Shown in pieces: positions 1 through 64,000 of a stretch of 64,000 nt of DNA (positions within the stretch are counted from its first letter, which is position 1; every line of letters starts with the position of its first letter). This DNA comes from Rhizobium sp. BT04 (GTDB lineage: Bacteria; Pseudomonadota; Alphaproteobacteria; Rhizobiales; Rhizobiaceae). Position numbers and translations under genes: made by a program. The stretch lies in contig NZ_CP125652.1 of NCBI RefSeq assembly GCF_030053135.1, forward strand, positions 3,280,501-3,344,500. Direction: 5' to 3'. The notes beneath the pieces were generated by a model that had not been told where the DNA came from, ran no database searches, and saw only the letters and a list, made by a program, of their open reading frames with translations.

Positions 1-1180
1 CGAGTGCTACGAAATATTCCCGATCGCGTTCGACGCTGACGAAGACGGCGGTGCTTTCCAGCGGGCTGTCGCTGAGTTCCTTTGTCACCTTCACCTTTTC
101 GCTCAGCCCGAGCTCTCGCATCAGATTTTCGAGCGCTGCGATCTCCGTGAAACCGGCGAGAAGCAGCGTGTTGATCCCGATCGCCGAATTCACCTCGCTG
201 ACCAGCGTCTGAATGGCGACCATCAGGGGCAGCCCTTCTCGGAAGGGACGGATTTCCGGGTGATCGAGCATCCCGCCCCACATGACGCGGGTATAGAGCT
301 CGTAGGCCTTGATGAAGTTCTTGCGCGCAGCCCAGAAGCGGAAGGCGACCGCCATGCGGTTGAGTGTGAAGATCTTGCACATCTCCTCATACCTGAGACG
401 TGTCTCGGGCGTCAGGTTCACTGCCCCGCGCTTGACCCCGGTATAAAGGAAATATTCAAGCCCGCCGCGATACCGATCCCAGCTCGTCATGACGTCGTTG
501 GTGCCTTCCTGTGGCCGGTCGCGAACGATCGCCGAATTGGCGATGGAGCGATAGAACGGACGCTGTAGGAACGCGATCGCGCCTTGATCGAGGAAATGCG
601 CGAGGAACGGGAACGGATAGAAGCAGATGTCTCGCGGAATCCAGGCCGACCGCAGGGCCGATGCGCGGTAGATCGCGATTTCCGGAAAGATGTGGCGTTC
701 GAAAATATACTGGAAGACCTCGGTGAAGCTGCCAAGCGCAAATTTTCGGTCTTCCTCGACATTGTAGAATTTCGTGATGTCGTTTTTGGCGACTTCGTCG
801 TAGAGGAACCAGGGCGCATGGGCGCAAGTCACCTCCTGATTATCGTCGAGATATCTGACGGTGTCGGCCACCGCATCCGCGATGAGGATGTCGTCGTCGG
901 CGAGATAGATGAGATATTCCCCTCTGCCGAGGCGGAGAGCGCTCGTGACATTGGCGTTGGCACCGGCATTGACCTCGCGCTTACAATAGCGGATCGGCAA
1001 TCCGTGACCGATGAACTCCTCGACAACCTGCTGGGTGCCATCCGTGGAGGCGTTGTCGCAGATGACGATCTCGAAGGAGAAGCTGAACTTATAGTCGTTT
1101 CGGCAATATGTCAGCGCATTTCTGAGATAGGCTTCGCGATTATAGGTCGGGATGCAGATGCTGAGTTTGATGCCGCTCAA
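1..1180 (-). CDS. Glycosyltransferase family 2, partial (runs off the left edge)
   Basis: This is a nucleotide-sugar transferase, probably adding a sugar during assembly of a surface polysaccharide. About 393 codons lie in the window without a stop and the C-terminus is missing. The N-terminus reads SICIPTYNRE, then DNASTDGT near residue 43 and a DDD metal/nucleotide motif near residues 95-97, which is the GT-A fold pattern. I chose a TTG start because AGGAG lies 8 nt upstream and the TTG overlaps the stop of the preceding epimerase gene in a TTGA arrangement, so it is the last visible gene of the rfb operon. The acceptor and donor cannot be read; the donor is presumably the CDP-sugar made by the upstream genes. 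Confidence 0.85.
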   Translation of the reverse strand, partial: MSGIKLSICIPTYNREAYLRNALTYCRNDYKFSFSFEIVICDNASTDGTQQVVEEFIGHGLPIRYCKREVNAGANANVTSALRLGRGEYLIYLADDDILIADAVADTVRYLDDNQEVTCAHAPWFLYDEVAKNDITKFYNVEEDRKFALGSFTEVFQYIFERHIFPEIAIYRASALRSAWIPRDICFYPFPFLAHFLDQGAIAFLQRPFYRSIANSAIVRDRPQEGTNDVMTSWDRYRGGLEYFLYTGVKRGAVNLTPETRLRYEEMCKIFTLNRMAVAFRFWAARKNFIKAYELYTRVMWGGMLDHPEIRPFREGLPLMVAIQTLVSEVNSAIGINTLLLAGFTEIAALENLMRELGLSEKVKVTKELSDSPLESTAVFVSVERDREYFVAL

Positions 1181-1719
1181 AGGCTTGTCTCCTGGCTGTA
1201 GCTTTCAAGCGCAACGTCGCGCTCGTTGATGACGCTGGGCCTGAATGGCCAGGCGATGGAAAAGGCGGGATCGTCCCAGCGGACGCCGTGGGCAAGCTCC
1301 GGCACATAGACTTCCGACATCTGGTAAAAGAGCTCGCAGTCGTCCTCGAGTGTCATGAAGCCGTGTGCGCAGCCGCCAGGGATGTAAAAGGCGTTGTGAC
1401 GAGCAGCATCGAGCTCGACCGACGCCCATTGGAGATAGGTTGGGGAATCTCGTCTCAGATCGAGCGCCACGTCGAAAACCCTGCCGCGTGTAGCGCGCAC
1501 CAGCTTGACCTCCGGTCGGGGATCGGCCTGGTAATGCATGCCGCGCAACGTCCCGCGCCTATGGTTCTGCGAGACATTGCACTGCGGGTAGACAGGTACG
1601 AGACCGTGGTCCTCAAAGCTCTTGGCATCGAAAGTCCGTGCGAAAAGCCCGCGTTCGTCGTAGCGCGCGTCGACTTCCACAACAAAAGCACCCGAAACCG
1701 CGGTCGGAAAGAATCTCAT
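1177..1719 (-). CDS. rfbC: dTDP-4-dehydrorhamnose 3,5-epimerase (RfbC) family protein
   Basis: RfbC enzymes epimerise C3 and/or C5 of an NDP-4-keto-6-deoxyhexose. The 180-residue protein has the cupin-type core with GTLRGMHYQ, which carries the catalytic His, then DLRRDSPTY and IPGGCAHGF, all typical. The start used is an internal ATG giving MRFFPTAVSG; it overlaps the stop of the methyltransferase gene (ATGA), whereas a longer reading would run far into that gene. Its neighbours make CDP-sugars rather than dTDP-sugars, so the likely substrate is the CDP-4-keto intermediate. Single versus double epimerisation is not decidable from sequence. Confidence 0.85.
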   Translation of the reverse strand: MRFFPTAVSGAFVVEVDARYDERGLFARTFDAKSFEDHGLVPVYPQCNVSQNHRRGTLRGMHYQADPRPEVKLVRATRGRVFDVALDLRRDSPTYLQWASVELDAARHNAFYIPGGCAHGFMTLEDDCELFYQMSEVYVPELAHGVRWDDPAFSIAWPFRPSVINERDVALESYSQETSL

Positions 1720-2951
1720 CCGAGTACCGTCAGTTCCGGCACCGCGACGACGAAGCGCCCGCCCCAGGCGCCGACCTTGCTGTTGGCCGCTACGACTTCG
1801 TTCTTGATATTCCACGGCAGGATGAGAACGTAGTCCGGCTTCGTCTCGTCCATTTTTTCCGGCGCGTAGATCGGCAGCTTGCTGCCCGGCAGGTAATGTC
1901 CCTGCTTGTGCGGGTTACGGTCGACCACATAATCGATGAGGTCGGTGCCGACGCCGCAGAAATTCAGGAGCGTATTGCCCTTGGCGGCGGCACCATAGGC
2001 CGCAACCGTCTTGCCGTTGCGCTTGGCTTCCTTGAGGAACGCCAGTAACCCATCTTTTATTGGAGCTACGCGGCTTTGGAAGGCCTCATAGGTTTCGATC
2101 TTGTCAAAGCCGGCGGACGCTTCGTCAGCGCGCACTTTGGCGACACTGGGGCCGCTCGGATGAGTGGCCGATGTCGTGCGGCGGGCGAGAACGCGCAGGC
2201 TGCCGCCATGCGTCGGCAATTCCTCCACATCGAATACCGTGAGGCCGTGCGCGGCGAAGGCCTTCTCGACGGCCAGCAGCGATAGATAGTAGAAATGCTC
2301 GTGGTAGACAGTATCGAACTGGATGTTTTCCATCAGCCGCAGCAGGTGCGGGAATTCGACGCTGACGATGCCGTCAGGCTTCAGCACGGCCGAAAGCCCG
2401 CCGACGAAGTCGTTGATATTGGGCACGTGGGCAAGCACGTTGTTGCCGATGACGATGTCTGCTGCGTGGCCGCGCGAAACGAGATCCTCAGCCGTCGCCT
2501 TGCCGAAGAAACGCGCCTCTGTCGGCACGCCGATGCCGCGCGCGACCTCGGCGACGTTTTCGGCCGGTTCGATGCCGAGCACCGGCACCCCGGCCTCGAC
2601 GAAGTGTTTGAGCAGATAGCCGTCATTGCTGGCCACCTCGATGACCTGCGATGTCGGACCGAGGCCGAAACGCTCGCGGGCCATGATGGTGAACTGGCGG
2701 GCATGCTCCACCCAGCTGTCGCTGTAGGAGGAGAAATAGGCATAGTGGCTGAAGATGTCCTCAGGCGGAACGAAAGCGTCGGCCTGCACCAGCCAGCACT
2801 GCGAACAGACGAAGGCGCGCAGCGGATAGGATGGCTCCGGCTGCTTGAGCTGCTCTTCCGTCAGATAGGCATTGGCGAGCGGCGTCGAGCCGAGGTCGAC
2901 AAAGCGATGCTTCAACGGGGCGTCGCAAAACCGGCAATTGTGCGCTGTCAT
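1716..2951 (-). CDS. SAM-dependent NDP-hexose C-methyltransferase family protein
   Basis: The 411-residue protein has the three-part layout of sugar C-methyltransferases. An N-terminal zinc-binding domain carries CRFCD near residue 6 and CSQC near residue 49. A Rossmann methyltransferase domain follows, with VIEVASNDGYLLKHF near residue 103 and GIEPAENVA. A C-terminal domain contains AAYGAAAKGNTLLNF. Family members such as TylC3-type enzymes methylate C3 of NDP-4-keto-2,6-dideoxyhexoses. Placed between a CDP-glucose dehydratase and an RfbC-like epimerase, with ATGA overlaps on both sides, it probably makes a C-methyl-branched 6-deoxy sugar. The exact position of methylation is inference. Confidence 0.85.
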   Translation of the reverse strand: MTAHNCRFCDAPLKHRFVDLGSTPLANAYLTEEQLKQPEPSYPLRAFVCSQCWLVQADAFVPPEDIFSHYAYFSSYSDSWVEHARQFTIMARERFGLGPTSQVIEVASNDGYLLKHFVEAGVPVLGIEPAENVAEVARGIGVPTEARFFGKATAEDLVSRGHAADIVIGNNVLAHVPNINDFVGGLSAVLKPDGIVSVEFPHLLRLMENIQFDTVYHEHFYYLSLLAVEKAFAAHGLTVFDVEELPTHGGSLRVLARRTTSATHPSGPSVAKVRADEASAGFDKIETYEAFQSRVAPIKDGLLAFLKEAKRNGKTVAAYGAAAKGNTLLNFCGVGTDLIDYVVDRNPHKQGHYLPGSKLPIYAPEKMDETKPDYVLILPWNIKNEVVAANSKVGAWGGRFVVAVPELTVLG

Positions 2952-4012
2952 GATACTGCTTCCTCATATGCCGCGATCTGGCCGAGCGAGAAGGCGCGCA
3001 TGTCTTCGCCCTCGCGGTTGGCTTTGTACCAGGCGACGGTCCAGTCGATAGTCTGTTGCAGGCTGAGGCGCGGGCGCCAGCCGATGGTGTCGAGCGCCAG
3101 CGCCGAACTCAGCGTCAGCGCCGGCGCTTCCGGCAGATGTTCGCCGGGCGCCAGCCGCCACGCGCCTTCGACGCGGTGTGCGCGTCCGAGCGCCTCTGCA
3201 AGTTCGGAAACGGTGGCGAAGCTTTCGGGATGCGGACCGAAATTCAGCGCATCCGGCAGATCGTGGCCACGCACCTCGGTCAGCGCTTGCGCGAAGCTGA
3301 GATAACCGCCGAGCGGTTCCAGCACATGCTGCCAGGGACGGATCGCTTCGGGATAACGCAGCAGGATCGGCTGGCCGCCTTCGAAGGCGCGGATGAAATC
3401 GGGGATCAGCCGGTCTCTGGACCAGTCGCCGCCGCCGATGACGTTGCCGGCGCGCACCGTGGCGAGCCTGAGATCGCGCTCTTTGAAGAAACTGTCGCGG
3501 TAGCTCTGGCAGACGAGCTCGGTGCAGGCCTTGGAATTGCTGTAGGGGTCCTTGCCGCCGAGTGTATCGGTCTCGACGAACGGGATGCCGCTGCCGTTAT
3601 TGGCATAGACCTTGTCCGAGGTGATGACGAGCACGGTCTTGACAGTGGGCGTCTGCCTGATGGCGTCGAGAACATTTGCCGTTCCCATGACGTTGGTCGA
3701 GAAGGTCTCGGCTGGGTTCTCGTAGGAGCGCCGTACCAGCGCCTGCGCGGCCATATGGATGACGATTTCCGGCTCGACACGCCTGGAGAGAGCAAGAAGC
3801 GCCTCAGCGTCGCGGATATCGACGATATGATGACCGCGATCGTCCCAGGGAGCGAGTTTGCGGTAGAGCGACGGTTCGGTCTCCGGCGCCCGCGACACGG
3901 CGGTGACCTCTGCGCCGAGCCGCTCCAGCCACAGGGAAAGCCAGGAACCCTTGAAGCCCGTGTGTCCGGTGAGGAAAACCCGCCGCCCTTTCCAGAAGTC
4001 CGTCAGGCCCAT
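2948..4012 (-). CDS. rfbG: CDP-glucose 4,6-dehydratase
   Basis: RfbG converts CDP-glucose to CDP-4-keto-6-deoxyglucose. The 354-residue extended SDR begins with GRRVFLTGHTGFKGSWL, the NAD-binding glycine motif, and has the catalytic region ITSDKVY and DPYSNSKA (Tyr-x3-Lys). The ATG giving MGLTDFWKG matches the usual family N-terminus; a GTG 9 nt further upstream is possible. Either start overlaps the end of rfbF, and the 3' end overlaps the methyltransferase start by ATGA, so translation along the operon is coupled. Confidence 0.93.
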   Translation of the reverse strand: MGLTDFWKGRRVFLTGHTGFKGSWLSLWLERLGAEVTAVSRAPETEPSLYRKLAPWDDRGHHIVDIRDAEALLALSRRVEPEIVIHMAAQALVRRSYENPAETFSTNVMGTANVLDAIRQTPTVKTVLVITSDKVYANNGSGIPFVETDTLGGKDPYSNSKACTELVCQSYRDSFFKERDLRLATVRAGNVIGGGDWSRDRLIPDFIRAFEGGQPILLRYPEAIRPWQHVLEPLGGYLSFAQALTEVRGHDLPDALNFGPHPESFATVSELAEALGRAHRVEGAWRLAPGEHLPEAPALTLSSALALDTIGWRPRLSLQQTIDWTVAWYKANREGEDMRAFSLGQIAAYEEAVS

Positions 4013-4776
4013 AGCTTCCACGGCGCCTTTCCGGAATTCCAGAGTTCTTCCAGATGGGTGCGCTCGCGCAATGTATCCATCGGCTGCCAGAAGCCGTCAT
4101 GCTTGAAGGCGGCAAGCTGGTTGTTGGCGGCAAGCCACTCCAGCGGGCCGGCTTCCCAAATCGTGTCGTCGCTTGGGATGAGGTCGACCACGGAAGGGTC
4201 GAGCACGAAGAAGCCGCCGTTGATGCGTTGGCCGTCGCCTCTCGGCTTCTCCACGAAGGAGGTGATGAATTGGCCTTCGATATTCGTGGCGCCGTAACGT
4301 CCGGGCGGGGTTACCGCGCACATCGTCGCCTTCAGGCCGTGATCGCGATGGAAGGCGACTTCGGCGGCGATGTCGATGTCGCCGACGCCGTCGCCATAAG
4401 TCATGCAGAAGGGTTCGCCTGGTGTCAGATGGTCGCGAATGCGCCCCAGACGGCCGCCAGTCATCGAATGCATGCCGGTATCGACCACGGTCACGCGCCA
4501 GTTCGGTCGTTTGCCGCCGTGATAATTGATACTGTTGGCGCCGAGATCGACGGTGATGTCGCTGTGGTGCAGAACAAGGTTTACGAAATATTCCTTGATC
4601 ATATAGCCCTTGTAGCCGGCGCAGATGATGAAATCATCGAGCCCGTGATGGGCATAGATGTTCATGATGTGCCAGAGGATCGGCATGCCGCCGATTTCGA
4701 CCAGAGGCTTGGGGCGAATACTGGTTTCCTCGGCAAGACGAGAGCCAAGGCCACCGGCGAGAATTACGACTTTCAT
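4003..4776 (-). CDS. rfbF: Glucose-1-phosphate cytidylyltransferase
   Basis: RfbF forms CDP-glucose from glucose-1-phosphate and CTP, the first committed step of CDP-deoxyhexose synthesis. The 257-residue protein starts with the nucleotidyltransferase signature MKVVILAGGLGSRLAEET and continues with RPKPLVEIGGMPILWHIM, as in the Salmonella and Yersinia enzymes of the same length. It is the first gene of the overlapping minus-strand operon, so the operon promoter should lie in the gap upstream. Confidence 0.95.
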   Translation of the reverse strand: MKVVILAGGLGSRLAEETSIRPKPLVEIGGMPILWHIMNIYAHHGLDDFIICAGYKGYMIKEYFVNLVLHHSDITVDLGANSINYHGGKRPNWRVTVVDTGMHSMTGGRLGRIRDHLTPGEPFCMTYGDGVGDIDIAAEVAFHRDHGLKATMCAVTPPGRYGATNIEGQFITSFVEKPRGDGQRINGGFFVLDPSVVDLIPSDDTIWEAGPLEWLAANNQLAAFKHDGFWQPMDTLRERTHLEELWNSGKAPWKLWA

Positions 4777-5091
4777 CCCAAGCGAACTCCAGAGTGTCTA
4801 GTCAAGCTTTCCGTCCCTCTTTGAGCCGCCCGGGCTCCTTGCAGACGGAACGACAGTATTTCATCCTTGTCCCGGTATCCGATTTCGTTCTTGTGCGAGG
4901 CTTGCAGCGCTGGGACCGGCCTGCGGATTTCATGGATGCGGTGCCGACGGCAACGCCGTGATCGGCATTGGAACACCGTCAAGCGCTACCAGCGCGGGAA
5001 GCTCGCATGGGCGTTGTGAAAGGCGGCTTCGCGAGACTCTCCGTGGGTGCTCGGGAGGATGGATCGAAACTTCCAGAAAGCGCCCCGCCGG
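4777..5091. other. Intergenic region between the divergent rfb operon and the DUF982 gene
   Basis: No convincing gene, RNA or repeat is visible here. It must contain the promoter of the rfb operon on the minus strand, but I could not pick a clear -35/-10 pair. Short open frames on both strands lack family resemblance. Confidence 0.5.
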
Positions 5092-5120
5092 TTGACGGCA
5101 TGCTTCTTGCATTGTTACTA
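5092..5120 (+). promoter_or_regulatory. Sigma70-like promoter for the DUF982 gene
   Basis: TTGACG and TTACTA are separated by 17 nt, about 28 nt upstream of the start codon of the DUF982 gene. The -35 is near consensus and the -10 is weak. No other signal in this gap is as good. Confidence 0.45.
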
Positions 5121-5148
5121 ATATTCCAACCTTTGGGGAGAAAGTGCC

Positions 5149-5445
5149 ATGCAATGGAACACATCGGCGGATTTTGCGCCTCTTGTTCTCTTTCTCGGCG
5201 GCCGGCACAAGCGCAGGATCGTCAGGACGCTCCGCGACGCCGCCGAAGTGCTGATGGTGGACTGGCCGTTTGAAGACGGAGAAGAATATGTCGTCGCGGT
5301 CAAGGCTTGCGCCGATGCCATCATCGGCCAGATCGGAATGGACGAACTGCGGGAATTGCTCCTCAGCGCCGCCAGAGAAGCCGGTCTGGGGGTTCTAACC
5401 GTGATTCCCGACAGCAGGGCGGCGACCCCCCATATGGCCGCGTGA
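5149..5445 (+). CDS. DUF982 domain protein
   Basis: This 98-residue protein fits DUF982, a small family expanded in rhizobia and of unknown function. It has the pattern LRDAAEVLMVDWP, then a conserved alpha-helical stretch KACADAIIG, and ends with LLSAAREAGLG. GGGGAGAAAG lies just upstream of the ATG. It stands alone, with its own promoter-like sequence. No signal peptide or membrane segment is visible. Confidence 0.75.
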   Translation: MQWNTSADFAPLVLFLGGRHKRRIVRTLRDAAEVLMVDWPFEDGEEYVVAVKACADAIIGQIGMDELRELLLSAAREAGLGVLTVIPDSRAATPHMAA

Positions 5446-5567
5446 AACGGCGGCGAGCCCGTTCGCTTGAGGCGCTATTGGCATCTTAATGCCGGCATCG
5501 ACGGGTCGCTTCGATGCTGTCAACAAAGTGTCTGGATGGAATGGGACGTCAGTAAAACATCAGACAA

Positions 5568-5592
5568 TAAAAAAACCCGGTAAACCGGGCTT
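5568..5592 (-). terminator. Rho-independent terminator of tRNA-Leu
   Basis: On the minus strand CCCGG-TTTA-CCGGG is followed by seven T residues, 45 nt past the CCA end of the tRNA. Confidence 0.85.
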
Positions 5593-5636
5593 CTTTGGGT
5601 TGTTTCCGGACCGTCTACGACGGACTGAAACGGGAA

Positions 5637-5723
5637 TGGTGCCCAGAAGAGGACTCGAACCTCCACACCCTTTCGGGTACCAGCACCTGAAGCTGGCGCG
5701 TCTACCAATTCCGCCATCTGGGC
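5637..5723 (-). tRNA. tRNA-Leu (anticodon CAG)
   Basis: The minus strand folds into a long-variable-arm tRNA. The acceptor stem is GCCCAGA/TCTGGGC, the CCA end is encoded, and the T-loop reads GGTTCGAGTCC. The anticodon stem CCAGC/GCTGG closes a 7-nt loop TTCAGGT, giving anticodon CAG, so it reads CUG leucine codons. The class II variable arm (ACCCGAAAGGGT) is as expected for leucine. It is followed by a strong terminator and is a single-gene transcript. Confidence 0.97.
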
Positions 5724-5891
5724 GACGGAGAGCGATGTAAGGGGGCGGCTTCTGACTGTCAACTGGGTTTTTGAAGTTTTTCTGACAGTTGACGAAAAAG
5801 CAGCCGGCCGCCTGCGGGGAGCGGCCGGAGGCCGGGCATAGCGCTCCGATCGGCACGCCCTATATAAAGGAAATATCGAAAGGAATGCATC

Positions 5892-6305
5892 ATGCCCTTT
5901 TCCCGCGCCCTTCTGCTCGCCGGTCTTTTAGCCGGTCTCGCGCCCGCCATGGCGGCTGCCGATTCGCTGAAGCTGGGCAAGCCGGGGGTCGGGCCGCTCA
6001 ACACCGGATCGACGCTTTGCGATTTTCGCGGTTGCTTCGGTTTCGGGCCGCAGCAATGGCATCGCCCCGCCTATGTCCAGCCGAATTATCGGCCGCGGGG
6101 CGCGGGGCCGACCTATTACCTGCCGGGCGCCGCCGGGCGGCCGCAGCTGACCTATGATCCGCCGCCAGTGCGCCGCGTGCAGCCGCAGGATCCGAACAAA
6201 CATATCGCCTGGTGCACCAACGAATACCGCTCCTACAATCCGAGGACGGATCACTTCCTCACCTATGAAGGCGTCTACAGGGTCTGCCGCTCGCCCTATC
6301 GCTGA
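5892..6305 (+). CDS. BA14K family secreted protein
   Basis: The 137-residue product has a signal peptide (RALLLAGLLAGLAPAMAAA, cleavage about residue 23), a Pro/Gly/Tyr-rich middle part and a C-terminal BA14K motif with WCTNEYRSYNP and a following LTYEGVYRVC. BA14K proteins were described as immunoreactive, lectin-like exported proteins in Brucella and are common in rhizobia; the molecular role is unclear. AAAGGA lies 8 nt before the ATG. Confidence 0.75.
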   Translation: MPFSRALLLAGLLAGLAPAMAAADSLKLGKPGVGPLNTGSTLCDFRGCFGFGPQQWHRPAYVQPNYRPRGAGPTYYLPGAAGRPQLTYDPPPVRRVQPQDPNKHIAWCTNEYRSYNPRTDHFLTYEGVYRVCRSPYR

Positions 6306-6316
6306 GACTGCTGCGG

Positions 6317-6610
6317 TCAGCTTTCCAGCGAGGCGCGGTCGACATGGCCGAGATCGCGGCCGGGCTCGACGATATCGCGAACCCTTTGCTTCAGCTCCTT
6401 CGGCCCGGGAAAGCCGCCGTCGCGCTTGCGTTCCCAGATGAGATCGCCGTTGACGCGGATTTCGAAATTGCCGCCGGTGCCGGGGATCAGCGCCACTTCG
6501 CCGAGACTGTCGGAAAAGGTGTGCAGCAGCTCCTGCGCCATCCAGGCGGCGCGTAGCAGCCAGTTGCACTGGGTGCAGTAGAGGATCGAGACGCGGGCTT
6601 TTTCTGTCAT
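6317..6610 (-). CDS. SelT/SelW/SelH (Rdx) family protein, cysteine form
   Basis: This 97-residue thioredoxin-like protein has the redox motif YCTQCNW at residues 11-17, where eukaryotic members carry selenocysteine, followed by the family signature GTGGNFEI and GGFPGPKELKQ. Such proteins are thought to act in thiol redox control, but the partner is unknown. I took the ATG giving MTEKARVSIL; longer open reading upstream is not family-like. It is convergent with the BA14K gene and divergent from the amidotransferase. Confidence 0.85.
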   Translation of the reverse strand: MTEKARVSILYCTQCNWLLRAAWMAQELLHTFSDSLGEVALIPGTGGNFEIRVNGDLIWERKRDGGFPGPKELKQRVRDIVEPGRDLGHVDRASLES

Positions 6611-6737
6611 GGCGATTTCCTTTCGTTCGGGTTGATGTAAGCCCTGGTGCAGGCCCGCGCAATCGGTCCCGCACAAGCGTCTTGCGCGCCGCGGTCCGGC
6701 ATGGTCTCCTCTTGTCGTCATCAGTCGGGAAAAGCCT

Positions 6738-7475
6738 ATGCGAGTCGCCGTCGTTGAAAATATGCGCAATACCGGTCTCGGCGCGCTTGCCAGAGCGCTC
6801 GACGAGGCGGGAGCTGAGATCGAGTGGTTTCGCGTGTGGCAGGACGGCATCCTGCCGCAGAATATGTCGGACCATGACGCGCTCGTCGTCCTCGGCGGCG
6901 AGCAGAGCGCGCTGGATGACGAGGCGCATCCGTACCTGCCGGAGCTCGCGCGGCTTGCGCGCCGCTTCGGCGATGCCGGCAAGGCCGTGCTCGGCATCTG
7001 CCTCGGCAGCCAGATCCTCGCCCGTGCCTATGGCGCCGACAATCTGCTGGGCGCCGCCCGCGAGTTCGGCTGGCACAGGATCGGCGTTACCGCCGAAGGC
7101 AGGATGGACCCGCTGCTGTCGGCGCTCGGCGGCGAATTCACCATCTTCGAATGGCATGCCGATACCTTTACCCTGCCGGAGAGCGCCGTCCGTCTCGCCA
7201 CGAGCCCTGTCGCCGAGAACCAGGCCTTCCGTATCGGCCGCGCCGTCTACGGCACCCAGTTCCATTTCGAGGCCGACACAAGTGTTGTCGAGGAGTGGAA
7301 GGCCGATTTCCCCGAGACGATCGCGCGCATCGCCCCGGGCTGGCTGGAAAACCATGCCGAACTGGCGGCAAGGCATGGCGATGCTGCCGATGCCGCCGGT
7401 CTTGCCATCGCGCGTGCATGGGTCAGCCTGATCGAACGGCAAGAGATCGTGATGCTGTCGCAGGCCTCTGCGTGA
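6738..7475 (+). CDS. Type 1 (class I) glutamine amidotransferase
   Basis: The 245-residue protein is a stand-alone GATase1 domain. It has the nucleophile elbow GICLGSQ near residue 90 and the catalytic His-Glu in GTQFHFEAD, so it can release ammonia from glutamine or act as a gamma-glutamyl hydrolase. It resembles the GMP-synthase-like amidotransferases often annotated without a defined acceptor. Its stop overlaps a possible GTG start of the acetyltransferase downstream, so the two are probably co-transcribed. Confidence 0.85.
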
Positions 7476-7486
7476 TAGGCGACGCG

Positions 7487-8035
7487 ATGCCGGCAAGCGA
7501 ACGCGAGAAGATGGCCGCGGGCGAATGGTATTGCTGCCTCGATGACGAGCTCGACCTCTTGCGCCGGCAGGCGCGTCGGGCCGTCCATGCGCACAACACG
7601 CTGCCGCCGGACGAGCGCGGCGCGGTGGCGCCGGCCCTGAGGGCGCTCTTTGCCCAGGCGGCGCCGAATGTCTTTATCGAGGCGCCGTTTCATTGCTCCT
7701 ACGGCATCAATATCGTTCTCGGCGACCGCGTCTATTTCAATGCCGGTTGCACCATCCTCGATTCCGGCCGGGTGATCATCGGCGACCGCAGCATGTTCGG
7801 CCCCGGCGTGCAGATCTATTGCGCCGAGCATCACAAGGAGGCAGCCCTTCGCAGCCAGGGCATCGAGATCGCCCGGCCGGTCGTTATCGGCAACGACGTC
7901 TGGGTCGGCGGCAGCGCAGTCATCCTCGGCGGTGTCACGATCGGGCAGGGCGCAATCGTCGGCGCCGGCGCGGTGGTGACGAAGGACGTGCCGGCCGGCG
8001 CAACCGTGGTCGGCAATCCGGCCCGCATCAGATAA
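7487..8035 (+). CDS. Maltose/galactoside O-acetyltransferase family (left-handed beta helix)
   Basis: The 182-residue enzyme has an N-terminal Mac domain ([19 protein letters not shown]) and a hexapeptide-repeat beta helix ending in [18 protein letters not shown] and VVGNPARI. The catalytic His is in YCAEHHKE. It would transfer acetyl from acetyl-CoA to a sugar. An alternative GTG start 15 nt upstream overlaps the amidotransferase stop (GTGA); the ATG gives the usual N-terminus. The substrate is not known. Confidence 0.88.
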
Positions 8036-8072
8036 CACCCAGTATTGGGCCGGAACGGACATCGTTTGCCGG

Positions 8073-8525
8073 CTACAAACCATCGCCGGCCCGCGCATCG
8101 TAGCGCTGCCGCGCGGCGATGATATCCGCCTGGTTCTGCTCGGTCCACAGCACCAGCGAACGGATCGTCTCGTGCAGGGTGCATCCAAGCGGCGTCAGGG
8201 CATAATCGACCTTCGGCGGCACGACGGGATAGACGGTGCGCTCGATGATGCCGTCGCGCTCCAGGTGCCTGAGTGTCGTCGTCAGCATGCGCTGGCTGAT
8301 GCCGTCGATATTCCTCTTCAATTCGGTGAAGCGAAGCGTGCGTTTTTCGAGCAGCGCAATGACGAGCAGCGACCACTTGTCGGCGATGCGGTCGAGGATC
8401 TGCCGAACCTCGCATTCCTCACGCGCATCCCATTGCAGGACGTCATAGTCCTTGCCTGGCAGGACGTCATCGTCCTTGCCGGTGCGGCAAATGTCACTCG
8501 GTGAGTTTGAAGTGCCTTCTTCCAT
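8073..8525 (-). CDS. HxlR family transcriptional regulator
   Basis: This 150-residue winged-helix regulator has the HxlR pattern: a Cys near the start of the domain (EECEVRQILD), DKWSLLVIALL, then ISQRMLTTTLRHLERDGII. Family members sense electrophiles or oxidants through that Cys. It is divergent from an MFS efflux gene, so it probably controls that gene and itself. The N-terminal extension holds an internal repeat of 8 residues (GKDDDVLP / GKDYDVLQ) caused by a 24-bp DNA duplication. Confidence 0.87.
   Translation of the reverse strand: MEEGTSNSPSDICRTGKDDDVLPGKDYDVLQWDAREECEVRQILDRIADKWSLLVIALLEKRTLRFTELKRNIDGISQRMLTTTLRHLERDGIIERTVYPVVPPKVDYALTPLGCTLHETIRSLVLWTEQNQADIIAARQRYDARAGDGL
8435..8482. 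repeat. 24-bp tandem duplication inside the HxlR gene
   Basis: Two adjacent 24-nt units match at 22 of 24 positions. The duplication is in frame and adds 8 residues to the N-terminal extension ahead of the winged helix. Confidence 0.9.
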
Positions 8526-8572
8526 GGTGCCGGATCATGTCTTACCTAAGCTTCGGTTACAAGAGGGAACTG

Positions 8573-8599
8573 AGGCATGAAAAGTAACTTCATGCCTCG
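8573..8599. promoter_or_regulatory. Inverted repeat, candidate HxlR operator
   Basis: GAGGCATGAA and TTCATGCCTC form a perfect 10-bp inverted repeat with a 7-nt spacer, in the gap between the divergent HxlR and MFS genes, 39 nt before the MFS start. Its position fits an operator; binding by this HxlR protein is inferred. Confidence 0.6.
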
Positions 8600-8637
8600 C
8601 CCGTTGTTTCAGCGCGTCAACCGAAGGAACGGATTTC

Positions 8638-10071
8638 ATGTCCAACCCATCTTCCCAGACCAAGACAAGTGAGGGCCGCATGAGCGCCCGCGCAGCCGGG
8701 GCCCTGATCGTGCTCTGCGGCGCGATCTTCCTCGAAGGCATCGATGTCGCCATGCTCAATATCGCGCTGCCGGCGATCCGCGCCGATCTCGGCTTGTCGA
8801 CAACGACTCTCAGCGCCGTCGTCAGCGCTTATGTGCTGGGTTATGCCGGCTTCATGCTGCTGGGCGGCCGGGCCGCCGATATGTTCGGCAAGAAGCGAGT
8901 CTTCCTGACGGCGCTGGCAATCTTCCTCGCCTTCTCCGGCCTCGGCGGTTTCGCGAGCGAGGGCTGGATGCTGCTTCTCGCCCGCTTCGTCACCGGCGCC
9001 GCCTCCGCCTTCATGACGCCGGCCGGCCTGGCGCTCATCACCGCCAATTTCCCCGAAGGACCGCAGCGTAACCGGGCGGTGATGATCTACGCCTCGACGG
9101 CCTCGGCCGGCTTCTCGCTCGGCCTCGTCGCCGGCGGCCTGCTTGCTGCGATCGACTGGCGCTGGGTGTTTTTCGCGCCGGTGGTGTTGGCGGCGATCCT
9201 GCTTGCCGTCGGCCCGCGGCTCATCACGGATAGAGATGCGGGTGCCGACCGCGGAAAATTCGATATATCAGGCGCGATCGCGCTGACCGGCGCCATGCTG
9301 CTGGCGGCCTATGGCGTCATCCGGCTCGAGCATCCGGGCGAGGGCACGGGATGGACGATCGCCGCCTTTGCAGTGAGCGCGCTGCTCTGGCTTGCCTTCA
9401 TCCTGATCGAGCGCGGCTCGTCCACTCCGTTGGTGCGGCTCGGCATCCTGCGCTCGGCCGCGCTGATTCGCGCCAATCTCGGCGCGCTGCTGTTTGCCGG
9501 CTCGTTTTTCGGCTTCCAGTTCATCGCCTCGCTTTATCTGCAGGAGCTGCTCGGCTGGACGCCGATGCAGACGAGCTTGGCGCTGATGGCGATCGGCATC
9601 GATGCGGTGGTCGCGCCGATCCTGACGCCGCGGCTCGTCGACCGCTTCGGCAATGTCCGCGTCATCCTCGCCGGTTTCCTGTTGGCGCTCGCCTGCTATG
9701 GGCTGTTCTTGCGCATGGGCTTCGACTGGACCTATGCCGCCATGTTCCCGTCGATGCTGCTGCTCGGCCTTGCCTTCGCGCTCGGCTACGGCCCGCTGAC
9801 CATTGTCGCGACCGAGGGTATCGCCGAGGACGAGCACGGGCTTGCCGCCGGTTTGGTCAATACGGCAATCCAGTTCGGAGCCGCACTCGGCCTTTCCGGC
9901 GTCAGCGCCATAGGCGCCTATATGCTGGGTGAAGAAGTCTCTCCCGAAGCCCGGCTGGAATCCCTGCGCGTGGCCCTTCTGGTACCGCTCGCCGCCGCCG
10001 CGCTTGGCGCGCTGGTGATGGCGACCGGCTTGCGTGGCCGCGACGGCTCTCGCCGCGAGGCCGTCGCCTGA
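8638..10071 (+). CDS. MFS transporter, DHA2 (EmrB/QacA-like) drug efflux family
   Basis: The 477-residue protein has about 14 hydrophobic segments, the number typical of the DHA2 subfamily of proton-driven exporters. It has the loop motif LLGGRAADMFGKKRV (motif A) between helices 2 and 3, and DVAMLNIALPAI in helix 1 (the D1-type motif of DHA2). It probably exports a toxic small molecule across the inner membrane. No adjacent membrane-fusion protein gene is present. Divergent HxlR regulation is likely. Confidence 0.88.
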   Translation: MSNPSSQTKTSEGRMSARAAGALIVLCGAIFLEGIDVAMLNIALPAIRADLGLSTTTLSAVVSAYVLGYAGFMLLGGRAADMFGKKRVFLTALAIFLAFSGLGGFASEGWMLLLARFVTGAASAFMTPAGLALITANFPEGPQRNRAVMIYASTASAGFSLGLVAGGLLAAIDWRWVFFAPVVLAAILLAVGPRLITDRDAGADRGKFDISGAIALTGAMLLAAYGVIRLEHPGEGTGWTIAAFAVSALLWLAFILIERGSSTPLVRLGILRSAALIRANLGALLFAGSFFGFQFIASLYLQELLGWTPMQTSLALMAIGIDAVVAPILTPRLVDRFGNVRVILAGFLLALACYGLFLRMGFDWTYAAMFPSMLLLGLAFALGYGPLTIVATEGIAEDEHGLAAGLVNTAIQFGAALGLSGVSAIGAYMLGEEVSPEARLESLRVALLVPLAAAALGALVMATGLRGRDGSRREAVA

Positions 10072-10079
10072 CGGCGCTT

Positions 10080-10105
10080 GGCAAGGCCTCACTCGTGGCC
10101 TTGCC
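10080..10105 (+). terminator. Hairpin after the MFS gene
   Basis: GGCAAGGCC and GGCCTTGCC form a perfect 9-bp stem with an 8-nt loop just past the stop codon. There is no T-run, so termination is only suggested. Confidence 0.45.
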
Positions 10106-10161
10106 ATCTCGACAGCGGCGAAAGCTCCGCTAGATGAGAAGGCGAAACAGGGAGGGAAATC

Positions 10162-10614
10162 ATGAGCGAGCCGAATTTACCCATGGAAGGCGGCTGCCGC
10201 TGCGGCCGGGTGCGGCTGAAAATCAGTGCTGCGCCGCTGCTGACCATGGCCTGCCATTGCACGGGGTGTCAGAGGATGACCGCGAGCGCCTATTCGCTGA
10301 GCACCGCCATCCCGAACGAAGGCTTCGAGGTCACCAAAGGCGAGCCGGTCATCGGCGGTCTGCACGGCGTCACCAAGCATTATTTCTGCCCGCATTGCAT
10401 GAGCTGGATGTTCACCCGGCCGGAAGGCATGGACTGGTTCGTCAATCTGCGCGCGACCATGCTCGACGACCCCAGCTGGTTCACCCCTTTCATCGAGACA
10501 TGGACGAGCGAGAAACTGTCCTTCGCTGAGACCGGCGCGGTGCACAGCTACGCGGAGCTGCCCGCGATGGACGCGTATGAGGGGCTGGTGAAGGAATATA
10601 TGGGCAAGGGTTAA
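10162..10614 (+). CDS. GFA (glutathione-dependent formaldehyde-activating) family protein
   Basis: The 150-residue protein has the zinc-binding cysteine pattern of the GFA/CENP-V fold: GGCRCGRVR near residue 10, CHCTGCQ near residue 32, and FCPHC near residue 73. Only a few family members are shown to make S-hydroxymethylglutathione, so the role is best left open. GGAGGGAAATC precedes the ATG. Confidence 0.85.
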   Translation: MSEPNLPMEGGCRCGRVRLKISAAPLLTMACHCTGCQRMTASAYSLSTAIPNEGFEVTKGEPVIGGLHGVTKHYFCPHCMSWMFTRPEGMDWFVNLRATMLDDPSWFTPFIETWTSEKLSFAETGAVHSYAELPAMDAYEGLVKEYMGKG

Positions 10615-10616
10615 TC

Positions 10617-10915
10617 TCAGAAGCCCTGGAAAAGAAAATCGACGGCAGCCACGATGCGGTCGCTGTCGGCGGTAAGATCCGCGACCACGCCTGCGATTTC
10701 CTTGATGGAAATCGCACCGGTGAATTGGGTGGCCATCACGTATGGCATGTCATTGATCACGAATTGCGGATTGAGCTGGCGCATGATTTTGGGAAGAGCT
10801 TCCAATGGAAGCATTGGCACCATGGTCCGCGTCGTCAACTCGCCAAGCAAATCGGACTGCAGATCAAGAGCAAGCGCATCGGAATGCGTGAGATTATAGA
10901 CATGAAATCAGCCAT
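10617..10915 (-). pseudogene. ccdB: CcdB-family toxin, frameshifted at its 5' end
   Basis: The reading frame gives FHVYNLTHSDALALDLQSD, then LLGELTTRTMVPMLP, and ends in VAAVDFLFQGF, which is the CcdB gyrase-poison family. The expected start ATG overlaps the ccdA stop (TGATG), as in other ccd operons. From that ATG the frame is +1 relative to the rest of the toxin, and the toxin frame itself has a TGA at 10908-10910. The ATG-to-stop distance is 299 nt, one base short of a 99-codon gene. A one-base loss in codon 2 or 3 would explain this. The next in-frame start-like codon is a TTG at 10850, which would drop about the first 20 residues. Confidence 0.8.
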
Positions 10916-11145
10916 CAGAACTGTCGATATTTCTGAAACGGCAGGCCGTGCTTTTTGACATAAGCATTGGAAGCGGCAATAGCCTCAGCGTTCTCGATAC
11001 GCCACAGCCGCTCGCGCTCCGCCTTTATGGCCTTTGCGATCCCATCTTCCGCCGCCCGGGATATATTGATGCCGAGCGCGCGTGCCTGGGACACGAGACC
11101 TTCATCAAGAGACAGGTTCGCTGCTTTTCTTGGCCGCTGAGCCAT
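10915..11145 (-). CDS. ccdA: CcdA-family antitoxin
   Basis: The 76-residue protein has the CcdA layout: an N-terminal DNA-binding ribbon-helix-helix (KAANLSLDEGLVSQARALGI, NISRAAEDG) and a C-terminal toxin-binding tail (NAEAIAASNAYVKKHGLPF). It neutralises CcdB and represses the operon. AAGGAG lies 7 nt before the ATG, and an inverted repeat sits just upstream. It looks intact while its partner is frameshifted. Confidence 0.9.
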   Translation of the reverse strand: MAQRPRKAANLSLDEGLVSQARALGINISRAAEDGIAKAIKAERERLWRIENAEAIAASNAYVKKHGLPFQKYRQF

Positions 11146-11160
11146 AACGATCTCCTTGGC

Positions 11161-11187
11161 CTTATGCGCAGATCATATGCGCATAAG
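11161..11187 (-). promoter_or_regulatory. Inverted repeat upstream of ccdA, candidate operator
   Basis: CTTATGCGCA and TGCGCATAAG form a perfect 10-bp inverted repeat with a 7-nt spacer, 16-42 nt upstream of the ccdA start. A TATGAT -10-like sequence on the minus strand lies in its centre. This is where an autoregulatory CcdA site would be expected. Confidence 0.65.
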
Positions 11188-11203
11188 ATGCCATTGAGAA
11201 GCG

Positions 11204-13036
<1,833 letters not shown>

Positions 13037-13111
13037 ATAGCAGCGCCGCCCCCTGCCGCAAAGCGGTAATTATCCCGCCGTTTACGCTATTTGCAGCTTA
13101 TCGGACGCGTG

Positions 13112-13810
13112 TCAGACCGGCCACGTCTCCAGCCGCCAGGCTGAATCCCAGAACATCCATTCATATTGCGAGGCGCGGACGAAGACATCGGTCATTTGAG
13201 CACGCTCCACTGGTGATGCGAAGCGGGCGGCGATGTCGGTCAGAGCGATTACTTCGCGGGCACCGGCGGCAAATTGCGGATCGCCATAAGTGTTGATCCA
13301 GGCCTGGAACGCATTGCCGTCGATAACAGGCCGGTTCTTGATCGCTTCGCCGACGTGCCAGTAGATCCAGAAGCAGGGGAGGATGGCGGATAGCGCCACC
13401 GCGTAGGAGCTATGATAGGCGGTGGCGAGCAGGAAGTTGGTATAGGCAAAGCCGGCAGGCGAGGGCTCGGCCGCGTTGACATCCGCCGAGGTGATGCCGA
13501 ACTGGGTAAGGAAGCCGGCATGCAGGCCCTGCTCGACGGTGATTGCCTTCTGCGCCGAACCGAGGAAGCGCAGTACTTGCGCATTGTCGGGCGCCTTGGC
13601 CGCGACGATGGCGAGGCATCGCGCATAATGCTTCAGGTAGAGCGCGTCCTGCAGGATATAGTGCCGGAAAACCTCGGGCGGCAGCGTGCCGTCCGAAAGG
13701 CGCTGCAGCAGCGGCAAAGCCTCGATTTCAGCCATGATGGGAGCGATCCTGTCCCAGGCGGCAGCCGTGAAGCTTCCCGTCTGTTCCGTGCTGGGCGTGC
13801 TGGCATCCAT
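13112..13810 (-). CDS. tenA: TenA family aminopyrimidine aminohydrolase (thiaminase II)
   Basis: TenA hydrolyses aminopyrimidine breakdown products of thiamine for salvage. The 232-residue helical protein has the family motifs FRHYILQDALYL, the Cys of AILPCFWIYWHVG (nucleophile position), and WINTYGDPQF. The start with GGGAG 6 nt upstream is used; an in-frame ATG lies directly before it and a longer form begins 45 nt upstream. No TPP riboswitch is seen. It is divergent from an XRE-cupin regulator. Confidence 0.9.
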   Translation of the reverse strand: MDASTPSTEQTGSFTAAAWDRIAPIMAEIEALPLLQRLSDGTLPPEVFRHYILQDALYLKHYARCLAIVAAKAPDNAQVLRFLGSAQKAITVEQGLHAGFLTQFGITSADVNAAEPSPAGFAYTNFLLATAYHSSYAVALSAILPCFWIYWHVGEAIKNRPVIDGNAFQAWINTYGDPQFAAGAREVIALTDIAARFASPVERAQMTDVFVRASQYEWMFWDSAWRLETWPV

Positions 13811-13895
13811 CATTGTCTCCCATCTTCGATTTGCGCTGTCATATATCGACGCCACGGCGGCGAAAGCAAGGCTGGTCGGTCAACTCGAAAGGTGG

Positions 13896-13940
13896 TTGAT
13901 TCCATCATCGGATAATGTATTTCTCTTATAGTGGAATCAA
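13896..13940. promoter_or_regulatory. Inverted repeat between tenA and the XRE-cupin regulator
   Basis: TTGATTCCA and TGGAATCAA are a perfect 9-bp inverted repeat spaced by 27 nt of AT-rich sequence, ending 9 nt before the regulator start codon. The placement suggests autoregulation by looping or paired dimers. Confidence 0.5.
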
Positions 13941-13949
13941 GGATGACGG

Positions 13950-14516
13950 ATGGAACAGCAGCTCGAACAGGCGATCGGCATTCGCATTCGCACGCTACGG
14001 CTGGAAAAGAGCCTGACGCTGGATGATCTTGCCGTGGCCTCCGGCGTCAGCCGGGCGATGATCTCGCGCATCGAGCGGGCGGAGGCGAGCCCGACCGCTG
14101 CGCTGCTGGCAAGGATCTGCGCCGCACTCGGCCTGTCGCTGTCGGCCTTCTTTGCGGAAGAGGGGCAGGCCTCGCCGCTCGTCCGGAGGCAGGAACAGCA
14201 GGTCTGGCGCGATCCGGAGACCGGTTATCTCAGACGGTCTGTGTCACCCCCGGGCACGGCTTCCGATGTCGATATCGTCGAGGTCGAATTCCCCGCCAGC
14301 GCCCGCGTCAGCTTCCCCCCGCATGCGAGCGCCCATGGCATGACGCAGCATATCTGGCTGTTCGACGGCGAGCTGGAAATGACGGCGGCTGAGATCGTCT
14401 ATCGGCTGCGCCCCGGCGATTGCCTCTTCATGCCGGTCGGCGAGGGTCACGTCTTCCACAATCCCGGCAACGCGCCGGCGCGCTATTGCGTCGTGCTCGA
14501 TCGCGGCGGCCGATAG
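13950..14516 (+). CDS. XRE family regulator with C-terminal cupin domain
   Basis: The 188-residue protein joins an N-terminal helix-turn-helix (LTLDDLAVASGVSRAMISRI near residue 23) to a cupin domain (LFDGELEM, YRLRPGDCLFMPVGEGHVF) that probably senses a small ligand. This architecture is typical of regulators of amino-acid, polyamine or detoxification genes. AAGGA lies 6 nt before the ATG. The acetyltransferase follows after 24 nt and is probably in the same transcript. Confidence 0.9.
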   Translation: MEQQLEQAIGIRIRTLRLEKSLTLDDLAVASGVSRAMISRIERAEASPTAALLARICAALGLSLSAFFAEEGQASPLVRRQEQQVWRDPETGYLRRSVSPPGTASDVDIVEVEFPASARVSFPPHASAHGMTQHIWLFDGELEMTAAEIVYRLRPGDCLFMPVGEGHVFHNPGNAPARYCVVLDRGGR

Positions 14517-14540
14517 AAGCATTCAATTCAGGAGAACAGC

Positions 14541-15059
14541 ATGCCTGCTATTCGTAACCTTTCCGCCGAGGAGGCCCGCGCTGCCATTCCGGCCCTTTCG
14601 CAAGTGCTTGTCGATTGCGTCGCGGGCGGCGCCTCCGTCGGCTTCATGCAGCCCTATGGGCCTGAGGATGCCGAGCCCTATTGGCGTGATGTCGCCGATG
14701 CCGTTGCCACCGGCGGCAATCTGCTGCTGGTCGCTGAACTCGACGGCAGGATCGTCGGCACCGTCCAGGTGGGTGCCGCGCAGATGCCGAACCAGCCGCA
14801 TCGCGGCGATCTGAAGAAGCTGCTGGTGCACCGCTCCGCCCGCGGCAAGGGGCTCGCCCGGCTGCTGATGGATGCTGCTGAGCGTGAGGCGGCAAGCCGC
14901 GGAAAGACCCTGCTCGTGCTCGACACCGCAACCGGCAGCGATGCCGAGGCGATCTATCCGCGCTTGGGCTGGCAGCGCGTGGGCGTCATTCCGGATTATG
15001 CGCTGTGGCCGGAAGGCGGGTTCTGCGCCACCACCCTGTTCTACAAGCGGCTTACCTGA
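14541..15059 (+). CDS. GNAT family N-acetyltransferase
   Basis: The 172-residue protein has the acetyl-CoA binding signature VHRSARGKGLARLLMD near residue 95 and the preceding strand GTVQVGA. The end of the domain reads ATGSDAEAIYPRLGWQRVG. It may acetylate an amine or antibiotic; the substrate is not known. AGGAG precedes the start, and it follows the XRE-cupin regulator closely, so that regulator may respond to its substrate. Confidence 0.87.
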   Translation: MPAIRNLSAEEARAAIPALSQVLVDCVAGGASVGFMQPYGPEDAEPYWRDVADAVATGGNLLLVAELDGRIVGTVQVGAAQMPNQPHRGDLKKLLVHRSARGKGLARLLMDAAEREAASRGKTLLVLDTATGSDAEAIYPRLGWQRVGVIPDYALWPEGGFCATTLFYKRLT

Positions 15060-15074
15060 TTGCGCCGGCCCCGC

Positions 15075-15686
15075 TCATGCCGGCCTGGCGAAGACCGGAA
15101 GCGCGCCGCCAAGCGTCGTGTCCGCCGTCCATTGCGCCGCATTCCAGCCGAATTGCCGCGCCGCTTCGACGTTCACTGCCATATCGTCGATGAAGGCGAT
15201 CTCGCCGGGCAGCACGCCGGCCCGCTCGGTCGCCAGCCGGAAGAAATCAGGCGAAGGCTTGCTGTGCCCGAGTGCTGCGGAATAGATGATGTCGTCGAAA
15301 TGCGCGCTAAGGCCGATCTGGTCCATCAGGTAGCGTGCCCGCCTATGTTCCTGGTTGGTCGCCAACAAGAGAGTGATGCCGCTTTGCCTGAGAGCGGCGA
15401 GCTCTTCCAGCAGATTGCGGTCGAGCCGGGAATCGTTTTCGAACCAGTAGTTGATCAGTGTTTCGGCGCTGAGGTGGGGCGCGATCTTTACGAGAACGCC
15501 GGCGAGCCTCGGCTCCAACGCCTCGCGGCCGATGATGATATCGCGCCAGTGGGTCTGAAAGAATTCCCGCTGCAGCAGGTCGACACGCAGCCCGAGATCG
15601 CGCTCCAGATAGGTGAAGTGAGGCAGGCCGTCCACCGGACGACCATGAATGAGCACGCCGTCGACATCGACCATCAGCACTTTCAT
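15075..15686 (-). CDS. HAD superfamily hydrolase
   Basis: The 203-residue protein begins MKVLMVDVDGVLIHG, with the two Asp residues of HAD motif I, then LLLATNQEHRRARYL (motif II Thr), and ends with HSKPSPDFF (motif III Lys) and GEIAFIDDMAVNVEAA (motif IV). It is probably a small-molecule phosphatase. It is convergent with the GNAT gene. Confidence 0.88.
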   Translation of the reverse strand: MKVLMVDVDGVLIHGRPVDGLPHFTYLERDLGLRVDLLQREFFQTHWRDIIIGREALEPRLAGVLVKIAPHLSAETLINYWFENDSRLDRNLLEELAALRQSGITLLLATNQEHRRARYLMDQIGLSAHFDDIIYSAALGHSKPSPDFFRLATERAGVLPGEIAFIDDMAVNVEAARQFGWNAAQWTADTTLGGALPVFARPA

Positions 15687-15819
15687 GCGGAAAAGTTCCT
15701 CGTTCTCAAAACACCGGCGAAGGTGGCGTCATCCGCCTGGGCGTTCAAGACGTGGCGCCACTTTTTTGTCGCGGCCGAGCCGTGTAAATCTCCATTGTCA
15801 ATCAAGGGCAGGATCTGAA

Positions 15820-16845
15820 ATGCGCGTCATCTATTCCGAGGATCACAAGCTGCGCGATGCGAGGACCGAGCTGCACGCCGGCCAGCTGGTGACGCCCTTC
15901 GAGGCGCCGTTTCGCGCCGAATGGATCCTGGCGGCGGTCAAGGAGGCGGGCCTTACCGACGTGGTGGCGCCCGATGCGCACGGGCTGGAGACCGCCCTTA
16001 AGGTGCATGATCCCGCCTATCTGGATTTCCTTGCCACCGTCTGGGAACGCTGGGTGGCGGCCGGTTTCACCGGCGAGGCGATCGCCAATTCCTTCGCCGT
16101 TCGCCGCACCAGCCAGCGTGTACCCGACAATATCGTCGGCGCGATCGGCCATTACGCCAATGCCGCCGACACCTCGATCACCAAGGGCTCCTACGAGGCG
16201 GCGATCGCTTCCATGCGCTGCGCGATCACAGGCGCCGACTGGCTGAATGCCGGCAATCGCTTCGCCTTCGCGCTCTGCCGCCCGCCCGGCCACCATGCCG
16301 GCATCGATCTCTTCGGCGGCTATTGCTTCATCAACAATTCGGGCGTCGCCGCGCAGCGGCTGCTCGACCATGGTGCGAGGAAAGTCGCGGTGCTTGATGT
16401 CGATTTCCACCACGGCAACGGCACGCAGGATCTCTTCTATCACAGAGGCGATGTCTTCACCGCCTCGCTGCATGGCGATCCGATGCATGCCTTTCCCTAT
16501 TTCCTCGGCCATGCCGACGAGGAAGGCGAGGGAGAGGGCGAAGGTAGCAACCGCAACTATCCGATGCCGCCCCATACCCCCTGGGAGGTCTGGTCTTCGG
16601 CGCTTGCGGATGCGCTCGCCCGGATCCAAGACTTCGGCGCCGAGGCGATCGTCGTGGCGCTTGGCGTCGATACCTTCGAGCGCGATCCGATCTCCTTCTT
16701 CCGCCTCACCTCCGACGATTTCACCCGCATGGGCGTGATGATCGCTTCCGCCGGCCTGCCGGTGCTTGCCTGCATGGAAGGTGGCTACGGTGTTCCGGAG
16801 ATCGGGCTCAATGTCGCCAATGTCCTCGAGGGTCTGGAAGCCTGA
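15820..16845 (+). CDS. Acetylpolyamine amidohydrolase / histone deacetylase family
   Basis: The 341-residue length and motifs fit bacterial acetylpolyamine amidohydrolases, zinc enzymes that deacetylate acetylputrescine or acetylspermidine. RPPGHHAGIDLFGGYCFINN carries the His-His pair, VLDVDFHHGNGTQD the zinc-binding Asp and His, and LGVDTFERDP the second zinc Asp. The start follows AGGATCTGAA; a longer frame upstream reads into unrelated sequence. RecX follows after 9 nt, so the two may be co-transcribed although they are functionally unrelated. Confidence 0.9.
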   Translation: MRVIYSEDHKLRDARTELHAGQLVTPFEAPFRAEWILAAVKEAGLTDVVAPDAHGLETALKVHDPAYLDFLATVWERWVAAGFTGEAIANSFAVRRTSQRVPDNIVGAIGHYANAADTSITKGSYEAAIASMRCAITGADWLNAGNRFAFALCRPPGHHAGIDLFGGYCFINNSGVAAQRLLDHGARKVAVLDVDFHHGNGTQDLFYHRGDVFTASLHGDPMHAFPYFLGHADEEGEGEGEGSNRNYPMPPHTPWEVWSSALADALARIQDFGAEAIVVALGVDTFERDPISFFRLTSDDFTRMGVMIASAGLPVLACMEGGYGVPEIGLNVANVLEGLEA

Positions 16846-16854
16846 TTACTGCCG

Positions 16855-17406
16855 ATGACCGACGAGATCGTTCCATCCGATATCCCGACATCCCGCATGC
16901 TGAGCTGGGCGCGCAACTCCGCCATCTATCGGCTCGAGCGGCGGATGATGACGGAAAAGCAGCTCTTTGACGCGATTACCCGCAAGGCGAAGGAGAAATT
17001 CGCCGACATCAGCGCGGCACAGCTCAAGGCCGTTGCCGATTTCGCCGTCAAATTTGCCTATGACAACAAGGTGCTCGACGATAGCGCCTATGCCGAGATC
17101 AGCACGCGCTCTGCTGTGCGCGGCGGCAAATCGAAGCGCGCGATTGCCCGGAAGCTGACTGCCAAGGGCGTCTCCAGCGACAAGGTCGAGGCTGCGCTCG
17201 GAGAGGCTGACGATCTCTATTCCGCAGCGATATTCGCCCGCAAGCGCGCCTTCGGTCCCTTCCGCCGCGTCGAGCTCGACGACAGGCGGAAGGCCAAGGA
17301 ACTTTCGGCTTTTGCCCGCAACGGCTTCAGCTTCGACATCGGCAGGAAGGTCTTCGAGATGAGCTTCGAAGATGCGGAAGAGGTCATCCTTGCCGGCCGG
17401 CTCTGA
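16855..17406 (+). CDS. recX: Regulatory protein RecX
   Basis: RecX binds RecA filaments and limits recombination and the SOS response. The 183-residue protein is built of three-helix RecX repeats (AIYRLERRMMTEKQL, LDDSAYAEISTRSAVRGGKS, IARKLTAKGVSSDKVEAAL). It is distant from recA here. It lies directly after the amidohydrolase gene. Confidence 0.85.
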   Translation: MTDEIVPSDIPTSRMLSWARNSAIYRLERRMMTEKQLFDAITRKAKEKFADISAAQLKAVADFAVKFAYDNKVLDDSAYAEISTRSAVRGGKSKRAIARKLTAKGVSSDKVEAALGEADDLYSAAIFARKRAFGPFRRVELDDRRKAKELSAFARNGFSFDIGRKVFEMSFEDAEEVILAGRL

Positions 17407-17541
17407 GGCGTGAACTCGATCCCCTACCGGCGGCCGATCCCTGGCATTTCCCAGCATCAGCGCTCTTGATCCCGGCATGAAAAGTTTGAATTTGGTTCTC
17501 CGCCCTCTTCGGCTTAGAACCGCGCCAGGATCGGGGGGCAC

Positions 17542-18450
17542 ATGGACAGCAAGACTATCGAGACCGGGACGGATGGTGCAGCCGTGATCGCGCAGCCAGG
17601 TATGGCGTCGTCTTCGGGCGGCGTGGCGACCGGCGCGCTGATGTGCCTCATGTCCATGTCGTCGATCCAGTTCGGCGCGGCATTGTCCTCCTCGGCCATC
17701 GCCACATATGGACCGGCCGGCGCCTCCTGGCTGCGGCTTGCCTTTGCGGCCACCATTCTCGCCATCTTCGTGCGGCCGCGCATCGTCAGCTACACCAGGG
17801 CGCAATGGACGAGCGCTCTGGTCCTCGGCACGACGACGGCGCTGATGACCATGAGTTTCTTCGCGGCGATCGAGCGCATTCCGCTCGGTCTCGCCGTGGC
17901 GATCGATTTTCTCGGTCCGCTGTCCGTGGCGACCATCGGCTACGGCCTCGGCCGGCGTCTGATCTGGCCCTTGCTTGCCGGGCTTGGCGTTCTGGCTCTT
18001 GCGCATGACGGCGAAGGCTGGGTCGGCAATATCGAGGGTATCGTCTTTGCGCTCGGCGCGGGAACCGGTTGGGCGATCTATATCGTCCTGACGAAAAAGA
18101 TCGGTGCGAGCTTCAAGGGGCTGGAAGGGCTTTCCATGTCGCTGATGGTTGCCGCACTGGTCGCGACACCCTTCGGCTTTGCCGGTGCCGTGCCGGCGCT
18201 CGATGCCTACGGCCTGATTGAAATGGCGGGCCTTGCCATTCTGGTGCCGCTGCTGCCCTACACCCTGGAGCTGATCGCCTTGCGGCGGATGCCGACAACC
18301 TCCTTCGGTATTCTCATGAGCCTCGAGCCGGCGATCGCCGCACTCGCGGGTTTCGTCATCCTGGCCCAGCCGATGACGCTTCTGCAGATGGCCGGAACGG
18401 CCTTGGTCGTCGCCGCAAGCGCCGGCGCCACATTTTCTGCAAGGCAATAA
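17542..18450 (+). CDS. EamA/DMT family transporter (RhtA-like)
   Basis: The 302-residue protein has about ten hydrophobic helices in two EamA repeats and resembles the RhtA threonine/homoserine exporters (ERIPLGLAVAIDFLGPL and LMSLEPAIAALAGF). It probably exports amino acids or related metabolites. GGGGGG precedes the ATG. Confidence 0.85.
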   Translation: MDSKTIETGTDGAAVIAQPGMASSSGGVATGALMCLMSMSSIQFGAALSSSAIATYGPAGASWLRLAFAATILAIFVRPRIVSYTRAQWTSALVLGTTTALMTMSFFAAIERIPLGLAVAIDFLGPLSVATIGYGLGRRLIWPLLAGLGVLALAHDGEGWVGNIEGIVFALGAGTGWAIYIVLTKKIGASFKGLEGLSMSLMVAALVATPFGFAGAVPALDAYGLIEMAGLAILVPLLPYTLELIALRRMPTTSFGILMSLEPAIAALAGFVILAQPMTLLQMAGTALVVAASAGATFSARQ

Positions 18451-18454
18451 AAGA

Positions 18455-18922
18455 TCAGCTCGTCTTTTTCGTCGGATCGTCGAGCGCCGGATTGTAGAAC
18501 AGCGACAGCGTCAGGCTCCTGGCGATCCGTTCCGCCGTCGCCATGAACCAGGCCTTGGCCTCCGGCGAGGGAGCGACATCGTCGAGCGTTGCGGCAAACA
18601 GCGACAGCCATTTGGGAAAGAGATCGGGCGTCAGCTTCTGGACACCGGTATGCGCCTGCACCGGCTTGCCGCCATAGGCGCCGCTGCGGAAGGCGACCGC
18701 CGACCAGAAGCTTTTCATCTTCGCCATATGCTCCGGCCAGCGGCCGGAAAGCCTGGCGTCGAACACCGGGCCGAGATCGGGATGCGCCAGCACACGGGCG
18801 TAAAAGGTCTCGACCAGCCTGTCGATGAAGGCCGCGTCGACACCCATTTCCCGCATTTCGGCCTCCGCCCTTTCGCGGATCGCCGCGACATGGGCAGGGC
18901 GGCCCTGAATGTCATTGTCCAT
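18455..18922 (-). CDS. Group III truncated haemoglobin
   Basis: The 155-residue globin matches group III: LVETFYARVLAHPDLGPVF, then MKSFWSAVAFRSGAYGGKP, and the proximal His in VQAHTGVQKL. Such proteins bind haem and are linked to O2, NO or peroxide chemistry under microaerobic conditions. The ATG giving MDNDIQGRP is chosen; upstream sequence is not globin-like. It ends convergently with the DMT transporter. Confidence 0.88.
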   Translation of the reverse strand: MDNDIQGRPAHVAAIRERAEAEMREMGVDAAFIDRLVETFYARVLAHPDLGPVFDARLSGRWPEHMAKMKSFWSAVAFRSGAYGGKPVQAHTGVQKLTPDLFPKWLSLFAATLDDVAPSPEAKAWFMATAERIARSLTLSLFYNPALDDPTKKTS

Positions 18923-19020
18923 TCCAAAACCCCGGCGCCGCGTGATGCGGCAGCCCTCATATAGGTGTTTATCGCCACCAGCCAAAGTCGTCCGTGCCGC
19001 TTGCGGCAATCTGTCAGCAG

Positions 19021-19072
19021 CCTACAGCGCCGCGCGTCTTTTCGAGACGCGCAAAGGACGCTGTAGCACTTT
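19021..19072. repeat. Imperfect palindromic repeat (GCGCGTC/GACGCGC core)
   Basis: CTACAGCG ... CGCTGTAG flank a GCGCGTCT-TTTCG-AGACGCGC stem-loop. The core resembles the palindromes at 33944-33995 and 62462-62485, suggesting one interspersed family. Confidence 0.65.
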
Positions 19073-19089
19073 GAATCGCCCCGATGCCC

Positions 19090-19118
19090 TTGACCGCCAA
19101 CGCCTGCGTCTTTAGATT
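19090..19118 (+). promoter_or_regulatory. mbfA promoter
   Basis: TTGACC and TAGATT are separated by 17 nt, 30 nt before the mbfA start codon. The -10 element overlaps the left end of the ICE palindrome. Confidence 0.65.
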
Positions 19119-19133
19119 TAGAATAATTCTAAA
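19117..19133. promoter_or_regulatory. ICE-type iron control element (Irr box) at mbfA
   Basis: TTTAGAATAATTCTAAA is a near-perfect palindrome of the form TTTAGAA-N3-TTCTAAA, the consensus described for Irr-bound iron control elements in rhizobia and Agrobacterium. It overlaps the -10 region of mbfA, so Irr bound under low iron would block transcription. Confidence 0.88.
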
Positions 19134-19147
19134 ATTTGGAGAAGATC

Positions 19148-20131
19148 ATGCTGGCGCGGTTTTTCAGATCCTCGAAACGATCGTTTGAGTCGCTGTCCGA
19201 GCAGGAGATCCTCGCTTTGGCGATCGCCTCCGAGGAGGACGATGCCCGCATCTATCTCGCCTATGCCGACAGGCTGCGCCGCGAATTTCCGGCCTCTGCC
19301 AAAGTCTTTGAGGATATGGCCGAGGTCGAGGACACGCATCGCAAGTCGCTGTTCGAAATTCATCGCCAGCGTTTCGGTGAGCGCATTCCGCTGATCCGGC
19401 GCGAGCATGTGCAAGGCTTTTATGAGCGCAAGCCCGACTGGCTCAGGGCAAACCTGTCGCTGGATGCGATGCGGCAGGAGACCGAGGCGATGGAGGAGCA
19501 GGCATACCGTTTCTATGTCGAGGCGGCAAAACGCACTTCGGATGCCTCGACGCGCGAACTTCTCGGCGATCTCGCGCTTGCCGAACAGGGGCATGAGGAT
19601 ATCGCCCGCATGCTGGGCGACAAACATACGCCTGAGGATGTCAAGCGCGACGAGAACGAGGCGGTGCATCGGCAATTCGTGCTGACCTATGTGCAGCCGG
19701 GTCTGGCCGGGCTGATGGACGGCTCCGTCTCTACGCTGGCGCCGATTTTTGCCGCCGCCTTCGCCACGCAGGATACCTGGCAGACCTTCCTCGTCGGCCT
19801 GTCGGCCTCCGTCGGCGCCGGCATCTCGATGGGTTTCACCGAAGCCGCCCATGACGACGGCAAGATTTCCGGCCGGGGTTCGCCAGTCAAGCGCGGCCTT
19901 GCCTGCGGCATCATGACGGCGCTCGGGGGGCTCGGCCACGCGCTGCCCTATCTGATCCCGCATTTCTGGACGGCAACGATCACCGCCGCCGTCATCGTCT
20001 TCTTCGAACTCTGGGCCATCGCCTTCATCCAGAACCGCTACATGGAAACCCCGTTCCTGCGCGCCGCCTTCCAGGTGGTGTTGGGCGGCGGTTTGGTGCT
20101 CGGCGCCGGGATATTGATTGGGAATGGGTGA
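19148..20131 (+). CDS. mbfA: Membrane-bound ferritin / iron exporter MbfA
   Basis: MbfA exports iron and protects against iron and peroxide stress. The 327-residue protein has an N-terminal ferritin-like (rubrerythrin-type) domain with iron ligands in EVEDTHRK, MEEQAYRF and EQGHEDIAR, followed by a VIT1/CCC1-like membrane domain (VQPGLAGLMDGSVSTLAP, ASVGAGISMGFTEAA). The ATG is 8 nt after GGAGAAG. An ICE box in its promoter agrees with Irr repression of mbfA known in related bacteria. Confidence 0.95.
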   Translation: MLARFFRSSKRSFESLSEQEILALAIASEEDDARIYLAYADRLRREFPASAKVFEDMAEVEDTHRKSLFEIHRQRFGERIPLIRREHVQGFYERKPDWLRANLSLDAMRQETEAMEEQAYRFYVEAAKRTSDASTRELLGDLALAEQGHEDIARMLGDKHTPEDVKRDENEAVHRQFVLTYVQPGLAGLMDGSVSTLAPIFAAAFATQDTWQTFLVGLSASVGAGISMGFTEAAHDDGKISGRGSPVKRGLACGIMTALGGLGHALPYLIPHFWTATITAAVIVFFELWAIAFIQNRYMETPFLRAAFQVVLGGGLVLGAGILIGNG

Positions 20132-20265
20132 GGAGCGGTCGGCGAAGCCGAGCAATCGATCCAGCGAATCGATTGCAGCGACGAACGCCCTGAGCCCAAA
20201 GCGAAGGGCCGGGAGACGGCGTGGCACACCGAAGCCTCATCTCAGACCCACACACTACGATCAGC

Positions 20266-20404
20266 CCTCATCCTGAGGCACCCGGCAAAGGTCCTCGAAG
20301 GACGAGGGCGGCTGGCCGAATGCCGCAGAGGTTTCTGCACTTGCCGAGGCCGGTGGTTAGCCCCGTCCTTCGACGCCCCTTCGGGGCACCTCAGGATGAG
20401 ATGG
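20266..20404. repeat. Pair of inverted copies of a CCTCATCCTGAGG repeat
   Basis: The left copy starts CCTCATCCTGAGGCACC and runs to CGAAGGACGAGG; the right copy is an inverted version ending CACCTCAGGATGAG. Each is about 43 nt with mismatches. They sit in a gene-free stretch of 415 nt (20132-20546) between mbfA and the BTLCP gene. Nothing else is seen there apart from the terminator. Confidence 0.75.
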
Positions 20405-20496
20405 GTGTGCCGGCATTCTTGCCCTTCGCCTGCGCTCAGTGCATTCGCTCCCCTCGTCGCTTCAAGGGAGGAAAGCTGGAGCTAACTCCCAAAAAG

Positions 20497-20525
20497 CAAA
20501 AGGCCGGCAAATCGCCGGCCTTTTC
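20497..20525. terminator. Bidirectional terminator
   Basis: AAAAGGCCGGC-AAATC-GCCGGCCTTTT forms a strong stem with T-runs on both strands. It serves the BTLCP gene on the minus strand and could stop read-through from mbfA. Confidence 0.85.
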
Positions 20526-20546
20526 CCACATTCCCCGTCGTAATCC

Positions 20547-21146
20547 TTACCGTAGCGCGCCGACCAGAACGTCGCGGCCGTTCTCGATGGTGACCCAGCG
20601 GCCGGAATTGTAGCTCGACTGGCGCTTGACGAAGGAGTAGGGCGTTCCAAACCACGGCTTGACCTCGGAGGCGAGGTTGTCGAGCACGAAATCGCCCTCG
20701 GCGGTGCGCAGCGTCAGCACGGCATGGCCTTCGCCATCCGGCTTGCGCACGACGGTCATCAGCAGATCGGCGGCCGAAAAGCCGCGCTGGATCAGCATGC
20801 GGCGTTTCAACAGCGCGAAATCCTCGCAGTCGCCGGCGGTGGTCGGATAGGCCCAGACCTCGTCCTTGCCGTAGATTTCCTTGTCGGTCATCGGCGTGAT
20901 CGTGCGGTTGACCGTGGCATTGACCGCACGCACCATCGACCACTTTGCGGCGGTCATGACGACCGGGCCGGAATTGCGGTTTGCACCGCACTCACTGCGG
21001 TGGATCTGGCAGAAATCATAGTGGCCGATCGGCTGTGAGGTGGCATTGCCTGTCACCATGGAAGCATTTCTGCTGGGGGCCGGTATGGCGGCCGTCGCCA
21101 TCGCAAACATGGCCATCATGGCCACAAAAATACCCTTGATCCGCAC
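20547..21146 (-). CDS. Bacterial transglutaminase-like cysteine proteinase (BTLCP), exported
   Basis: The 199-residue protein has an N-terminal hydrophobic signal (GIFVAMMAMFAMATAAIP) and the BTLCP catalytic triad: Cys in TAGDCEDFALLKR, His in GEGHAVLTLRT and Asp in FVLDNL. Family members are periplasmic; the LapG branch cleaves an adhesin, but no LapD-like partner is seen here. A GTG start is chosen because GAGGAAAG lies 7 nt upstream and the signal peptide then begins at once; an ATG-equivalent start 39 nt upstream is weaker. Confidence 0.85.
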   Translation of the reverse strand: MRIKGIFVAMMAMFAMATAAIPAPSRNASMVTGNATSQPIGHYDFCQIHRSECGANRNSGPVVMTAAKWSMVRAVNATVNRTITPMTDKEIYGKDEVWAYPTTAGDCEDFALLKRRMLIQRGFSAADLLMTVVRKPDGEGHAVLTLRTAEGDFVLDNLASEVKPWFGTPYSFVKRQSSYNSGRWVTIENGRDVLVGALR

Positions 21147-21300
21147 GCCCGCTCTTTCCTCGCATCGCCCCTTATTTATTAACAAAGTGTTAATGGAGAG
21201 TGTCGAGAAGAGTCAATCGTTACTTCTTGGTAGGACCTTGCAACTCGCCGACATGGTTAAAATGCAACAAGCCTGTGGACGTATTCTGGGTCGGTACTCT

Positions 21301-22125
21301 TCAAGCGGGCATGGTTATGGCTGTCGATGAACGGACGATGCCTTTGACGGCGCTGATAAGAAGCGCGATATCGCCGGGGCGGGAAAGACGGTGGTCGCCG
21401 TCGCGGATGAAGGTCAGCACCACGTCGTCGGCGGGAAGATGTTCGACGAGTTTCATCGCATGCGCATGCGGAACGTCGGCATCTTTCATGCCCTGGAGGA
21501 TATGCACCGGGCAGCCCGTTTCGATGATGCCGTCGAGCACCCGGTTTCGCCGGCCATCCTCGATCAGCGCCCTGGTATAGATGTTCGGTTCAGGGCTATA
21601 TTGCGAACGCTCTTCGAAATAGCCGCGCTCGGCAAGCGATTTGCGCTCCTTGGCCTTGAGGTTCGGCTCGATCAGCTCGGAGGTAAAATCCGGTGCCGGC
21701 GCGATGAGTACCATCCCTGCGAGCTTCGGGCCGCCCTGCCGCGCAAGTTCCTGCGCCAGCCTGAGCGCAATCCAGCCGCCCATCGACGAGCCGACGAGGA
21801 TCACCCGGTCGGGCGCGACATGGCGGATGGCGGCCAGCGACTCCTCCAGCCAGCGCGAGATCGTGCCGTCGCCGAAGCTGCCGCCGGAAAGCCCGTGGCC
21901 GGAATAGTCGAGGCGGATGCAGGCGAGCCCAAGTTCCGCCGCCAGCCCATCGAGTTCCACTGCCTTGGTGCCGCTCATGTCGGAGCGATAGCCGGATAAC
22001 CAGACGAGCGCCGGTGCATCGTTGCCGGCCTGCGCGGGGCGGACGATGATGGCGATCTCGCGCGCCGCCTCGCCTTCGCCGACCGTCAGGAACTGCGGCT
22101 GGGCATTGGGCATCTGATCGGGCAT
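21301..22125 (-). CDS. Alpha/beta hydrolase (ABHD10-like)
   Basis: The 274-residue protein has the nucleophile elbow LVGSSMGGW, the oxyanion-side motif WLSGYRSDMSGTKA, RLDYSGHGLS, and the catalytic His in IRDGDHRLSR. These fit serine hydrolases of the ABHD10 type, thioesterases or carboxylesterases; the substrate is not known. It is divergent from infC. Confidence 0.87.
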   Translation of the reverse strand: MPDQMPNAQPQFLTVGEGEAAREIAIIVRPAQAGNDAPALVWLSGYRSDMSGTKAVELDGLAAELGLACIRLDYSGHGLSGGSFGDGTISRWLEESLAAIRHVAPDRVILVGSSMGGWIALRLAQELARQGGPKLAGMVLIAPAPDFTSELIEPNLKAKERKSLAERGYFEERSQYSPEPNIYTRALIEDGRRNRVLDGIIETGCPVHILQGMKDADVPHAHAMKLVEHLPADDVVLTFIRDGDHRLSRPGDIALLISAVKGIVRSSTAITMPA

Positions 22126-22303
22126 CGGCGAAACTCCTGTTGTTTTGGCCTATAAAACAGATTCTTGGCAGGCTGACAGCGGGTGATTTTTCCGCTAAAG
22201 GATGATATTGACTCCGTTGCAGCGATGACGCGACACGTTTGTGCACCCTGATTGGGAGCGCGAGGCTGCAACGTTCCGAAAACAACGCGAGGAGAATACG
22301 ACC

Positions 22304-22840
22304 ATTCGCAGACCTTTTAAAACCGACGCGCCCGTGAAGGACGGACCGCGCTCGAACCGTGAAATCCGCATTCCCAAAGTTCAGCTGATCGGGGCTGACG
22401 GCGAGAATATGGGCGTCGTGCCTACCGACCAGGCCTTGAGAATGGCGGAAGAAGCCGGCCTCGATCTCGTCGAAATTTCCCCCAATGTCGAACCGCCTGT
22501 GTGCAAGATCCTCGATCTGGGCAAGCTGAAATATGCCAACCAGAAGAAGGCCGCCGAAGCGCGCAAGAAGCAGAAGATCGTCGAAGTCAAAGAAATCAAG
22601 ATGCGCCCGAACATCGACACCCATGATTATGAGGTGAAGATGAAGGCGATGGGTCGCTTCTTCGACGAAGGCGACAAGGTCAAGGTGACGCTGAAGTTCC
22701 GCGGCCGTGAAATGGCTCACCAGGAACTCGGCATGAAGCTTCTGCAGCAGGTCAAGGCCGATACGACCGAGTTCGCCAAGGTCGAAGCCGAACCCAAGCT
22801 CGAAGGCCGCCAGATGATGATGGTGCTGGCGCCGAAATAA
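22304..22840 (+). CDS. infC: Translation initiation factor IF-3, ATT start
   Basis: IF-3 binds the 30S subunit and proofreads start codons. The 178-residue protein reads [20 protein letters not shown], then [20 protein letters not shown], and [13 protein letters not shown], as expected. The start is taken as ATT because GCGAGGAG lies 9 nt upstream and no ATG/GTG/TTG fits the normal N-terminus. A rare ATT or AUU start is the known basis for infC autoregulation. It opens the infC-rpmI-rplT-pheST block. Confidence 0.93.
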
Positions 22841-22865
22841 GCGCCAGGCAGTTTTTCGCCCCAAG

Positions 22866-22887
22866 GCCGTCCGCAAGGGCGGCTTTT
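22866..22887 (+). terminator. Hairpin with T-run after infC
   Basis: GCCGTCC-GCAA-GGGCGGC (one G-T pair) is followed by TTTT, 26 nt past the infC stop. It likely ends a share of infC transcripts. Confidence 0.7.
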
Positions 22888-22951
22888 GTGCTTTGGGCGC
22901 ATGTGTTTCCGACCCTAGTGCTTCGAGGGCGAAGATTCCTCCGCGGCCCCG

Positions 22952-22980
22952 TTGCACTTTCAGGACGCTGCGGTTATAAG
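22952..22980 (+). promoter_or_regulatory. Promoter for rpmI-rplT
   Basis: TTGCAC and TATAAG are separated by exactly 17 nt in the 323-nt gap between infC and rpmI. The remaining about 180-nt leader contains a CCGG-AGAA-CCGG stem and a TTTTTT run at 23124-23130, which could be an attenuator, but I cannot draw a convincing terminator stem. Confidence 0.6.
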
Positions 22981-23163
22981 CGCGCGTCCGAACTGACCGG
23001 CAGGGCATGCCGTGGCAGTTTCGAATGCTTGCGGAACGGTTCGTCGCCGATGCCGCAGATCAACAACAAACGCTCCCGCACCTTGTTGCGACGGCCGGAG
23101 AACCGGACTTCGCGAGAGGGCTTTTTTGATAAAGCGCGCAGGGAGGACAGAAGGAGTAGCAAA

Positions 23164-23367
23164 ATGCCCAAGATGAAGACGAAGTCCTCTGCCAAGAAGC
23201 GGTTCAAGATCACCGCGACCGGCAAGGTCAAGGCTGCCGCTGCCGGCAAGCGCCATGGCATGATCAAGCGTACCAACAAGTTCATTCGCGATGCACGTGG
23301 CACCATGGTTCTCGCAGAACCGGATGGCCGCAAGGTTATCAAGAATTACCTGCCGAACGGTCTCTGA
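23164..23367 (+). CDS. rpmI: 50S ribosomal protein L35
   Basis: The 67-residue basic protein begins [20 protein letters not shown] and contains GKRHGMIKR, the L35 signature. AGAAGGAG lies 7-8 nt before the ATG. rplT follows after 38 nt, the standard pairing. Confidence 0.97.
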
Positions 23368-23405
23368 GACTCGTCCGCGAACGCTAGATTTAAGGAGATC
23401 ATGAT

Positions 23406-23810
23406 ATGGCACGTGTAAAAAGGGGCGTCGCTGCCCATGCCAAGCACAAGAAGGTTCTAAAGGCCGCCAAGGGCTTTTACGGCCGCCGCAAGAACACCAT
23501 CCGTACCGCCAAGGCTGCCGTCGATCGTTCGAAGCAGTACGCCTACCGCGACCGCAAGGTCAACAAGCGCAACTTCCGTGCGCTTTGGATCCAGCGCATC
23601 AACGCCGCTGTCCGCGAATTCGGCTTGACCTACGGCCGCTTCATCGACGGCCTGAACAAGGCCGGCATCGAAGTCGACCGCAAGGTCCTCTCCGACATGG
23701 CGATCCACGAGCCGGAAGCATTCGGCGCGCTGGTCAACGCTGCCAAGAAGGCTCTTGAATACCTCAAGGAAGCCGGCACGGCCAACGAGTTTGAAGGCGC
23801 GGTCAAGTAA
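23406..23810 (+). CDS. rplT: 50S ribosomal protein L20
   Basis: The 134-residue protein has the L20 motifs [29 protein letters not shown] and [21 protein letters not shown]20 is an early 23S rRNA binder and, in other bacteria, represses its own operon through an mRNA leader. A strong terminator follows. Confidence 0.98.
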
Positions 23811-23846
23811 CCAGCGCTTCCCAAGCTTTGAATTTATGATTTTGGG

Positions 23847-23884
23847 AAACCCGCGCTGGTTTGGGCTAGCGCGGGTTTTTCTTT
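23847..23884 (+). terminator. Terminator after rplT
   Basis: AAACCCGCGCT and AGCGCGGGTTT form an 11-bp stem followed by a T-rich tract. It separates the ribosomal protein genes from pheS. Confidence 0.92.
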
Positions 23885-23959
23885 CTTTATATTCCTGGCG
23901 CCGGCCGGCGCCGCCTGCCTCCCGATCGCCCGCCTGATACTGGACGGAAAGAAGTGACA

Positions 23960-25042
23960 ATGTCAGATATCGACCAGCTCAACGCATCGCTGCTCGCCGA
24001 AATCGCCGCCGCCAATGACGAGACGGCGCTCGAAGCCGTGCGCGTTTCCGCCCTCGGCAAGAAGGGCTCGATCTCCGAACTCCTGAAGACGCTCGGCGCC
24101 ATGACGCCGGAAGAACGCCAGACCAAGGGCGCGGCGATCAACGTTCTGAAGAACGCGGTGACCGAGGCTCTCGCCACCCGCAAGACGACGCTCAAGCAAG
24201 CGGCGATCAATGCCCGGCTGAAAGCCGAGACGGTTGATGTCAGCCTGCCGGTGCGCTCTTCGCCGGCCGAACGCGGTCGTATCCATCCGATCAGCCAGAT
24301 CGTCGACGAAATCACCGCGATCTTCGCCGACATGGGCTTCTCGATCGCCGAAGGTCCCGACATCGAGACCGATTATTACAATTTCACCGCGCTGAACTTC
24401 CCGGAAGGCCATCCGGCCCGCGAGATGCACGACACCTTCTTCTTCAACCCGGATGAGAATGGCGAGCGCAAGGTGTTGCGCACCCATACCTCGCCGGTGC
24501 AGGTGCGCACCATGGAGGCGCAGAAACCGCCGATTCGCATCATCATTCCCGGCAAGACCTACCGCCAGGACAGCGATGCCACGCATTCGCCGATGTTTCA
24601 TCAGGTCGAGGGCCTGGTCATCGACAAGAAGGCCAATGTCGCCAACATCCGCTGGGTGCTGGAGGAATTCTGCAAGACCTTCTTCGAGGTCGATAGCGTG
24701 ACGATGCGTTTCCGCCCGTCCTTCTTCCCCTTCACCGAGCCATCCTTCGAGGTCGATATCCAGTGCGACCGCTCCGGCCCGATCGTCAAGTTCGGCGAAG
24801 GAACCGATTGGATGGAGATCCTCGGCTGCGGCATGGTTCACCCGAACGTGCTGCGTTATGGCGGCCTGGATCCGGACGAATATCAGGGTTTTGCCTGGGG
24901 CATGGGCCTCGACCGCATCGCCATGCTGAAATACGGCATGCCCGACCTGCGCGACTTCTTCAACGCCGACGTCCGTTGGATGACGCATTACGGCTTCCGC
25001 CCGCTCGACATGCCGACGCTGTTCGGCGGTTTGAGCGCTTGA
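23960..25042 (+). CDS. pheS: Phenylalanyl-tRNA synthetase alpha subunit
   Basis: PheS carries the catalytic class II synthetase core that activates phenylalanine. The 360-residue protein has an N-terminal coiled-coil arm, motif 2 around [20 protein letters not shown], and motif 3 [13 protein letters not shown]. The ATG giving MSDIDQL is used: a GTG 6 nt upstream abuts the GGAAAGAAG ribosome site. pheT follows after 16 nt. Confidence 0.97.
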
Positions 25043-25058
25043 ACGGAGAATTGAGACG

Positions 25059-27482
25059 ATGAAATTCACGCTCTCCTGGCTGAAAGAGCATCTGGAAACG
25101 GATGCCGGCCTCGATGAAATTTGCACGCGCCTCACCGAAATCGGGCTGGAGGTCGAGGATGTCGACGACAAGGCGGCGTTCCAGCCCTTCGTCATCGCCA
25201 GAATTGTCTCGGCGGAAAAACATCCGCAGGCCGATCGCCTGAAGGTGCTGATGGTCGATACCGGCTCGGGCGCGCCGGTCCAGGTCGTCTGCGGCGCCCC
25301 GAATGCGCGTGCCGGTCTCCTCGGCGCCTTCGCCGCGCCCGGAACCTATGTTCCCGGCATCGGTGTGACGCTTGCCGTCGGCAATATCCGCGGCGTCGAA
25401 AGCCATGGCATGATGTGCTCCGAAAAGGAGCTTGAGATTTCCGACAGTCACGATGGCATCATCGACCTGCCCGAGGATGCGCCTGTCGGAAAGAGTTATG
25501 CCGCGTATGCTCATCTCGATGATCCGGTCATCGAGATCAACCTGACCCCGAACCGTCCGGACTGCACCTCGATCCACGGCATCGCTCGCGATCTCGCCGC
25601 CTCCGGCCTCGGCACGTTGAAGACGCGGCCCGCGCCGTCTTTCGCGGTCGAAGGCGAGACTCCGGTGAAGCTGACGCTCGATCTCGACGATCAAAAACTC
25701 TGCCCGGGCTTTGCGCTGCGCCTCGTACGCGGCGTCAGGAACGACCCCAGCCCGCGCTGGATGCAGCAGCGGCTGATCGCCATCGGCCTGCGCCCGATCA
25801 ACGCGCTTGTCGATGTCACCAATTACATGACCTTCGATCAGGGCCGGCCGATCCACGTCTTCGATGCCGCCAAGATCAAGGGCAACCTGACGGTGCGCCG
25901 CGCCGCCGAAGGCGAGACCGTGCTGGCGCTCGACCAGCGCGAATACAAGCTCTCGCCGAACAACGTCGTCATCGCCGATGAAGACGGCATCGAATCGATC
26001 GGCGGCATCATGGGCGGCGAACATTCCGGCTGCGACGAGAACACCGTCGACGTGCTGATCGAATCGGCCCTCTGGGATCCGATGAACATCGCCAAGTCAG
26101 GCCGCAGCCTCGGCATTATCACCGATGCCCGCTACCGCTTCGAACGCGGCGTCGATCCGGAATATATGCTGCCCGGTCTCGAACGCACGACGGAACTGGT
26201 GCTGGAACTCTGCGGCGGCAAGGCCGCCAAGGCCGAGATCGTCGGTTACCAAGGTTACGAACCGAAGATCGTCGATTTCCCCTATTCCGAGGTCAAGCGC
26301 CTGACCGGCCTCGACATCTCGAATGAGGAAAGCAACACGATTCTGACGCGTCTCGGCTTCACGGTTTCCGGTTCCGGCGAGCGTGTTTCCGTCGCTGTTC
26401 CCTCCTGGCGTCCCGATGTCGATGGCAAGGCCGATCTCGTCGAAGAGGTCATGCGCATCCACGGCGTCGACAATATCAAGCCGGCACCGCTCGAAAGGCA
26501 TGCTGATGTCAACGGCAAGATCCTGACGACGCTGCAAATCCGCACCCGCCTTGCCAAGCGGGCGCTGGCCGCCCGCGGCATGCTCGAAGCCGTCACCTGG
26601 TCCTTCATTCCGGAAGACCAGGCAAAGCTGTTCGGCGGCGGCTCGCCGGCCCTCAAGCTTGCCAACCCGATCGCCGCCGAAATGTCGGATATGCGCCCCT
26701 CGCTTCTGCCGGGCCTGCTGACCGCAGCCCAGCGCAATGCCGACAAGGGCTATGCCGACGTCGCCCTCTTCGAGGTCTCAGGCACTTATGAGAACGACAG
26801 GCCTGAGGGTCAGCGCCGCGTGGCCGGCGGCATTCGCCGCGGCACGGCCTCGCTTGCCGGCGCCGGTCGCGCCTGGTCGAACGCCGCCAAGGGCGGCGGC
26901 AAGCCGGTCGACGTCTTCGACGCCAAGGCCGATGCGCTCACCGTCATCGAAGCCTGCGGCCTGCCGATGGGCAATATCCAGATCGAGCAGGGCGGACCGG
27001 AATGGTATCATCCCGGCCGCTCCGGCACGATCAAGATGGGGCCGAAGGTTGTGCTCGGCTATTTCGGCGAATTCCATCCGCTGACGCTGGAGGCGCTCGA
27101 CGTCTCCGGCGCGCTCTGCGGCTTCGAGGTCTATGTCGACGCCATGCCGGACGCCAAGCGCAAGGCAACGCGCACCAAACCGGCGCTCGAGCTGTCGCCC
27201 TTCCAGATGGTGCGGCGCGACTTCGCCTTCGTCGTCGACAAGACGGTCGAAGCCGGCGCCATCGTCAAGGCGGCCACCGGCGCCGACCGCAAGCTGGTGA
27301 CCGGCGTCAACGTCTTCGACATTTTCGAGGGTACATCGGTCGGCGAGGGCAAGAAGTCGGTGGCGATCGAGGTTCAGATCCAGCCGGTCGAGCGCACGCT
27401 GACGGACGAGGATTTTGAGGCGCTGACGCAGAAGATCGTCGCCAGCGTTGCGAAATTCACCGGCGGCGTTCTCAGAAGCTGA
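25059..27482 (+). CDS. pheT: Phenylalanyl-tRNA synthetase beta subunit
   Basis: The 807-residue subunit completes the alpha2-beta2 enzyme. It begins with [15 protein letters not shown] and an EMAP-like tRNA-binding domain ([19 protein letters not shown]). The B3/B4 editing region, the B5 domains and a C-terminal anticodon-binding domain ([17 protein letters not shown]) follow. Length and order are normal. Confidence 0.97.
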
Positions 27483-27511
27483 ACTCTCCCTGCCTTCCCG
27501 CGAAAACAATG

Positions 27512-27539
27512 GACCGGTCGCGAAAGCGGCCGGTCTTTT
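27512..27539 (+). terminator. Terminator after pheT
   Basis: GACCGGTCGC-GAAA-GCGGCCGGTC, with one G-T pair, is followed by TTTT, 29 nt after the pheT stop. Confidence 0.85.
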
Positions 27540-27898
27540 CACAGATGCAGATGGTAGAGTTTGCTGACGATCGTCCAGCGGCCGTCGATCTTCAGCAGCG
27601 AGAGATAGTCGGTAAAGCGCATGCCGGCGAAATCGTCGGTGACCTTGACGCTTGCCGCATCGCCTTCGACATCGACGTTCTGGATGTCCATGTAGGGCTG
27701 CGTGCCGGGCGGCGCCGGCTCTTCCGCCAGGATCGCCGTGATGAATTCGTCGCGCGTCAGCCATTCGACGGCATTTTCGTAATGGCCGATGATCGAGCTT
27801 TTTGGATGAAAGGCCTTTTTCAAGGCCGCCTCATTGCCGAAGGCCATGCCTTCGACATAGAGATGAACCGTCTGTTCGACTGCCTGCCTGTCTGACAT
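27539..27898 (-). CDS. NTF2-like (putative lumazine-binding) protein
   Basis: The 119-residue protein has the NTF2-like fold pattern: an N-terminal helix VEQTVHLYVEGMAFGN, then KAFHPKSSIIGHY, and a closing KIDGRWTIVSKLYHLHL. This is the DUF3828/Lumazine_bd_2-like type of uncharacterised small proteins. It is convergent with pheT, and no partner gene is evident. Confidence 0.75.
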   Translation of the reverse strand: MSDRQAVEQTVHLYVEGMAFGNEAALKKAFHPKSSIIGHYENAVEWLTRDEFITAILAEEPAPPGTQPYMDIQNVDVEGDAASVKVTDDFAGMRFTDYLSLLKIDGRWTIVSKLYHLHL

Positions 27899-27990
27899 GT
27901 TTTCATCCCGTTCTCCGAGATGGCGTTAGATAGTTTCGCCGGATGCGAAGGCAAGCCCGGCCGGTTGCATCGGGCCGGGCTTTTCCTGTC

Positions 27991-29055
<1,065 letters not shown>

Positions 29056-29107
29056 TCAGTCAGAAAATACATGCGGTTTCTAACAGGCTGTTCTATAAAT
29101 TCGATCA

Positions 29108-30016
29108 ATGAACAGAACTCAGCTTTCGCAACTTGCCGTTCTCGCCGCCGTCTCGGAGCATCGCAGCTTCCGCGCCGCCGCCAAGGAACTCCTCGTCGCG
29201 CCCTCGGCCATCAGCCATGCGATATCGAGCCTGGAGGAAAGCCTGGGTGTCAGGCTTCTGGCGCGGACCACCCGCAGTGTCGCGCCGACGGAAGAGGGCC
29301 GACTGCTTCTCGAAAGACTGCGTCCGGCGCTGGAGGAGATCGATATTGCCCTGGAGGCGGTCCGCGATACCCGCAGTAAGCCCGCCGGCAATCTGCGCGT
29401 CACTGCGCCGCGCTTTGCCTCCGACCTGCTGCTTGCCCCGCGCCTCGGCGACTTTCTCAACCTTTATCCCGATATCACTTTGGAGATCGCCAATGAGGAC
29501 GGCTTCACCGATATCGTCAGGGAAGGTTTTGACGCCGGCATAAGGCTGGAGGAGAGTCTGGAGGCCGATATGATCGCGGTCAGGTTCTCGCCTAATCTGA
29601 CGACGGTGATCGCCGCGTCGCCCGAATATTTCGAGTGCTATCCGAAACCGGAACACCCCCGCGATCTCGTCCATCACCGTTGCATCAAGCGGCGCTTCAC
29701 CAATGGCTCGATCTATCGCTGGGAATTCGAAAAGGACGGGCAGGAACTCGTTGTAGCGGTCGACGGGCCGCTGATCGTCAGCGAAGACAGGCTGGCTCTG
29801 TTGGCGGCGCTGAACGGCGCCGGGCTTGCCTATCTCTTCGATATGCGGGTCTATGCCGAACTGGCGGCCGGCAGGCTGGTGCGGGTGCTGGAAGATTGGT
29901 GCGCGCCCTATTCCGGGCCGTTTCTCTATTATCCCACCCGGCGGCAGATGCGGCCGGCGCTGCGCGCCTTCATTGATTTCTTCCGATATGTCGAGACGGA
30001 TACGGGCGGCCGCTAG
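29108..30016 (+). CDS. LysR family transcriptional regulator
   Basis: The 302-residue protein has the N-terminal LysR helix-turn-helix (FRAAAKELLVAPSAISHAIS) and a substrate-binding domain (LRVTAPRFASDLLLAPRLGD, DAGIRLEESLEADMIA). This is the subgroup often found divergent from oxidoreductases, here the aldo/keto reductase 121 nt away. The effector is not known. Confidence 0.92.
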   Translation: MNRTQLSQLAVLAAVSEHRSFRAAAKELLVAPSAISHAISSLEESLGVRLLARTTRSVAPTEEGRLLLERLRPALEEIDIALEAVRDTRSKPAGNLRVTAPRFASDLLLAPRLGDFLNLYPDITLEIANEDGFTDIVREGFDAGIRLEESLEADMIAVRFSPNLTTVIAASPEYFECYPKPEHPRDLVHHRCIKRRFTNGSIYRWEFEKDGQELVVAVDGPLIVSEDRLALLAALNGAGLAYLFDMRVYAELAAGRLVRVLEDWCAPYSGPFLYYPTRRQMRPALRAFIDFFRYVETDTGGR

Positions 30017-30045
30017 GACTGAAACCGCCGCCCGTTCTCAATCCG

Positions 30046-30543
30046 TCAGGCGGCCTTAGCCTTTTGGTTTGCTGCTGTGGTGGCGAGCTGCGAAAGCGTC
30101 TTGTCGGTCGCCGTTTCTTCCTGCAGCGTCTGGTCGAGCAGGCGGACGGCATCCTTGAGGCCGAGTGTCGCGGCCCAGGTCTTCAGCGTGCCGTAACGGG
30201 CGATTTCGTAGTGCTCGACCGCCTGGGCAGCCGAGATCAGACCGGCATCGAGGGCTGACGTGCCCTTGAATTCTTCCATGATTTCCTCGCCCTCGGCCAG
30301 AATGCCCTGGATCGCCTCGCAGGTCTTGCCCTGAGCGCGTTTGCCGATCAGTTCGAAAACCTGCTGCAGGCGCTCGACCTGAGCTTCGGTTTCCTCGCGG
30401 TGCTTTTCGAAGCCCGCCTTCAGTTCGGAGGACTGGGCGGCGCGCGCCATCTTCGGCAGGGCGCGCAAAATCTGCCGTTCGGCAAAGTAGATGTCCTTGA
30501 GTGTGTCGTGGAATAGATCTTCCAACGTCTTTTCCTTGGCCAT
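30046..30543 (-). CDS. YciE/YciF-like ferritin-fold protein (DUF892)
   Basis: The 165-residue helical protein begins KTLEDLFHDTLKDIYFAERQ and has FEKHREETEAQVERLQQVF and AVEHYEIARYGTL, carrying the Glu/His ligands of the DUF892 ferritin-like fold. Family members are induced by osmotic and other stresses. A Lys/Ala-rich tail ends the protein. Confidence 0.88.
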   Translation of the reverse strand: MAKEKTLEDLFHDTLKDIYFAERQILRALPKMARAAQSSELKAGFEKHREETEAQVERLQQVFELIGKRAQGKTCEAIQGILAEGEEIMEEFKGTSALDAGLISAAQAVEHYEIARYGTLKTWAATLGLKDAVRLLDQTLQEETATDKTLSQLATTAANQKAKAA

Positions 30544-30693
30544 TTTCTCGATCCTTGTTCTGGGAAAGGCCGCGAATGCGGCGACACACTAAGAAGCGAG
30601 GATCGCGCTAATTGTTCCCGATCGATTTCGGGTGGACGGGAAATCTGCGCCGGGTGATGATTCCGGCCGTCGATACAGGAGGAAGATAAACTC

Positions 30694-31311
30694 ATGCGAA
30701 AGCCGAATTCGATGAAGGGGCTGGAGGATCTTGGCCGCGTAAGGTTGTCGCAGAATTTCTTCCTCCGTGATTTCCTGCATTCCGAGATCGCCGATTTCTA
30801 CCGCATCCCCAATATCCCCGAAGATCCCGATCTGGCGGTCGAGGCGGGCAGGAGACTCTGCAAGGAGTTGCTGGAGCCGCTGCAGGCGACGTTCGGGCGC
30901 CTGCATATCCGTTCCGGCTATCGTTCGCCTGGGGTGAACAGGTTCGGCAACGAGAACAATCTGAACTGCTCGACCAATGCCGCCACATCAGCGCATCACA
31001 TCTGGGATATGAGGGATTTTGACGGCTGCATGGGCGCCGCGGTCTGCATTGCCGTGCCATGGATGCTCGACCATTTCAGCGATGAAAGCGACTGGCAGCG
31101 GCTCGCCTGGTGGATTCACGACCACCTGCCTTACGCCTCGCTCTGCTTCTTCCCGAAGCTCTGGGCCTTCAATATCCAGTGGCACGAACGGCCGAAGCGG
31201 GTGATCCAGAGTTATGTCAGGCCACGCGGCATCCTGACCAAACCGGGCATGGCGAACTGGGAGGGCAATCACGCCGCGTTCTATGAAGGCTTTCCCCCGC
31301 TCAGAAACTGA
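30694..31311 (+). CDS. M15-like (D-Ala-D-Ala carboxypeptidase fold) protein
   Basis: The 205-residue protein begins with an M15A-like start (LSQNFFLRDFLHSE) and has IRSGYRSPGVN, SAHHIWDMRD and NIQWHERP. These align with the zinc ligands His, Asp and His of the SxHxxGxAxD...H pattern, but the usual Gly and Ala are replaced by Trp and Met. No signal peptide is seen, and it is large for a phage endolysin domain. Peptidase activity is possible, not shown. Confidence 0.65.
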   Translation: MRKPNSMKGLEDLGRVRLSQNFFLRDFLHSEIADFYRIPNIPEDPDLAVEAGRRLCKELLEPLQATFGRLHIRSGYRSPGVNRFGNENNLNCSTNAATSAHHIWDMRDFDGCMGAAVCIAVPWMLDHFSDESDWQRLAWWIHDHLPYASLCFFPKLWAFNIQWHERPKRVIQSYVRPRGILTKPGMANWEGNHAAFYEGFPPLRN

Positions 31312-31332
31312 TGCCCCGCTCAGAAACTGATG
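31295..31332. repeat. Perfect 19-bp tandem duplication at convergent gene ends
   Basis: CCCCGCTCAGAAACTGATG occurs twice head to tail. The first copy holds the stop of the M15-like gene and the second, read on the other strand, holds the stop of the GNAT gene. Confidence 0.95.
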
Positions 31333-31763
31333 CGGTAGCGGATGTGGCCGTCGCTTTCGACATAGCTGTCGTAGAGCGCCCGGGCGGTCTTGTTCTCTTC
31401 GCTCGTATGCCAATAGAGCCGCGACCAGCCTTTGGCTTTGCAGATGGCGATGAGATCATCGATCAGCGCCCGCCCGACGCCCATGCCGCGCGCATCGGCA
31501 TCGACGAACAGGTCTTCGAGATAGCAGTCCCTGCTGCGGATCCACGTGCCCTCATGGGTGAGATAGAGCGCAAAACCCATCATCCTGCCATCGACTTCGG
31601 CGATGCGCATTGAAATTGCCGAGGCCGGATCGAAGACCCGGCGCCATGTGGAATCGGTGATATCGGCATCGACCGTGACCTCGTAAAAAGCGAGATAGGC
31701 CGCCCAGAGTTGGCGCCAGCGCGCTTCGTCCTCGGGGCGGGCATCGCGGATCGTCACTGTCAT
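31320..31763 (-). CDS. GNAT family N-acetyltransferase
   Basis: The 147-residue protein has the acetyl-CoA loop DADARGMGVGRALIDD and the preceding LEDLFVDA strand, then LYWHTSEENKTARALYDS. It fits the diamine-acetyltransferase-like/Eis-unrelated branch of GNATs. It is followed on the same strand by no gene and preceded, 11 nt away, by an aldo/keto reductase, so the two are probably one operon. Confidence 0.88.
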   Translation of the reverse strand: MTVTIRDARPEDEARWRQLWAAYLAFYEVTVDADITDSTWRRVFDPASAISMRIAEVDGRMMGFALYLTHEGTWIRSRDCYLEDLFVDADARGMGVGRALIDDLIAICKAKGWSRLYWHTSEENKTARALYDSYVESDGHIRYRISF

Positions 31764-31774
31764 GGGTGTTCCTT

Positions 31775-32722
31775 TCAGGCGCCGGCTTCGTCGAGCAGCG
31801 CCATCGCCTCATCGGAAAGCGCCAGTGTCGCCGATTTCACCAGGCTTTCAAGCTGCGAAAGGCTGGTGGCGCTGGCGATCGGCGCCGTCACGCCCTTCTT
31901 GCGCAAGAGCCAGGCGAGCGAGATTTCCGCAGGGCTGGCGCCGGTTTCGGCCGAGACCTTGTCGAGCACGGCAAGGATACGCAGGCCCTTGTCGTCGAGA
32001 TATTGCGAGACGCGGCCTTCGCGGGCGCGGCCTTCAGTATCGGCCTTGCTGCGGTATTTGCCGGTGAGGAAGCCGGCGGCGAGGCTGAAATAGGTGATGA
32101 CGCCGATATCCTGGGTAAGGCAGAGCTCGGCGAGAGGCCCTTCGAAGCTTGCGCGCTCATAGAGATTATATTCCGGCTGCAGCACATCGTAACGCGGCAG
32201 CCCGGCTCTTTCGGCGGCGTCGAATGAGGCCTGGAGGAGGTCAGCATCATAGTTCGAGCAGCCGATGGCGCGGATCTTGCCCTGCTGCTTCAGCTTGGCA
32301 TAGGCACCAAGCGTTTCCTCGTGCGGCGTATCGGCATCCGGCCAGTGCGAGAGATAGAGGTCGATATAATCCGTCTGCAGCCGACGCAGCGAATCCTCGA
32401 CCGCCTTCAGGATATAGCTCGCCTTCAGCGTCTTTCCCTGTCCCATGTCCGAGCCGACCTTGGTGACGATGACGGCCTTGTCGCGGGAAATCTTGGCCTG
32501 TTTCAGCCAGCGCCCGATGATCTCCTCGGAATCGCCGCCCTTGTTGCCGGGAACCCATGCCGAATAGACATCCGCCGTATCGATCGTGTTCAGGCCGGCA
32601 TCGAAGAAGGCGTCGAGAATGGCGAAGGATGTTTTCTCGTCGGCCGTCCAGCCGAAGACATTGCCGCCGATGACGATCGGCGCGACCGAAAGACCTGTTT
32701 TTCCAAGCCGGCGCATTTCCAT
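31775..32722 (-). CDS. Aldo/keto reductase
   Basis: The 315-residue protein begins MEMRRLGKTGLSVAPI and has the catalytic stretch LNTIDTADVYSAW and VIVTKVGSDMGQGK, with IDLYLSHWPDADTPHEETL. It is a second, distinct AKR, similar to voltage-channel-beta-like AKRs. The start follows an upstream region without coding resemblance. The GNAT gene follows after 11 nt. Confidence 0.9.
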   Translation of the reverse strand: MEMRRLGKTGLSVAPIVIGGNVFGWTADEKTSFAILDAFFDAGLNTIDTADVYSAWVPGNKGGDSEEIIGRWLKQAKISRDKAVIVTKVGSDMGQGKTLKASYILKAVEDSLRRLQTDYIDLYLSHWPDADTPHEETLGAYAKLKQQGKIRAIGCSNYDADLLQASFDAAERAGLPRYDVLQPEYNLYERASFEGPLAELCLTQDIGVITYFSLAAGFLTGKYRSKADTEGRAREGRVSQYLDDKGLRILAVLDKVSAETGASPAEISLAWLLRKKGVTAPIASATSLSQLESLVKSATLALSDEAMALLDEAGA

Positions 32723-32903
32723 GACGCTCTCCAAAATCGTAAATTGATTGAAATCGCGGATACGGCAGAACGCCGCCCTCACGCAAACTTAGCGCGATCG
32801 ACGCGTGAGGGAAACCAAACTTCCGTGATTTCGGGTCGCGCCATTGCGCCGCAGCGGCGGCCTGAATATGGTTCGCGGACATCAGTTTGGGGAGGCTTGG
32901 ATC

Positions 32904-33890
32904 ATGCTGCGTTTCGGTATCATTTCAACGGCGAAGATCGGCCGCGACAATGTCGTTCCCGCGATCCAGGATGCGGAAAATTGCGTTGTCACGGCGATTG
33001 CCAGCCGTGATCTCACCCGCGCAAGGGAGATGGCCGACCGTTTCTCGGTGCCGCATGCCTTCGGTTCCTACGAGGAGATGCTGGCCTCCGACGTCATCGA
33101 CGCCGTCTATATCCCGCTGCCGACCGCCCAGCATATCGAATGGTCGATCAAGGCAGCCGATGCCGGCAAGCACGTGCTCTGCGAAAAACCGCTCGCCTTG
33201 AAATCAGGCGATATCGACGAGGTGATCGCCGCCCGCGACCGTAACCGCGTGGTGGTCACCGAAGCCTATATGATCACCTATTCCCCGGTTTGGCAGAAGG
33301 TGCGCGCACTGATCGACGAGGGGGCGATCGGTTCGCTCCGGCATGTGCAGGGCGCCTTCACCTATTTCAACCGCGACGCCACCAACATGCGCAACATTCC
33401 CGAGCTCGGCGGCGGCGGCCTTCCCGATATCGGGGTTTACCCCGTCATGAGCACCCGTTTTTCCACCGGCAAGGAGCCGCTCTGGATCCAGGCGACCACC
33501 GAGCGCGATCCGGATTTCGGCACGGATATCTATTCGAGCGTCAAGGCCGATTTCGGCGATTTCGAGCTGAGCTTCTATATCTCGACGCAGATGGCCAATC
33601 GCCAGGTCATGGTGTTCCACGGCAGCGACGGCTATATCGAGGTCAAGTCGCCGTTCAACGCCAATCGCTGGGGGCCGGAGGAGATCGAGCTTGCCGATCG
33701 CAGCCACAATGAATCGCGCATCTTCCGCTTCCAGGACAGCCGCCAGTACAGGCGTGAGGTCGAGGCCTTCGCCCGGGCGGTGAAGGACGGCAAGGAAGAG
33801 ATCGTCACGCTCGAAAATTCGAAGCTGAACCAGAAGGTGATCGACGCGATCTACCGGGCCAGCGAGAAGGACGGCTGGGAGGCAGTCTAG
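32904..33890 (+). CDS. Gfo/Idh/MocA family oxidoreductase
   Basis: The 328-residue protein has an N-terminal Rossmann fold ([18 protein letters not shown]), then [14 protein letters not shown], the EKP motif with catalytic Lys, and a C-terminal dimer domain starting [13 protein letters not shown]. Such enzymes oxidise or reduce sugars or inositols. GGGGAGG precedes the ATG. No sugar pathway neighbour indicates the substrate. Confidence 0.92.
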
Positions 33891-33943
33891 CGCATAACCC
33901 CGAAAATCGGGATCGATCTTCGGAAAGGATTGTGCGCCAATTT

Positions 33944-33995
33944 AAAGTGTTAGAGCGCCGCGCGTCCTTTTGGACGCGCGGCGCTCTAACACTTT
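33944..33995. repeat. Perfect 24-bp inverted repeat with 4-nt loop
   Basis: AAAGTGTTAGAGCGCCGCGCG continues to a TTTT loop and is then mirrored exactly for 24 nt. It forms a very stable hairpin in the 302-nt gap after the oxidoreductase gene; it is either a terminator-like element or an interspersed repeat of the family noted at 19021 and 62462. The rest of the gap up to the cheW end shows nothing recognisable. Confidence 0.9.
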
Positions 33996-34192
33996 TGATC
34001 AGCCCGAGGCGCCGCTGCTCCGAAGATCTGCGGTACGGAGGAGTTCAACGCGTCCGACAAGAGCTGACCGGCATGGCGGCGATGCGTGCGGCTAGCCGGC
34101 CAGATCCGAGGACGCCGCGTGTTGTGAATTGCGGGCGTTTAAGTCGTGTTCGGAAAATGGTTACCAAGTTATGACGCATAGCAGAGAGGCGA

Positions 34193-34672
34193 CTATGCAA
34201 CCATTTTGGTAGACTCAACTTGGTCGAACATTCTCTCCAGGTTCAAAAAGCAAATCATGCCGTCCGGCTGTGCGATAATGCCATCGGCGTAACGCATGCC
34301 GTTGGAAACGCTGATATCCGGAACCGGTTGAAGGAGGTCGGCGGTGATTGTCAGAATGTCCGAGACCCGGTCCACGACCAGACCAGTTGCCATGCCATGA
34401 ATCTCGGCCACGACGATGGCGCTGCGTTCGTTGGCCTCCGTGCTTTTCATGCCGAGCTTGTAGGCAAGATCGATAATCGGGATTACCGTCCCGCGCAGAT
34501 TCATGACGCCGATAACATCGGAGGGCGCATGAGGGATCGGCGTCGCCAGACCCCATCCGCGAATCTCGCGGATGGTCGTGGTGCGCACGCAGAATTCCTG
34601 ATCGTGCAGCCGAAACGCGATGATCTCAAGCGTTTCGCTGTCGTTCATGGGTGAGTTGACGGTGACATTCAT
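34193..34672 (-). CDS. cheW: CheW-like chemotaxis coupling protein
   Basis: CheW links chemoreceptors to the CheA kinase. The 159-residue protein has EIIAFRLHDQEFCVRTTTIREI, VIGVMNLRGTVIPIIDL and the conserved GLVVDRVSDIL, all CheW features. Its ATG overlaps the stop of the receptor gene (TGATG), so translation is coupled. No cheA, cheR or cheB lies in the window, so it must serve a kinase encoded elsewhere. Confidence 0.93.
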   Translation of the reverse strand: MNVTVNSPMNDSETLEIIAFRLHDQEFCVRTTTIREIRGWGLATPIPHAPSDVIGVMNLRGTVIPIIDLAYKLGMKSTEANERSAIVVAEIHGMATGLVVDRVSDILTITADLLQPVPDISVSNGMRYADGIIAQPDGMICFLNLERMFDQVESTKMVA

Positions 34673-36597
34673 CAGAAATTCTCCCAGCTTTCCTTGACAG
34701 CTGTATTTCCAGCAAATGCTCGGGCCACCTGTCCCACTATCTGCTTTGCGGGTGATGCGACAGGACGGTGATTGCTACCCGCAGCCATTACCGATGCTGT
34801 CTGGCGGAGCGCGCCGCCGAGCTGGAACTGGCCGATGAGTTCGCGCAGGCGTCCTGCCTCGCCGGCGAGGGTTGCGCTCGCCGCCGTGCTCTCTTCCACC
34901 ATTGCCGCGTTCTGCTGCGTCACTTGATCCATCTGATTGACGGCGGTGTTCACCTCCGCAAGACCAATCGATTGTTCGCGTGCCGATGTGGCGATCGCTT
35001 CCATATGCTGATTGACTGTTACGATATAGCCCTCGATCGTCTTGAGCGCTTCGCCGGTTTCGCTCACCAGCTTGACGCCGCTTTGCACCTCGGTGGATGA
35101 ATTTCGGATCAGTTCCTTGATTTCCTTTGCAGCCTGGGCGGAACGTTGCGCGAGTTCACGCACCTCCTGGGCAACGACGGCAAACCCCTTGCCCGCATCG
35201 CCGGCGCGGGCGGCTTCGACACCGGCATTGAGGGCCAGAAGGTTGGTCTGGAAGGCGATCTCGTCAATGACTCCGATAATGTTGGAGATCTGGTTGGAGG
35301 ACTGCTCGATCTTTTGCATGGCATCGACCGCATTGGCGACCACCTTGCCGGAATGAGTTGCGCTGGTGTTTGCCTGCGCGGCGACGGTCCGTGCTTCGTC
35401 AGCACGCTTTGACGAGTTCGAGACGTTGGCTGTGATCTGGTCCAGTGCCGCTGCTGTCTCCTCCAGGGAGGCAGCCTGCTGCTCGGTGCGCTTGGACAGG
35501 TCTGCGGCGGACTGACTAATCTCGCGGGTGCCGTTGTCGATCTGCGTCGTAGCCTGTGCAACAGCCCGGAGGGTTTCGGCAAGCTGCCCGACCGCACCAT
35601 TCAGATCGTGACGCAGGGCTTCGAAGTCCGGTGCGAAGGCCTCGTTGAGTTGGAAACTTAGATCACCAGTTGCAAGTCGGCGCAGTCCAGCCGCCAGACC
35701 AGATGTCGCCTCCTGAAGGCGCTTCTGCGCAGCCGCTTCGGCCTCTGCGGTCAGACGGATGCGGTCGGCTTCCGCGTGAACCCGAGCTGCTTCAGCTTCC
35801 TGCTCCAGCCGCTTGTTGCTGATGGCTGCCTGACGAAAGACTTCGACGGCACCCGCCATTTCGCCGATTTCGTCTGCGCGGCCTGCAAATGGAATGGCCT
35901 TTTCCGAGTCGCCACCCGCAAGATCGATCATGGATGCTGTTATTCTGCCGATTGGTCTTGAAATGCCCATGACGGCAAAGTAAACCGCGCCCAAGACAAT
36001 TCCGAATATAAGCGCGATGGCTACGTACGTAACCTTTACGGTAGAGGAGAAATTGGCCACGCTTTCGACACTTGCCTCGGATGCGGCATCCTTGTTGACG
36101 GCAACAAGCTTGTCAATTAGATCAGCCATGGCATCGGCAATGGGAGCCATTTCGTCATTCATGACAACCTTGGCATCGTCATCCTGAGAAGCTGCAGAAA
36201 ATTTTACGTATTTCTCGCCAGCCTTCCCCAAAAGCAAAAGTTTCGCGCGCAAGCCACTGACGAGGTCTCGATCCTTATCGTCAAGACCGAGGGCCTCGTA
36301 ATTCTTAATTTCGTTCTCGATGCGAGCCGTCTCACGGTCGATTGCCGTCTGCGCCTCATCTTGCGTCTTTTGGTCTGATGCCGCGAGATGAGCGAGGTAG
36401 GCTACACGCAGATCGGAAAGCGCCGTATCAACTTCCTTCGCAGCCATAGCACTTGGCATCAAATTGCCGGAGAGTTCGGTTACATTCCCGTTTGTTGTGA
36501 TCAGCGACTGCAGAGAAAAATATGAGAAAGCGGCGATGGCGACCGCTATTACACTGAGGAGCCCGATCAGGGCCGTTTTTATTTTAGGACGGGACAT
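34672..36597 (-). CDS. Methyl-accepting chemotaxis protein
   Basis: The 641-residue receptor has TM1 (about residues 8-30), a helical four-helix-bundle-like periplasmic domain of about 160 residues, TM2 near residue 200, then HAMP (RITASMIDLAGGDSEKAIPF) and a HAMP-like second segment. The signalling hairpin tip reads EIAFQTNLLALNAGVEAARA. Beyond a flexible tail the protein ends in SWENF, of the xWxxF form that tethers CheR. The ligand is not known. It is encoded directly upstream of its cheW. Confidence 0.94.
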   Translation of the reverse strand: MSRPKIKTALIGLLSVIAVAIAAFSYFSLQSLITTNGNVTELSGNLMPSAMAAKEVDTALSDLRVAYLAHLAASDQKTQDEAQTAIDRETARIENEIKNYEALGLDDKDRDLVSGLRAKLLLLGKAGEKYVKFSAASQDDDAKVVMNDEMAPIADAMADLIDKLVAVNKDAASEASVESVANFSSTVKVTYVAIALIFGIVLGAVYFAVMGISRPIGRITASMIDLAGGDSEKAIPFAGRADEIGEMAGAVEVFRQAAISNKRLEQEAEAARVHAEADRIRLTAEAEAAAQKRLQEATSGLAAGLRRLATGDLSFQLNEAFAPDFEALRHDLNGAVGQLAETLRAVAQATTQIDNGTREISQSAADLSKRTEQQAASLEETAAALDQITANVSNSSKRADEARTVAAQANTSATHSGKVVANAVDAMQKIEQSSNQISNIIGVIDEIAFQTNLLALNAGVEAARAGDAGKGFAVVAQEVRELAQRSAQAAKEIKELIRNSSTEVQSGVKLVSETGEALKTIEGYIVTVNQHMEAIATSAREQSIGLAEVNTAVNQMDQVTQQNAAMVEESTAASATLAGEAGRLRELIGQFQLGGALRQTASVMAAGSNHRPVASPAKQIVGQVARAFAGNTAVKESWENF

Positions 36598-36918
36598 AAC
36601 AGTTACTCCGAGCAGTAGAGCGCCCTTCGGGCGCGGGGGATTTGCCGAAGAGCAAAATCATTCTGCCGAAGGCTTAAAGGGAACGGAATACATTCCGCTC
36701 ATGGGGCCATGCAGAGCAATACATTTCCCTCGCGAGGGGTGATGACTACTCCTGAAGACAGAAAATTGTCGTGACTTATTTATTTTGGATTAATTTGGTT
36801 TGATCGAGGTGAGTGACGAAACGAATGGCTCGGTTTGCGGATACTTGGCACGCGATGTGGATATCTGACTGGCCCCCCGCTATACGATGTCATAGTGCCC
36901 CCGTTTCGGAGTTGATTC
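36598..36918. other. Upstream region of the chemoreceptor and end of the IS relic
   Basis: The receptor promoter must lie here. The part near 36840-36918 looks like the non-coding end of the adjacent IS6-type relic (GGGGGCACTATGACATCG on the minus strand). No intact gene is seen. Confidence 0.4.
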
Positions 36919-37312
36919 TTAGACTCTGTTAACCTTTGGCAGTCCGAAGAGGCGTGCGAGAAGATCGTTCTGATTGTTGACGGTCCAATCACCAAAAAAC
37001 CGAAGCCCTTCTTCAACCAGAGCATGGCTTCGAAGCTCGCGATCGTCCGCCGTGCCGTTTTGCAGGATTAGTAGCCGCCGATTTGGCATGTTCTTCTTCA
37101 CCCGGAAATGGTTGCTCTCGATGCCTTGCTGGAGATGCTTGGTGCCATAATGCACTGGGTCTGGCGGCAGAGGCCGATCGTCAACCGACGTCTTGATCAT
37201 CGATGGGAGGGTATTGGCGGCATCCGTGCCAATCCTGCTGGGCGAGAGCCGTGGGCTCGTCTTTCACCATCTTACGAAAGAACCGCTTGGCTGCGTCGAG
37301 ATCGCGTTTCGC
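36919..37312 (-). pseudogene. IS6-type transposase relic (C-terminal part, frameshifted)
   Basis: Reading across frames on the minus strand gives [14 protein letters not shown], then [35 protein letters not shown] and GDWTVNNQNDLLARLFGLPK. These are the C-terminal half of IS6/IS26-family DDE transposases, including the catalytic-Glu region. At least two frameshifts and loss of the N-terminal part make it non-functional. Its left part directly abuts a pxpA relic. Confidence 0.8.
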
Positions 37313-37313
37313 G

Positions 37314-37635
37314 GTGATCAGTTCGGCCAATATCGCCGCTGGTTTTCACGCCGGCGATCCCAACCCATGGACCAGACGGTTCGGCTGGCCACGGAGCATG
37401 GCGTCGGCATCGGCGCGCATCCGGGCTATAACGACCTTCAGGGTTTCGGCCGCCGCAAGATCGCTGGAACGGCCAAGGAACTGGTCAACGACATGTCTAC
37501 CAGGTGGGCGCGCCGCGAGAATTCGCCCGCCGCCACGGCGCCCGGCTTCCGCATGTGAAGCCGCATGGCGCGCTTTACATGGAAATGGCCGTCAACGCCG
37601 AGCTCTCGCGGATCTTCGCGCAGTACATGCTGTGG
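37314..37635 (+). pseudogene. pxpA: pxpA (LamB/YcsF, 5-oxoprolinase subunit A) relic
   Basis: Read across two frameshifts, the sequence gives [16 protein letters not shown], then [51 protein letters not shown] and [19 protein letters not shown]. This is the middle of PxpA, which helps cleave 5-oxoproline. The N-terminus was removed at the junction with the IS relic and the C-terminus at another mobile-element-like end. It cannot be functional. Confidence 0.82.
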
Positions 37636-37680
37636 ATTTGCACTGAGAAGTGACCCGGCATTTGCGCCGAGAATTGACCC
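37636..37680. repeat. Direct repeats resembling an IS21-type terminus
   Basis: ATTTGCACTGAGAAGTGACCC and ATTTGCGCCGAGAATTGACCC (each 21 nt, 3 mismatches, period 24 nt) lie between the pxpA relic and the gtrA stop. Multiple terminal direct repeats ending in TGACCC are seen in IS21-like elements; no transposase of that type is present. Assignment is tentative. Confidence 0.5.
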
Positions 37681-37685
37681 GTCTC

Positions 37686-38135
37686 TTAGGTCTGTTTCGG
37701 GTCGGTGGTTGCCGTCAAGTTTTTGAAGGCCTCGGGAAGCTCGGTGAATGGAGCACCGTTGCGCGCGCGGAAGACGAAGCGCGAATAGCCGAAGAAGCTG
37801 AAGACCATCGAGGCGACGCTGGCGATCACCATGGCCGCAAGCGGCTGAAGGGACGGCAGCGATAGCAGCAGCGCGGAATAGAGCCCGTAATTGACCAGCG
37901 CCGCCGTCACCCCGACCGAGCCGTAGCGGAAGCCTTCGGCGGCCAGCGAACGGCCGGAGCGATCGAAGGTGAAGCTCCGGTTGAAAGCCCAGGTCGCCGC
38001 CATCGCGAAGGCGATAGCGATGAGCCGCGCCAGAAATGGCCCGAGCGGTGTCAGGTCGAGCAGCGCCGACAGGATGCCGGCATCGACGAGGAAGCCGATG
38101 CCGCCGGCGATCGCGAAGCGGATGAGCTTTCTCAT
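37686..38135 (-). CDS. GtrA family membrane protein
   Basis: The 149-residue protein has four predicted transmembrane helices (FAIAGGIGFLVDAGILSALL first) and GtrA signatures such as FNRSFTFDRSG. GtrA proteins are thought to flip polyprenyl-phosphate-linked sugars made by the partner GT2. It overlaps that GT2 gene by ATGA. Its 3' end sits next to mobile-element debris but looks intact. Confidence 0.87.
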   Translation of the reverse strand: MRKLIRFAIAGGIGFLVDAGILSALLDLTPLGPFLARLIAIAFAMAATWAFNRSFTFDRSGRSLAAEGFRYGSVGVTAALVNYGLYSALLLSLPSLQPLAAMVIASVASMVFSFFGYSRFVFRARNGAPFTELPEAFKNLTATTDPKQT

Positions 38136-39139
38136 GCCGCATCCACCTTGCCGCGGCCGGCGCGCGACATCGGCCCTGTGTCGCTCAGCGGCGCCTTCAT
38201 CGCGCTCGGCGTCTCCAGGCTCATATAATGGATACGAAGCTGTTCGGCGCGGGCGCGTGCGACGGAATCCAGGATGACGCCGGCGGTGAACAGCATGAAG
38301 GAGATCATCATCAGCGCCATCGACAGCACCCAGGTCGGCATGCGGCTGACCAGGCCCGTCTCGAAATATTCCGCCAGCACCGGCGCCATGAAGCCGAGGC
38401 TCGCCAGCATGAAGGCGGCGCTGATCGCGCTGAAGAAGGCGAAGGGCCGCGTCTCCTTCATCAGCATCGCGAACATCCAGAGGATCCTGGCGCCGTCACG
38501 GAACGTCGACAGTTTGGAATGCGAGCCCTCCGGCCGGCGGCCATAGTCGAGCTCCAGCTCGCCGACCGGCAGCTTCAGCCGGGAGGCGTGCACGGACATT
38601 TCGGTTTCGATCTCGAAGCCGCCCGATACCGCCGGAAAGCTTTTGACGAAGCGGCGCGAAAAAGCACGGTAACCGGAAAAAATATCGGTGAACTCAGGGC
38701 CGAAGATCATCCGATAGAGCAGGTTGAATAGCCGGTTGCCGAGCGCATGGCCCTGACGTCCGGCATCGTCATGAACGCCGCGCCTTGTGCCCACAACCAT
38801 GTCGGCGCGTTCCAGCAGAAGCGTGCGCACCAGTTCCTCGGCATCGTCAGGCGCGTAGGTTCCGTCGCCATCGGCGACGATGTAGATGTCGGCCTCGATA
38901 TCGGCGAACATGCGGCGCACCACATGGCCTTTGCCTTGGCGCCGCTCGCGCACCACATGCGCGCCGGCCAGCATCGCCTGCAGCGTGGTTCCGTCGGTGG
39001 AATTATTGTCATAGACGTGGATTGCAGCGTCCGGCAGCACCGCCCGGAAGCCCCGCACGACAGCGCCGATCGTCGCCGCCTCGTTATAGCAGGGAAGCAG
39101 AACGGCAATGTCCGGATGATGGGTACGCGATCGGGCCAT
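38132..39139 (-). CDS. Polyprenyl-phosphate glycosyltransferase (DPM1-like GT2) with C-terminal helices
   Basis: The 335-residue protein has the GT2 core (IAVLLPCYNEAATIGAVVRG, YDNNSTDGT, IVADGDGTY with the DxD-like motif, FSGYRAFSRRF) and two hydrophobic helices at the C-terminus. Such enzymes transfer a sugar to undecaprenyl phosphate. It is translationally coupled to gtrA. Together they would supply a lipid-linked sugar donor on the periplasmic side. Confidence 0.9.
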   Translation of the reverse strand: MARSRTHHPDIAVLLPCYNEAATIGAVVRGFRAVLPDAAIHVYDNNSTDGTTLQAMLAGAHVVRERRQGKGHVVRRMFADIEADIYIVADGDGTYAPDDAEELVRTLLLERADMVVGTRRGVHDDAGRQGHALGNRLFNLLYRMIFGPEFTDIFSGYRAFSRRFVKSFPAVSGGFEIETEMSVHASRLKLPVGELELDYGRRPEGSHSKLSTFRDGARILWMFAMLMKETRPFAFFSAISAAFMLASLGFMAPVLAEYFETGLVSRMPTWVLSMALMMISFMLFTAGVILDSVARARAEQLRIHYMSLETPSAMKAPLSDTGPMSRAGRGKVDAA

Positions 39140-39299
39140 GACTCCACTCGTTACTCTTAAAGCCGCGCCCAGCCTAAATGACCCGACTTAACAAGACCCC
39201 TATGGCGCCGGCGAAATCGGCGGCCGCGCAGATAGCTTTACACTTTCTTGATCGGCGGCGGCTAAGCTTCGGCCGTCCGGAAACGAACCGCTAACCACG

Positions 39300-41147
39300 A
39301 TGAACGCCTTGCAGCCGATCGCTCATTCATCATCCGTGACCGCCGCACCCGGCGGCGGAATACGCGGCCTGCTGACATCTCTCCGGCCAACCGTCATCGC
39401 CTACAGCGTCGTTGTTGCTGCCGTCATCCTGGTGATCAATCTCACCGAGGCTGTTGATTACGTCGGTCCCGACAATGACGACGGAATGCGCCTCGTCGAG
39501 GTTCGCGATTTTCTCGCCGGGCAGGGCTGGTTCGATCTGATGCAATACCGCCTCGGCCTCGACGGCGGCACGCTGATGCACTGGTCCCGGCTGATCGATT
39601 TGCCGATCGCGTCGCTGATCTGGTTCTTCGGCCTGTTTGCGCCCCGCGAGACGGCCGAGGCGCTGGCGCTTGGCCTCTGGCCGATATCGCTCATCCTGCC
39701 AACCATGCTCGCCATGGCCGTTGCCGGCCGGCGCATCGGCGGCGTTGCCGGCATGCACATCAGCCTCGGCATGACCGGCCTAGCCATCTACACCGGCAGC
39801 CGTTTCGCTCCCGGCGCCATCGATCATCACAATGCGCAGCTGGCGCTGGTCGCGACGATGGTAGCGATGCTGCTCGATCCCAAGCGGCGCGGCTGGAACT
39901 ATGCGGTCGCCGGCATCGCGGCGGCTGTCGCCATTGCCATCGGCGCCGAGACGACGCCATTTGTCGCTTCCGTCTGCCTGACCGTCGCCCTGCTCTGGGC
40001 ATGGGAGGGCGAAAATTACGCCGCTGCCGCAAAGGCCTTCGGGCTGGGGCTGGCGATTGCGATCAGCATTCTCTTTTTCGCAACGGTGCCGCCCCGGCTC
40101 TATTCGACCGTCACCTCGGACAATCTCTCGCTCGGTTATTACAGCCTGGCGGCAATCGGCGGCGGGTTGCTGCTGTTTTCGGCGGTCTTTGCGAGCGGCC
40201 TGCACCGACCGTTTCGCTTTGCGGCGCTCGCCGTCGTCGGCGCCGGCGTTCTCGGTTCGGCGATGGTGATCGCGCCGCAATGCCTGAGCAATCCGCTGGC
40301 CGATCTCGATCCGATGCTGGTCGAACTCTGGTTGAGAAACGTCCCCGAAGCGAAGTCAATCTTCGCTCTCGGCCGCACCGACCCCTTCTCGATCGGCGCC
40401 TTCCATGCCGCCGGCCTCTTCGGCATCGCCGTCTGCATCTTCCGCATCATCAAGCGCGACCGCATGCAGATCCATCTGGTTCTGCTCTTCCTGCTGGCGA
40501 CCAGCTGGGCAATCGCGTTGATCCAGGTGCGTGGCGCGGCTTTCTCGAACCTGCTCTCCATCCTGCCGCTTGCCTTGCTGATCATCGACGTCAGGCGCAT
40601 CTCCAACGGCGACAGCGAAAATGTCGCGGCAGCCTTCGTCTATATCGTGACCGTGCTCGCAAGTGTTCCGGCCGCCTGGGCCGCCGCTGGCGGTTTTGTC
40701 TCGCTGCAGATGGAGAATGCCGCGCAGACGAAAACGGCCGAGCCGGCAAAAGAGATGTCCTGCACATCGAAGGAGGCACTGGCGCCGCTCGCCGGGCTTC
40801 CGGCGGGGCTGGTCTCCGCGCCGTCGGAAATGGGCGTGCCGATCCTCCGCTTCACGGAAAATCGGGTTCTCTCGGCGCCCTATCACCGCAACCAGGGCGG
40901 CATGCTGACGGAGCTGCATATCGGGCTGGCCGAGCCACGGGAGGCGGAAGCCTTCCTGAAGGGGGCTGGGGTGACGATGCTTGGGTTCTGCGCCGGTGAC
41001 CTGCAGACGCGTGAGATCGCCAAGCTGAAGCCGGATGGCCTCTATGCCGAGCTTGGTAAGGGCAATATCCCGCCCTATCTGCAACCGCTTCCGAAGACCG
41101 CGGGCACGGGCGTTCAGTTCTTTCGCTATCGGCCGGCGGCGAATTGA
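39300..41147 (+). CDS. Large membrane protein resembling STT3/GT-C glycosyltransferases
   Basis: The 615-residue protein has about 12 hydrophobic helices and a 150-residue soluble C-terminal part. Near residue 60 an acidic first-loop motif (GPDNDDGMRLVEVRDF), then LMHWSRLIDLP near 93 and GAIDHHNAQL near 175 recall the D-x-D and DHH motifs of STT3/PglB-type GT-C enzymes. It may transfer a sugar from a lipid carrier to a periplasmic acceptor. It is divergent from the GT2-gtrA pair. Glycosyltransferase activity is inference; it belongs to a largely uncharacterised family. Confidence 0.6.
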   Translation: MNALQPIAHSSSVTAAPGGGIRGLLTSLRPTVIAYSVVVAAVILVINLTEAVDYVGPDNDDGMRLVEVRDFLAGQGWFDLMQYRLGLDGGTLMHWSRLIDLPIASLIWFFGLFAPRETAEALALGLWPISLILPTMLAMAVAGRRIGGVAGMHISLGMTGLAIYTGSRFAPGAIDHHNAQLALVATMVAMLLDPKRRGWNYAVAGIAAAVAIAIGAETTPFVASVCLTVALLWAWEGENYAAAAKAFGLGLAIAISILFFATVPPRLYSTVTSDNLSLGYYSLAAIGGGLLLFSAVFASGLHRPFRFAALAVVGAGVLGSAMVIAPQCLSNPLADLDPMLVELWLRNVPEAKSIFALGRTDPFSIGAFHAAGLFGIAVCIFRIIKRDRMQIHLVLLFLLATSWAIALIQVRGAAFSNLLSILPLALLIIDVRRISNGDSENVAAAFVYIVTVLASVPAAWAAAGGFVSLQMENAAQTKTAEPAKEMSCTSKEALAPLAGLPAGLVSAPSEMGVPILRFTENRVLSAPYHRNQGGMLTELHIGLAEPREAEAFLKGAGVTMLGFCAGDLQTREIAKLKPDGLYAELGKGNIPPYLQPLPKTAGTGVQFFRYRPAAN

Positions 41148-41185
41148 CGCCGTCGGCTGTTGGGCAATCTTTGGTGAGAAGCGCT

Positions 41186-41431
41186 TTAGTGAGAAACGCG
41201 CGTCGCGCGACGAAGACGCGTATTGGCATAGAGCCCGAGAACGAAGAGCATGAGGCCGGCATTATAGCCGAGGACGGCATAGGCGAATGCCAGGATCGAC
41301 ACCGGTCCGGGCGAGGTGATCGCCGCCACCGCGAATGTCATTCCGATCAGCGCGGCGATCAACGCGATCGCGGCGGCCGAGCGCGTTTGTCCGGCGCTGA
41401 TGCCCAATGCTGCTGCTGTGAGAATAATCAT
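41186..41431 (-). CDS. Small hydrophobic membrane protein
   Basis: The 81-residue product has two transmembrane segments (IALIAALIGMTFAVAAI and ILAFAYAVLGYNAGLMLFVL) with a basic tail. It is convergent with the GT-C-like gene. The ATG giving MIILTAAAL with a nearby GGGTG is used. No family is recognised. Confidence 0.5.
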   Translation of the reverse strand: MIILTAAALGISAGQTRSAAAIALIAALIGMTFAVAAITSPGPVSILAFAYAVLGYNAGLMLFVLGLYANTRLRRATRVSH

Positions 41432-41738
41432 TTTCAGCACCCTTCCCGAAGAACGAGGGGAAGCATAGGAAGCGCCAGCTAACAAAGATTTACCGGCCAT
41501 CTCGGCAGAAAAGCCTTTGTATTGCGGTGGTTAGCAATCCCTTTCAGGTAAAACGCGAATTGTAACTATCTGTTCCGCAACCAAACGAATTTCAGTGAAT
41601 TCGCTGTCGGCCGCCAAGCCGACCGAGCTAAATGGCGCGACGACGGCGTCGGCCCGTTGCTGATTTCAATAGCCGGGAAAACGGCCTCTGCATCGATGCC
41701 GACCTTCCCGTTTGCTGCCGATGCGCTAGAAAGAAGGA
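41432..41738. other. Intergenic region upstream of xseA
   Basis: No gene, repeat or clear promoter pair could be recognised. It must include the promoters of the small membrane protein (minus) and xseA (plus). Confidence 0.5.
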
Positions 41739-43319
41739 ATGAGCAACGTCTTCGACAGCGATTCGCCGACCAACCTTACCGAATATTCGGTTTCGGAGCT
41801 TTCCGGCTCGATCAAGCGCACCGTCGAAACTGCCTTCGACCAGGTTCGCGTGCGCGGCGAAATATCAGGTTATCGTGGGCCGCACTCCTCGGGCCATGCC
41901 TATTTCGCGCTGAAGGATGATCGCGCCCGCATCGACGCCGTCATCTGGAAGGGCACTTTCTCGCGGCTGAAGTTCCGCCCCGAGGAAGGCATGGAAGTCA
42001 TTGCTATCGGCAAGGTCACCACCTTTCCCGGCTCTTCCAAATATCAGATCGTCATCGAGACGCTGGAGCCGGCCGGCGCCGGCGCGCTGATGGCGCTGAT
42101 CGAGGAGCGCAAGCGCAAGCTTTCCGCCGAGGGCCTGTTCGATGCCGCCCGCAAGAAGCGGCTGCCCTTCATGCCCCGCGTGATCGGCGTCGTCACCTCG
42201 CCGACCGGCGCCGTGATCCGCGATATCCTTCACCGCATCTCCGATCGTTTTCCCGTGCATGTGCTCGTCTGGCCGGTGAAGGTGCAGGGCGAGGGGTCCG
42301 GCGAGGAAGTGGCGAACGCCATTCGCGGCTTCAATGCGCTGGAGCCGGGCGGTGCCATCCCGCGCCCGGATGTGCTGATTGTCGCGCGCGGCGGCGGCAG
42401 CCTGGAAGATCTCTGGAGTTTCAACGACGAGATCGTCGTGCGCGCCGCCGCTGAAAGCCGGATACCGCTGATCTCGGCTGTCGGACACGAAACCGATTGG
42501 ACGCTGATTGATTATGCCGCCGATGTCCGCGCCCCGACGCCGACGGGGGCTGCGGAAATGGCGGTACCGGTCAAGGCGGAGCTCGAGGCGCAGGCCGCCG
42601 CTCTTGCCGCGCGCCTGCAGGGCTGCATGAACCGCCAGATGGATCAGCGCCGCCAGTCGGTCCGTGCTTTGATGCGGGCCTTGCCGTCGCTCGATCAGCT
42701 TCTCGCCTTGCCGCGCCGCCGCTTCGACGAGGCGGCGGCCGGCCTTGGGCGTGGGCTGGAACTCAATACGATCAACAAGCGACGTGGTTTCGAGCGTGTC
42801 GCCTCGCATCTTCGCCCTGATGTGCTCTCCAATCGCATCGCCGAGCGGCGCCAGCTTCTGAACGAGCGGATGGCGCGGGCCGAACGCACCATCGAGCGCC
42901 TGCTTGACCGTTCGAAGTCTCGCATCGACCGCGCCGAGGCAGTCCTCACCTCGCTGCCCGGCCGGCTGAAGATCCAGACCGATCGCGGCCGCGAGCGGCT
43001 CGGCAATCTTTCGCGCCATGCCGATACGGCGATCCGCCATCAGGTGACTCGTGCTCGTGCCGAGCTTTCCGCGCAAGACCGTGTTCTCCAGTCGCTCTCC
43101 TATAAAAATGTGCTGAAGCGCGGCTACGCCGTCATCCGCGACGAGGACAATAGACCGGTCTCGCAGGCTTCAGCACTCTCCGCCGGCATGGGGATCGTCA
43201 TCGAGTTTGCCGACGGCCGCGTTGGCGCCCTGACGACCGAAGGCGGTTCGGTGCCTGCCAGCGCCAGAAAGCGCAGTACGCAAACCGCAGAGCCGCCGAA
43301 GCAGGGAAGCCTGTTCTGA
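41739..43319 (+). CDS. xseA: Exodeoxyribonuclease VII large subunit
   Basis: XseA with XseB degrades single-stranded DNA. The 526-residue protein has the N-terminal OB fold ([20 protein letters not shown]), the catalytic core with [40 protein letters not shown] and [13 protein letters not shown], and a long coiled-coil C-terminus. xseB is not in the window. A reductase gene begins 2 nt after its stop. Confidence 0.97.
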
Positions 43320-43321
43320 CG

Positions 43322-43915
43322 ATGCGAATCCTGCTGGTGCTGGCCCATCCGCTGCCGGAAAGCTTTGCCGCCTCGGTGGCGCGCACCGCTCGCGAAGCGC
43401 TGGAAGCCTCCGGTCATGTCGTCGATCTCATCGATCTCTACGCTGAGGATTTCGATCCGCGCCTCTCCGAGGCCGAGCGCCGTGGTTACTTCGACACGCC
43501 CTACGACACCTCGGCCGTTGCCGATATCGTTGCCCGGCTGAAGGCGGCCGAAGGTCTCGTTCTCGTCTTTCCGCAATGGTGGTTCAATTTCCCGGCCGTG
43601 CTGAAGGGCTTCTTCGATCGCATCTTTGCACCGGGCGTGGCCTTTACCCATGATGCCGCCGGCGGCCGCATCGTGCCTCAGCTCACCAATATCCGGCTGC
43701 TCTACGCGCTGACGACGACGGGCTCGCCCTGGTGGCTGGTGCAGCTCTATATGGGCAATCCCGTCCGTCGCCTGCTGAAGCGCGGCATTGCCGCTTTCTG
43801 CTCGAAGAAGCTCGTCTTCCGCATGCTGAGCCTGCACGACATGGACCGCGCGACGGAAGCCAGGCGCAAGGCGCATCTTGAGCGCGTCCGCAAGGCGCTT
43901 GCCACCGTCGCCTGA
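43322..43915 (+). CDS. NAD(P)H-dependent oxidoreductase, flavodoxin-like fold
   Basis: The 197-residue flavoprotein has the N-terminal ILLVLAHPLPESFAASVA and FPQWWFNFPAVLKGFFDRIF, the flavin-binding pattern of the KefF/MdaB/NQO-like family. It would reduce quinones or electrophiles. Its ATG lies 2 nt after the xseA stop, so it is in the xseA transcript. It is convergent with a MarR gene with no gap. Confidence 0.88.
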   Translation: MRILLVLAHPLPESFAASVARTAREALEASGHVVDLIDLYAEDFDPRLSEAERRGYFDTPYDTSAVADIVARLKAAEGLVLVFPQWWFNFPAVLKGFFDRIFAPGVAFTHDAAGGRIVPQLTNIRLLYALTTTGSPWWLVQLYMGNPVRRLLKRGIAAFCSKKLVFRMLSLHDMDRATEARRKAHLERVRKALATVA

Positions 43916-44413
43916 CTATTCGAAATCCGACAAGAATTTCTTGAGCAGCCGGTCGAACTCGGCCTTGTCTTCGACTGTCAGATTGCGCGTCAGCCGCTGC
44001 TGGTTGGCGACATGGGCGCCGACCGCCTCTTCGACGGTCGCAAATCCCTTATCCGTCAGCGCGATCAGCACGCTGCGCCTGTCTTGCGGATTGACGACGC
44101 GCTCGACGAAACCCGCCTTCTCCAGCTGATCGATCCGGTTCGTCATGGTGCCGGAGCTGACCATGGTCATCTCCAGGAGCTCGCCCGGCGAAAGCCGGTA
44201 AGGCGTGCCGGCGCGGCGAAGGGTGGCCAGCACGTCGAAGGCGGAGGTGGACAGCCCGTGCTTCAGCAGCACGGCTTCGACTCCGCGGCCGAGATGGGTG
44301 CCGAGGCGCTTCAGGCGCCCGAGGATGCCCATCGGTTCGACGTCGAGGTCCGGCCGTTCGCGCCGCCATTGCGCCAGGATCCTGTCGACGTGATCTTGCT
44401 TCTCTTCACCCAT
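43916..44413 (-). CDS. MarR family transcriptional regulator
   Basis: The 165-residue winged-helix protein has STSAFDVLATLRRAG, YRLSPGELLEMTMVSSGTMT and VVNPQDRRSVLIALTDKG, the MarR wing. It is divergent from a DMT exporter and a perfect palindrome sits between them. It ends directly against the reductase gene. Confidence 0.92.
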   Translation of the reverse strand: MGEEKQDHVDRILAQWRRERPDLDVEPMGILGRLKRLGTHLGRGVEAVLLKHGLSTSAFDVLATLRRAGTPYRLSPGELLEMTMVSSGTMTNRIDQLEKAGFVERVVNPQDRRSVLIALTDKGFATVEEAVGAHVANQQRLTRNLTVEDKAEFDRLLKKFLSDFE

Positions 44414-44433
44414 GCCACATCGATAGCAGTAGA

Positions 44434-44451
44434 TATCTTGACGTCAAGATA
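44434..44451. promoter_or_regulatory. Perfect 18-bp palindrome, candidate MarR operator
   Basis: TATCTTGACGTCAAGATA lies 21 nt from the MarR start. A related half site, TATCTTGACA, follows at 44471-44480 close to the exporter start, so both divergent promoters could be covered. Confidence 0.82.
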
Positions 44452-44494
44452 AAATGCGCTATGCTGAATTTATCTTGACATAGAGATTCTTGAT

Positions 44495-45406
44495 ATGAAG
44501 ATAAATTCGCGCTATTTCGCTGATGTGCTGACAACCGCCGTCGCGCCCGCCATCTGGGGCAGCACCTATTTCGTCACGACATCCTTCCTGCCGCAGGGCT
44601 ACCCGCTCACGGTCGCCTTGTTGCGTGCTCTGCCGGCCGGCCTGCTCCTCTTGCTGCTTGTTCGGAAGCTGCCGACGGGCGTCTGGTGGGGCCGCGCCTT
44701 CATTCTCGGTGCGCTGAACTTCTCGTTCTTCTGGGCGATGCTCTTCGTTTCGGCCTATCGCCTGCCGGGCGGTGTGGCGGCCACTGTCGGCGCTGTGCAG
44801 CCGCTGATCGTCATTGCGCTCGCGCGCCTCTTCCTCGGCAAACCGATCCGCTTCCTCGCCGTCATTGCCGGCCTGATCGGCATGTCAGGCGTGGCGCTGC
44901 TGGTATTGTCGCCGAATGCGGCGCTCGATCCTGTCGGCGTCGCCGCCGGTCTTGCCGGCGCCGTCTCGATGGCCTTCGGCACGGTGCTGACCCGCCATTG
45001 GCAACCACCGGTCTCCAGCCTGACCTTTACCTCATGGCAATTGACTGCGGGCGGCATCCTGCTTGTCCCCGTCGCCTTGCTGCTGGAGCCGGCACTTCCC
45101 GTGCCGACGGCAGCCAATATCCTCGGCATCGCCTGGCTCGGCCTCATCGGCGCGGCCTTCACCTATCTGCTGTGGTTTCGCGGCTTATCCCGCATCGAGC
45201 CCTCGGCCGCGGCCTCGCTCGGCTTCCTCAGCCCCGTCGTTGCGACCCTGCTCGGCTGGCTGGCGCTCGGCCAGAGCCTGACGCCGGCACAGATTGCCGG
45301 CTTTGCCATGGTTCTTGCCAGCGTCTGGCTCAGTCAGCGTGTGATGATGCCGCTCAGGCCCATTCGCCCTGCCGCATCACCGGAACCCGCGAACCATCCG
45401 GCTTGA
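44495..45406 (+). CDS. EamA/DMT family transporter
   Basis: The 303-residue protein has two EamA repeats of five helices each, with TTAVAPAIWGSTYFVTTSFL at the start and WLGLIGAAFTYLLWFRGL in the second repeat. It likely exports a small molecule sensed by the divergent MarR protein. Its last 53 nt overlap the end of the convergent aminopeptidase gene. Confidence 0.87.
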   Translation: MKINSRYFADVLTTAVAPAIWGSTYFVTTSFLPQGYPLTVALLRALPAGLLLLLLVRKLPTGVWWGRAFILGALNFSFFWAMLFVSAYRLPGGVAATVGAVQPLIVIALARLFLGKPIRFLAVIAGLIGMSGVALLVLSPNAALDPVGVAAGLAGAVSMAFGTVLTRHWQPPVSSLTFTSWQLTAGGILLVPVALLLEPALPVPTAANILGIAWLGLIGAAFTYLLWFRGLSRIEPSAAASLGFLSPVVATLLGWLALGQSLTPAQIAGFAMVLASVWLSQRVMMPLRPIRPAASPEPANHPA

Positions 45407-46607
45407 TACCGTCGATATCGACCTTGTTGGAGCCGATCATCCAGTCGATATGGATCAGGCTGGAATTGCCGCCCTGCGCCTTGATCTGCTCCTGGCTCAG
45501 CGTCGCGCCGTCAAGGAAGCACTTGGAATAGCACTGGCCGAGCGCGATGTGGCACGAGGCGTTTTCGTCGAACAGCGTGTTGTAGAACAGGATGCCGCTC
45601 GCCGAAATCGGCGAGGAATGCGGCACTAGCGCCACTTCGCCCAGCCGGCGCGCGCCCTCATCGGTATCGAGCACCTTGTTCAACACCTCTTCGCCGCGCG
45701 ACGCCTTCGCCTCGACGATGCGCCCACCCTCGAAGCGCACCTGGATATTGTCGATCAGCGTGCCCTGGTGCGAAAGCGGCTTGGTGCTCGACACATGGCC
45801 TTCGACGCGCAGCGCATGCGGCGTGGTGAAGACTTCCTCGGTCGGGATGTTCGGATTGCAGGTAATGCCGTTCTTGGCGGTGGAAGCGCCGCCGTGCCAT
45901 TCATGCCCGTCGGCAAGGCCGACCGTTAGATCGGTGCCGGGTCCCTTGAAATGCAGCGAGGCGAAACGCTCGCCGTTCAGCCAGGCGGAGCGCTTGGCAA
46001 GATTGGCATTGTGTTCGGCCCAGGCGGCGACGGGATCGTCCAGATCGACGCGCGAGGCGGCAAAGATCGCCTTGGCGAGCTTGGCAATGGCGATCGGTTC
46101 CGGATCGTCGGGGAAGACCACCTTGGCCCAAGATGGGTTGGGATAGGAGACGATGTTCCAGTTGATGTCGAAATTCGAGATTTTTTCCAGCGCCGGCTTG
46201 TAGGCGGTGGAGTTGGCGCGGTTGGCGCGGCCGACCTTGCCGGCATCCTGCTCGGCAAGCAGCAGCGGATTGTCGCCGGCGACCGCAAGACGGGCCGCCC
46301 CGTTGGCATAGGCCTTGGCCATGCCCTCGTAGAGCCAGCCGGAGGCGCGGTCGAAACTTTCGTCGCTGCCATACTGATAACGCGCCAGCGTCGTTTCCTC
46401 GTCGGAATAGAAGGTCGTCACCAGCCCGGCGCCGGCCTGGTAGGCATGTTTGGTGATCAGGCGCACCAGCGGCAGCGCCACGACAGGCGACGTAATCACA
46501 AGATCCTGACCCTTCTGCAGCTGCAGCCCGACCTTGACGGCGACTTCCGCAAGCTTTTCCAGCTTGACGGGATCAACGGTGTTCTGGCTCTGGGGCATGA
46601 AAGTCAT
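45354..46607 (-). CDS. Aminopeptidase, M29 family
   Basis: The 417-residue metallopeptidase matches aminopeptidase T/AmpS. It has NIPTEEVFTTPHALRVEG and EVALVPHSSPIS, which contain metal ligand Glu and His residues, then CHIALGQCY and IHIDWMIGS. It removes N-terminal residues in the cytoplasm. The start has GCAGG 7 nt upstream; an ATG 9 nt later is possible. The 3' end overlaps the exporter gene. Confidence 0.92.
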   Translation of the reverse strand: MTFMPQSQNTVDPVKLEKLAEVAVKVGLQLQKGQDLVITSPVVALPLVRLITKHAYQAGAGLVTTFYSDEETTLARYQYGSDESFDRASGWLYEGMAKAYANGAARLAVAGDNPLLLAEQDAGKVGRANRANSTAYKPALEKISNFDINWNIVSYPNPSWAKVVFPDDPEPIAIAKLAKAIFAASRVDLDDPVAAWAEHNANLAKRSAWLNGERFASLHFKGPGTDLTVGLADGHEWHGGASTAKNGITCNPNIPTEEVFTTPHALRVEGHVSSTKPLSHQGTLIDNIQVRFEGGRIVEAKASRGEEVLNKVLDTDEGARRLGEVALVPHSSPISASGILFYNTLFDENASCHIALGQCYSKCFLDGATLSQEQIKAQGGNSSLIHIDWMIGSNKVDIDGIKPDGSRVPVMRQGEWA

Positions 46608-46733
46608 GGTTCAACCTGCCTTCTGTCATCAACGGTTAGGGCTGGAAGACTTAGACCCGTTTGCGGCGAAAATGAAGCGCATCACCGCCGAATTGCCAGC
46701 GGCCGGATGGATGTCCAGCCGCTGGCGCGCGCT

Positions 46734-47417
46734 TCAGGCGGCCGCCGGCAGCCTGAGCAGGATCGAGTTATGTTTTTCGAGGAATTCGATCAGCCGCCGC
46801 GGGTAGTCTTCGCCAACCGCAGCCTTGACGCTTGCCCGTTCGGACAGCGCCTTGCGCCAGCGCTTCACCCGCTCCAGCCCCTCGAAGATGCCGCTGTCGC
46901 CGAGTGTGTCGAAGAGATCGAAATAACGAAAAACCGGCGCGAAGACGGCGTCGACCAGGCTGAAACCGTTGCCGCCGAAATAGAGCCCGTCCGTCAGCAC
47001 CTTCTCGATCGTGGCGAATTTGGCAATGAGCGCCTTGCGTTTGGTCTCCAGCTGCGCAGCATCTTGCGCCGTCTCGTAGCCCCAGAGATCGGAAAGTACG
47101 GACGAGCCGAATTCCATCCAGCCGCGATGGCGGGCACGCGTCAGCGCGTCTGCAGGATGCAGTGCCACACCAATCTGCGTTTCCTCTAGATATTCGCAGA
47201 TGACGCTGCTTTCGAACAGCACGGCCTCGCTGCCATCCTCCTCCTCGATCCCGAGCAGCGGCACCTTGCCAAGCGGCGAGATCTTCAGGAACCAGTCCGG
47301 CTTGTCGGCAAGATCGATGTTGACGCGCTCGAAGGCCACGCCCTTTTCGTGCAGCGCGATCGCGGCGCGCTGCACATAGGGGCAGAGGTGATGGCTGACG
47401 AGGGTAAGCTTGCTCAT
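46734..47417 (-). CDS. Glutathione S-transferase family protein
   Basis: The 227-residue protein has an N-terminal thioredoxin-like domain (LTLVSHHLCPYVQRAAIAL with a CPYV motif, SPLGKVPLLG, LFESSVICEYLEE) and a helical C-terminal domain. The Cys motif suggests an omega/lambda-type GST with thiol-transferase activity. The ATG giving MSKLTLVSH is used. It is divergent from a MarR gene. Confidence 0.9.
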   Translation of the reverse strand: MSKLTLVSHHLCPYVQRAAIALHEKGVAFERVNIDLADKPDWFLKISPLGKVPLLGIEEEDGSEAVLFESSVICEYLEETQIGVALHPADALTRARHRGWMEFGSSVLSDLWGYETAQDAAQLETKRKALIAKFATIEKVLTDGLYFGGNGFSLVDAVFAPVFRYFDLFDTLGDSGIFEGLERVKRWRKALSERASVKAAVGEDYPRRLIEFLEKHNSILLRLPAAA

Positions 47418-47440
47418 AGCAGTCTCCTTGGCGATGGTAG

Positions 47441-47495
47441 ATGCAAATGCATATAATATCGCTTGCGGCGCCATTCAAGATAAATGTACTTGCAT
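47441..47495. promoter_or_regulatory. Two ATGCA-type operator sites between GST and MarR genes
   Basis: ATGCAAATGCAT (47441-47452) and ATGTACTTGCAT (47484-47495) are similar 12-bp dyads. They also form a wider inverted repeat, TAGATGCAA ... TTGCATCTA. The right site abuts the MarR start codon. Confidence 0.65.
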
Positions 47496-47497
47496 CT

Positions 47498-47941
47498 ATG
47501 TCCGAAAAAACACTGAAACCAAGCGAAGCTGTCACCTCTGCCTGGACGAGCATCATGCGCGCCCGCGAGCGCTTGCTCGGCGCGATCGAAGCTGAGCTGA
47601 AAGCGGCGGGCCTCCCGCCGCTTGCCTGGTACGACGTGCTGTGGGAATTGGCGCGCTCGCAAGACGGCAGGCTGCGCCCCTACGAGATCGAGGAGCGGAC
47701 CTTGCTGACGCAGTATAATCTGTCCCGGCTGATCGACCGGCTGGAAAGAGAGGGCCTGGTCCGGCGCGAGGTCTTCGCAGAAGATGGACGCGGCCGCTGG
47801 GTGGTGGTCACCGATGCCGGCCGAAAGCTTCGCGAGCGCATGTGGATCGTCTATGCCGGATCGATCGAAACCCATATCGGCTGCAAGCTTGCCGACAGCG
47901 AGGCGAAGACGATCGCTGGCCTGCTCGACCGCTTCTTATAG
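47498..47941 (+). CDS. MarR family transcriptional regulator
   Basis: The 147-residue protein has PLAWYDVLWELARSQDGRLR, NLSRLIDRLEREGLVRRE and the wing DGRGRWVVVTDAGRKL. It probably represses the divergent GST gene and itself through the two dyads. The ATG giving MSEKTLKPS is used rather than an in-frame codon 57 nt upstream, because that would place the operators inside the gene. Confidence 0.9.
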   Translation: MSEKTLKPSEAVTSAWTSIMRARERLLGAIEAELKAAGLPPLAWYDVLWELARSQDGRLRPYEIEERTLLTQYNLSRLIDRLEREGLVRREVFAEDGRGRWVVVTDAGRKLRERMWIVYAGSIETHIGCKLADSEAKTIAGLLDRFL

Positions 47942-47990
47942 CAGGAGCATAATGCCGAAACCGCTTGCAGTTTTCGGCATCCGGCTCCGA

Positions 47991-48464
47991 TCAGGCAATC
48001 AGCGGCGCAGCAACAGCTTTCAGCACCGTCAACGCATCCTTCGGATCGACCCGCACCTGCAGCCCGCGCTGCCCGCCATTGATATAGACCAGCGGCTCGG
48101 CAAGGGCGGCTTGCTCGATCGCCGTCGGCACCGCCTTCTTCTGGCCGAACGGGCTGATGCCGCCGACATGATACCCTGTCAGCCGCTCGGCATCGGCGGG
48201 CTTCATCATGTTGGCCGATTTGCCGTGAAAGGCGCTGGCAAGCTTCTTCATGCTGACTTCGCGATCCGACGGCACGACGACGCAGACCGGCTTGCCGTCC
48301 ACCTCCGCCATCAGCGTCTTCAGCACCCGATGCGGCGCCTCGCCGAGCGCTTCGGCGGCCTGCAGTCCGACGCGCTCGGCATTGGGGTCGTAATCATAGG
48401 CATGGACCGTGAAGGCGACGCCTGCCTGCGAAAGAAGCTGAGTCGCGCGCGTGGTCTTGGACAT
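47991..48464 (-). CDS. ybaK: Cys-tRNA(Pro)/Cys-tRNA(Cys) deacylase YbaK
   Basis: YbaK hydrolyses mischarged Cys-tRNA(Pro). The 157-residue protein has ATQLLSQAGVAFTVHAYDYD, ALGEAPHRVLKTLMAEVDGK, with the conserved Lys, and GYHVGGISPFGQKK. Length and motifs match the EbsC/YbaK branch. A short hairpin (ATGCCGAAA / TTTCGGCAT) lies downstream of the converging MarR gene. Confidence 0.93.
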   Translation of the reverse strand: MSKTTRATQLLSQAGVAFTVHAYDYDPNAERVGLQAAEALGEAPHRVLKTLMAEVDGKPVCVVVPSDREVSMKKLASAFHGKSANMMKPADAERLTGYHVGGISPFGQKKAVPTAIEQAALAEPLVYINGGQRGLQVRVDPKDALTVLKAVAAPLIA

Positions 48465-48496
48465 CTCTTCCCCCGTGAACTCAGCGAGCCCGCCTG

Positions 48497-48847
48497 TCAG
48501 CCGCCGAACGTACCGGCATACATCTCCGGCTTGAAGCCGACCAGCAGCTTGCCCTTCGCCTCCAGCACCGGCCGCTTGATCATCGACGGCTGGTCGAGCA
48601 TCAGGGCGATCGCCTTTTCCCGGGTCAGGTTCTCGCGCTCGGCATCGGGCAGTTTGCGGAAGGTGGTGCCGGCGCGGTTGAGCACCGTATCGAGGCCGGC
48701 CTGGTCGATCCAGGTCTCGAGATGGGCGCGGTCGATACCGAGCGCCTTGTAATCGTGAAACTCATAGGCGACGCTGTGTTCTTCCAGCCAGCTGCGGGCC
48801 TTCTTCATCGTGTCGCAATTCTTGATGCCATAGATGGTGACGGCCAT
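48497..48847 (-). CDS. ArsC/Spx family reductase-like protein (YffB-like)
   Basis: The 116-residue thioredoxin-fold protein begins AVTIYGIKNCDTMKKA, with a single active-site Cys, followed by YEFHDYK and SMIKRPVLEAKGKLLVGF, which holds the Arg of ArsC-like enzymes. These are YffB-type proteins of uncertain role; arsenate reductase activity is not implied. The ATG giving MAVTIYG is chosen. Confidence 0.9.
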   Translation of the reverse strand: MAVTIYGIKNCDTMKKARSWLEEHSVAYEFHDYKALGIDRAHLETWIDQAGLDTVLNRAGTTFRKLPDAERENLTREKAIALMLDQPSMIKRPVLEAKGKLLVGFKPEMYAGTFGG

Positions 48848-48950
48848 GCCCGATCGATCTCCCTGTGATGACAGCGAGATAGCATGCACGCAAGCCGGCG
48901 CAAACGCCGTGCGGCGTGTTATCCCCCGGCTCGGCGATCACCGGTCCGGC

Positions 48951-50006
48951 TCAATTCTCCAGTGCGCCGGCCTTGCGCGAGACGCTGCTGGGGCTGTCGC
49001 AGGCGATCTTCATCAGGTCGCCGCGCCGCCGCACCAGCCGGTCCGATGTTCGGGTCAGGATCAACCCGTCCTGTGGGGCATGCAAGTCGATGCCGCCCGG
49101 TTGCCCCGGCCGGGTGATGATCGTCATGAGAAGATCGCCTTCCGCAATCCTCTCGCCGATATTGCGATGGAAGAGCACGGTGCCGCCTGCGGGGGCGCGA
49201 ACAATCTCGACATTGTCGAGCGGCACGGCCGGGCCGGAAAATGTTACCGCCGCCGTCTCGCCGCTGACGATCCCCCGAGTCACGAGGAAACGCCAGAGCC
49301 CGTCCGCATCCTTTTTCGCCAGGACCGGATCGACATCGCGCTTGCCGCGCAGCTCGACGGTGACGGAAAGTTTGCCGGGCAGTCGGGACTGGCGTTCGCC
49401 CGGAACCTGATACTTCCATGCGAAACCGACAGCCTCCTCGAAGGCCGAGCTTTCGCCATCCGAAAGCAGCACGGCCTCCATATCGAGTGCGGCTGCAAGA
49501 TCGGCGGCCTCCGGCCAGAAGGCCTCGTCGATATAGGCATATTGCAGGGATTCATCGTCGCAATGCAGGTCGAGCACGAGATCGGCGGCCAGCGCCATAT
49601 GCAGCAGCTGTCGCTTCAATCTGTCGGTAGCCGGATAATCGTCGAGGTCTTCGATCAGTGTCGCCCGATCGACAAGGGAGATCAGCGGGAAATCGCGGTT
49701 GAAATTGGTGCGTGAGCCCAGGTCGAAACGACCCTGCAATTCGCCGAAATGCGATTGCGCCGCACCGATCGGATTGGCCTGCGGCACGATGGTGATATCG
49801 CCGGCGATCCCGCCTTCACTTTCTGCCTGCCGCAGCCGCTCGCAGAGGAAATGCAAGAGCACCGTTCCCGGCAGCTCACCGGCATGCAGGGCCGCCTGGA
49901 TATAGGTTCTCGGCGCCTTCGGATCGCGGCCCTTAAAGCGCAGCACCGGCAGCCGCCACTCCGTTCCCGGCGTATCTCCCGGGATGATGATCTCTGAAAC
50001 GTCCAT
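48951..50006 (-). CDS. Succinylglutamate desuccinylase/aspartoacylase family protein
   Basis: The 351-residue zinc hydrolase has ALHAGELPGTVLLHFL (zinc His and Glu), FNRDFPLI, and VLDLHCDDESLQ (third zinc ligand). It resembles the AstE/AspA branch often annotated as carboxypeptidase-like; the substrate is unknown. The C-terminus has a biotinyl-lipoyl-like stretch (GTVLFHRNIGERIAEGDLL). Confidence 0.88.
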   Translation of the reverse strand: MDVSEIIIPGDTPGTEWRLPVLRFKGRDPKAPRTYIQAALHAGELPGTVLLHFLCERLRQAESEGGIAGDITIVPQANPIGAAQSHFGELQGRFDLGSRTNFNRDFPLISLVDRATLIEDLDDYPATDRLKRQLLHMALAADLVLDLHCDDESLQYAYIDEAFWPEAADLAAALDMEAVLLSDGESSAFEEAVGFAWKYQVPGERQSRLPGKLSVTVELRGKRDVDPVLAKKDADGLWRFLVTRGIVSGETAAVTFSGPAVPLDNVEIVRAPAGGTVLFHRNIGERIAEGDLLMTIITRPGQPGGIDLHAPQDGLILTRTSDRLVRRRGDLMKIACDSPSSVSRKAGALEN

Positions 50007-50079
50007 GCTGTCCTGGCTCTCGTTTGTATCTCGAACAGGTTTTCCGAGTCTTATGCGTGGAAATTGCGCAAGTGCAAGC

Positions 50080-50676
50080 TCAGCCGAGCAGCGGCCAGCG
50101 ATCGACGATCCGGTGTTCGGTTTTTCCGAGGAGGCTGTGGATCAGCAGGAATTCATGCGCCGTCCATGAAACCGGCCCGGCGAGGGTCGTCGGCGGCACG
50201 GCCTTGCGGTCGTAGAGCAGCGTCATATGCGGCGTGAAATTGCGGCTGATATTGTGTGGTAATCCTGTATTGTGCATGCCGACGCCCAATTGGACATGCA
50301 GCCGCGTAAGCGGTTTCAGCCCGCCTTCACCGCAAAGTACCAGCGGCCGTGCCTTGTCCTCCCGCCGAAAGCTCATGATCCTGTCGAAACTGATCGCGAT
50401 CGGCGCGCCCTCCACCGTGGCGCCTGCCTGGCGCGCCGCAAACACCGCGTCCTCCGGCAGCTCGTCATAGTCGCCGACGCCGATAACGCTCACATGCAGC
50501 GTCGAAAGCCGCGGTTTTGCGGAAAGGGAGAAGGTCTTGCCATGGTCATCGGCGATCGCGGCCAGCTGCTGCTCAATGGTCGCGGGAGGACGGAGTGCGA
50601 AGAACAGCCGGTGTCCGCCGCTCCGCCGCCCAGGCTGGTTTGGGCCATGGCCGAAGTCGAAGGGAATCTGGTTCAT
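50080..50676 (-). CDS. 2'-5' RNA ligase family (ThpR-like) protein
   Basis: The 198-residue protein has the two HxT/S motifs of the 2H phosphoesterase fold, STLHVSVIGVGD and FTPHMTLLYD, and the start RLFFALRPPATI. ThpR/LigT act on 2'-5' RNA linkages or cyclic phosphodiesters. It is divergent from the ogt gene. Confidence 0.9.
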   Translation of the reverse strand: MNQIPFDFGHGPNQPGRRSGGHRLFFALRPPATIEQQLAAIADDHGKTFSLSAKPRLSTLHVSVIGVGDYDELPEDAVFAARQAGATVEGAPIAISFDRIMSFRREDKARPLVLCGEGGLKPLTRLHVQLGVGMHNTGLPHNISRNFTPHMTLLYDRKAVPPTTLAGPVSWTAHEFLLIHSLLGKTEHRIVDRWPLLG

Positions 50677-50841
50677 GGCCTCAGCTCGTCATCACCCGCC
50701 TCATCGTTCCAAAAGAATGCCGAAGGATATCCCGAGAGAACGGAATATCAAGAACAAAAAAAGAACAATCGTGCAAGAAACGGGTTGAAACAGCGGCCGC
50801 CCCGTACGATTTTGTGGTATCGAAAACGCGGAGGCTGTGTC

Positions 50842-51405
50842 GTGAGTGAGACAACGCACCACTATCTCATCTTCGAAACCGCAGGCGGTTTCTGCGGCAT
50901 CGCCTGGAGCGACGCCGGCATCACCCGCTTCCAGCTACCGACCAAAGCAGCGGAAGCGGCCGAACGGCTCTTGGTGCGCCGCCTGCCGGATGCCGAAGCC
51001 GGCACTCCGACGCCTGCTGTGCTGGAGACGGTCGCTGCGGTGAAGCGCTACTTCCAGGGCGAGGAGACGGATTTTTCCGGCGTCGAAGTCGATCTTGCCG
51101 GCCAGGATGCCTTCTTCCGGGATATTTATGCGGCGGCAAGGCGTATCGGCTGGGGCCGCACCACCACTTACGGCGCGCTGGCCAAGGAGCTTGGCGTCGG
51201 GCTGGAAGCCGCTCGCGACGTCGGCCAGGCGATGGCGAAGAACCCGGTCGCATTGATCATCCCCTGCCACCGGGTGCTTGCCGCAGGCGGCAAGATCGGC
51301 GGCTTTTCCGCTCCCGGCGGCTCGACTTCGAAGGCCCGCATGCTGGAACTCGAAGGCGTCAACCTCGCACCGCCGCCGCCTGCCCAGCAGTCGCTGGGTT
51401 TTTAA
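50842..51405 (+). CDS. ogt: Methylated-DNA--protein-cysteine methyltransferase, GTG start
   Basis: The 187-residue protein repairs O6-alkylguanine. It has GWGRTTTYGALAKELG (DNA-binding helix), NPVALIIPCHRVLAAGGKIG with the acceptor Cys, and GFSAPGG. The GTG is chosen because GGAGG lies 8 nt upstream; no family sequence precedes it. It lacks an Ada N-terminal domain. Confidence 0.93.
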   Translation: MSETTHHYLIFETAGGFCGIAWSDAGITRFQLPTKAAEAAERLLVRRLPDAEAGTPTPAVLETVAAVKRYFQGEETDFSGVEVDLAGQDAFFRDIYAAARRIGWGRTTTYGALAKELGVGLEAARDVGQAMAKNPVALIIPCHRVLAAGGKIGGFSAPGGSTSKARMLELEGVNLAPPPPAQQSLGF

Positions 51406-51440
51406 GCGGCGCAGGTGCTTTTTGATAGAGCCTCAACCGC

Positions 51441-52175
51441 TCAATGCGGGCTGGCTGTCGGCCGGATGATGATCTCGCTGACATCGACGTCATCAGGCTG
51501 GCTGACGGCGTAGAGGATCGAATTGGCGATGGCCTCGGGGCTGATCGTGATCGCCCTGAAAGCCTTCATGGCGTCCCGCGCCGTCGGATCGGTGATGGTG
51601 TCGGCCAGTTCCGATGTCGTCGTGCCGGGAGAGATGACGGTCACGCGGATACGATCGGTCTCCTGCCGCAATCCGTCCGAGATCGCCCGCACCGCGAATT
51701 TCGTCGCGCAATAGACAGCCGCCGTCGGCGAGACGCTGTGGCCGCCGATCGAAGACAGGTTGATGATCTGCCCCGATCCCTGCGCCTTCATGATCGGAAG
51801 CGCCGCTGCGATGCCGTAGAGAACGCCCTTGATATTGACGTCGACCATCCGGTCCCACTCGTCGACCTTGAGGGCCTCGAGCGGCGAGAGCGGCATGACC
51901 CCGGCATTGTTGACGATGACATCCAGCCGTCCGAATTCGGATTTGGCAAAGCCCGCGAAGGCTTCCACCTGGGAACGGTCGGTGACGTCAAGCTGTCGCA
52001 GGCGCACCGTCCCGCCCTTTGCGGCGATGTCGCCGGCGAGTTCCTCCAGGCGCTCGGTGCGGCGGGCGCCGATCACGATATGGGCGCCTGCGGCAGCCAG
52101 TACCTTTGCCGCAGCCTCTCCGATGCCGCTGCTGGCTCCGGTGATGGCAATGACTTTTCCTTTGATATCAGACAT
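51441..52175 (-). CDS. SDR family NAD(P)-dependent oxidoreductase
   Basis: The 244-residue classical SDR has the coenzyme motif TGASSGIGEAA, NNAG, and the catalytic Ser...YCATK motif (IINLSSIGGHSVSPTAAVYC). It resembles SDRs that reduce aldehydes or alcohols. A start 12 nt upstream is also possible. It is followed by another SDR gene. Confidence 0.9.
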   Translation of the reverse strand: MSDIKGKVIAITGASSGIGEAAAKVLAAAGAHIVIGARRTERLEELAGDIAAKGGTVRLRQLDVTDRSQVEAFAGFAKSEFGRLDVIVNNAGVMPLSPLEALKVDEWDRMVDVNIKGVLYGIAAALPIMKAQGSGQIINLSSIGGHSVSPTAAVYCATKFAVRAISDGLRQETDRIRVTVISPGTTTSELADTITDPTARDAMKAFRAITISPEAIANSILYAVSQPDDVDVSEIIIRPTASPH

Positions 52176-52232
52176 TTCAAGCTCCATTTGTACGCCGCTC
52201 GCCTGGCGATGCGGTTGAGGGTTTTTTGGTGG

Positions 52233-53075
52233 TCAGGTGGGAAAATCGGCGCTGAGCGTCGTCTCCGCCCAGGCATCGAAGTTTGCGCGCAGCGCATCGA
52301 GCCGTTCGCGGGCGATCTTCAGGGCGGGTGCGCCGAGCAGCAGGCGCAGCGGCGGCGCGTCCGCTTCGAAAGCCGATATGATCGCGGTGGCCGCGCGCGT
52401 GGGATCGCCCGGCTGGTTGCCGGAGATCGAGCGGGTGGTCTGGCGTCGCTTGCCGGATGTTTCGGCATAGTCTTCGATGATCGTGCTGGATTCGACCATC
52501 GACCGGCCGGCCCAGTCCGTGCGGAAGGCGCCGGGTTCGAGGATTGTCACATCGATGCCGAGCGGTTTGATCTCATGCGAAAGCGATTCCGACAAGGCTT
52601 CGACCGCGAACTTGGTGGCGTGGTAGTAGCCGGTTGCGGCAAAAGCGACGAGCCCGCCGAGCGAGGAGACGTTGAAGATATGCCCTTGCTGGCGTCGGCG
52701 CATGCCCGGCAGGACCCGCTTGGTGACGGCGATCAATCCGAAGACATTGGTCTCGAACTGAGCGCGTATCTCCGCATCGTCGCCCTCTTCGATCGCCGAG
52801 AGGTAGCCGTAGCCGGCATTGTTGACGAGGACATCGATCGCGCCGAAATGGGTTTCGGCATCATGAACGGCGCGGGCGACGGAGTTGCTGTCCGTCACAT
52901 CGAGTGCAAGGGCGAGCGCGCGGTCGCCATGCTCTGCCGTGAGATCTGCCAGGCTCTCGGGTCTGCGCGCCGTCATGGCGGCGCGCCAGCCACGCGCCAG
53001 GACGGCTTCGGCGAGCGCCCGGCCGAGGCCGGACGATGCGCCGGTGATGAACCAGATGGGTGTTGGGGAAGACAT
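52233..53075 (-). CDS. SDR family oxidoreductase
   Basis: The 280-residue SDR has TGASSGLGRALAEA, NNAGYGY and the catalytic YYHATK (SSLGGLVAFAATGYYHATKF). The ATG giving MSSPTPIWFITG is used; the preceding ATG is too close to the GGAAAGGA ribosome site. It is divergent from no gene but followed by the other SDR after 57 nt, so the pair may be co-transcribed. The substrate is unknown. Confidence 0.9.
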   Translation of the reverse strand: MSSPTPIWFITGASSGLGRALAEAVLARGWRAAMTARRPESLADLTAEHGDRALALALDVTDSNSVARAVHDAETHFGAIDVLVNNAGYGYLSAIEEGDDAEIRAQFETNVFGLIAVTKRVLPGMRRRQQGHIFNVSSLGGLVAFAATGYYHATKFAVEALSESLSHEIKPLGIDVTILEPGAFRTDWAGRSMVESSTIIEDYAETSGKRRQTTRSISGNQPGDPTRAATAIISAFEADAPPLRLLLGAPALKIARERLDALRANFDAWAETTLSADFPT

Positions 53076-53142
53076 GATCGTCATCCTTTCCGGCCGGCAA
53101 ACGCGGCCTTCTCCTGTGGGGTATTGCCTTTCAGGCGGCGCG

Positions 53143-53517
53143 TCATTTGCGCCGAAGCACCATGCCGCCATGATGGAGGGTGTTACCGTCGACGAAATCG
53201 CCGTCGGCCGTAAAGCCCGTATCATCCCAATATTCGATGTGGCTTCCGGTGACTTCGTAGCGTCCCCGGTAGGCGCTTTCCCGGTTGCCGCGGGCTTCGT
53301 CGTAGCGGCCAGTGGGCAGAAGTTCGTGGCGGACGCGGCCATCATCCGTAACCCACATGCCGACATAGGGATGTTGCTGCATTGTGTTCTCGCTTGTTTG
53401 TTGCTGCTGAGTTTCTCGGTCGTTCACGGTATCGGCGGCGGACGAATCGGTCGCCGCGCCAGCCAGGGTGACCGCCGTGAAAAACTGCAGGAGGGGGCTT
53501 TTGAAAATCCTTCGCAT
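53143..53517 (-). CDS. Atu4866-like exported protein
   Basis: The 124-residue protein has an N-terminal signal (SPLLQFFTAVTLAGAATDSS) and the conserved body HPYVGMWVTDDGRVRHELLP, GRYDEARGNRESAYRGRYEV and DDTGFTADGDF, a family first defined on Agrobacterium Atu4866. The function is unknown. An earlier ATG (24 nt upstream) is possible. It is divergent from a LysR gene. Confidence 0.78.
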   Translation of the reverse strand: MRRIFKSPLLQFFTAVTLAGAATDSSAADTVNDRETQQQQTSENTMQQHPYVGMWVTDDGRVRHELLPTGRYDEARGNRESAYRGRYEVTGSHIEYWDDTGFTADGDFVDGNTLHHGGMVLRRK

Positions 53518-53621
53518 TGCCTTGCCTTTCGAAGCCTTCATGACCTCGACTGAAAGATAAGACGGAGAAGCCGAGCGATTAAGTTGCCAATCCAGGATGA
53601 CGTGGTTAGAAATGCTAACCA

Positions 53622-54518
53622 ATGGTCGACGATCTCGAAGGCATTTCAGTTTTTCTTGCTGTGGCGGAGGCGCGCAACTTCCGGCTCGCCGGCGAGCGGC
53701 TTGGCGTCACCCGCTCCGCCGTCAGCCAGGCCCTGCAACGCCTGGAAGATCGGGTCGGCGTCGCCCTGGTCCGGCGCACGACGCGCAGCGTCAGCCTGAC
53801 CGAAGCCGGCGAAGTGTTCTTCGAGGCGGTTCGTCCATCGGTCCGCCAGGTCAAGGATGCGATGCAGACGGTGCGGGAAATGCAGGCGCGCCCAAGCGGC
53901 TGGCTCAGGATCACGGTTTCCTCGATCGCCGAGAACTTCCTCTCCGGCACCTTGCTGGCCGGCTTCATGGAAGCCTGCCCTGACATCAAACTCGATATCA
54001 CCATCACCGATGACGAATTCGATATCGTCGAGGCCGGGTTCGACGCGGGTGTCCGGCTGGGCGAAGTGATCGAACAGGACATGATTGCGATTTCAGTCTC
54101 CGAAGAGCAGCGACAATGCGCGGCCGCATCCCCCGCCTATCTCGAGCGCCGCGGCCATCCCCACCATCCGCGCGAACTGCAGGACCACTCCTGCATCGGA
54201 TGGCGGCCACGCCCGGATACGGCGCCCTATCGCTGGGAGTTCACTGAGAACGATCGCGACTTCGACGTCTCCGTCGATCTCGCCGTCACGACCAACGACA
54301 TGGGCATGATGATCCGCATGGCCTGTGCCGGAGCAGGCATCACCTTCGGCATGGTGGAAACCTTCCAGCCCTATATCGAACGCGGCGAACTCATGCCGCT
54401 GCTGGAGGACTTTTGCCCGCCCTTCCCGGGCTTCTATCTCTACTATCCCAGGCGCCAGAGGCAGCCGCTGAAGCTGCGCGTATTGGTCGATTATGTCGGC
54501 AGGTCCCGTAGAAGGTAG
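53622..54518 (+). CDS. LysR family transcriptional regulator
   Basis: The 298-residue protein has NFRLAGERLGVTRSAVSQAL (helix-turn-helix) and a substrate-binding domain with GWLRITVSSIAENFLSG and DAGVRLGEVIEQDMIA. It is the type that commonly controls a divergent oxidoreductase; the divergent genes here are the Atu4866-like gene and the two SDRs. The effector is not known. Confidence 0.92.
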   Translation: MVDDLEGISVFLAVAEARNFRLAGERLGVTRSAVSQALQRLEDRVGVALVRRTTRSVSLTEAGEVFFEAVRPSVRQVKDAMQTVREMQARPSGWLRITVSSIAENFLSGTLLAGFMEACPDIKLDITITDDEFDIVEAGFDAGVRLGEVIEQDMIAISVSEEQRQCAAASPAYLERRGHPHHPRELQDHSCIGWRPRPDTAPYRWEFTENDRDFDVSVDLAVTTNDMGMMIRMACAGAGITFGMVETFQPYIERGELMPLLEDFCPPFPGFYLYYPRRQRQPLKLRVLVDYVGRSRRR

Positions 54519-54649
54519 ACATGGTCTCGGGATCCCCGGCTCAATGTTGCCGCTGCCACATGGTTTTGGTATTCCCGAGCCTCGCGGATCAGCGGTCGTC
54601 TTCATGCCAGCTCTGCCGGTCGCCGCTCTATCCCATTGCCGGAGAACAT

Positions 54650-55504
54650 ATGCTCGACGACGCCTTTCCCGTTCCGACCAGGGCCTTGGTCCGCCAAGGT
54701 GGGCGCGCCTGTTTTTATCGTCTCGTCAATACGAGTCCCCTGTTGATCCAGGTGCAATCGGGAACGAAGATCGTCATGGCGGATGATAAGGCTTTGCGCC
54801 TCGAAGCGGGCGCCTTTGGCTTGCTGCCCGACTATCGCCCCCTGACGATGGAGAACATTCCCAAGGCGCCGCAGAAGTATCAGACCTTGGCGCTACCTGT
54901 TCCGCGACGGCTTTTCGAGGATGCCTATAGCAGGATGGGATCGATTGCCGTTCCGTCGAGACCGGTCCCGGCAAGCACTTCGGAGCTGCCGGAGGAAGCT
55001 GCGGCATTGTTTGACTATTGCTGTCAGCCCGGCAATCTGACGAGGCTTCCCGGCGCCATTGCCAAGGCTCGTTTGATCGAACTGATCACCTGGTTTGCGC
55101 TCTGCGGCGCGGTGCTCGGCCAATGCCAAAGCCCTCGGCTTGAGGACCGGCTGCGGCAGATGATCGAAAGCGATACCGCTTTCGATTGGACGCTGGGGCA
55201 GGCGGCGCGCGCGTTCAACATGAGCGAAGCGACGCTGAGGCGCAAACTCGCCGCCGAGAATACCGGCTTCAGTGAGATCCTCAGCGACACGCGGATGAAC
55301 CGTGCCCTGGGGCTCATCCAGACGACGACACTGCCGATGGCGCAGGTTGCCCTTGAGGTCGGTTATGATTCACCGTCTCAATTTGCGGCGCGGTTCAAGG
55401 AGCGGTTTGGCGTCAATCCACGCCATGTGCGGGGCGGCTCCGAGCATTTTGAGCGGATCGGGACAGAAGTTGAGCAGACCGGGGCAGATATGCTCCAGCG
55501 CTGA
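54650..55504 (+). CDS. AraC family transcriptional regulator
   Basis: The 284-residue protein has a weakly conserved N-terminal domain and a C-terminal double helix-turn-helix (WTLGQAARAFNMSEATLRRK and MAQVALEVGYDSPSQFAARF). It most resembles AraC regulators of virulence or stress genes. The ATG 5 nt after GGAGA is used; the upstream reading is not family-like. YbhB-type gene follows. Confidence 0.88.
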   Translation: MLDDAFPVPTRALVRQGGRACFYRLVNTSPLLIQVQSGTKIVMADDKALRLEAGAFGLLPDYRPLTMENIPKAPQKYQTLALPVPRRLFEDAYSRMGSIAVPSRPVPASTSELPEEAAALFDYCCQPGNLTRLPGAIAKARLIELITWFALCGAVLGQCQSPRLEDRLRQMIESDTAFDWTLGQAARAFNMSEATLRRKLAAENTGFSEILSDTRMNRALGLIQTTTLPMAQVALEVGYDSPSQFAARFKERFGVNPRHVRGGSEHFERIGTEVEQTGADMLQR

Positions 55505-55542
55505 CGATAGTTCTCCTGCATCATCAACCGCAGGAAAACAGA

Positions 55543-56088
55543 ATGCGTTTCATCACAGCAGCACTTCTCGCCGCGTCCGTCTTCGGCGCGACGGCCGCCC
55601 AGGCCGAAATGAAGCTTACCTCGAAGGATCTGGTCGCCGGCAAGACGATGGCCGATGCGCAGGTCTTCAACAGCTTTGGCTGCTCGGGCAAGAACATCTC
55701 GCCGGAACTGACCTGGTCGGGCGCTCCCGAGGGAACCAAGAGCTTCGCCATCATGGCTTACGATCCGGATGCGCCGACCGGCTCGGGCTGGTGGCATTGG
55801 TCCGTGTTCAACATTCCCGCCGATACCGCGAAGATCGCCACCGGCGCCAGCGGTGACAAAAAGCTTCCCGCCGGCACCGTCGAAGGTCACACGGACTTCG
55901 GTACGTCAGGCTACGGCGGCGCATGCCCGCCGGCCGGCGACAAGCCGCACCACTACCAGTTCACCGTCTACGCGCTCTCGGTCGACAAGCTCCCGCTTCC
56001 CGATACGGCGCCGGCCGCCATGGTGGGCTTCTATGTCAGGGCAAATACGCTCGACAAGGCCTCCGTCGAGGTCACCTACGGCCGCTGA
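55543..56088 (+). CDS. YbhB/YbcL family Raf-kinase-inhibitor-like protein, exported
   Basis: The 181-residue protein has a signal peptide (ITAALLAASVFGATAAQAEM) and the PEBP motifs FGCSGKNISPELTWSGAPEG, DPDAPTGSGWWHW and GYGGACPPAGDKPHHYQF. It binds anionic ligands in the periplasm; no catalytic role is clear. It lies 38 nt after the AraC gene, which may control it. Confidence 0.9.
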   Translation: MRFITAALLAASVFGATAAQAEMKLTSKDLVAGKTMADAQVFNSFGCSGKNISPELTWSGAPEGTKSFAIMAYDPDAPTGSGWWHWSVFNIPADTAKIATGASGDKKLPAGTVEGHTDFGTSGYGGACPPAGDKPHHYQFTVYALSVDKLPLPDTAPAAMVGFYVRANTLDKASVEVTYGR

Positions 56089-56122
56089 AGCCGCGCTCAG
56101 GATCGCATCATCCTTGCATGAC

Positions 56123-56161
56123 AACGGCCGGCCGAGGTGACTGAACCTCGGTCCGGCCGTT
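56123..56161. terminator. Hairpin between convergent YbhB and GNAT genes
   Basis: AACGGCCGGCCGAGGT and ACCTCGGTCCGGCCGTT pair with one bulge around a 6-nt loop. No T-run is present, so it is a weak terminator or barrier. Confidence 0.55.
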
Positions 56162-56172
56162 CCTGTGCGGGC

Positions 56173-56667
56173 TTATCCGGCCGTCGCTACTTCCCAGCAA
56201 ATCAACGGACCGTCTTCGGCATCGATACGCTCGCCGGCGCGGGTGAATCCATTGCGCTCGAGGACGCGCTGTGACGCGATGTTCTCCAACCCGGTCTCTG
56301 CAGAGATCAGCGCCACGCGAGGATCGTTCCGCGCCCACTGCAGCAATTGCCCTATCGCCCGGGTCGTGCATCCAAGACCCTGGCGGGACGGCGCAACTCC
56401 ATAGCCGATATGGATGTTTCCATCATGTGGGACCCGAACGATGGAGCAGAGGCCGACGATCTCGCCATCCTCGACGATCATCCAGGCCGCCGGCGAAAAT
56501 TCGGCGCCGATGTCAGCCGCGAGCCGGCTCAACATCTGCAATATCTCGGGAGGCGCAAGGGCGCTGTCTTCGACAAGGCGCAGATGGAGGGGCGCGATGC
56601 CCTTCAGCAGCGCTTCGAAGTCACGACTGGTTAGTTCGATGATCATAATCTTCTCGACATTAGACAT
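56173..56667 (-). CDS. GNAT family N-acetyltransferase
   Basis: The 164-residue protein has the acetyl-CoA-binding region VAPSRQGLGCTTRAIGQLLQ and GLENIASQRVLERNGF, as in RimJ-like GNATs. A start 21 nt later is possible. The substrate is unknown. Confidence 0.85.
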   Translation of the reverse strand: MSNVEKIMIIELTSRDFEALLKGIAPLHLRLVEDSALAPPEILQMLSRLAADIGAEFSPAAWMIVEDGEIVGLCSIVRVPHDGNIHIGYGVAPSRQGLGCTTRAIGQLLQWARNDPRVALISAETGLENIASQRVLERNGFTRAGERIDAEDGPLICWEVATAG

Positions 56668-56899
56668 GCGCCGGCATGGGGCGCGCTAAGGCCGAGCGGT
56701 AGAATGAGGATCAGCTCTCGGTCACGATGCCGAGCGCCTTCATCCCTACCGCCGCAGCCGGTGAATTCTGGTTCGTTGCGACGGCAGACAAAGGCATTCT
56801 CCTCTAAGACTTAAATGCGAATAGCAGTCCGATGCGAGGATCGCAAGATGCCGGCGACGGTAGAGCGCCGATCGTAAATTGAACGCTGGCCGCGCAAAC

Positions 56900-56928
56900 T
56901 TGCTGAAAACCCTGGTTCTGGCTATATT
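56900..56928 (+). promoter_or_regulatory. Promoter of the VapBC-type module
   Basis: TTGCTG and TATATT are separated by 17 nt, with the antitoxin start about 25 nt downstream. The region before it (56668-56899) contains no recognised gene. Confidence 0.55.
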
Positions 56929-56952
56929 ACTGGAAATAAGCCGGAGGTCATC

Positions 56953-57252
56953 ATGGGAAGTTCACAGAAGCGCGCCATCCAAAATTATCGATCCCGCCTT
57001 GGCGAGCGCGGCTTGGTGCGCTTCGAAGTGCTCGGCAAGGACGCTGATCGCGACCTCATCCGGTCGCTCGCCCGACGCCTGTCGGAGGACACGCCCGAGG
57101 CTTCGGAGCTGCGCGCGACCGTAAGCAAGTCGATCGTCGGCGAGACGCCGAAGCCTGGTGGGATTCTCGCCGCATTGCGTCGTTCGCCGCTGGTGGACGC
57201 CGACCTCGACCTTTCCCGCCCCCGGGAAGAGGGACGCAAAGTCGACTTGTGA
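56953..57252 (+). CDS. Antitoxin of a VapBC-type module
   Basis: The 99-residue protein, basic and helical, reads NYRSRLGERGLVRFEVLGKD and ends GGILAALRRSPLVDADLDLS, which matches antitoxins paired with PIN toxins. CCGGAGG precedes the ATG. Its stop overlaps the GTG start of the toxin gene (GTGA). Confidence 0.8.
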   Translation: MGSSQKRAIQNYRSRLGERGLVRFEVLGKDADRDLIRSLARRLSEDTPEASELRATVSKSIVGETPKPGGILAALRRSPLVDADLDLSRPREEGRKVDL

Positions 57253-57680
57253 CGCGCTACCTCCTCGATACCAACATCATCAGCAATGTCGTCAAACCGC
57301 AGCCATCGGAATCGCTTCTTGCATGGATGTCGACGCAGCGCGACGAGGATTTGTTCATCTCCTCACTGACCGTTGCGGAGATCCATCGCGGAATTTTGGA
57401 GAAGCCACGCGGCAAGAAACGCGACGCGCTCGACAAATGGTTTTCCGGGCGTGAAGGACCGCAGGCGCTGTTTGCGGGCCGCATCCTGTCGTTCGACGAC
57501 AAAGCGGGCCTGATCTGGGCACGGCTGATGGCGGAAGGGAAAGCGGCCGGCAAGCCGCGCAGCGGGCTCGACATGATCATCGCCGCTGTCGCCGCGGCGA
57601 ACGAGTGCGTTGTTGTAACGGATAACGAAAAGGACTTTGCCGGACTCCAGATCGTCAATCCGATCCACGGAGCAGTCTGA
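57249..57680 (+). CDS. PIN-domain toxin (VapC/FitB-like), GTG start
   Basis: The 143-residue protein has the PIN acidic residues: LLDTNIISNVV, LTVAEIHRG, GLDMIIAAVAAAN and VVTDNEKDF. VapC toxins are Mg-dependent RNases that cleave tRNA or rRNA when the antitoxin is degraded. The four-base overlap with the antitoxin gene couples the two. It looks intact. Confidence 0.9.
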   Translation: MTRYLLDTNIISNVVKPQPSESLLAWMSTQRDEDLFISSLTVAEIHRGILEKPRGKKRDALDKWFSGREGPQALFAGRILSFDDKAGLIWARLMAEGKAAGKPRSGLDMIIAAVAAANECVVVTDNEKDFAGLQIVNPIHGAV

Positions 57681-57804
57681 TGCGGCGGTCTCGGCTGTTT
57701 TCGTCCGCGTGCTGATGATCGTCTGAGAGGCAAGCGGGGTAGTCAAGAGAGCCCTCGGCTTCTGACCGGATTACGGCAAGCGTCGCCGGCCACCTGCCGG
57801 GCCG

Positions 57805-58701
57805 TCAGTCGCGCGATATAGATAGCCCCGCGAGAAGCGGAGCGTACGCCGCGAGCCTGCGGGATACGAACTCCGTGAAGAGCCGCACGCGCTTCGTCTT
57901 GCGTGTCTCCCCCTGTGTGAGAAGCCAGAGCGTCCCATGCATGGGCAGGTCGGTGCCCGGCACCCTCACCAATAGAGGGTCGGAATCGCCGACGAAGCAC
58001 GGCAGTTTCGTCATCCCGATCCCTTGCTGTACTGCAACGATCTGCGTCTCGGCGTCCGGGGTCCTGAACGGAACTCCCGTGGTGTAAACCTCTCCCTCGC
58101 GCGCCCAGACCGGGAGTCCATGATTGTCTATGACGATCCACCGAATGGGATCAGACGCGCCCGCACGCCACGCGGCTAGTCGATCGCGAGACATGTAGAC
58201 GCCGCTGAACAGCTCCGGTCCCTTCAGGCCGTGAAGATTGAGCGGCAGGGTCTTGCGGTCGGCGACAATGCGGATCGCGACGTCGGCCTCTCGGTTGGTC
58301 AGATTCGCGACCTCGCCGGTCGACAAGATTTCCATCTCGATGTCCGGATGCAGACGCGCGAAGTCGGCGAGATCCGGCATCAGCAGGTGTGTGGCGAGGA
58401 ACGGTGGAAGCGTCACCCGCAAAAGCCCGCGCGCGCTCTGGTCGCGACCGAAGACGCGCGTCTCCAGCTGGTGCGACGACGCTTCCATCTGGTTCGCGAG
58501 TTCGAGGACCTCTTCGCCCGCAGCCGTCAGGCGGTAGCCCGAAGGCAGCCTTTCGAACATCTGCGCCCCGAGGCGTTCCTCGAGCTGAGCGATGCGTCGC
58601 AGCACGGTCGAGTGATTCACCCCGAGGCGCTTGGCGGCAGCCCGCACCGAGCCTCCGCGCGCGACGGCAAGAAAGTAGCGAACGTCATCCCAGTCGATCA
58701 T
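57805..58701 (-). CDS. LysR family transcriptional regulator
   Basis: The 298-residue protein has SVRAAAKRLGVNHSTVLRRI (helix-turn-helix) and a binding domain with VTLPPFLATHLLMPDLADF. It is the subgroup that is divergent from SDR-type oxidoreductase genes. The SDR 292 nt away is a probable target. Confidence 0.92.
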   Translation of the reverse strand: MIDWDDVRYFLAVARGGSVRAAAKRLGVNHSTVLRRIAQLEERLGAQMFERLPSGYRLTAAGEEVLELANQMEASSHQLETRVFGRDQSARGLLRVTLPPFLATHLLMPDLADFARLHPDIEMEILSTGEVANLTNREADVAIRIVADRKTLPLNLHGLKGPELFSGVYMSRDRLAAWRAGASDPIRWIVIDNHGLPVWAREGEVYTTGVPFRTPDAETQIVAVQQGIGMTKLPCFVGDSDPLLVRVPGTDLPMHGTLWLLTQGETRKTKRVRLFTEFVSRRLAAYAPLLAGLSISRD

Positions 58702-58750
58702 GGTGCCAGCCGATCATGGTGCAATCCGGCACCGCGCGGTGCGCCTTCCA

Positions 58751-58789
58751 AAGCCCGTATCTAACGCATTCGTACAGCAGTACGGGCTT
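58751..58789. promoter_or_regulatory. Inverted repeats between LysR and SDR genes
   Basis: AAGCCCGTA (58751) and TACGGGCTT (58781) form a 9-bp inverted repeat; inside it CGTAC-AGCA-GTACG is a tighter dyad. This fits a LysR binding region in the 292-nt divergent gap. Confidence 0.6.
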
Positions 58790-58993
58790 TCATCATAGCC
58801 TATGCCGACGAGCGCGGCCCAATTCCGAACGACGGACACCGATCGTCGCGGCTGACGTCCGTCGTCCAGCCGGATCGATTTTGCACCACCGATGTGCGCG
58901 CTTCCGCACTCAATGCCTGACTCCGGCGGACCTATTTTGAGGGTATCGGGGACCTCCCCGAACGATCACAGGCGGAGCCTGGAAGGAGAAGTC

Positions 58994-59728
58994 ATGGGAA
59001 AGCTTGAGGGTAAGGTTGCAGTCATCACGGGTGGATCGAGCGGCATGGCGCTGGCGAGCGCCAAGCGGTTCGTTGAAGAAGGCGCCTATGTTTTCATCAC
59101 GGGTCGGAGACAGGAGGCGCTGGACGAGGCCGTCAAGTTGATCGGCCGGAACGTGACCGGCGTGCGCGGCGACGCGTCCAATCTCGACGACCTCGACCGC
59201 CTGTTCGATACAGTCAAGCGGGAAAAGGGCAAGATTGACGTCCTGTATGCGAGCGCCGGCACGGGCGAAGCCGTCCCACTGGGCGAGATCACCGAGCAGC
59301 ATTTCGATGCGACCTTCGGCCTGAATACGCGCGGCACGCTGTTCACGGTGCAAAAGGCGTTGCCGCTGTTCAACGATGGCGGATCGATCTTCATGACCGG
59401 ATCAGTTGCTTCGGTGAAAGGTTTTCCTGGTTACAGCGTGTATGCAGCGAGCAAGGCGGCGCTGCACGCATTCGCACGCGGGTGGCTCAACGAGCTGAAG
59501 GGCAGGAATATCCGGGTGAACGTGCTGCACCCTGGGCCGATCGCCACACCGATGCAGGACCAAGTCCTCACCGAGGAGGCGAAGCAGATGTTCGAATCCC
59601 TGATCCCGCGGGGAAAGATGGGTCGTCCTGAGGAAATTGCGGCGGTCGCGCTGTTTCTTGCTTCAGACGATTCGAGCTTCGTGAATGGGGTAGAGTTGTC
59701 TGTCGACGGCGGCTTCTCGGCCATCTGA
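58994..59728 (+). CDS. SDR family NAD(P)-dependent oxidoreductase
   Basis: The 244-residue SDR has TGGSSGMALASAKRF, a modified glycine motif (Gly-x-x-x-Gly-Met in place of Gly-Ile-Gly), and GYSVYAASKAAL with the catalytic Tyr and Lys. It likely uses NADPH, from GRRQEALDEA. The start has AAGGAG upstream. It is downstream of a LysR-type gap and followed by an F420-reductase-like gene. Confidence 0.88.
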   Translation: MGKLEGKVAVITGGSSGMALASAKRFVEEGAYVFITGRRQEALDEAVKLIGRNVTGVRGDASNLDDLDRLFDTVKREKGKIDVLYASAGTGEAVPLGEITEQHFDATFGLNTRGTLFTVQKALPLFNDGGSIFMTGSVASVKGFPGYSVYAASKAALHAFARGWLNELKGRNIRVNVLHPGPIATPMQDQVLTEEAKQMFESLIPRGKMGRPEEIAAVALFLASDDSSFVNGVELSVDGGFSAI

Positions 59729-59877
59729 ATTCGCGCCGGATCGCCGGAAGTGGCTGGCTGTCCGGCCGCGCGGAAGCCGTTCACGGCAGGACGCGCAATG
59801 GTGGCCACACAGCGGAACGAATACCCAGCGCCGTTGAAGGCCGGGGAACCAATATCTACACGGATTGGAGAAGCATT

Positions 59878-60480
59878 ATGAGCTATGCGATTGTAGGATT
59901 CGGTAAGATAGGCCAGGCGCTCGCCTACGCCTTCGCACGTAAAAACATCGACGTGACCGTTGCGAGCCGCCGGCCGCCCGAGGCGTTGGCGCCGCAGGCT
60001 CAGGCGATTGGACCCACGGTCGTCGCCAAGTGGCTGCGGGATGCACTCGAGGCCGACACAATCATCCTGGCGGTCCCGTTCTGGGAGCATCGCGAGGTTG
60101 CGAAGGCCCTGCCGAACTGGGAAGGGAAGACAGTCATCGACGCGACGAACTCGTTTCCCCTTCCTCCCGAAGAGCTGGACGGCCTGCCGTCTTCCGCCTT
60201 CGTTGCGAAGGCGTTCACCGGCGCCAAGCTCGTGAAGGGTTTCAATCACCTGATTGCGGCCACCCTGGCTGCTGATCCGATCGTCGAGGGTGGGCACCGG
60301 GTCGTCTTTCTGTCGAGTGACGACGAGGACGCGATCGCTCATGTGGCCGCCTTGGCCAAACAACTCGGCTTTGCACCCGTCAAGGTGGGAAAGCTCGACG
60401 AGGGTGGCGCGCTGGTGCACGCACGCGGCCGCACTTGGGGCCAGCTCATCTTCCAGGATTTGTTCAAGAAGGAGCAGTAA
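59878..60480 (+). CDS. NADP-binding protein, F420-dependent NADP oxidoreductase-like
   Basis: The 200-residue protein has the Rossmann motif YAIVGFGKIGQALAYAF, TVASRRPPEA (NADP-binding Arg) and DTIILAVPFWEH, followed by VIDATNSFPLPPEE. It is of the NpdG-like family (coenzyme F420-dependent in archaea), though here an F420-independent role is more likely. It lies 149 nt after the SDR gene, probably in the same operon. Confidence 0.8.
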   Translation: MSYAIVGFGKIGQALAYAFARKNIDVTVASRRPPEALAPQAQAIGPTVVAKWLRDALEADTIILAVPFWEHREVAKALPNWEGKTVIDATNSFPLPPEELDGLPSSAFVAKAFTGAKLVKGFNHLIAATLAADPIVEGGHRVVFLSSDDEDAIAHVAALAKQLGFAPVKVGKLDEGGALVHARGRTWGQLIFQDLFKKEQ

Positions 60481-60526
60481 TCGATCTACGACCCGGGCGA
60501 TCGGCGCCGAGAACTGGTCGCGCGTG

Positions 60527-60631
60527 CTAGAGCATTCCAGGAAAAGTGCGAAGCGGCTTTCCGTCCGGAATTGCGTGAAAACAAAAGGTTAGAGCGGTTC
60601 TGGCTTCTGTGAAAAGCTGAACCGCTCTAAC
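60527..60631. repeat. Interspersed rhizobial-style repeat with 13-bp inverted repeat
   Basis: The element reads AGAGCATTCCAGGAAAAGTG and continues to an inverted pair GTTAGAGCGGTTC (60588) and GAACCGCTCTAAC (60619). The remainder of the 339-nt gap to guaA shows no recognisable feature. Confidence 0.8.
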
Positions 60632-60819
60632 GTCTTCGAGCAGCGCGCGACCGAATACTTGAAGGTCACAAAGTCGCGAAGGTTGGGGTGGGCCGGACGG
60701 CGTATGGGCGCCGTTCGAAGAGCGGGGAGACGCGCGACAGAGCCGCAGATCTGCGGGTCGCCTGGAATCTATCGACTGCTATCGATGCCTAGGATTCGCC
60801 TGAGAGTCCTCTGTCCCCT

Positions 60820-62382
60820 TCACTCCCACTCGATCGTACCCGGCGGCTTCGACGTAACATCGTAGACCACGCGGTTGATGCCGCGTACCTCGTTGATGAT
60901 ACGCGTGGCGGCGCGGCCGAGGAATTCCATGTCGTAGTGGTAGAAGTCCGCCGTCATGCCGTCGACGGATGTGACGGCGCGCAGCGCGCAGACGAATTCA
61001 TAGGTGCGGCCGTCGCCCATGACGCCGACGGTCTGGACGGGCAGCAGCACGGCGAAGGCCTGCCAGATGGCGTCGTAGAGGCCGGCCTTGCGGATTTCGT
61101 CGAGATAGATCGCATCAGCCTCGCGCAGGATCTCCAGCTTTTCGCGGGTGATGCCGCCGGGGCAGCGGATGGCAAGGCCGGGGCCTGGGAAAGGGTGGCG
61201 GCCGATGAAGCTGTCGGGCAGGCCAAGCTCGCGGCCGAGCGCGCGCACCTCGTCCTTGAAGAGCTCGCGCAGCGGCTCGACGAGCTGCATCTTCATGCGC
61301 TCCGGCAGGCCGCCGACATTGTGGTGCGATTTGATCGTCACCGACGGGCCACCGGTGAAGGAAACGCTTTCGATCACGTCGGGATAGAGCGTGCCCTGGC
61401 CGAGGAAGTCGGCGCCGCCGAGCTTCCTTGCCTCTTCCTCGAAGGTTTCGATGAACAGCCGGCCGATGATCTTGCGCTTGGTTTCCGGGTCGCTGACGCC
61501 TTCGAGTTCGCCGATGAAACGATCGGCGGCATCGACGTGCAGCAGGTGCAGATTGTAGTGCTCGCGGAACATGGCGACGACACCGGCCGCCTCATCCTTG
61601 CGCATCAGCCCGTGGTCGACGAGGATGCAGGTCAGCTGGTCGCCGACGGCCTCGTGGATCAAGAGGGCTGCGACGGAACTGTCGACGCCGCCCGAAAGCG
61701 CGCAGATGACGCGCTTGTCGCCCACCTGCTCGCGGATCTGCTCGACCGCCTTCTGGCGATAGGCTGACATCGACCAGTCGCCCTTGATGCCGGCGATGTT
61801 GTGAATGAAATTGCCGATCAGCTTGGCGCCATCAGGCGTATGCACGACCTCGGGGTGGAACTGCACGCCGTAATATTTGCGCTTCTCGTCAGCAATGAAG
61901 GCGTAGGGCGCGTTGGAGGAGGTGGCGACGACCTCGAAACCATCCGGCAGCGCGGTGACGCGGTCGCCATGGCTCATCCAGACCTGATGGCGCGAGCCGG
62001 AGGACCAGAGGCCCTCGAACAGCTGGCAATCCCTGTCGACCTCGAGGAAGGCGCGGCCGAATTCGCGGTGATGGCCGCTTTCGACCTTGCCGCCGAGCTG
62101 CATGCACATCGTCTGCTGGCCGTAGCAGATGCCGAAGACCGGCAGGCCGCTGTCGAAGATGATCTGTGGCGCTCGCGGCGATCCCTCGTCCACCGTGGAA
62201 GCCGGGCTGCCGGACAGGATCACGGCCTTCGGCTGCAGGCGGTTGAAGCCCTCTTCGGCCGATTGGAAGGGAACGATCTCGCAATAGACGCCGGCCTCGC
62301 GCACGCGACGTGCGATGAGCTGGGTCACCTGGCTGCCGAAATCGACGATGAGAACGGAGTCGGGATGTGCTGTCTGGGTCAT
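60820..62382 (-). CDS. guaA: GMP synthase (glutamine-hydrolysing)
   Basis: GuaA converts XMP to GMP. The 520-residue protein has the amidotransferase domain ([12 protein letters not shown] with catalytic Cys, [11 protein letters not shown]), the PP-loop [20 protein letters not shown], and a C-terminal dimer domain ending [21 protein letters not shown] sequence ([17 protein letters not shown]). Length and motifs are normal. Confidence 0.97.
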
Positions 62383-62461
62383 GGCGAGGCTTTAATGAAA
62401 AGCGCTTCGCCTGGCAATCCGGGAAATCGGCGGCATCAGGTTTTTATTGTTCCGATTGTCC

Positions 62462-62554
62462 CCGCGCGTCTGTAAAGACGCGCGGCGCTGGCAGGTTTTT
62501 GTTTTTACGCATGTCGTTATCGCAAAACCGCTGCACACTTTTGCGCGACATGCT
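62462..62554. repeat. Palindromic repeat between guaA and the nucleosidase gene
   Basis: CCGCGCGTC-TGTAAA-GACGCGCGG is a perfect 9-bp hairpin, followed by ACGCATGTCGTTATCGCAAA and GCGCGACATGCTCTAG. The core recalls the repeats at 19021 and 33944. The guaA promoter must lie within or just upstream. Confidence 0.75.
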
Positions 62555-63193
62555 CTAGAACCAGAAAACCCCGTCCTCCAGCGCCGTGAACAGGCTGTCG
62601 ACGCCATAGGAGAGCTTGCGGTCGACGATATGCAGATATTCGGTCCAGCCGGAAATATGCTGCAGCTCGACGGCGCCGTCGGAAATGCCGCGAAGGCCGA
62701 TTAGCGGCAGCTTGTAGCCCTGGCAGGCGCGCAGCACCGCAAAGGTCTCCATGTCGACCATGTCGGCGTCGATATTGGTATAGGCCGCCCCTGAGATGAC
62801 GTTGCCGCCGGTGGAAAGGCTTGCTTCCGGAATGCCGGGAATGCGCAATGGCAAATCGAGCACCGCCGGCAGGTCGAGGAAAGGTGTCTTGCCCTTTTCG
62901 AAGCCGAGCGGCGAGGCGTCCATGTCGCGGTAGGAAACCGAGGTCACCTGGTAGATTTCGGTCTGCTCCAGTTTCGCCGAGCCGGCCGAGCCGAGCGAAA
63001 CGACGAGATCGGGCAGATCGTCGGCCGCATCGAGCCGCGCGAGCGTCTTGGTCAGCGCAACCGCTGCCTCCACAGGGCCGACGCCGGTCATCAGGGGTTC
63101 GATGCGCGACCGCAGGAAGGGACCGTATTCGGCCTCGGCCGCCATGACGAAAAGGATGGATTTTCCTGCGACCGATTTCAGTTCGAACTTCAT
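62555..63193 (-). CDS. mtnN: 5'-methylthioadenosine/S-adenosylhomocysteine nucleosidase
   Basis: The enzyme hydrolyses MTA and SAH to adenine. The 212-residue protein has VVSLGSAGSA, the signature DMVDMETFAVLRACQGYKL and IGLRGISDGA, as in the PNP/UDP phosphorylase family. Its start overlaps the stop of the thioesterase gene (ATGA), so the two are co-transcribed. Confidence 0.92.
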   Translation of the reverse strand: MKFELKSVAGKSILFVMAAEAEYGPFLRSRIEPLMTGVGPVEAAVALTKTLARLDAADDLPDLVVSLGSAGSAKLEQTEIYQVTSVSYRDMDASPLGFEKGKTPFLDLPAVLDLPLRIPGIPEASLSTGGNVISGAAYTNIDADMVDMETFAVLRACQGYKLPLIGLRGISDGAVELQHISGWTEYLHIVDRKLSYGVDSLFTALEDGVFWF

Positions 63194-63639
63194 CCCGTAA
63201 TTCCTTCCCTGCCGCGGATCACCATCATCGTTCCGGTCATGGAGGCGATGAGTTTGGCCGGCCCGTCGCTGATCGCGTAGCCTCGCCCGTCGGCGACGAT
63301 GATGGTGGAGCCGGGTTTGGTGATTTCCCCGCGAAACAGGAAACGATCGCCACGCCCCGGAGACATGAGATTGACCTTGAACTCGATCGTCAGGATCGAA
63401 GCTTCGGGGTCGATGACGCTGTAGGCGGCAAAACCGCAGGCCGAATCGAGCGCGGCGGAAATGATGCCCGCATGCAGGATGCCGTGCTGCTGTGTTAGTT
63501 TGACGTCGAAGGGAAGCTCGATCTCGACGACGCCGTGCTCGACACGCGTCAACTCCGCGCCGATCGTCTCCATCGCCGCCTGCCGCGCAAAATTGCGGCG
63601 AATTCGCGCGCGGAAATCGCCCCTGTCAGTCTCGCTCAT
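63190..63639 (-). CDS. PaaI/YdiI-like hotdog thioesterase
   Basis: The 149-residue hotdog-fold protein has LTQQHGILHAGIISAALDSA (HGG/hotdog motif with the catalytic Asp/Glu region) and TIEFKVNLMSPGRGD. It probably hydrolyses a CoA thioester. The ATG giving MSETDRGD is used; a longer form adds unrelated residues. It opens the mtnN operon. Confidence 0.88.
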   Translation of the reverse strand: MSETDRGDFRARIRRNFARQAAMETIGAELTRVEHGVVEIELPFDVKLTQQHGILHAGIISAALDSACGFAAYSVIDPEASILTIEFKVNLMSPGRGDRFLFRGEITKPGSTIIVADGRGYAISDGPAKLIASMTGTMMVIRGREGITG

Positions 63640-63858
63640 GTCTGCCCCTCTTGCAGCGGCGAAAGTGGCATGGCGGGCCGGATTCGACAAGCTGCACATT
63701 GCTGAAATCGGTCCGGACCGCGGCGGAAAGCGCGCACCGTGTCGCCGGGGCCACCTTTCGACTTTTTGCCGCTGTGCAAGCCGGTGCGAAGACGATTGCA
63801 GCTTCGCGCCCAGCGCGTATTCTCCGCGTCATGTCTGGAAACGAAGGAGCGCCGGCGC

Positions 63859-64000
63859 ATGACGACGATATCGCAATCGGTCCAGAATTTCGAGAGCTGG
63901 CTGGCCGGCGAACTCGGGGCCGATCTCGTCAAGGACGATCTCCGCGAAAAGCACGAGAAGATGCGCAGCGACGATTTCGTCTTCCTGCGCGCCACCTATT
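63859..64000 (+). CDS. DUF2252-like protein, partial (runs off the right edge)
   Basis: Only 47 codons are visible. The N-terminus reads SVQNFESWLAGELGADLVKD and then KHEKMRSDDFVFLRATY, the DUF2252 start. GAAGGAG lies 11 nt before the ATG. The function of DUF2252 is unknown. Confidence 0.55.
   Translation, partial: MTTISQSVQNFESWLAGELGADLVKDDLREKHEKMRSDDFVFLRATY

Follow-up and report, generated by a model that had tools for sequence, protein, structure and literature searches.

A probable three-part periplasmic glycosylation system in Rhizobium, with an STT3/AglB-fold transferase and exchangeable donor modules

Gtr-type three-component systems and their pentofuranose relatives (GT136) encode a lipid-linked sugar synthase, a flippase and a GT-C enzyme together, as does the gene cluster analyzed here. 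The GtrA family is common to both, and GtrB resembles the structural model of the GT2 protein of this cluster. The cluster departs from the Gtr systems in that its transferase has an STT3/AglB fold with a C-terminal domain and is without a match in a search of 50,697 phage records, in that the donor module varies next to a constant transferase, and in that the flippase can be ArnE/F-like. The oligosaccharyltransferases AglB (archaeal), STT3 and PglB (PF02516) have in common with the transferase the whole fold, including the C-terminal domain, and the AglB known as AfAglB also carries the same ND and DHH motifs; in contrast to these enzymes, the transferase lacks the WWDYG motif and a PF02516 match, and adjoins a donor module for a single sugar. 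Another GT-C enzyme, the tryptophan C-mannosyltransferase DPY19 (the solved example is from C. elegans), has a larger rmsd to the transferase than AglB does.

The cluster lies in a window of 64,000 nucleotides from Rhizobium sp. BT04 (Table 1). As originally noted in the window, gtrA and the GT2 gene overlap (by 4 nucleotides) and are divergent from the gene for a 615-residue protein, and Pfam confirms the GtrA and GT2 families. The right-hand end of the region had been drawn at 41431, which falls inside a fourth gene, the small convergent ORF.

Table 1. Positions in the window of the genes and the intergenic region of the cluster
Feature	Positions	Strand	Description
gtrA	37686-38135	-	149 aa; candidate flippase; PF04138, E 1e-22
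GT2	38132-39139	-	335 aa; probable polyprenyl-phosphate monosaccharide synthase; PF00535, E 2e-16
Divergent intergenic region	39140-39299		160 bp; possible shared control region
STT3/AglB-fold GT-C transferase	39300-41147	+	615 aa; no Pfam match
Small hydrophobic ORF	41189-41434	-	82 aa; convergent with transferase

We consider it probable, at roughly 80%, that this cluster is a three-part periplasmic glycosylation system made up of a synthase, a flippase and an STT3/AglB-fold transferase. The roles originally proposed for the three proteins (lipid-linked sugar synthase, flippase and GT-C transferase) are supported as family and fold assignments. The further claim of a previously undescribed three-part system was overstated, because three-component periplasmic glycosylation of the Gtr type is already a described class (excerpts of PMC11127046). 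An open-access literature search returned no description of the cluster or of such a transferase family with exchangeable donor modules. Two glycosyl transferase genes that are named by locus tag in the excerpted text of PMC11103875 could not be mapped to the cluster.

Family and fold of the three proteins

The best NCBIfam model for the GT2 protein, over nearly its whole length, is the AglJ model TIGR04182 (E 9.7e-62), although the score of 209 bits is below the equivalog cut-off of 325 bits. The same-strand GT2 of another locus (L075) also has AglJ as its best model and is likewise under the cut-off (E 2.2e-39, 136 bits). The predicted fold of the window protein (pLDDT 80.7) has ArnC, GtrB and dolichyl-phosphate mannose synthase as its best Foldseek matches, and its C-terminus forms two long helices, hydrophobic as judged by eye. 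The soluble enzyme GpgS, which is not a lipid-sugar synthase, equals these on Z for the catalytic domain, and for this reason the activity is one that we infer; the protein is probably an AglJ-like polyprenyl-phosphate monosaccharide synthase.

By its family (GtrA_DPMS_TM), the gtrA product is a candidate flippase for the polyprenyl-phosphate sugar; a search of this genome for PF04138 at E<=0.001 gave no gene other than gtrA. A strain-specific insertion ends within gtrA, so that the last 25 residues of the product differ from those of related proteins. In seven loci classed as joined, GtrA is degenerate where examined (in L101 it scores 18.8 bits, the cut-off being 26.1). The nearest models for the alternative flippase of L101 are ArnE and ArnF of the undecaprenyl-phosphate aminoarabinose flippase (E 4.8e-11 and 1.5e-9), but the scores are under the cut-offs (42.8 bits against 92, and 38.4 against 99), and the partner enzymes differ from those of ArnE/ArnF.

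The 615-residue protein had no Pfam match at E<=0.1, and neither TIGR04154 nor PF02516 matched it; nor did PF02516 match any other protein of this genome at E<=0.001. Within the transferase family, PF02516 was matched by 1 of 65 members (E 0.0038) and by none of the other 64. The protein nonetheless has the GT-C fold that had been predicted for it, and in the comparison with STT3 this fold is STT3-like: a GT-C membrane domain is followed by a C-terminal periplasmic domain, and two DXD-type metal motifs are present. The PDNDD, HWSRL and DHH motifs originally noted lie at residues 57-61, 94-98 and 175-177. The candidate catalytic residues are D58-N59-D60, D175-H176-H177, E350 and R411; across the 65 members E350 and R411 are invariant, as is D60 (65/65), while D175 is found in 64 and H177 in 61. 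The WWDYG site is degenerate, reading PSEMG at residues 508-512 in the window protein and apsdlG in the family profile. G512 is kept in all 65 members, and position 510 is N in 31, D in 22 and E in 10.

Profile alignment to bacterial STT3 is weak to moderate, with local HHalign probabilities of 3% (E 0.015), 5% (E 0.0072) and 41% (E 0.00029) for three choices of sequence. One or more of the profile alignments pair D60, R168, D175, H177 and R411 with residues of STT3, and D60, D175 and H177 fall on STT3 motif residues in both of two local runs with corrected-frame STT3 sequences. R411, the candidate counterpart of the phosphate-site arginine, is matched to the arginine within TQRFLIF, a helix stretch of STT3, by one of these two runs, and is four columns off in a separate alignment to four STT3 sequences. 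The placement of E350 opposite the TIXE/SVSE glutamate in EL5 of STT3 was made by eye, and the two are aligned in no HHalign run.

Linkage and exchange of the donor module

Co-occurrence of the three genes in other genomes had been set beforehand as a test of the prediction, and the genes are indeed linked. Among the 247 genomes sampled from the family, 108 have both the GT2 and the transferase, adjacent and divergent in 105 and non-adjacent in 3. At the cut-offs used, 14 of the 247 have a transferase without the GT2 and 4 the reverse; when five of these 14 were searched again, a GT2 with 29-30% identity was found less than 2 kb from the transferase in four and was absent in one. The exact gtrA-GT2-transferase order occurs in 49 of 80 named loci, and the transferase stands alone in 6. 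The adjacent, divergent arrangement in the 105 family genomes and the occurrence of the transferase in 59 of 59 other sampled genomes of the genus go beyond chance. Two loci of the same genus (L054 and L055) have the cluster without the GT2, and each of these genomes carries a 51-53% identical relative elsewhere, one of the two with an internal stop.

The transferase is present in all 59 other sampled genomes of the genus, and in a sample of 349 genomes of the phylum 48 were positive, 44 of them from the same class; the transferase cluster also occurs in a sphingomonad (L119). The three-gene grouping reappears with other donor modules in relatives, and different donor halves were found beside transferases that are 83-86% identical to each other; the close Mesorhizobium strains of L088 and L099, for instance, differ in their donor modules. 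The transferred sugar therefore probably differs from strain to strain. The donor changes were counted on a tree of 26 rows, whose labels include same-strand GT2 genes (L111 and L117).

Conserved neighborhood by itself would provide another account, in which the three genes are syntenic neighbors without a shared function. Indeed, xseA and a MocA oxidoreductase gene also adjoin the cluster in Rhizobium and are likewise kept alongside it there, but they are neighbors in only part of the loci; the GT2-flippase-transferase grouping survives without them in Mesorhizobium-type loci and in Sphingosinicella. Together with the recurrence of the grouping beside other donor modules, this makes mere synteny very improbable.

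Proposed mechanism and candidate acceptors

From the computed family and fold assignments, the conservation of candidate catalytic residues, the linkage and the differing donor halves beside related transferases, we infer a pathway that would move a single sugar rather than an oligosaccharide. The GT2 would draw on a nucleotide sugar to load one sugar unit, probably a hexose, onto polyprenyl phosphate at the cytoplasmic face of the membrane. GtrA, or an ArnE/F-like protein in some lineages, would then turn the lipid-linked sugar to the periplasmic face, where the STT3/AglB-fold enzyme, with an AglB-type metal site, would pass it to a periplasmic or surface acceptor. The transferase could instead move a whole preassembled oligosaccharide, with the GT2 adding its first sugar only. 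The AglB fold and the AglJ-like GT2 favor this reading; AglJ starts an oligosaccharide in Haloferax. However, no further glycosyltransferases are seen beside the window cluster in the listed gene orders, and the flipping of undecaprenyl phosphate that carries a single glucose is the role proposed for GtrA (excerpts of PMC11127046). Oligosaccharide transfer is thus improbable.

With regard to the acceptor, we tentatively favor a periplasmic or surface protein over lipopolysaccharide, at somewhat less than even odds, with the cluster providing a minimal AglJ/AglB-like route that would add one sugar. Several points weigh against a protein. Both WWDYG tryptophans, which in oligosaccharyltransferases help to bind the Ser/Thr of the sequon, are absent; we know of no glycopeptide from this system; and module exchange is more familiar from surface polysaccharide systems. 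The acceptor could instead be a surface polysaccharide, either lipopolysaccharide (its core or O-antigen) or some other, by analogy with Gtr seroconversion and with RgtA-D/RgtE, the rhizobial galacturonic acid pathway; exchangeable donor modules would fit antigenic change. Against this, the pattern of a kept transferase and a variable donor half is the reverse of that in Gtr systems, the presence in every other sampled genome of the genus is unlike a variable serotype locus, and the cluster extends to a sphingomonad. O-antigen is nevertheless the target of the described Gram-negative three-component systems, and the Gtr transferase is termed serotype-specific (excerpts of PMC11127046). On balance a polysaccharide acceptor is possible but doubtful. 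A different envelope molecule, such as a membrane lipid, periplasmic glucan or peptidoglycan, would suit the broad alphaproteobacterial spread (44 of 48 positives), but no gene for such a polymer is seen as a constant neighbor, xseA and the MocA gene adjoining only part of the loci, and we regard this alternative as unlikely.

A fuller version of the protein reading would be an alphaproteobacterial pathway related to the AglJ-AglB of archaea, in which an STT3-fold enzyme that has ceased to read the N-X-S/T sequon places single sugars on periplasmic or surface proteins and strains alter that sugar by swapping the synthase-flippase cassette next to a retained transferase; taken as a whole, this is rather speculative. 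The near absence of Pfam matches in an STT3/AglB-like family that occurs throughout the sampled genus gives the locus a wider interest, and that occurrence suggests a general envelope modification in these plant-associated bacteria. Furthermore, the loss of WWDYG from an otherwise AglB-like fold amounts to a natural experiment on acceptor choice by oligosaccharyltransferases, and a transferase that occurs next to several donor modules is relevant to glycoengineering.

Flanking features

The gap between the GT2 and the transferase has a median of 225 bp (range 135-1173) in the 105 family genomes, and an alignment of 27 sequences, two of them contributed by this genome, shows conserved length and conserved blocks in the intergenic region. 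A promoter-consensus scan gave 14 matches against 9.5 expected, none of them in the 160-bp divergent region, and was uninformative; the region may be a shared control region.

The 82-residue hydrophobic protein matched no NCBIfam model, and a 71-residue ORF beside the ArnE-like gene of one locus (L126), considered as a relative, was not recovered by HMM. The HMM did recover relatives of the small ORF in 52 of 120 related loci as well as in the window, some of these loci representing the same genome twice. The protein may be an accessory of the system or merely a syntenic neighbor; in all 52 loci and the window its gene lies 3' of the transferase on the opposite strand.

Locus layout and candidate transferase active site

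The original prediction grouped gtrA, a GT2 gene and an STT3-like membrane protein in a span ending at 41431; all three genes are there, and a span ending at that point includes the greater part of a small ORF as well (see table). Its three motifs, PDNDD, HWSRL and DHH, were located at residues 57-61, 94-98 and 175-177 of the transferase. The window belongs to a Rhizobium-type chromosome: among the matches listed, the named homologues are from Rhizobium, and the nearest named locus is L149, from Rhizobium sp. L43.

Features of the locus and its flank (window coordinates)
Feature	Position	Strand	Observation
Gfo/Idh/MocA oxidoreductase	32907-33890		convergent neighbor of gtrA in many Rhizobium relatives
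Insertion	33994-37764		strain-specific, about 3.8 kb
gtrA	37686-38135	-	ORF; overlaps GT2 gene by 4 nt
GT2 gene	38132-39139	-	ORF
Transferase gene	39300-41147	+	615 codons; divergent from the gtrA/GT2 pair, 160 bp between
Small ORF	41189-41434	-	convergent

The insertion carries a methyl-accepting chemotaxis protein, cheW, a sub-threshold DDE_Tnp_IS240 fragment and LamB/YcsF fragments. It is missing from the related loci L149 and L140, and also from L118, where the boundary differs by about 100 bp. Its end falls within the 3' end of gtrA, which leaves the window GtrA with a different 25-residue tail.

In AfAglB two motifs supply the metal ligands, Gly-Asn-Asp through D47 and Asp-His-His through D161 and H163, and E360 of TIXE acts through water (PMC8342417). 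A second source names PglB R147 and AglB R154 as metal-site residues and has PglB R375 (yeast Stt3 R404) contacting the donor pyrophosphate (PMC7226087). Among 65 aligned transferases, D60, H176, E350 and R411 are invariant, and D175 (64/65), H177 (61/65) and N59 (52/65) nearly so or common; residue 168, which aligns with the AglB/PglB metal-site arginine, is arginine in only 30. The WWDYG motif helps to read the sequon Ser/Thr. In the family profile it is replaced, with a-p-s-d-l-G standing opposite S-W-W-D-Y-G; only the glycine is fixed (65/65), and position 510 is N in 31, D in 22 and E in 10 of the 65. Because the metal-site residues are conserved and WWDYG is replaced, the transferase appears, judged from sequence, to retain the metal-site half of an oligosaccharyltransferase with the known acceptor-reading motif altered. 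Cysteines 328, 488 and 564 are invariant in the alignment, and residue 273, a serine in the window transferase, is cysteine in 64/65.

A profile search found no PF02516 gene in the window's genome. Such genes occur above cut-off in 9 of 349 genomes of a phylum sample (L151-L159, all outside the class; WWD-x-G is present in five of the nine proteins), and these STT3 sequences formed the HHalign comparison set. Local alignment of the transferase family gave a probability of 3% (E 0.015) against one set of four, 5% (E 0.0072) against the four most canonical, and 41% (E 0.00029) against all nine. Both the four-canonical and the nine-sequence runs placed D60 on an aspartate of the first STT3 motif, R69 and R168 on two STT3 arginines, and D175 and H177 on the aspartate pair of the second DXD. 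The four-canonical run alone also matched R411 to the TQRFLIF arginine and PSEMG to WWDFG. The glutamate of STT3 SISE was not aligned with E350 in any HHalign run, and E350 was assigned by eye as the loop-5 glutamate.

The donor half and its variants

The best NCBIfam fit of GT2 is archaeal AglJ (TIGR04182, 9.7e-62; 209 bits, under the 325-bit cut-off). Its predicted fold (pLDDT 80.7) resembles ArnC, GtrB and dolichyl-phosphate mannose synthase, their membrane parts included. For the catalytic domain, however, soluble GpgS scores an equal Z, so we infer a lipid acceptor for GT2 from the C-terminal helices and context. The gtrA gene is the sole PF04138 gene detected in the genome; the first half of that model matches the window GtrA twice (model positions 1-63 and 1-57), which suggests an internal repeat.

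One scan yielded at least 534 confirmed stretches, the best 80 of which are the named loci. Among these 80, the order gtrA-GT2-transferase occurs in 49, gtrA-ArnE-like-methyltransferase-GT2-transferase in seven, the same without gtrA in five, same-strand GT2-gtrA-transferase in six, transferase alone in six and other kinds in seven. In each of the three loci tested (L126, L101, L142) the ArnE-like alternative hits EamA; the L101 protein also hits ArnE (4.8e-11) and ArnF (1.5e-9), and all but one of these matches are under cut-off. Where tested, GtrA beside an ArnE-like gene is degenerate (L101, 18.8 bits against a cut-off of 26.1). A putative lipid-sugar flippase of another kind thus takes the place of GtrA, and this supports reading both proteins as flippases.

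Two Bradyrhizobium loci (L091:5394-6935 and L125:5436-6938) have a protein of about 500 residues preceding the transferase, with no GtrA or GT2 found nearby; the L091 protein had no Pfam or NCBIfam match. At L034:6196-10202 a transferase relative has two neighbors, GtrA and a protein that resembles flavin amine oxidases and matches UDP-galactopyranose mutase below threshold; no GT2 was found.

Distribution and exchange of the donor module

Each of the 59 further genomes sampled from the genus carries the transferase, as do 8/40 from other families of the order; GT2 adjoins it in 52 of the 54 same-genus loci inspected (54 of 59). The original prediction implied that its genes would recur together, and GT2 and transferase do so. 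Among 247 family genomes (E<=1e-60 for GT2, E<=1e-20 for transferase), GT2 occurs in 112 and transferase in 122; 108 have both, of which 105 carry them adjacent and divergent and three apart (Fisher p 2e-48, uncorrected for kinship), while 14 have transferase only and four GT2 only. Of the 14, five were searched again: in four a GT2 of 29-30% identity lies no more than 2 kb from the transferase, and in one there is none. In the phylum sample the transferase reaches E<=1e-15 in 48/349 genomes, 44 of the same class and four outside. Seven same-genus genomes (L038-L044) have a second transferase elsewhere, a paralogue of 26-29% identity for which neither GT2 nor GtrA was found as a neighbor; in a further genome, G008, it is in two pieces.

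Twenty-three Mesorhizobium-type loci were chosen from the best 80 named loci (of at least 534); excluded loci of this type include L077, L078, L080, L082, L087, L095 and L102. The cluster is flanked by a glutathione synthetase gene in 23/23 and a GGDEF-EAL gene in 21/23, families verified in L075. Thirteen of the 23 have a divergent gtrA-GT2 donor module and eight a same-strand GT2-gtrA one; in one it is ArnE-like plus methyltransferase, and in one GT2 with no flippase seen. Transferase identity across the exchange is 83% (L088/L099), 85-86% (L085 versus L083 and L097), 79% (L103/L075) and 63% (L090/L109). DNA likeness between L088 and L099 ends past the synthetase gene and restarts within the transferase gene, about 50-70 nt in, the dissimilar stretch running from 5262 to 6921 in L088 and from 4830 to 6921 in L099. 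Donor type requires six changes on a 26-row transferase tree, at least five being forced by well-supported branches; as few changes suffice in 123 to 127 of 500 label shuffles, and donor type is therefore hardly clustered on this tree. The exchange could reflect a replaced donor module or a transferase that moved from one cluster to another; since some genomes carry two transferase genes, either moving part is compatible with it.

Proposed pathway, novelty and acceptor

The best explanation of the locus is probably a three-part periplasmic glycosylation system (probability about 0.8, slightly reduced because R411 and E350 are less firmly placed). GT2 would load polyprenyl phosphate with a sugar, the lipid-linked sugar would be flipped by GtrA or the ArnE-like protein, and the AglB-like transferase would move the sugar to an acceptor outside; this chain follows from the assigned families and is the logic described for three-component systems (PMC11127046). 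The original prediction called the system previously undescribed. Three-component glycosylation and the STT3 fold are both known, but no description of a wide alphaproteobacterial family joining them was found in the open-access papers searched, so the system is a variant on a known theme. What is apparently new, none having been found in that literature, is an STT3-fold transferase kept across alphaproteobacteria while its donor module is exchanged.

The acceptor may be LPS or a polysaccharide, for which there is precedent and for which the exchange of donor modules argues. A protein acceptor is weakly preferred, at somewhat short of even odds: the transferase retains an AglB-type C-terminal domain, DPY19 shows that such a fold can attach mannose to protein, and a full cluster (its GtrA by HMM only) is present in the sphingomonad locus L119, sphingomonads not being known to have LPS.
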